From positions 1-10,840 of the forward strand of contig SYAK01000568.1 in assembly GCA_005788935.1 (NCBI GenBank): 10,840 nt of DNA, in the 5' to 3' direction. The stretch's first letter is position 1. Each line of letters begins with the position of its first letter. Source of the stretch: Pseudomonadota bacterium. GTDB taxonomy: Bacteria; Myxococcota; UBA9042; PHBI01. The position numbers were made by a program, and so were the translations under genes. The notes below the pieces were generated by a model. That model was given only the letters and a program-made list of their open reading frames with translations. It was not told the origin of the DNA and made no database searches. This document shows positions 1 through 10,840 of this stretch, in pieces.

Positions 1-1
1 C

Positions 2-643
2 TCGCTCGCGGGGGATGGCGGGCGGGCCGAGGCGCTCGCCGCGATCGCGGCCGCGGTGCGGGTGCCAGCGGTCTTCACGCCGACGGTGGCACCGCCTGTG
101 GCGGCGGCGGCGCTGGGCGGCCTCGGCGTGGTCGAGGGTCTTTCGGCGAGCGGTCGCGGCGAGCCCGACCAGCCGCATGAAATCCTGATGAAGGGCCACG
201 AGCGCCCCGTCACCGAGCCGTTCGCCGACGCCGACGGACACCTGCGGCACGACGCCCGCGTCACGTGGTGGCGCGAGGACGACCCGCATGTCCCGCGCGA
301 CAAGCCGATCGTCGTGGGGCACTACTGGAACCTGCCGCCCGAGCTCGGCGTCGAGGCGCCGCACTGGGCGCCGCCCTGGCCGAGCGGGCACCCGAACCTG
401 CGCGCCTGGTGGCAAACCCTTGGGCCACGGCTCGCGCCCGAGGGGCGAGTTCCCTGGACGGGCGACGTCCTCTGTGTGGACTTCAACGGCTACGGGAAGT
501 TTCTCGGTGACCGCGCCTGCGTGGGAGCGGTCCGATGGCCCGAGCGCGAGGTGGTCTGGGCGACCGCGCCGCTCGTCACGGCCGAGGCCGGGGCGCCCGA
601 GGCCAGCTGGCGCCCGGTTGCGGGCCGTCGCGATCCCGAGTGA
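2..643 (+). CDS. Metallophosphoesterase (calcineurin-like), C-terminal part; 5' end outside the window
   Basis: The reading frame is open from the left edge to the TGA at 641-643, so 213 C-terminal residues are visible and the true start lies upstream. The tail resembles bacterial calcineurin-like phosphoesterases. It has a segment of the type KGHERPVTEPFADADG followed by R-V-T-W-W, then V-V-G-H-Y-W (His codon at 320-322), and later D-V-L-C-V-D-F with A-V-R-W near the end. In this family the GHYW His is the late metal-ligand histidine, and the Asp/tyrosine and RW segments are the final strands. The N-terminal GDxHG, GDxxDRG and GNHE motifs would be outside the window, so the metal centre cannot be verified. 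A GTG at 56 could start a shorter product but would cut a domain that is open upstream. The substrate is unknown. The next gene starts 38 bp downstream on the same strand, so co-transcription is possible. Confidence 0.72.
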   Translation, partial: SLAGDGGRAEALAAIAAAVRVPAVFTPTVAPPVAAAALGGLGVVEGLSASGRGEPDQPHEILMKGHERPVTEPFADADGHLRHDARVTWWREDDPHVPRDKPIVVGHYWNLPPELGVEAPHWAPPWPSGHPNLRAWWQTLGPRLAPEGRVPWTGDVLCVDFNGYGKFLGDRACVGAVRWPEREVVWATAPLVTAEAGAPEASWRPVAGRRDPE

Positions 644-665
644 AGGCGCTGTCTCTGTCCGTCCG

Positions 666-672
666 AAAAGGA
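666..672 (+). promoter_or_regulatory. Ribosome binding site for the Cys-repeat lipoprotein
   Basis: AAAAGGA lies nine bases before the ATG at 682. It selects this ATG over the in-frame upstream extension, which is open back to 535 but overlaps the metallophosphoesterase gene and would bury the signal peptide. It also beats the in-frame ATG at 700. Confidence 0.6.
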
Positions 673-681
673 ATTCCGTCG

Positions 682-1704
682 ATGTCCGTGGACTTGAACA
701 TGCATGCTCGGCCTGCAACCGGCCTCATCGGGGTCGCGCTGATGGCCCTCGTGTCCGCCTGCGGTGGTGAGGCCTCGACCTCGCCGCCTCCCGAAGATGT
801 GGCGGCCCTCGCGGACAGCGGCGCCGCCGCCGCCGATGGGGTCTCCGCACCCGAGAGCGATGCGGTCAACGAGCCAGACGCCGAAGCGCATGACGCGGCG
901 GCGGGCGCCGACCTCAGCGATGTCGTGGCGGAAGACGTGGCCTCGAGCCCGGCTGAGGCCCTGTGTGCCGCGACTGGCGGCGCGTGGGAGGCGGGCGCGT
1001 GCGACTGCCGCCAGACCCCCGAGGCGACGCGGCTCGAGGCGTCGTTCGACGCGGAGCTTGGCTGCCTGCCGGACGCAGCGCGGCTGTGCGCCGACACGGG
1101 TGGCGTTTGGGAGGACGAGGCCTGCGCCTGCGCCCAGGACGGCGCGACGCTGTTCTTCGAGTTCGACCAGCGGCGGGGATGCGGCTTCCCGGACGACGCG
1201 GCGCTGACAGCTGACATCCTGTCAGAGAACCTGCTCGCGCTCGTGACGCGCTACGCGAGCGCGGCGCAGCGGGTCTGGCTCATCGACAGCGCCGGGGTCT
1301 TCATGCACATCGAGCCCTTCGACGACCCGGCCGAGCTCGCGGCGCGCCTCGCCCCGAACTGGGCGTCGGTCAGCACGTCCGCGGGGGCTTGCAGTGGCGC
1401 GCTCGTCCGCGAGGCGCTCCCCGAGGTCGCGTGCGAGAACGACGCGGGCATGGCCCCGACTGGCTGCTTTCTCGTGACGACGCGCGGCGACTGGGACCGC
1501 GTCAGCATGCTGATGAAGGCGGCGGTCGAGTACGATTTCGCGGACTGGGAGGCGGCCGAGATCGCACGCGCCGAGGCGGACGAGCGCCAGATCCTGAAGG
1601 TCCATGTCGCCTCGAGCCATCGGGTGACGCTTGCCTTCCGCCGCCTCTCGGGGACCTGGGTCCTCGTCGCGATTGACCTCGCCCGCTACGGTTGCAGCGC
1701 GTGA
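682..1704 (+). CDS. Lipoprotein with two Cys-rich CxxTGGxW repeats and unknown C-terminal domain
   Basis: This is a 340-residue exported lipoprotein of unknown function. A signal peptide ends in the lipobox L-V-S-A-C, making Cys27 the likely lipidated residue. Residues 28-92 form an Ala/Asp/Glu-rich linker typical of surface lipoproteins in this kind of genome. Two tandem modules follow, at residues 94-128 and 135-167. Each has the pattern L-C-A-x-T-G-G-x-W-x4-A-C-x-C, a 16-18 residue spacer and G-C, giving four cysteines per module. The rest (about 170-340) has no motif I recognise; it contains further cysteines and ends in a strand-rich segment with W-V-L-V-A-I-D-L and a final Y-G-C-S-A. 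The start at 682 is supported by an AAAAGGA site. The gene sits 38 bp after the phosphoesterase gene and 98 bp before the propeller-cytochrome gene. The cysteines may form disulfides in the periplasm or at the surface; there is no CxxCH, so haem is not indicated. Confidence 0.85.
   Translation: MSVDLNMHARPATGLIGVALMALVSACGGEASTSPPPEDVAALADSGAAAADGVSAPESDAVNEPDAEAHDAAAGADLSDVVAEDVASSPAEALCAATGGAWEAGACDCRQTPEATRLEASFDAELGCLPDAARLCADTGGVWEDEACACAQDGATLFFEFDQRRGCGFPDDAALTADILSENLLALVTRYASAAQRVWLIDSAGVFMHIEPFDDPAELAARLAPNWASVSTSAGACSGALVREALPEVACENDAGMAPTGCFLVTTRGDWDRVSMLMKAAVEYDFADWEAAEIARAEADERQILKVHVASSHRVTLAFRRLSGTWVLVAIDLARYGCSA
964..1182 (+). repeat. Two-copy Cys-rich protein module (CxxTGGxW...CxC...GC)
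   Basis: Copy 1 runs from the Cys codon at 964 to that at 1063. Copy 2 runs from 1087 to 1180. In both, cysteines 1, 2 and 3 fall at relative positions 1, 13 and 15. The fourth is at 34 in copy 1 and 32 in copy 2, a two-residue length difference in the spacer. The T-G-G-x-W core and the final G-C are identical in both copies. Confidence 0.8.
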
Positions 1705-1729
1705 CCCGGGCCGCCTCGCGTGGCCCGGG
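1705..1729 (+). terminator. Perfect inverted repeat after the lipoprotein stop; possible terminator or attenuating hairpin
   Basis: CCCGGGCC at 1705-1712 and GGCCCGGG at 1722-1729 form a perfect 8-bp all-G/C stem with a 9-base loop, starting right after the TGA at 1702-1704. No T-run follows, so it is not a textbook intrinsic terminator. It could act as a processing or 3'-protecting hairpin, or as a partial terminator that lowers expression of the downstream genes. Confidence 0.4.
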
Positions 1730-1802
1730 AGCTGCGCGCGGCCTGTTGCGGTGGGTGGTCTGTCGCTTGACGTGCGCGCCCCGCGGATGCGAAGTTGACG
1801 CC

Positions 1803-3725
1803 ATGCGAGTGGCAGCGCGGGGTGCGTCGACCCGGACAGACGAGCGGAGCGAACAGCGAGCGGGCGCCCGCAGGTACCGCACGCCAGGCTTGCCGCCCTG
1901 GACGTTGTGGCTCGCGGCGTGTGTGACGTTCGCGGGCTGCGAGCCGACGGGGGCCCTCGGTCCGGACTCCGACGCCACGTCGGTCGACGCCCTCGACGCG
2001 CCAGGCTCGGCGCTGGATGCGGCCGACGCGCTGGCGGCCGACTCCGGCGCTCCGGGCGACCTGGAGGCGTCGGAGGCCGACCTCGACGACGCGCCGGACG
2101 CCGCACCTGAGGCGGGGCCCGACGTCGACCTGCCCGACGTCGACCTGCCCGACGTCGACCTGGCAGACGCCGATGGAGACGCCGGTGGACCGGTCGCGCC
2201 GCCTCCGCTCGGTGAGGTCGAGGTCTTCACGACCGAGATGTCCGAGGGACGCGCAGACGCGCTCCTCTGGGTCGGGTACGGGCGGAGCGAGGCGTGGCTT
2301 GAGCGCGACGGTTCGTCGCTGAGGCTTGTCCGGAGCGGGATCGCGTCCAACCTGGCGTGGCCCGAGGGCGTCACGGTCGCGGGGCCGCTCGTCGCGGCGG
2401 CGGCCAGCGTCCGGGACGTCATCGTCGGCGGTGCGTTCGGCCTGATGGTGGTGCGTGACGGCGTCGTCATCGCGAGTCCGCTCGCGGACCGCTTCGCCAA
2501 CGATCCGGTGCGTGCGGTGCTGCGGGTCGGCGGCGAGGCCGGCGCGTCCGACGCCCTCTGGATCTCCGCCGACTCCGGGCTGTGGCGGTGGCGGGACGGG
2601 GTCCGGGCCCCGGTCACCGCCGAGGGTCTGCGACTCGCGCCAGGTCTCCTCGCGGGGCCAGCGCCGATCGCCACGGCGGCCGCCTCCAGCGTCCCCGCGG
2701 TCTGGCTTGCGGCCGACGGTGGCGTGCTCGCCCTGCACGGGTTTCCGGACGCGCCGGCGCTCTCCCTCGAGCGGCCGGATCTCCGGACGCCGCAGGTCAC
2801 CGCCCTCGGGACGACCCGCGGTGGCCTCGTCCTTGCCCTGCACGACGGGCTGGACGGGTCGGGTCAGCTGCGCGTGCGGACGCAGACCGCTGGGCGCGGC
2901 ACGTGGCTTGCCTCCGGACGCGAGCTGGCCGACGTCGGTGGCCTCGCGTCCCTGGCGTCCCACGCTGAGGCCCCCGTCGCGTGGCTGCGCACGGTCGCTG
3001 GAGCGCTGCTGTTGGTTCGCGAGGACGCGAGCCTCGCCGCTGCCTCGGGACCGCCCGAACTCGCCGAGATCTCGGCGTTCGCGGCGATCCCCGACGGGCG
3101 CCTGCTGGTCGCGACCCCCGCCGGGGTTCGGGCTGTCGCCGCTGGCAACGCCGTGTCCCTCGGCGATGTCCCGCCCGACGGAGAGCTCCGCTCGGCGGTT
3201 GTCATCGCCATTCGCCCGACCGACCTCGCCGCGGTCTCCCGCATCACCGCGACGCTGACCTCGGCCGATGGCGCGTCGACCGATCTCGCCGTGCGACCGG
3301 CCGAAGCGGGCGCGCTCTGGCCGACGATCGCGCTCGACCCATTGGCGCTCCCGAACGACCGGTACACGCTCGCGGTCGTCGTTACGTGGCAGGCTGGCGT
3401 GTCGCGGACCGTGTCGGCCGAGCTCGCGGTCAGCTTGCCGGCGTGGACGGACGTCGGTCCGGCCCTGACGCGCGTCTGCGGCGGATGTCACGCCACCGGG
3501 AACCTCCTTCGGCGGGTGGCGCTCGATGTGCCGGACGTGGTCGCCGCGCGTGTGGACGAGGTCCTGTGCCGCGCTGACCTCCATCAGACGCCCCGCTCGA
3601 GCGTCCCGGAGTGCACGAACCTCGGGACGAACCTGCCCGCCTCCATGCCGCCCGGGAACGACAGACTGTCGCCAGAGGTCCTCGCGACCCTGCGGGCCTG
3701 GCGCGACGCGGGCTTCCGACCCTGA
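1803..3725 (+). CDS. Lipoprotein with seven propeller-like repeats and a C-terminal cytochrome c domain
   Basis: This is a 640-residue exported protein that probably carries electrons at the cell envelope. A long basic N-region precedes a hydrophobic stretch ending T-F-A-G-C (Cys46, likely lipidated). Residues 47-130 form an Asp/Ala/Pro linker with three DVDLP units. From about 150 to 455, seven loose repeats of the form (L/V)-W-(V/I/L)...G...(R/H)-D-G suggest a beta-propeller; the first carries Trp156. Residues about 465-545 look like an Ig/fibronectin-type sandwich. The C-terminus has C559-G-G-C-H563, the CxxCH haem c site, and Met615 in S-M-P-P-G-N as the probable distal ligand, followed by an amphipathic helix with L-R-A-W-R-D-A-G, as in class I cytochromes c. 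The start is the first ATG; its Shine-Dalgarno is weak and the 29-residue N-region is long, so a start nearer the hydrophobic segment (TTG at 1890) is possible. It is the first of four closely spaced genes. Confidence 0.86.
   Translation: MRVAARGASTRTDERSEQRAGARRYRTPGLPPWTLWLAACVTFAGCEPTGALGPDSDATSVDALDAPGSALDAADALAADSGAPGDLEASEADLDDAPDAAPEAGPDVDLPDVDLPDVDLADADGDAGGPVAPPPLGEVEVFTTEMSEGRADALLWVGYGRSEAWLERDGSSLRLVRSGIASNLAWPEGVTVAGPLVAAAASVRDVIVGGAFGLMVVRDGVVIASPLADRFANDPVRAVLRVGGEAGASDALWISADSGLWRWRDGVRAPVTAEGLRLAPGLLAGPAPIATAAASSVPAVWLAADGGVLALHGFPDAPALSLERPDLRTPQVTALGTTRGGLVLALHDGLDGSGQLRVRTQTAGRGTWLASGRELADVGGLASLASHAEAPVAWLRTVAGALLLVREDASLAAASGPPELAEISAFAAIPDGRLLVATPAGVRAVAAGNAVSLGDVPPDGELRSAVVIAIRPTDLAAVSRITATLTSADGASTDLAVRPAEAGALWPTIALDPLALPNDRYTLAVVVTWQAGVSRTVSAELAVSLPAWTDVGPALTRVCGGCHATGNLLRRVALDVPDVVAARVDEVLCRADLHQTPRSSVPECTNLGTNLPASMPPGNDRLSPEVLATLRAWRDAGFRP
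2118..2162 (+). repeat. 15-bp in-frame tandem repeat (DVDLP linker)
   Basis: Two identical 15-bp units (GACGTCGACCTGCCC) at 2121-2135 and 2136-2150 are followed by a third that matches for its first 12 bases (2151-2162). The three bases before the array (CCC) match the unit end. Each unit encodes D-V-D-L-P. Copy-number change would lengthen or shorten the lipoprotein linker without breaking the frame. Confidence 0.9.
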
Positions 3726-3734
3726 CCGACTCGC

Positions 3735-3740
3735 GAGGAG
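3735..3740 (+). promoter_or_regulatory. Ribosome binding site for the DUF1549-like gene
   Basis: GAGGAG lies four bases before the ATG at 3745, in the 19-bp gap after the cytochrome gene. It fixes the start at this ATG, directly before a Sec signal peptide, although the frame is open back to 3526 inside the preceding gene. Confidence 0.7.
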
Positions 3741-3744
3741 ACGC

Positions 3745-5373
3745 ATGCCAAGCCCCATTCCATCGCGCAGCCTCCTCGCCGCCCTGGCGACGTTCGGGAT
3801 GGTCATCTCCACGAGCGCAGGCCGGGCCGCGGAGCCGCAGGCCGAGCCCGCGTGGGACGACCCGCTCTGCGTCGCCCCCGAGGATCGGATGCCCCCGACG
3901 CGCTGGCTGCGCTCGGCGAGCCTCGATGTCCGTGGACAGCTCCCGACGCCCGAGGAGACTGCGGCGGTGGTCGACGCAGAGGCGACGGGCGAGGCGGGAG
4001 CTGCCGAGGCGGCCGTCGTGCGCCTGATCGACGAGTGGCTCGCCTCGGAGGCCTTCGCCGATCGCTTCGTCCGTCTGCATCGCGAGCTCCTCTGGAACAA
4101 CATCTCGAATCTGACACCTTACGGGGTCTCCGCGTCCCTCAGCCTCGGCAACAACACGACCACCGCGGCCTACCGCAGCGGGGCGATTGCCCGTCGCCTG
4201 CGCGGCGCCGATGTCCGCTGCCTGAACGAGCCCGCGCAGTTCGGAGATGACGGCGCTGTCCTCGCGACGCTGCAGGACGACGGGTCGATGCGGGAGGGGT
4301 GGGTCGAGGTGCGGCCCTACTGGGCCCCCGATACGACCATCCGGGTCTGCGCCTTTGACGCGCAGGCGGCCGCCCTGTCCGCCAACGGCGTCTCGTGCAA
4401 CAGCAACCTCGGGACCGCGCAACGCGACTGCGGTTGTGGCCCGAACCTGAACTGGTGTGCGACGTCGACCCAGGCCCGCACGCTCATGCAGGCCTTCGCC
4501 GAGGACGTCGATCGGCGCGTTCGCGACATCATCCGCGACGACCGCTCGTATCTCGACCTCTTCACGACCTCGCGCGGGTACGTCAATGGGCCGATCGTCC
4601 ACTTCCTGCGCCACCAGACCCAGATCACGCGGATGCGCATCCAGCCGCTCTTCGTCGACCTCGAGCGCCTGCCAGCGCTCGAATGGCACCAGACCGACAC
4701 GTGGGTGCCAGTCGAGCTCGGGCCCCACCACGCGGGCGTCCTGACCTCGCCCGCCTTCCTCATCCGGTTCCAGACCGCGCGGGCCCGCGCCAACCGCTTC
4801 TACACGGCGTTCCTGTGCAGACCCTTCAACCCCTCCGCGGATGGTGTGGCGGTCGAGGACATCGACGAGCCAGACTTGCAGGAGCGGGCTGGCTGCAACT
4901 ACTGCCACGCCGAGCTTGAGCCCGCGGCGGCCCACTGGGGGCGCTGGGGCGAGCGCGGCACGAGCTTCCTCGACCCGGCGGCCTTCCCGGCTTACGACCC
5001 GCAGTGCGAGAGCTGCGCACGCTCGAGCCTGGCCTGTCCCACCCGCTGCACGCAAAACTACGTGACCCGCCCGCTCTCGGACAAGGAGGCCGAGTGGACG
5101 GGGTGGTTGCTGGGCTACACCTTCCGCCGCGAGGAGCACATGCTCGCGGTCGAGGAGGGGCCCGACTATCTCGCGCTCACGGAGGCGGTCGAAGGGCGCC
5201 TGCCGCGATGCGTGGCGCAAACCGCGCTCGGGAAGCTGCTTGGTGCGGCCGAGGACGTGACCAATTCCACCTGGATCGACCTGCTCGCGCAGACCTTCGT
5301 GGCCTCGGACTTCCGATACCGCGAGGTGGTGCGTGACATCCTGCTCGACGAGACCTACCGGAGGGCCCGATGA
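3745..5373 (+). CDS. Sec-exported DUF1549-like cytochrome protein with CNYCH haem motif and many cysteines
   Basis: This is a 542-residue exported protein. A Sec signal peptide (hydrophobic L-L-A-A-L-A-T-F-G-M-V-I, then S-A-G-R-A-A) probably ends near residue 28. Residues 48-90 have R-W-L-R-S-A-S-L-D-V-R-G-Q-L-P-T-P-E-E and then W-L-A-S-E-A-F-A-D-R-F, the hallmark of DUF1549, the domain of planctomycete cytochrome-associated proteins. A central Cys-rich part holds C202, C218 and C229-G-C231-G-P-N-L-N-W-C238. C384-N-Y-C387-H388 is a CxxCH haem c site in the context R-A-G-CNYCH-A-E-L-E-P, as in DUF1588/DUF1592-type proteins. A further cluster is C421-x2-C424-x6-C431-x3-C435. The C-terminus (F-V-A-S-D-F-R-Y-R-E-V-V-R-D-I-L) resembles DUF1585. 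There are 15 cysteines in all. Substrate and reaction are unknown. The stop overlaps the next start by 4 bp (ATGA), implying translational coupling. Confidence 0.82.
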   Translation: MPSPIPSRSLLAALATFGMVISTSAGRAAEPQAEPAWDDPLCVAPEDRMPPTRWLRSASLDVRGQLPTPEETAAVVDAEATGEAGAAEAAVVRLIDEWLASEAFADRFVRLHRELLWNNISNLTPYGVSASLSLGNNTTTAAYRSGAIARRLRGADVRCLNEPAQFGDDGAVLATLQDDGSMREGWVEVRPYWAPDTTIRVCAFDAQAAALSANGVSCNSNLGTAQRDCGCGPNLNWCATSTQARTLMQAFAEDVDRRVRDIIRDDRSYLDLFTTSRGYVNGPIVHFLRHQTQITRMRIQPLFVDLERLPALEWHQTDTWVPVELGPHHAGVLTSPAFLIRFQTARARANRFYTAFLCRPFNPSADGVAVEDIDEPDLQERAGCNYCHAELEPAAAHWGRWGERGTSFLDPAAFPAYDPQCESCARSSLACPTRCTQNYVTRPLSDKEAEWTGWLLGYTFRREEHMLAVEEGPDYLALTEAVEGRLPRCVAQTALGKLLGAAEDVTNSTWIDLLAQTFVASDFRYREVVRDILLDETYRRAR

Positions 5374-6302
5374 GACGCCTGTTGGTTCGAACCGGGCGCG
5401 GCACCCCGCTCGCGCTCGCTGTGTGGGCCGCAACCGCCGCGGGATGTGAGGCTCCGCTTCCCGCCTCGGAGCGACCCTCGGAGCCCCTCGCCGAGCCCGA
5501 GGTGGCCGCCGAGCCCGAGGTGGCCGCCGAGCCCGATGTGGCCGCGGAGCCCGATGTGGCCGCGGAGCCCGACGTGGCCGTGGAGCCCGGTGACACCGAG
5601 GCAGGCCAGCGCGCGGATGCTGAAACCCCGCAACCCGATACCTCGAGCGACCTCCCGGACCTTGCCGGCGAGTCGGCGGATGCCGTCTGGCAGCACCCGG
5701 GGAGCACGGGACTGCAGGTCGGGACGTCGGAGGAGGCTGCGCTCGCCGAGCCGGTCCCGCCTGCACCGCCTGGAACGCGCCCGCGTCGCAGGGTCGACAT
5801 CCCGATGCTCGACCGAGCCTTCCGGGATGCGCTCGGCGGTATCACCTGGACGGTCACGAGCGGCGCGACGACGACCGAGCAGTGGACCGTCCTCGCGGAC
5901 ACCCTCGGCATGCCGAACTTCATCGACACGACCATCGAGGACCTCGACGCGACCCCGCTCTTCGCGAAGTTCCTCGGGGATGGCGCGCGCAAGGCCTGCG
6001 CCGACCGGGTGAAGGCCGACAAGGCGGCCATCGCTGCGGGCGTGTCGTCGCAGTCGCCTCCCGTTCTCTTTGGCGCCCTCGGCCTGCAGGACACCCCCGA
6101 GACGGCACCCGCCGCCACGGACGCCCAGCTCTCGGCCCTCCTCCTGCGCTTCCATGGGCGCCGCCTCGCGCCCGACGCGCCCGGATTCGACGCCTGGCGC
6201 TGGCTGCTTGCGAGCTCCTACCAGCTCACCGCGAGCATGGAGACGGCCTGGCAGGCGGTCTGTGTTGCGCTGCTCACGCATCCCGACTTCTACACCCTCT
6301 GA
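5370..6302 (+). CDS. Lipoprotein with AEP(E/D)VA repeat linker and a small helical C-terminal domain
   Basis: This is a 310-residue exported protein. The N-terminus is basic, then hydrophobic, ending in A-T-A-A-G-C with Cys26 as the probable lipidated residue. The start codon overlaps the previous stop (ATGA). Residues 27-135 are a Pro/Glu/Asp/Ala linker with five AEP(E/D)VA units. Residues about 138-310 form the only folded part. Its last 60 residues (L-S-A-L-L-L-R-F-H-G-R-R-L-A-P-D, then A-W-Q-A-V-C-V-A-L-L-T-H-P-D-F-Y-T-L) resemble the helical segment of DUF1592/DUF1595-type proteins that ends in a 'SP-x-F-L-Y' motif. There is no CxxCH. Its place between the DUF1549-like and DUF1501 genes suggests a membrane-anchored partner of those two proteins. 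The family link is weak and the role is inferred from context. Confidence 0.8.
   Translation: MRRLLVRTGRGTPLALAVWAATAAGCEAPLPASERPSEPLAEPEVAAEPEVAAEPDVAAEPDVAAEPDVAVEPGDTEAGQRADAETPQPDTSSDLPDLAGESADAVWQHPGSTGLQVGTSEEAALAEPVPPAPPGTRPRRRVDIPMLDRAFRDALGGITWTVTSGATTTEQWTVLADTLGMPNFIDTTIEDLDATPLFAKFLGDGARKACADRVKADKAAIAAGVSSQSPPVLFGALGLQDTPETAPAATDAQLSALLLRFHGRRLAPDAPGFDAWRWLLASSYQLTASMETAWQAVCVALLTHPDFYTL
5490..5579 (+). repeat. 18-bp in-frame tandem repeat, five units (AEP[E/D]VA linker)
   Basis: Five consecutive 18-bp units encode A-E-P-E-V-A twice and then A-E-P-D-V-A three times, with a degenerate half unit (V-E-P-G) after them. Most differences are single-base: GAG versus GAT or GAC, and GCC versus GCG. 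The array lies just after the lipidation site and forms a spacer between membrane and folded domain. Confidence 0.92.
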
Positions 6303-6318
6303 TCCAGGCGGTGAACGC

Positions 6319-7764
6319 ATGACCACACACGTCAAGCACGGCCTCTCCCGCCGCGCCTTCTTGCAGGGCGGCCTCGCTGTCGGTGCGGCGGCTGGGGTCT
6401 TCGGCGCCGCCGGGCTGCTGAGCGGCCTCGGTCGGGCAGCTTCGGGTGGCGTCGAAGGCATCCCCGCACGGCATTACGTCTTCTGCTACTTCGGCGGCGG
6501 CTGGGACATTCTGCTGGGGCTCGACCCGCGCGACCCCGCCGTCTTCACCAACGGCAATGCGTCCACGACCCTCATTCAGCCCGGCTACGAGCTCGCGACG
6601 ACCCTGAGCGCCCCCGTGATCGACCCGCTCGGCGACGGGACCATGCGCCTCGGGCCCTTCATGGGCGAGCTCGCGCGTCACGCGTCGCGCCTCTGCGTCG
6701 TGCGCGGGCTCAACATGGACACGCTGACGCACGAGGTCGGGCGGCGTCGCTTTCTGACAGGGCGCCCGCCAAGCGGTCTCATCGCCCGCGGTTCGTCGGC
6801 GGACACGTGGCTCACGAGCGTCGTGGGCGGGGACGAGGCCATCCCGAACCTGACGATCGGGGTCGAGTCGTTCAATTTCGATCGCCCCACGTTCGCGACC
6901 GCCCTCGCAGCCCGCGGGCTCGACGATCTCCTGCGGGTGCTCGGCCCGGCGGCGGGCTCGCTTCCCACGTCCGTCGAGGAGCGCATCGACGCCCTCATCG
7001 CGCGGGCTTCGGGCTGCCCCGAGGGTGCCCGCTCGCCGCTCGTCAGGCGAGCCGAGGAGGCGCGCAGCGACGCCCGCGCCATGGTTCAGCAGAGGCTCGA
7101 CGCGCGCTTCGACCTGCGGTCCAACACGCCTGCCATGCAGGCCGTCCGGACGCGCTTCGGCCTCAGCACCTCGGCGACCTCACTCGGCTCGGCCAACGCG
7201 CGCGCCGCCCGCGCGGGCCTCGCGCTGACGGGCGGCATCTCGCGCGCGGGCAGTTTTGCCCCGACGGCCTCGCGCGACACGCACTTCGACAACTGGCAGG
7301 TCGATCACGGGCCTCGCCTCGCCGACGGATACACGGCGGTCGCGCGCCTGATGGACCATCTGCTCGCGACGCCGTACCCGGACGGCTCGGGCGACTCCTG
7401 GCTCGACCGGACGGTCATCGTCGGCTTCTCGGAGTTCTCGCGCACGCCCCTGCTGAACGCTCAGGGCGGGCGCGACCACTGGCTTCTGAACGCCTGCTTC
7501 CTCGCGGGCGGCAACATCGCGGGGGGCCGGGTCGTCGGAGCCTCCTCGAACCGCGGCATGAACCCCGTGCCCGTGGACCTCGTCACGGGGCGGGCCTTCA
7601 CGCAGGACGCGGCGGGCATGTTCGCGGCCGAGGAAATCCCCGGCGTTCGTGAGATTATCCGGCCTGAGCACATTCTTCAGGCCCTCTACCACGAAGTCGG
7701 TCTCCGCAACGAGATGACCGGGCCGGAGCTCCGCGTCAAGCCGCTGATGGCCATCTTCCGCTGA
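6319..7764 (+). CDS. Tat-exported DUF1501 family protein
   Basis: This is a 481-residue protein exported folded by the Tat system. L-S10-R11-R12-A-F-L is a clear twin-arginine motif, followed by a Gly/Ala-rich hydrophobic segment (residues 16-40). The mature part begins R-H-Y-V-F-C-Y-F-G-G-G-W-D, the usual DUF1501 opening. Later hallmarks are D320-T-H322-F-D324-N-W with H330-G, S-E372-F-S-R375-T-P, and G-G-R-D386-H387-W388. DUF1501 is related to the alkaline phosphatase/sulfatase superfamily, and these Asp/His residues are candidates for a metal site, but no reaction is established. In planctomycetes DUF1501 genes stand next to DUF1549-type cytochrome genes, the same pairing as here. Length is normal and the frame intact. 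It starts 16 bp after the preceding lipoprotein gene, with an AGGCGGTGA stretch before the ATG, and is the last gene of the run. Confidence 0.92.
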   Translation: MTTHVKHGLSRRAFLQGGLAVGAAAGVFGAAGLLSGLGRAASGGVEGIPARHYVFCYFGGGWDILLGLDPRDPAVFTNGNASTTLIQPGYELATTLSAPVIDPLGDGTMRLGPFMGELARHASRLCVVRGLNMDTLTHEVGRRRFLTGRPPSGLIARGSSADTWLTSVVGGDEAIPNLTIGVESFNFDRPTFATALAARGLDDLLRVLGPAAGSLPTSVEERIDALIARASGCPEGARSPLVRRAEEARSDARAMVQQRLDARFDLRSNTPAMQAVRTRFGLSTSATSLGSANARAARAGLALTGGISRAGSFAPTASRDTHFDNWQVDHGPRLADGYTAVARLMDHLLATPYPDGSGDSWLDRTVIVGFSEFSRTPLLNAQGGRDHWLLNACFLAGGNIAGGRVVGASSNRGMNPVPVDLVTGRAFTQDAAGMFAAEEIPGVREIIRPEHILQALYHEVGLRNEMTGPELRVKPLMAIFR

Positions 7765-7773
7765 GCGGGTGAC

Positions 7774-7799
7774 AGCGGGCCGCCCGCGCGGCGGTCGCT
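7774..7799. terminator. Imperfect hairpin between convergent genes; possible bidirectional terminator
   Basis: AGCGGGCCGCC (7774-7784) can pair with GGCGGTCGCT (7790-7799) around a CGCGC loop, with one bulged G and one G-T pair. It sits in the 34-bp gap between the DUF1501 stop and the hydrolase stop on the other strand, and touches the latter stop codon. There is no T-run on either strand, so termination activity is uncertain. Confidence 0.35.
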
Positions 7800-10255
7800 C
7801 AGCGCGCGGTCCCGTTCACGATGGGGGCGGTCTCGCGGCAGGGTTGACCTCGCAGTCCCGGACAGGCCGGCAGCTCGGGCGGGAAGGCGAGGGCCTCCCC
7901 GGTCGGGGTGCCGTCGAGGCGCGTCAGCACGAGGGCCGACGGGGTCACCGAGCCCACGTGGACCGTGTGGGTGGCGGCGGTCCCGCCTGTCGGTTCGTCG
8001 AACTGCCAGGTGCCGTGATTGCGGCCCGGCGACGCCACCGTCAGGCGCAGCCTGGAGCCCGGTCGCAGGACATGCGCGACCGACGGGATCGGGACCCGCG
8101 CGAGCGCCACCTCGCCAGGGACCGGCGTAACGAAATGCGATTCTTGCCAGGTGTACTGGAGTGCGTTTCCGTCGGTCAGCTCCGCGTCGACGACCCCGTG
8201 ACCCGCGCGCAAGAGCCCGTTTTGCAGCAGGACCTCCTTTCCGTCGGACCGCAGCTCGGTCAGCGTCACCTGCAGGTGGATGTCGCTCGCCGTGCTCGCG
8301 ACCCAGAGCTCGACCCAACCAGCGCCCCCCAGGATCATGGCGTCTTCGAGTGCTGGTGTCTCCCACGCAAGCGCATGGCCTTCCGGGTGGCGGGTCCAGT
8401 CGAGGTCCCACATGCGATCCATCGTCGAGTAGCCGCGTGGCCCGAAGAAGGTCCGCGCGCCAGCGTCCGGGTCGTGGTCGAACCGCAGCGTGCCAGCGCC
8501 GACCCGCGCGCCCGACGGCCCCGCGTCCTCGACGAGGGTCCCCTCGGGCGTCAGCAGGTGACGTGTCGTGCGTGCGTCGGGGGCTGGCCAGCGCGGCAGG
8601 TCGAGCGCGAACCGCTCCTTTGGCGCACCGTCCTGCACGCCCTCGCCACCGCCGCCGCTCTCCCACAGGACGCGCACCTCCGGCTCGGCCTTCCAGGCGG
8701 CCAGCGCGCCGGCGTAGTCGTCGTCGGCGAAGGCTGCGAAGCGGTCGGGCTCGAGCGGGACGGCGTCCGAGCCCCAGGCCGCGCTGAGCTGTTCGGCCCC
8801 GAGCGTCCGCATCCACTCGGGCATCCGCGGGACACGACGGCCGACGAAGAGCTCGAGGAATTCGTGCCAGCGCGCGAAGAGCAGCGGGCTGTAGCCGTCG
8901 GTGTGGCGGCCGTTGTAGAGCATGAAGCGGCGCGCTGGCGCGGACGCGAAGCGATGCAGCATCGCGGTGAAGTGCGGGCCGGTCTGTTCGTCCTGGAAAC
9001 CGCCCGAGAGGTACACCGGCACGCGGATGTCGGCGGCGAAGCGCTTGACGCTCCGCGCGTAGGCTGTCTCCGGGTAGAAGGCCAGGTCCTGGAAGATCAC
9101 CCCGAAGTCGAGGTTCTGGCCGCGCAGCGCCTGGTGCGACTCGCAGATGTCGTCGCCCCAGGCGATGCGGCGCTCGGTCCAGCTCTGTCCAAGGGACGAC
9201 GCCTCGCGGTCCCGCTCCTCGAGCCACTGCCGCGTGAAGCCGGCGTTGTAGATGCCGCCGGGCCGCAGCAGCTCCCACGGGTCCGACAGCACCGACAAGG
9301 GCGCAATGGCCGCGAGGCTCGGCGGGTTGGCCGCCGCCGCATAGAGCTGAGTGATGCCGGGATAGGACAGGCCGACCATGCCGACCTGGCCATGAAGCAC
9401 CCACGACTGGCGCGCGACGACCTCGATGACGTCGTAGGCGTCCGCCTGCTGGGCGGGCGAGAAGATGTCGAAGACGCCGCCCGAGCACCCGGAGCCGCGC
9501 ATGTTGACGCCGACGGACGCATAGCCGAGCAGCGTCGCGAGCCGCGCACCGGGGTCCGGGTCGTCCGGGTTCGACGGGTCGTAGCCCGAGTAGGCGATGA
9601 CCGTCGGCCAGGGCCCGTCGCCCCAGAGGTACGGGTCGGGGAAGCGCACCATCGCCGAGAGCAGCGTCCCGTCGCGCGTCCGGATGTAGCCGAGGCCGAG
9701 CTGCGGGTCCTCTGCGTGTCCCGTCAGGCCGTAGTGCACGCCCGCGAGCGGCTGGTTTTCGTAAGCCTCCTCGGGGGCTGGGACGTCCGAGACCGCCAGG
9801 ACGCGGAAGGGGCCGACAGCGGTCGGTGGGGTCGTCGCGTCGTCGCGAATGACCCAGCCGTCGCCAGGCGGGACCGTGGTCGCGCCCTTGACGAAGCCCC
9901 CCGTGACCCCGCCCTCGAGCGAGCTTCCAGCCCCCGAGGAGAGGGTCGCGTGGGTCGCGCCGACATAGGCGAAATGGGCCTGTCCGAGGGCATCGGCGAC
10001 GACCGTCAGGCGGGCGGTGCCAGTCGCGTCGTGCAGCGTGTAGGGTCGCCCCGGGACCCCGCCCGTGACGGTCGCGATTTCAACCCCGGGGCGGACCTCG
10101 AAGGCGCCTGCGGCCGTGCCGACGAGGGCCGGGTGGGGCGCCTCCGTCGATGGCGCGGGGCCCGAGGCGTCATCGCAGGCGATGGCGAGGCTGGTGAGAA
10201 GCGGCGAGAGCGACAGCAGGCAGGCGCGACGAGACATCCTCACCCGATAGCGCAT
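7799..10255 (-). CDS. Exported CocE/NonD family serine hydrolase with PepX C-terminal domain, probable lipoprotein
   Basis: This is an 818-residue alpha/beta hydrolase of the cocaine-esterase/X-prolyl dipeptidyl peptidase type, which cleaves acyl ester or amide bonds; its substrate is unknown. The N-terminus is basic (three Arg, then S-R-R), with a hydrophobic stretch ending L-A-I-A-C27, a plausible though imperfect lipobox. Residues about 35-140 look like a small beta domain (F-E-V-R-P-G-V-E start). The hydrolase domain begins near 187 (Y-I-R-T-R-D-G-T). It contains Y-S-G-Y-D-P-S-N-P, G-V-N-M-R-G-S-G-C-S-G-G and G-L-S297-Y-P-G with the nucleophile Ser297. Asp422 in G-G-F-Q-D and His451 in N-G-R-H complete a likely triad. 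The last 220 residues match the PepX_C jelly-roll. The frame is open to 10318, but the ATG at 10255 has a GAGG five bases upstream; a second ATG at 10237 is badly spaced. It converges on the DUF1501 gene. Confidence 0.9.
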   Translation of the reverse strand: MRYRVRMSRRACLLSLSPLLTSLAIACDDASGPAPSTEAPHPALVGTAAGAFEVRPGVEIATVTGGVPGRPYTLHDATGTARLTVVADALGQAHFAYVGATHATLSSGAGSSLEGGVTGGFVKGATTVPPGDGWVIRDDATTPPTAVGPFRVLAVSDVPAPEEAYENQPLAGVHYGLTGHAEDPQLGLGYIRTRDGTLLSAMVRFPDPYLWGDGPWPTVIAYSGYDPSNPDDPDPGARLATLLGYASVGVNMRGSGCSGGVFDIFSPAQQADAYDVIEVVARQSWVLHGQVGMVGLSYPGITQLYAAAANPPSLAAIAPLSVLSDPWELLRPGGIYNAGFTRQWLEERDREASSLGQSWTERRIAWGDDICESHQALRGQNLDFGVIFQDLAFYPETAYARSVKRFAADIRVPVYLSGGFQDEQTGPHFTAMLHRFASAPARRFMLYNGRHTDGYSPLLFARWHEFLELFVGRRVPRMPEWMRTLGAEQLSAAWGSDAVPLEPDRFAAFADDDYAGALAAWKAEPEVRVLWESGGGGEGVQDGAPKERFALDLPRWPAPDARTTRHLLTPEGTLVEDAGPSGARVGAGTLRFDHDPDAGARTFFGPRGYSTMDRMWDLDWTRHPEGHALAWETPALEDAMILGGAGWVELWVASTASDIHLQVTLTELRSDGKEVLLQNGLLRAGHGVVDAELTDGNALQYTWQESHFVTPVPGEVALARVPIPSVAHVLRPGSRLRLTVASPGRNHGTWQFDEPTGGTAATHTVHVGSVTPSALVLTRLDGTPTGEALAFPPELPACPGLRGQPCRETAPIVNGTAR

Positions 10256-10260
10256 CAGCG

Positions 10261-10264
10261 CCTC
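10261..10264 (-). promoter_or_regulatory. Ribosome binding site for the CocE-type hydrolase
   Basis: Read on the minus strand, GAGG is followed by CGCTG and the ATG at 10255. The spacing of five bases favours this start over the ATG at 10237, where a GAGG is directly adjacent to the start codon. Confidence 0.5.
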
Positions 10265-10276
10265 GGCGTCACGTGC

Positions 10277-10305
10277 TTGGCGCTTGCGGACGGGCGCGGT
10301 AGAGT
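10277..10305 (+). promoter_or_regulatory. Candidate sigma-70-type promoter for the acyl-CoA dehydrogenase gene
   Basis: TTGGCG (10277-10282) and TAGAGT (10300-10305) are 17 bases apart, and each matches the consensus at four of six positions. They lie in the 105-bp region between two divergent start codons, 55 bases before the ATG at 10361. I saw no comparably good pair for the minus-strand gene. Confidence 0.38.
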
Positions 10306-10350
10306 GCCGGGCGTCCACGAAGCACCCGAGCGAACACCCCCGAACCCAGC

Positions 10351-10354
10351 GAGG
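10351..10354 (+). promoter_or_regulatory. Ribosome binding site for the acyl-CoA dehydrogenase
   Basis: GAGG lies six bases before the ATG at 10361 and supports that start. Confidence 0.55.
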
Positions 10355-10360
10355 TCACGC

Positions 10361-10840
10361 ATGTCGCAGCCCACGAGGAACCGCAGCTACCCCTTCTTCG
10401 GCCCCGAGCACGAGCTGCTCCGCAAGACCGTGCGCGACTGGGCCAAGACCGACCTGCACCCGCACGGTGAGGCCTGGGAGGCGGCGCGCCTGTTTCCGCG
10501 CGAGGTGTTCACGCGGGCCGCCGAGCTCGGGCTGCTCGGCATCCGCGTGCCAGAGGCCTGGGGCGGGCAGGGGCTCGACTGGTGGTACACGGTCGCCTAC
10601 GCCGAAGAGATGGTGAACTGCGGCATGGCCGGGCTGACGATGGCGCTGCTCGTGCAGAGCGACATGGCGACGCCCGTCATCCATGAAATCGGCAACGATT
10701 ACCACCGCGAGAACTTTCTCAAGCCCGCCGTGACCGGGCAGGCCATCGCGGCGCTGGGCGTGTCGGAGCCCGACGTCGGCTCGGATGTCGCCAACCTGCG
10801 GACGACCGCGCGGCGCGACGGCGACGACTACGTCATCAAC
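10361..10840 (+). CDS. Acyl-CoA dehydrogenase, N-terminal part; 3' end outside the window
   Basis: The first 160 residues of an acyl-CoA dehydrogenase, a cytoplasmic flavoenzyme that introduces the C2-C3 double bond into an acyl-CoA and passes electrons to electron-transfer flavoprotein. The N-terminal helical domain shows L-L-R-K-T-V-R-D-W-A, then E-L-G-L-L-G-I-R-V-P-E-A-W-G-G-Q-G-L-D. Residues 135-142 are S-E-P-D-V-G-S-D, the family signature in the middle beta domain, followed by A-N-L-R-T-T-A and G-D-D-Y-V-I-N at the window edge. The C-terminal helical domain with the catalytic Glu is missing only because the window ends. There is no signal peptide. It is divergent from the hydrolase gene and appears unrelated to the exported redox module. 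Acyl chain preference cannot be judged from this part. Confidence 0.93.
   Translation, partial: MSQPTRNRSYPFFGPEHELLRKTVRDWAKTDLHPHGEAWEAARLFPREVFTRAAELGLLGIRVPEAWGGQGLDWWYTVAYAEEMVNCGMAGLTMALLVQSDMATPVIHEIGNDYHRENFLKPAVTGQAIAALGVSEPDVGSDVANLRTTARRDGDDYVIN

What the first reader, a model, noticed from the sequence alone, without database searches (positions are those of the whole stretch)
1803..7764. Four-gene exported redox module: propeller-cytochrome lipoprotein, DUF1549-like haem protein, lipoprotein partner, Tat DUF1501
All four genes are on one strand with gaps of 19, -4 and 16 bp, and every product has an export signal: two lipoprotein, one Sec and one Tat. Two carry a CxxCH site. DUF1549 and DUF1501 are known neighbours, but their biochemical role is open. 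The addition of a lipid-anchored propeller with its own cytochrome domain and a second anchored partner suggests a complete envelope complex. I infer oxidation or modification of an extracellular substrate, with electrons leaving through the cytochrome.
Basis: partly seen in the sequence, partly recalled or inferred. Interest (0 to 1): 0.7.

Follow-up and report, generated by a model that had tools for sequence, protein, structure and literature searches.

The report
Conserved surface cytochrome–DUF1501 gene module
Four neighbouring bacterial genes encode exported proteins, two of them with haem-binding motifs, and the same set recurs in many relatives, so it is probably a real but uncharacterised cell-surface electron-handling machine.

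Summary
Four + strand genes lie at 1803-3725, 3745-5373, 5370-6302 and 6319-7764 (gaps 19, -4, 16 bp); all have predicted export signals, and A and B carry one CxxCH each. Of 80 fetched loci with a relative of B, 50 (49 secure) have the order A-B-C-D and 6 have A-C-D-B; DUF1501 accompanies B in all 76 loci with room; B and C share a 4-bp overlap in 55 of 70.

A is a lipoprotein with a propeller, an Ig-like domain and a one-haem cytochrome c. B is a cysteine-rich PSCyt2/PSD-type protein, CxxCH kept in 81 of 81. C is a lipoprotein family without a Pfam or NCBIfam name. D is a Tat DUF1501 protein with a predicted alkaline-phosphatase/sulfatase fold.

It is probably not "complete": an FG-GAP-type giant lipoprotein gene flanks 32 of 45 A-containing loci with room, though not this window. 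I see an expanded variant of the PSCyt2-PSD1/DUF1501 pair. A complex that moves electrons while acting on an extracellular, perhaps glycan, substrate is the best explanation but is inferred. The passages read give no function.

The parts
1803..3725 (+). Gene A: lipoprotein with beta-propeller, Ig-like domain and C-terminal single-haem cytochrome c domain
   Evidence: Translation; AlphaFold model pLDDT 81.0; fold matches; profile matches
2211..3164 (+). A: propeller, residues 137-454 (29 strands, so about 7 blades)
3198..3431 (+). A: Ig-like domain, residues 466-543
   Evidence: Model; Big_7 at E up to 1 in 10 of 43 aligned sequences
3444..3722 (+). A: cytochrome c domain, residues 548-640; CGGCH at 3477-3491, MPP (likely Met ligand) at 3645-3653
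   Evidence: C559, C562, H563 and M615 invariant in 43 aligned sequences; Cytochrome_CBB3 at E up to 1 in 39 of 43; the window's own protein had no Pfam cytochrome hit
3745..5373 (+). Gene B: Sec-type export, Cys-rich PSCyt2/PSD-type protein; CNYCH at 4894-4908
   Evidence: CxxCH 81 of 81
5370..6302 (+). Gene C: lipoprotein of a family without a Pfam or NCBIfam name; conserved core about residues 137-310 (5778-6299)
6319..7764 (+). Gene D: Tat-exported DUF1501 protein, predicted alkaline-phosphatase superfamily fold
   Evidence: Pfam DUF1501 64 bits (cut-off 27); model pLDDT 88.5; fold
6730..6732 (+). D: His138, first residue of the helix that follows a core strand (the place of the nucleophile in sulfatases, from recall)
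   Evidence: Invariant in 41 of 41; 22 of 25 wider DUF1501 rows; DSSP helix 138-147
7276..7284 (+). D: Asp320-x-His322, likely metal ligands
   Evidence: Invariant in 41 of 41 and 25 of 25 wider DUF1501 rows (MAFFT alignment)
7429..7479 (+). D: Ser371-Glu372-Phe373-x-Arg375 ... Gly384-Arg-Asp386-His387, likely metal/substrate residues
   Evidence: 41 of 41; in 25 wider rows Glu or Asp at 372 in 22, Arg375 in 25, Asp386 in 22, His387 in 24

Best explanation
A conserved envelope complex that couples chemistry on an extracellular, perhaps glycan, substrate to electron transfer. Shown: the four genes form a recurring unit with the domains listed. Inferred: D (alkaline-phosphatase/sulfatase fold with a conserved acid/His set) and B (Cys-rich PSCyt2/PSD protein with one haem-c motif) make the catalytic core; C anchors or assembles it; A binds the substrate or complex through its propeller and passes electrons between B and the cell's c-type cytochrome pool through its cbb3/c6-like haem domain. 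Direction of electron flow (oxidising the substrate, or delivering electrons to activate it) is open; flow away from the substrate is slightly preferred.
Against: No haem, complex, activity or substrate was tested. 18 of 80 loci show no A beside B although more than 1 kb is held upstream (L025 has A on the other strand, L034 one gene away), so A is not always needed. B has 13 further conserved cysteines, so its CxxCH might serve a disulfide or metal site. Hydrolase folds such as D's need no electrons. The BT4663 match is loose (TM 0.34, rmsd 20) and VIA-align ranks many WD40 and other propellers alike, so it does not show glycan binding. D's Foldseek matches are also loose (only 2 at E up to 0.001, TM about 0.3, rmsd above 18 for these); the support comes from VIA-align. 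hhalign of D against PF00884 proteins was not significant (E 0.21 and 0.15).
Confidence: 0.4

Rival explanations
1. D is a metal-dependent hydrolase or transferase (sulfo-, phospho- or similar ester chemistry) on envelope or foreign glycans, and the haem proteins B and A only sense redox state or oxygen and gate it.
For: Alkaline-phosphatase fold; D320, H322, D/E372, D386, H387 largely kept across DUF1501; two PF00884 genes are also hit weakly by the DUF1501 profile inside their PF00884 stretch (E 1.6e-4 and 9.6e-4, below the cut-off).
Against: The nucleophile place seems to hold His rather than Cys, Ser or Thr (inferred from strand and helix order, not superposition); D accompanies B in all 76 loci with room, more than a mere sensor would need.
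Confidence: 0.25
2. The proteins form a structural or assembly platform for a surface layer or exopolysaccharide, with PSCyt-type domains acting as disulfide-rich scaffolds and the FG-GAP protein as adhesin.
For: Two lipoproteins in the window, a third in many relatives; many conserved Cys in B; FG-GAP-type giant lipoprotein beside 32 of 45 A-containing loci with room; DUF1501 near chitin synthase in other bacteria (PMC5122149, passages).
Against: A haem motif and a following Met-Pro are kept in 60 of 61 A-domain hits even where the motif drifted to CX3CH or CX4CH, which suggests working haem.
Confidence: 0.2
3. A dissimilatory or stress-related electron conduit (to or from metals, humics or oxygen) with no organic substrate.
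For: The cytochrome domain matches the Pfam family PccH (PF22297) at E up to 1 in 18 of 43 sequences and the one-haem cytochrome 4rlr by profile (E 4.8e-5).
Against: Only two mono-haem motifs and no porin or multihaem partner in the window; an alkaline-phosphatase-fold partner is unexplained.
Confidence: 0.1

Closest known systems
PSCyt2-PSD1 (DUF1549-DUF1553) plus DUF1501 gene pair, found side by side twice in G001, the genome of locus L061 (Paraliomyxa miuraensis) (L128, L129)
   Same: A PSCyt2-type gene with a DUF1501 gene; L129 also has a cytochrome protein gene right after DUF1501
   Different: Here the PSCyt2 match is partial and just below its cut-off, PSD1 is barely detectable, a CxxCH and 13 other conserved Cys are present, lipoprotein gene C sits between B and D, and the cytochrome is on a propeller lipoprotein
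Planctomycete-specific cytochrome/PSD genes of Planctomycetes and Verrucomicrobia (PMC5615132, PMC2754498; passages read)
   Same: PSCyt and PSD-type segments; conserved neighbours of unknown families; role called unknown or only suggested as redox
   Different: Here split over several genes, in loci whose named hosts are mostly Myxococcota lineages
DUF1800-DUF1501 operons (PMC5122149, passages)
   Same: DUF1501 partner, Tat motif
   Different: Partner here is the PSCyt2/PSD type (4 of 34 B-alignment sequences match DUF1800 weakly) and two lipoproteins are added
Cbp2D of Cellvibrio japonicus (PMC8981238, passages)
   Same: Secreted modular protein with a small c-type cytochrome and a DUF1587 domain
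   Different: Single protein with CBM and YceI-like domain; DUF1501 not mentioned in the passages read
Hybrid two-component sensors such as BT4663 (4a2l, 4a2m)
   Same: Propeller plus Ig-like arrangement (loose fold match; profile match)
   Different: A has one propeller and a cytochrome; no kinase domain seen

Membership tests
DUF1501 (PF07394) | Pfam score over curated cut-off | tested here: met
   64.0 bits against 27; 41 of 41 aligned sequences match
DUF1501 (PF07394) | Twin-arginine export motif | tested here: met
   R11-R12 invariant in 41 of 41; TAT_signal model 19.0 bits, under its cut-off of 22.7
PSCyt2/DUF1549 (PF07583) | Score over curated cut-off | tested here: inconclusive
   29.6 against 29.8 bits; 34 of 34 aligned sequences match at E up to 1, best 1e-7
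PSCyt2/DUF1549 (PF07583) | Whole domain (209 positions) | tested here: not met
   Only positions 16-81 aligned
PSCyt2-PSD1 + DUF1501 unit | PSCyt2-type gene close to a DUF1501 gene | tested here: met
   Window (one gene, C, between) and all 76 loci with room
PSCyt2-PSD1 + DUF1501 unit | PSD1 (DUF1553) domain over cut-off in the same protein | tested here: not met
   16.9 against 28.5 bits, 37 residues
Class I c-type cytochrome (gene A domain) | CxxCH with downstream Met | tested here: met
   CGGCH 559-563, M615; invariant in alignment A2
Class I c-type cytochrome (gene A domain) | Pfam Cytochrome_CBB3 hit in the protein itself | tested here: not met
   None for the window protein; 39 of 43 in the alignment at E up to 1
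Class I c-type cytochrome (gene A domain) | Covalent haem | not testable with these tools
   Needs protein
Beta-propeller (gene A) | Closed array of four-stranded blades | tested here: met
Alkaline phosphatase superfamily (gene D) | Fold | tested here: met
Alkaline phosphatase superfamily (gene D) | Cys, Ser or Thr nucleophile | tested here: inconclusive
   Position judged from strand and helix order holds His138; no superposed coordinates at hand
Sulfatase (PF00884) | Sequence profile relationship | tested here: inconclusive
   PF00884 not among the 15 families hit by the 41 sequences at E up to 1; hhalign E 0.21 and 0.15 with small sets; weak DUF1501-profile hits in two PF00884 genes

The most novel reading that the evidence does not exclude
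A five-protein surface machine of Myxococcota-type bacteria in which an alkaline-phosphatase-fold enzyme with His at the nucleophile place is wired, through a Cys-rich haem protein and a propeller-borne cytochrome, to the respiratory chain: a new class of redox-coupled glycan-processing enzyme held at the surface with an integrin-like FG-GAP partner.
Probability: 0.15. Interest if true: 0.8.

Novelty: new variant of a known kind. Interest (0 to 1): 0.5.

Why it matters
PSCyt, PSD and DUF1501 domains can be very numerous (one planctomycete genome is reported to hold 41 copies each of DUF1549 and DUF1553; PMC2754498, passage), yet the listings and passages I saw give no tested biochemical role for them (searches). 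A compact four-gene unit with a defined cytochrome, a defined lipoprotein partner and a fold assignment for DUF1501 turns this open question into a testable one: express four genes, look for haem, metal and a complex.

Tried and rejected
The first genome-contig scan with the single protein B found no relative; an alignment solved it. tblastn of D in plasmids: no match. The idea that C is a cut-off piece of B was tested with hhalign and not supported (E 0.18); PSD5 matched 1 of 37 C sequences at E 0.16. D against PF00884 proteins by hhalign: not significant in two tries (E 0.21; E 0.15 with 10 sequences). Solved-structure sequence search: nothing for B, nothing for D alone, and one chance-level hit for the D alignment (E 0.1). 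Promoter and terminator scan of 1400-8000: no sigma-70-like site, and the 3 terminator-like sites lie inside genes, so transcription is not settled. PADLOC and PHROGs were not searched. No gene trees were built; only distance-matrix correlations were, which also reflect shared ancestry.

Limits of counts. The cytochrome profile was made from 41 rows of the same set (40 loci and the window), so recovery of those rows is by construction; the other 20 of its 61 hits are not. One row, L022, was a wrong sequence and its hit is weak (19 bits), so 49 of the 50 A-B-C-D loci are secure. 'Room' for A means only that more than 1 kb is held before B. The FG-GAP-type profile was seeded with 21 sequences of the same loci, 18 of them among the 29 divergent cases; A starts there were approximated; FG-GAP was checked with Pfam in four members only. 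A first neighbour count (24 loci) missed the cases lying inside my exclusion zone. A first look at conservation in other DUF1501 proteins kept only sequences that match a motif of the very residues in question and so was circular; I replaced it, which uses no motif (25 rows from 27 loci; L122 and L127 look like the same gene; some of the 25 belong to this module itself).
Full report
What is there. I call them A (1803-3725), B (3745-5373), C (5370-6302) and D (6319-7764). Downstream, on the - strand, is a CocE/NonD-type hydrolase (7799-10318), then the start of an acyl-CoA dehydrogenase on the + strand. Upstream, 98 bp before A, ends another + strand lipoprotein-like gene without a Pfam or NCBIfam hit (682-1704).

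Conservation. A protein search with B gave 633 proteins at E up to 1e-3 among the 7996 candidates scored (120 listed). An alignment of 34 sequences (A1) was used to scan one genome per species (84,980 by the tool's description): 112 stretches encode a relative and the best 80 were fetched. By my count of the titles, 35 of 80 name Myxococcota lineages, 11 Deltaproteobacteria, 18 only a proteobacterium, 15 only a bacterium and 1 Rhodobacterales; one is a named strain, Paraliomyxa miuraensis (L061), the rest are MAGs. In a sample of 282 genomes from the phylum of G002, 68 have a match at E up to 1e-20; at most five candidates per genome were scored, one genome has five matches, and some matches cover only the later part of the profile. 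The scan used two conserved peptide patterns, so absence elsewhere is not shown.

Gene order. Among the 80 loci: A-B-C-D 50, B-C-D with no A beside B 17, A-C-D-B 6, and 7 cut by contig ends (B-C-D 2, A-B 2, A-B-C 1, B alone 1, D-B 1). The B-alone locus also shows no A, which makes 18. DUF1501 lies within 2.5 kb behind B, with C between, or just before B, in all 76 loci with room. Of the 17, L025 has A on the other strand and L034 has it one gene away. L022 counts as A on a weak hit only (19 bits). The 4-bp overlap of B stop and C start is present in 55 of 70 loci with C behind B. Pairwise distances of the parts correlate (52 sequences, the window included; B-D 0.855, B-C 0.826, C-D 0.773, cytochrome-B 0.622, cytochrome-D 0.562; 0 of 999 permutations each). 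B, A and C homologs P0006, P0125 and P0131 are listed with the same longest contig, 11556 bases, which suggests one contig but was not read.

Gene B. Of 34 aligned sequences, 34 match PSCyt2, 31 PSD2, 27 PSD1, 21 PSD4, 12 PSCyt3 and 4 DUF1800 at E up to 1, so B is a composite of planctomycete-type domains rather than plain DUF1549. In 81 aligned sequences both Cys of the CxxCH and five other Cys never change, and eight more are kept in 68-80. A haem, disulfides and a metal site are all possible for this set.

Gene C. Lipoprotein with a repeat linker and a conserved C-terminal core. No Pfam or NCBIfam family; 24 proteins at E up to 1e-3 among the 7999 candidates scored. It is not detectably a piece of B.

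A further partner. A profile of a 1,200-1,500-residue lipoprotein with FG-GAP repeats (Pfam FG-GAP E 2.8e-42 to 2.1e-52 in the four members checked) finds it divergent beside A in 29 loci and downstream of D in 3, out of 45 A-containing loci with room (2 more have it elsewhere, 11 lack it; 8 others had no room). Among the 27 loci without A beside B, the A-C-D-B ones included, it is divergent in 3, downstream in 1, elsewhere in 3, absent in 17, with no room in 3. It is not in the window.

Compared with the known. In the genome of L061 (handle G001), PSCyt2-PSD1 genes adjoin DUF1501 genes at two places (L128, L129). The window's unit is an expanded variant of this. Papers PMC5615132, PMC2754498, PMC5122149, PMC8981238, PMC4452313, PMC7789669 and PMC11495043 were seen as passages only, other hits as listings. 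No passage gives a tested function for these domains. Full-text searches for DUF1501, DUF1549, DUF1553, DUF1800, DUF1552, DUF1585, DUF1587, DUF1588, DUF1592, DUF1595 and PSCyt names returned 0 to 10 papers each, and a six-word context search returned one; supplements and most subscription journals were not searched.

Verdict. Real, conserved and uncharacterised. The complex and electron-transfer reading is the best supported but unproved.

Noticed in passing
L001-L080, e.g. L013:4260-8249:-: Divergent FG-GAP-type giant lipoprotein gene beside A or B in many relatives, in tandem pairs in L002, L024, L026 and L042
   Followed up: partly
window 682-1704: Lipoprotein-like gene with two Cys-rich repeats of the TGGxWExxxCxC type, same strand, 98 bp before A; no Pfam or NCBIfam hit
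   Followed up: no
window 5489-5589 and 2117-2173: Tandem repeats of 18 bp (5.6 copies) and 15 bp (3.8 copies) encode acidic linkers after the lipidated Cys of C and A; L006 has a GEQHA repeat at the same place in C
   Followed up: partly
L059, L061, L072, L073, L074, L080: Permuted order A-C-D-B with CX4CH in the cytochrome domain
   Followed up: partly
L014:7889-9883:+: A protein with two tandem cytochrome domains
   Followed up: no
L129:2799-4763:-: Protein with Cytochrom_C and CCP_MauG-like matches right after a DUF1501 gene
   Followed up: no
window 7799-10318: CocE/NonD-family hydrolase gene convergent with D, 34 bp apart
   Followed up: no
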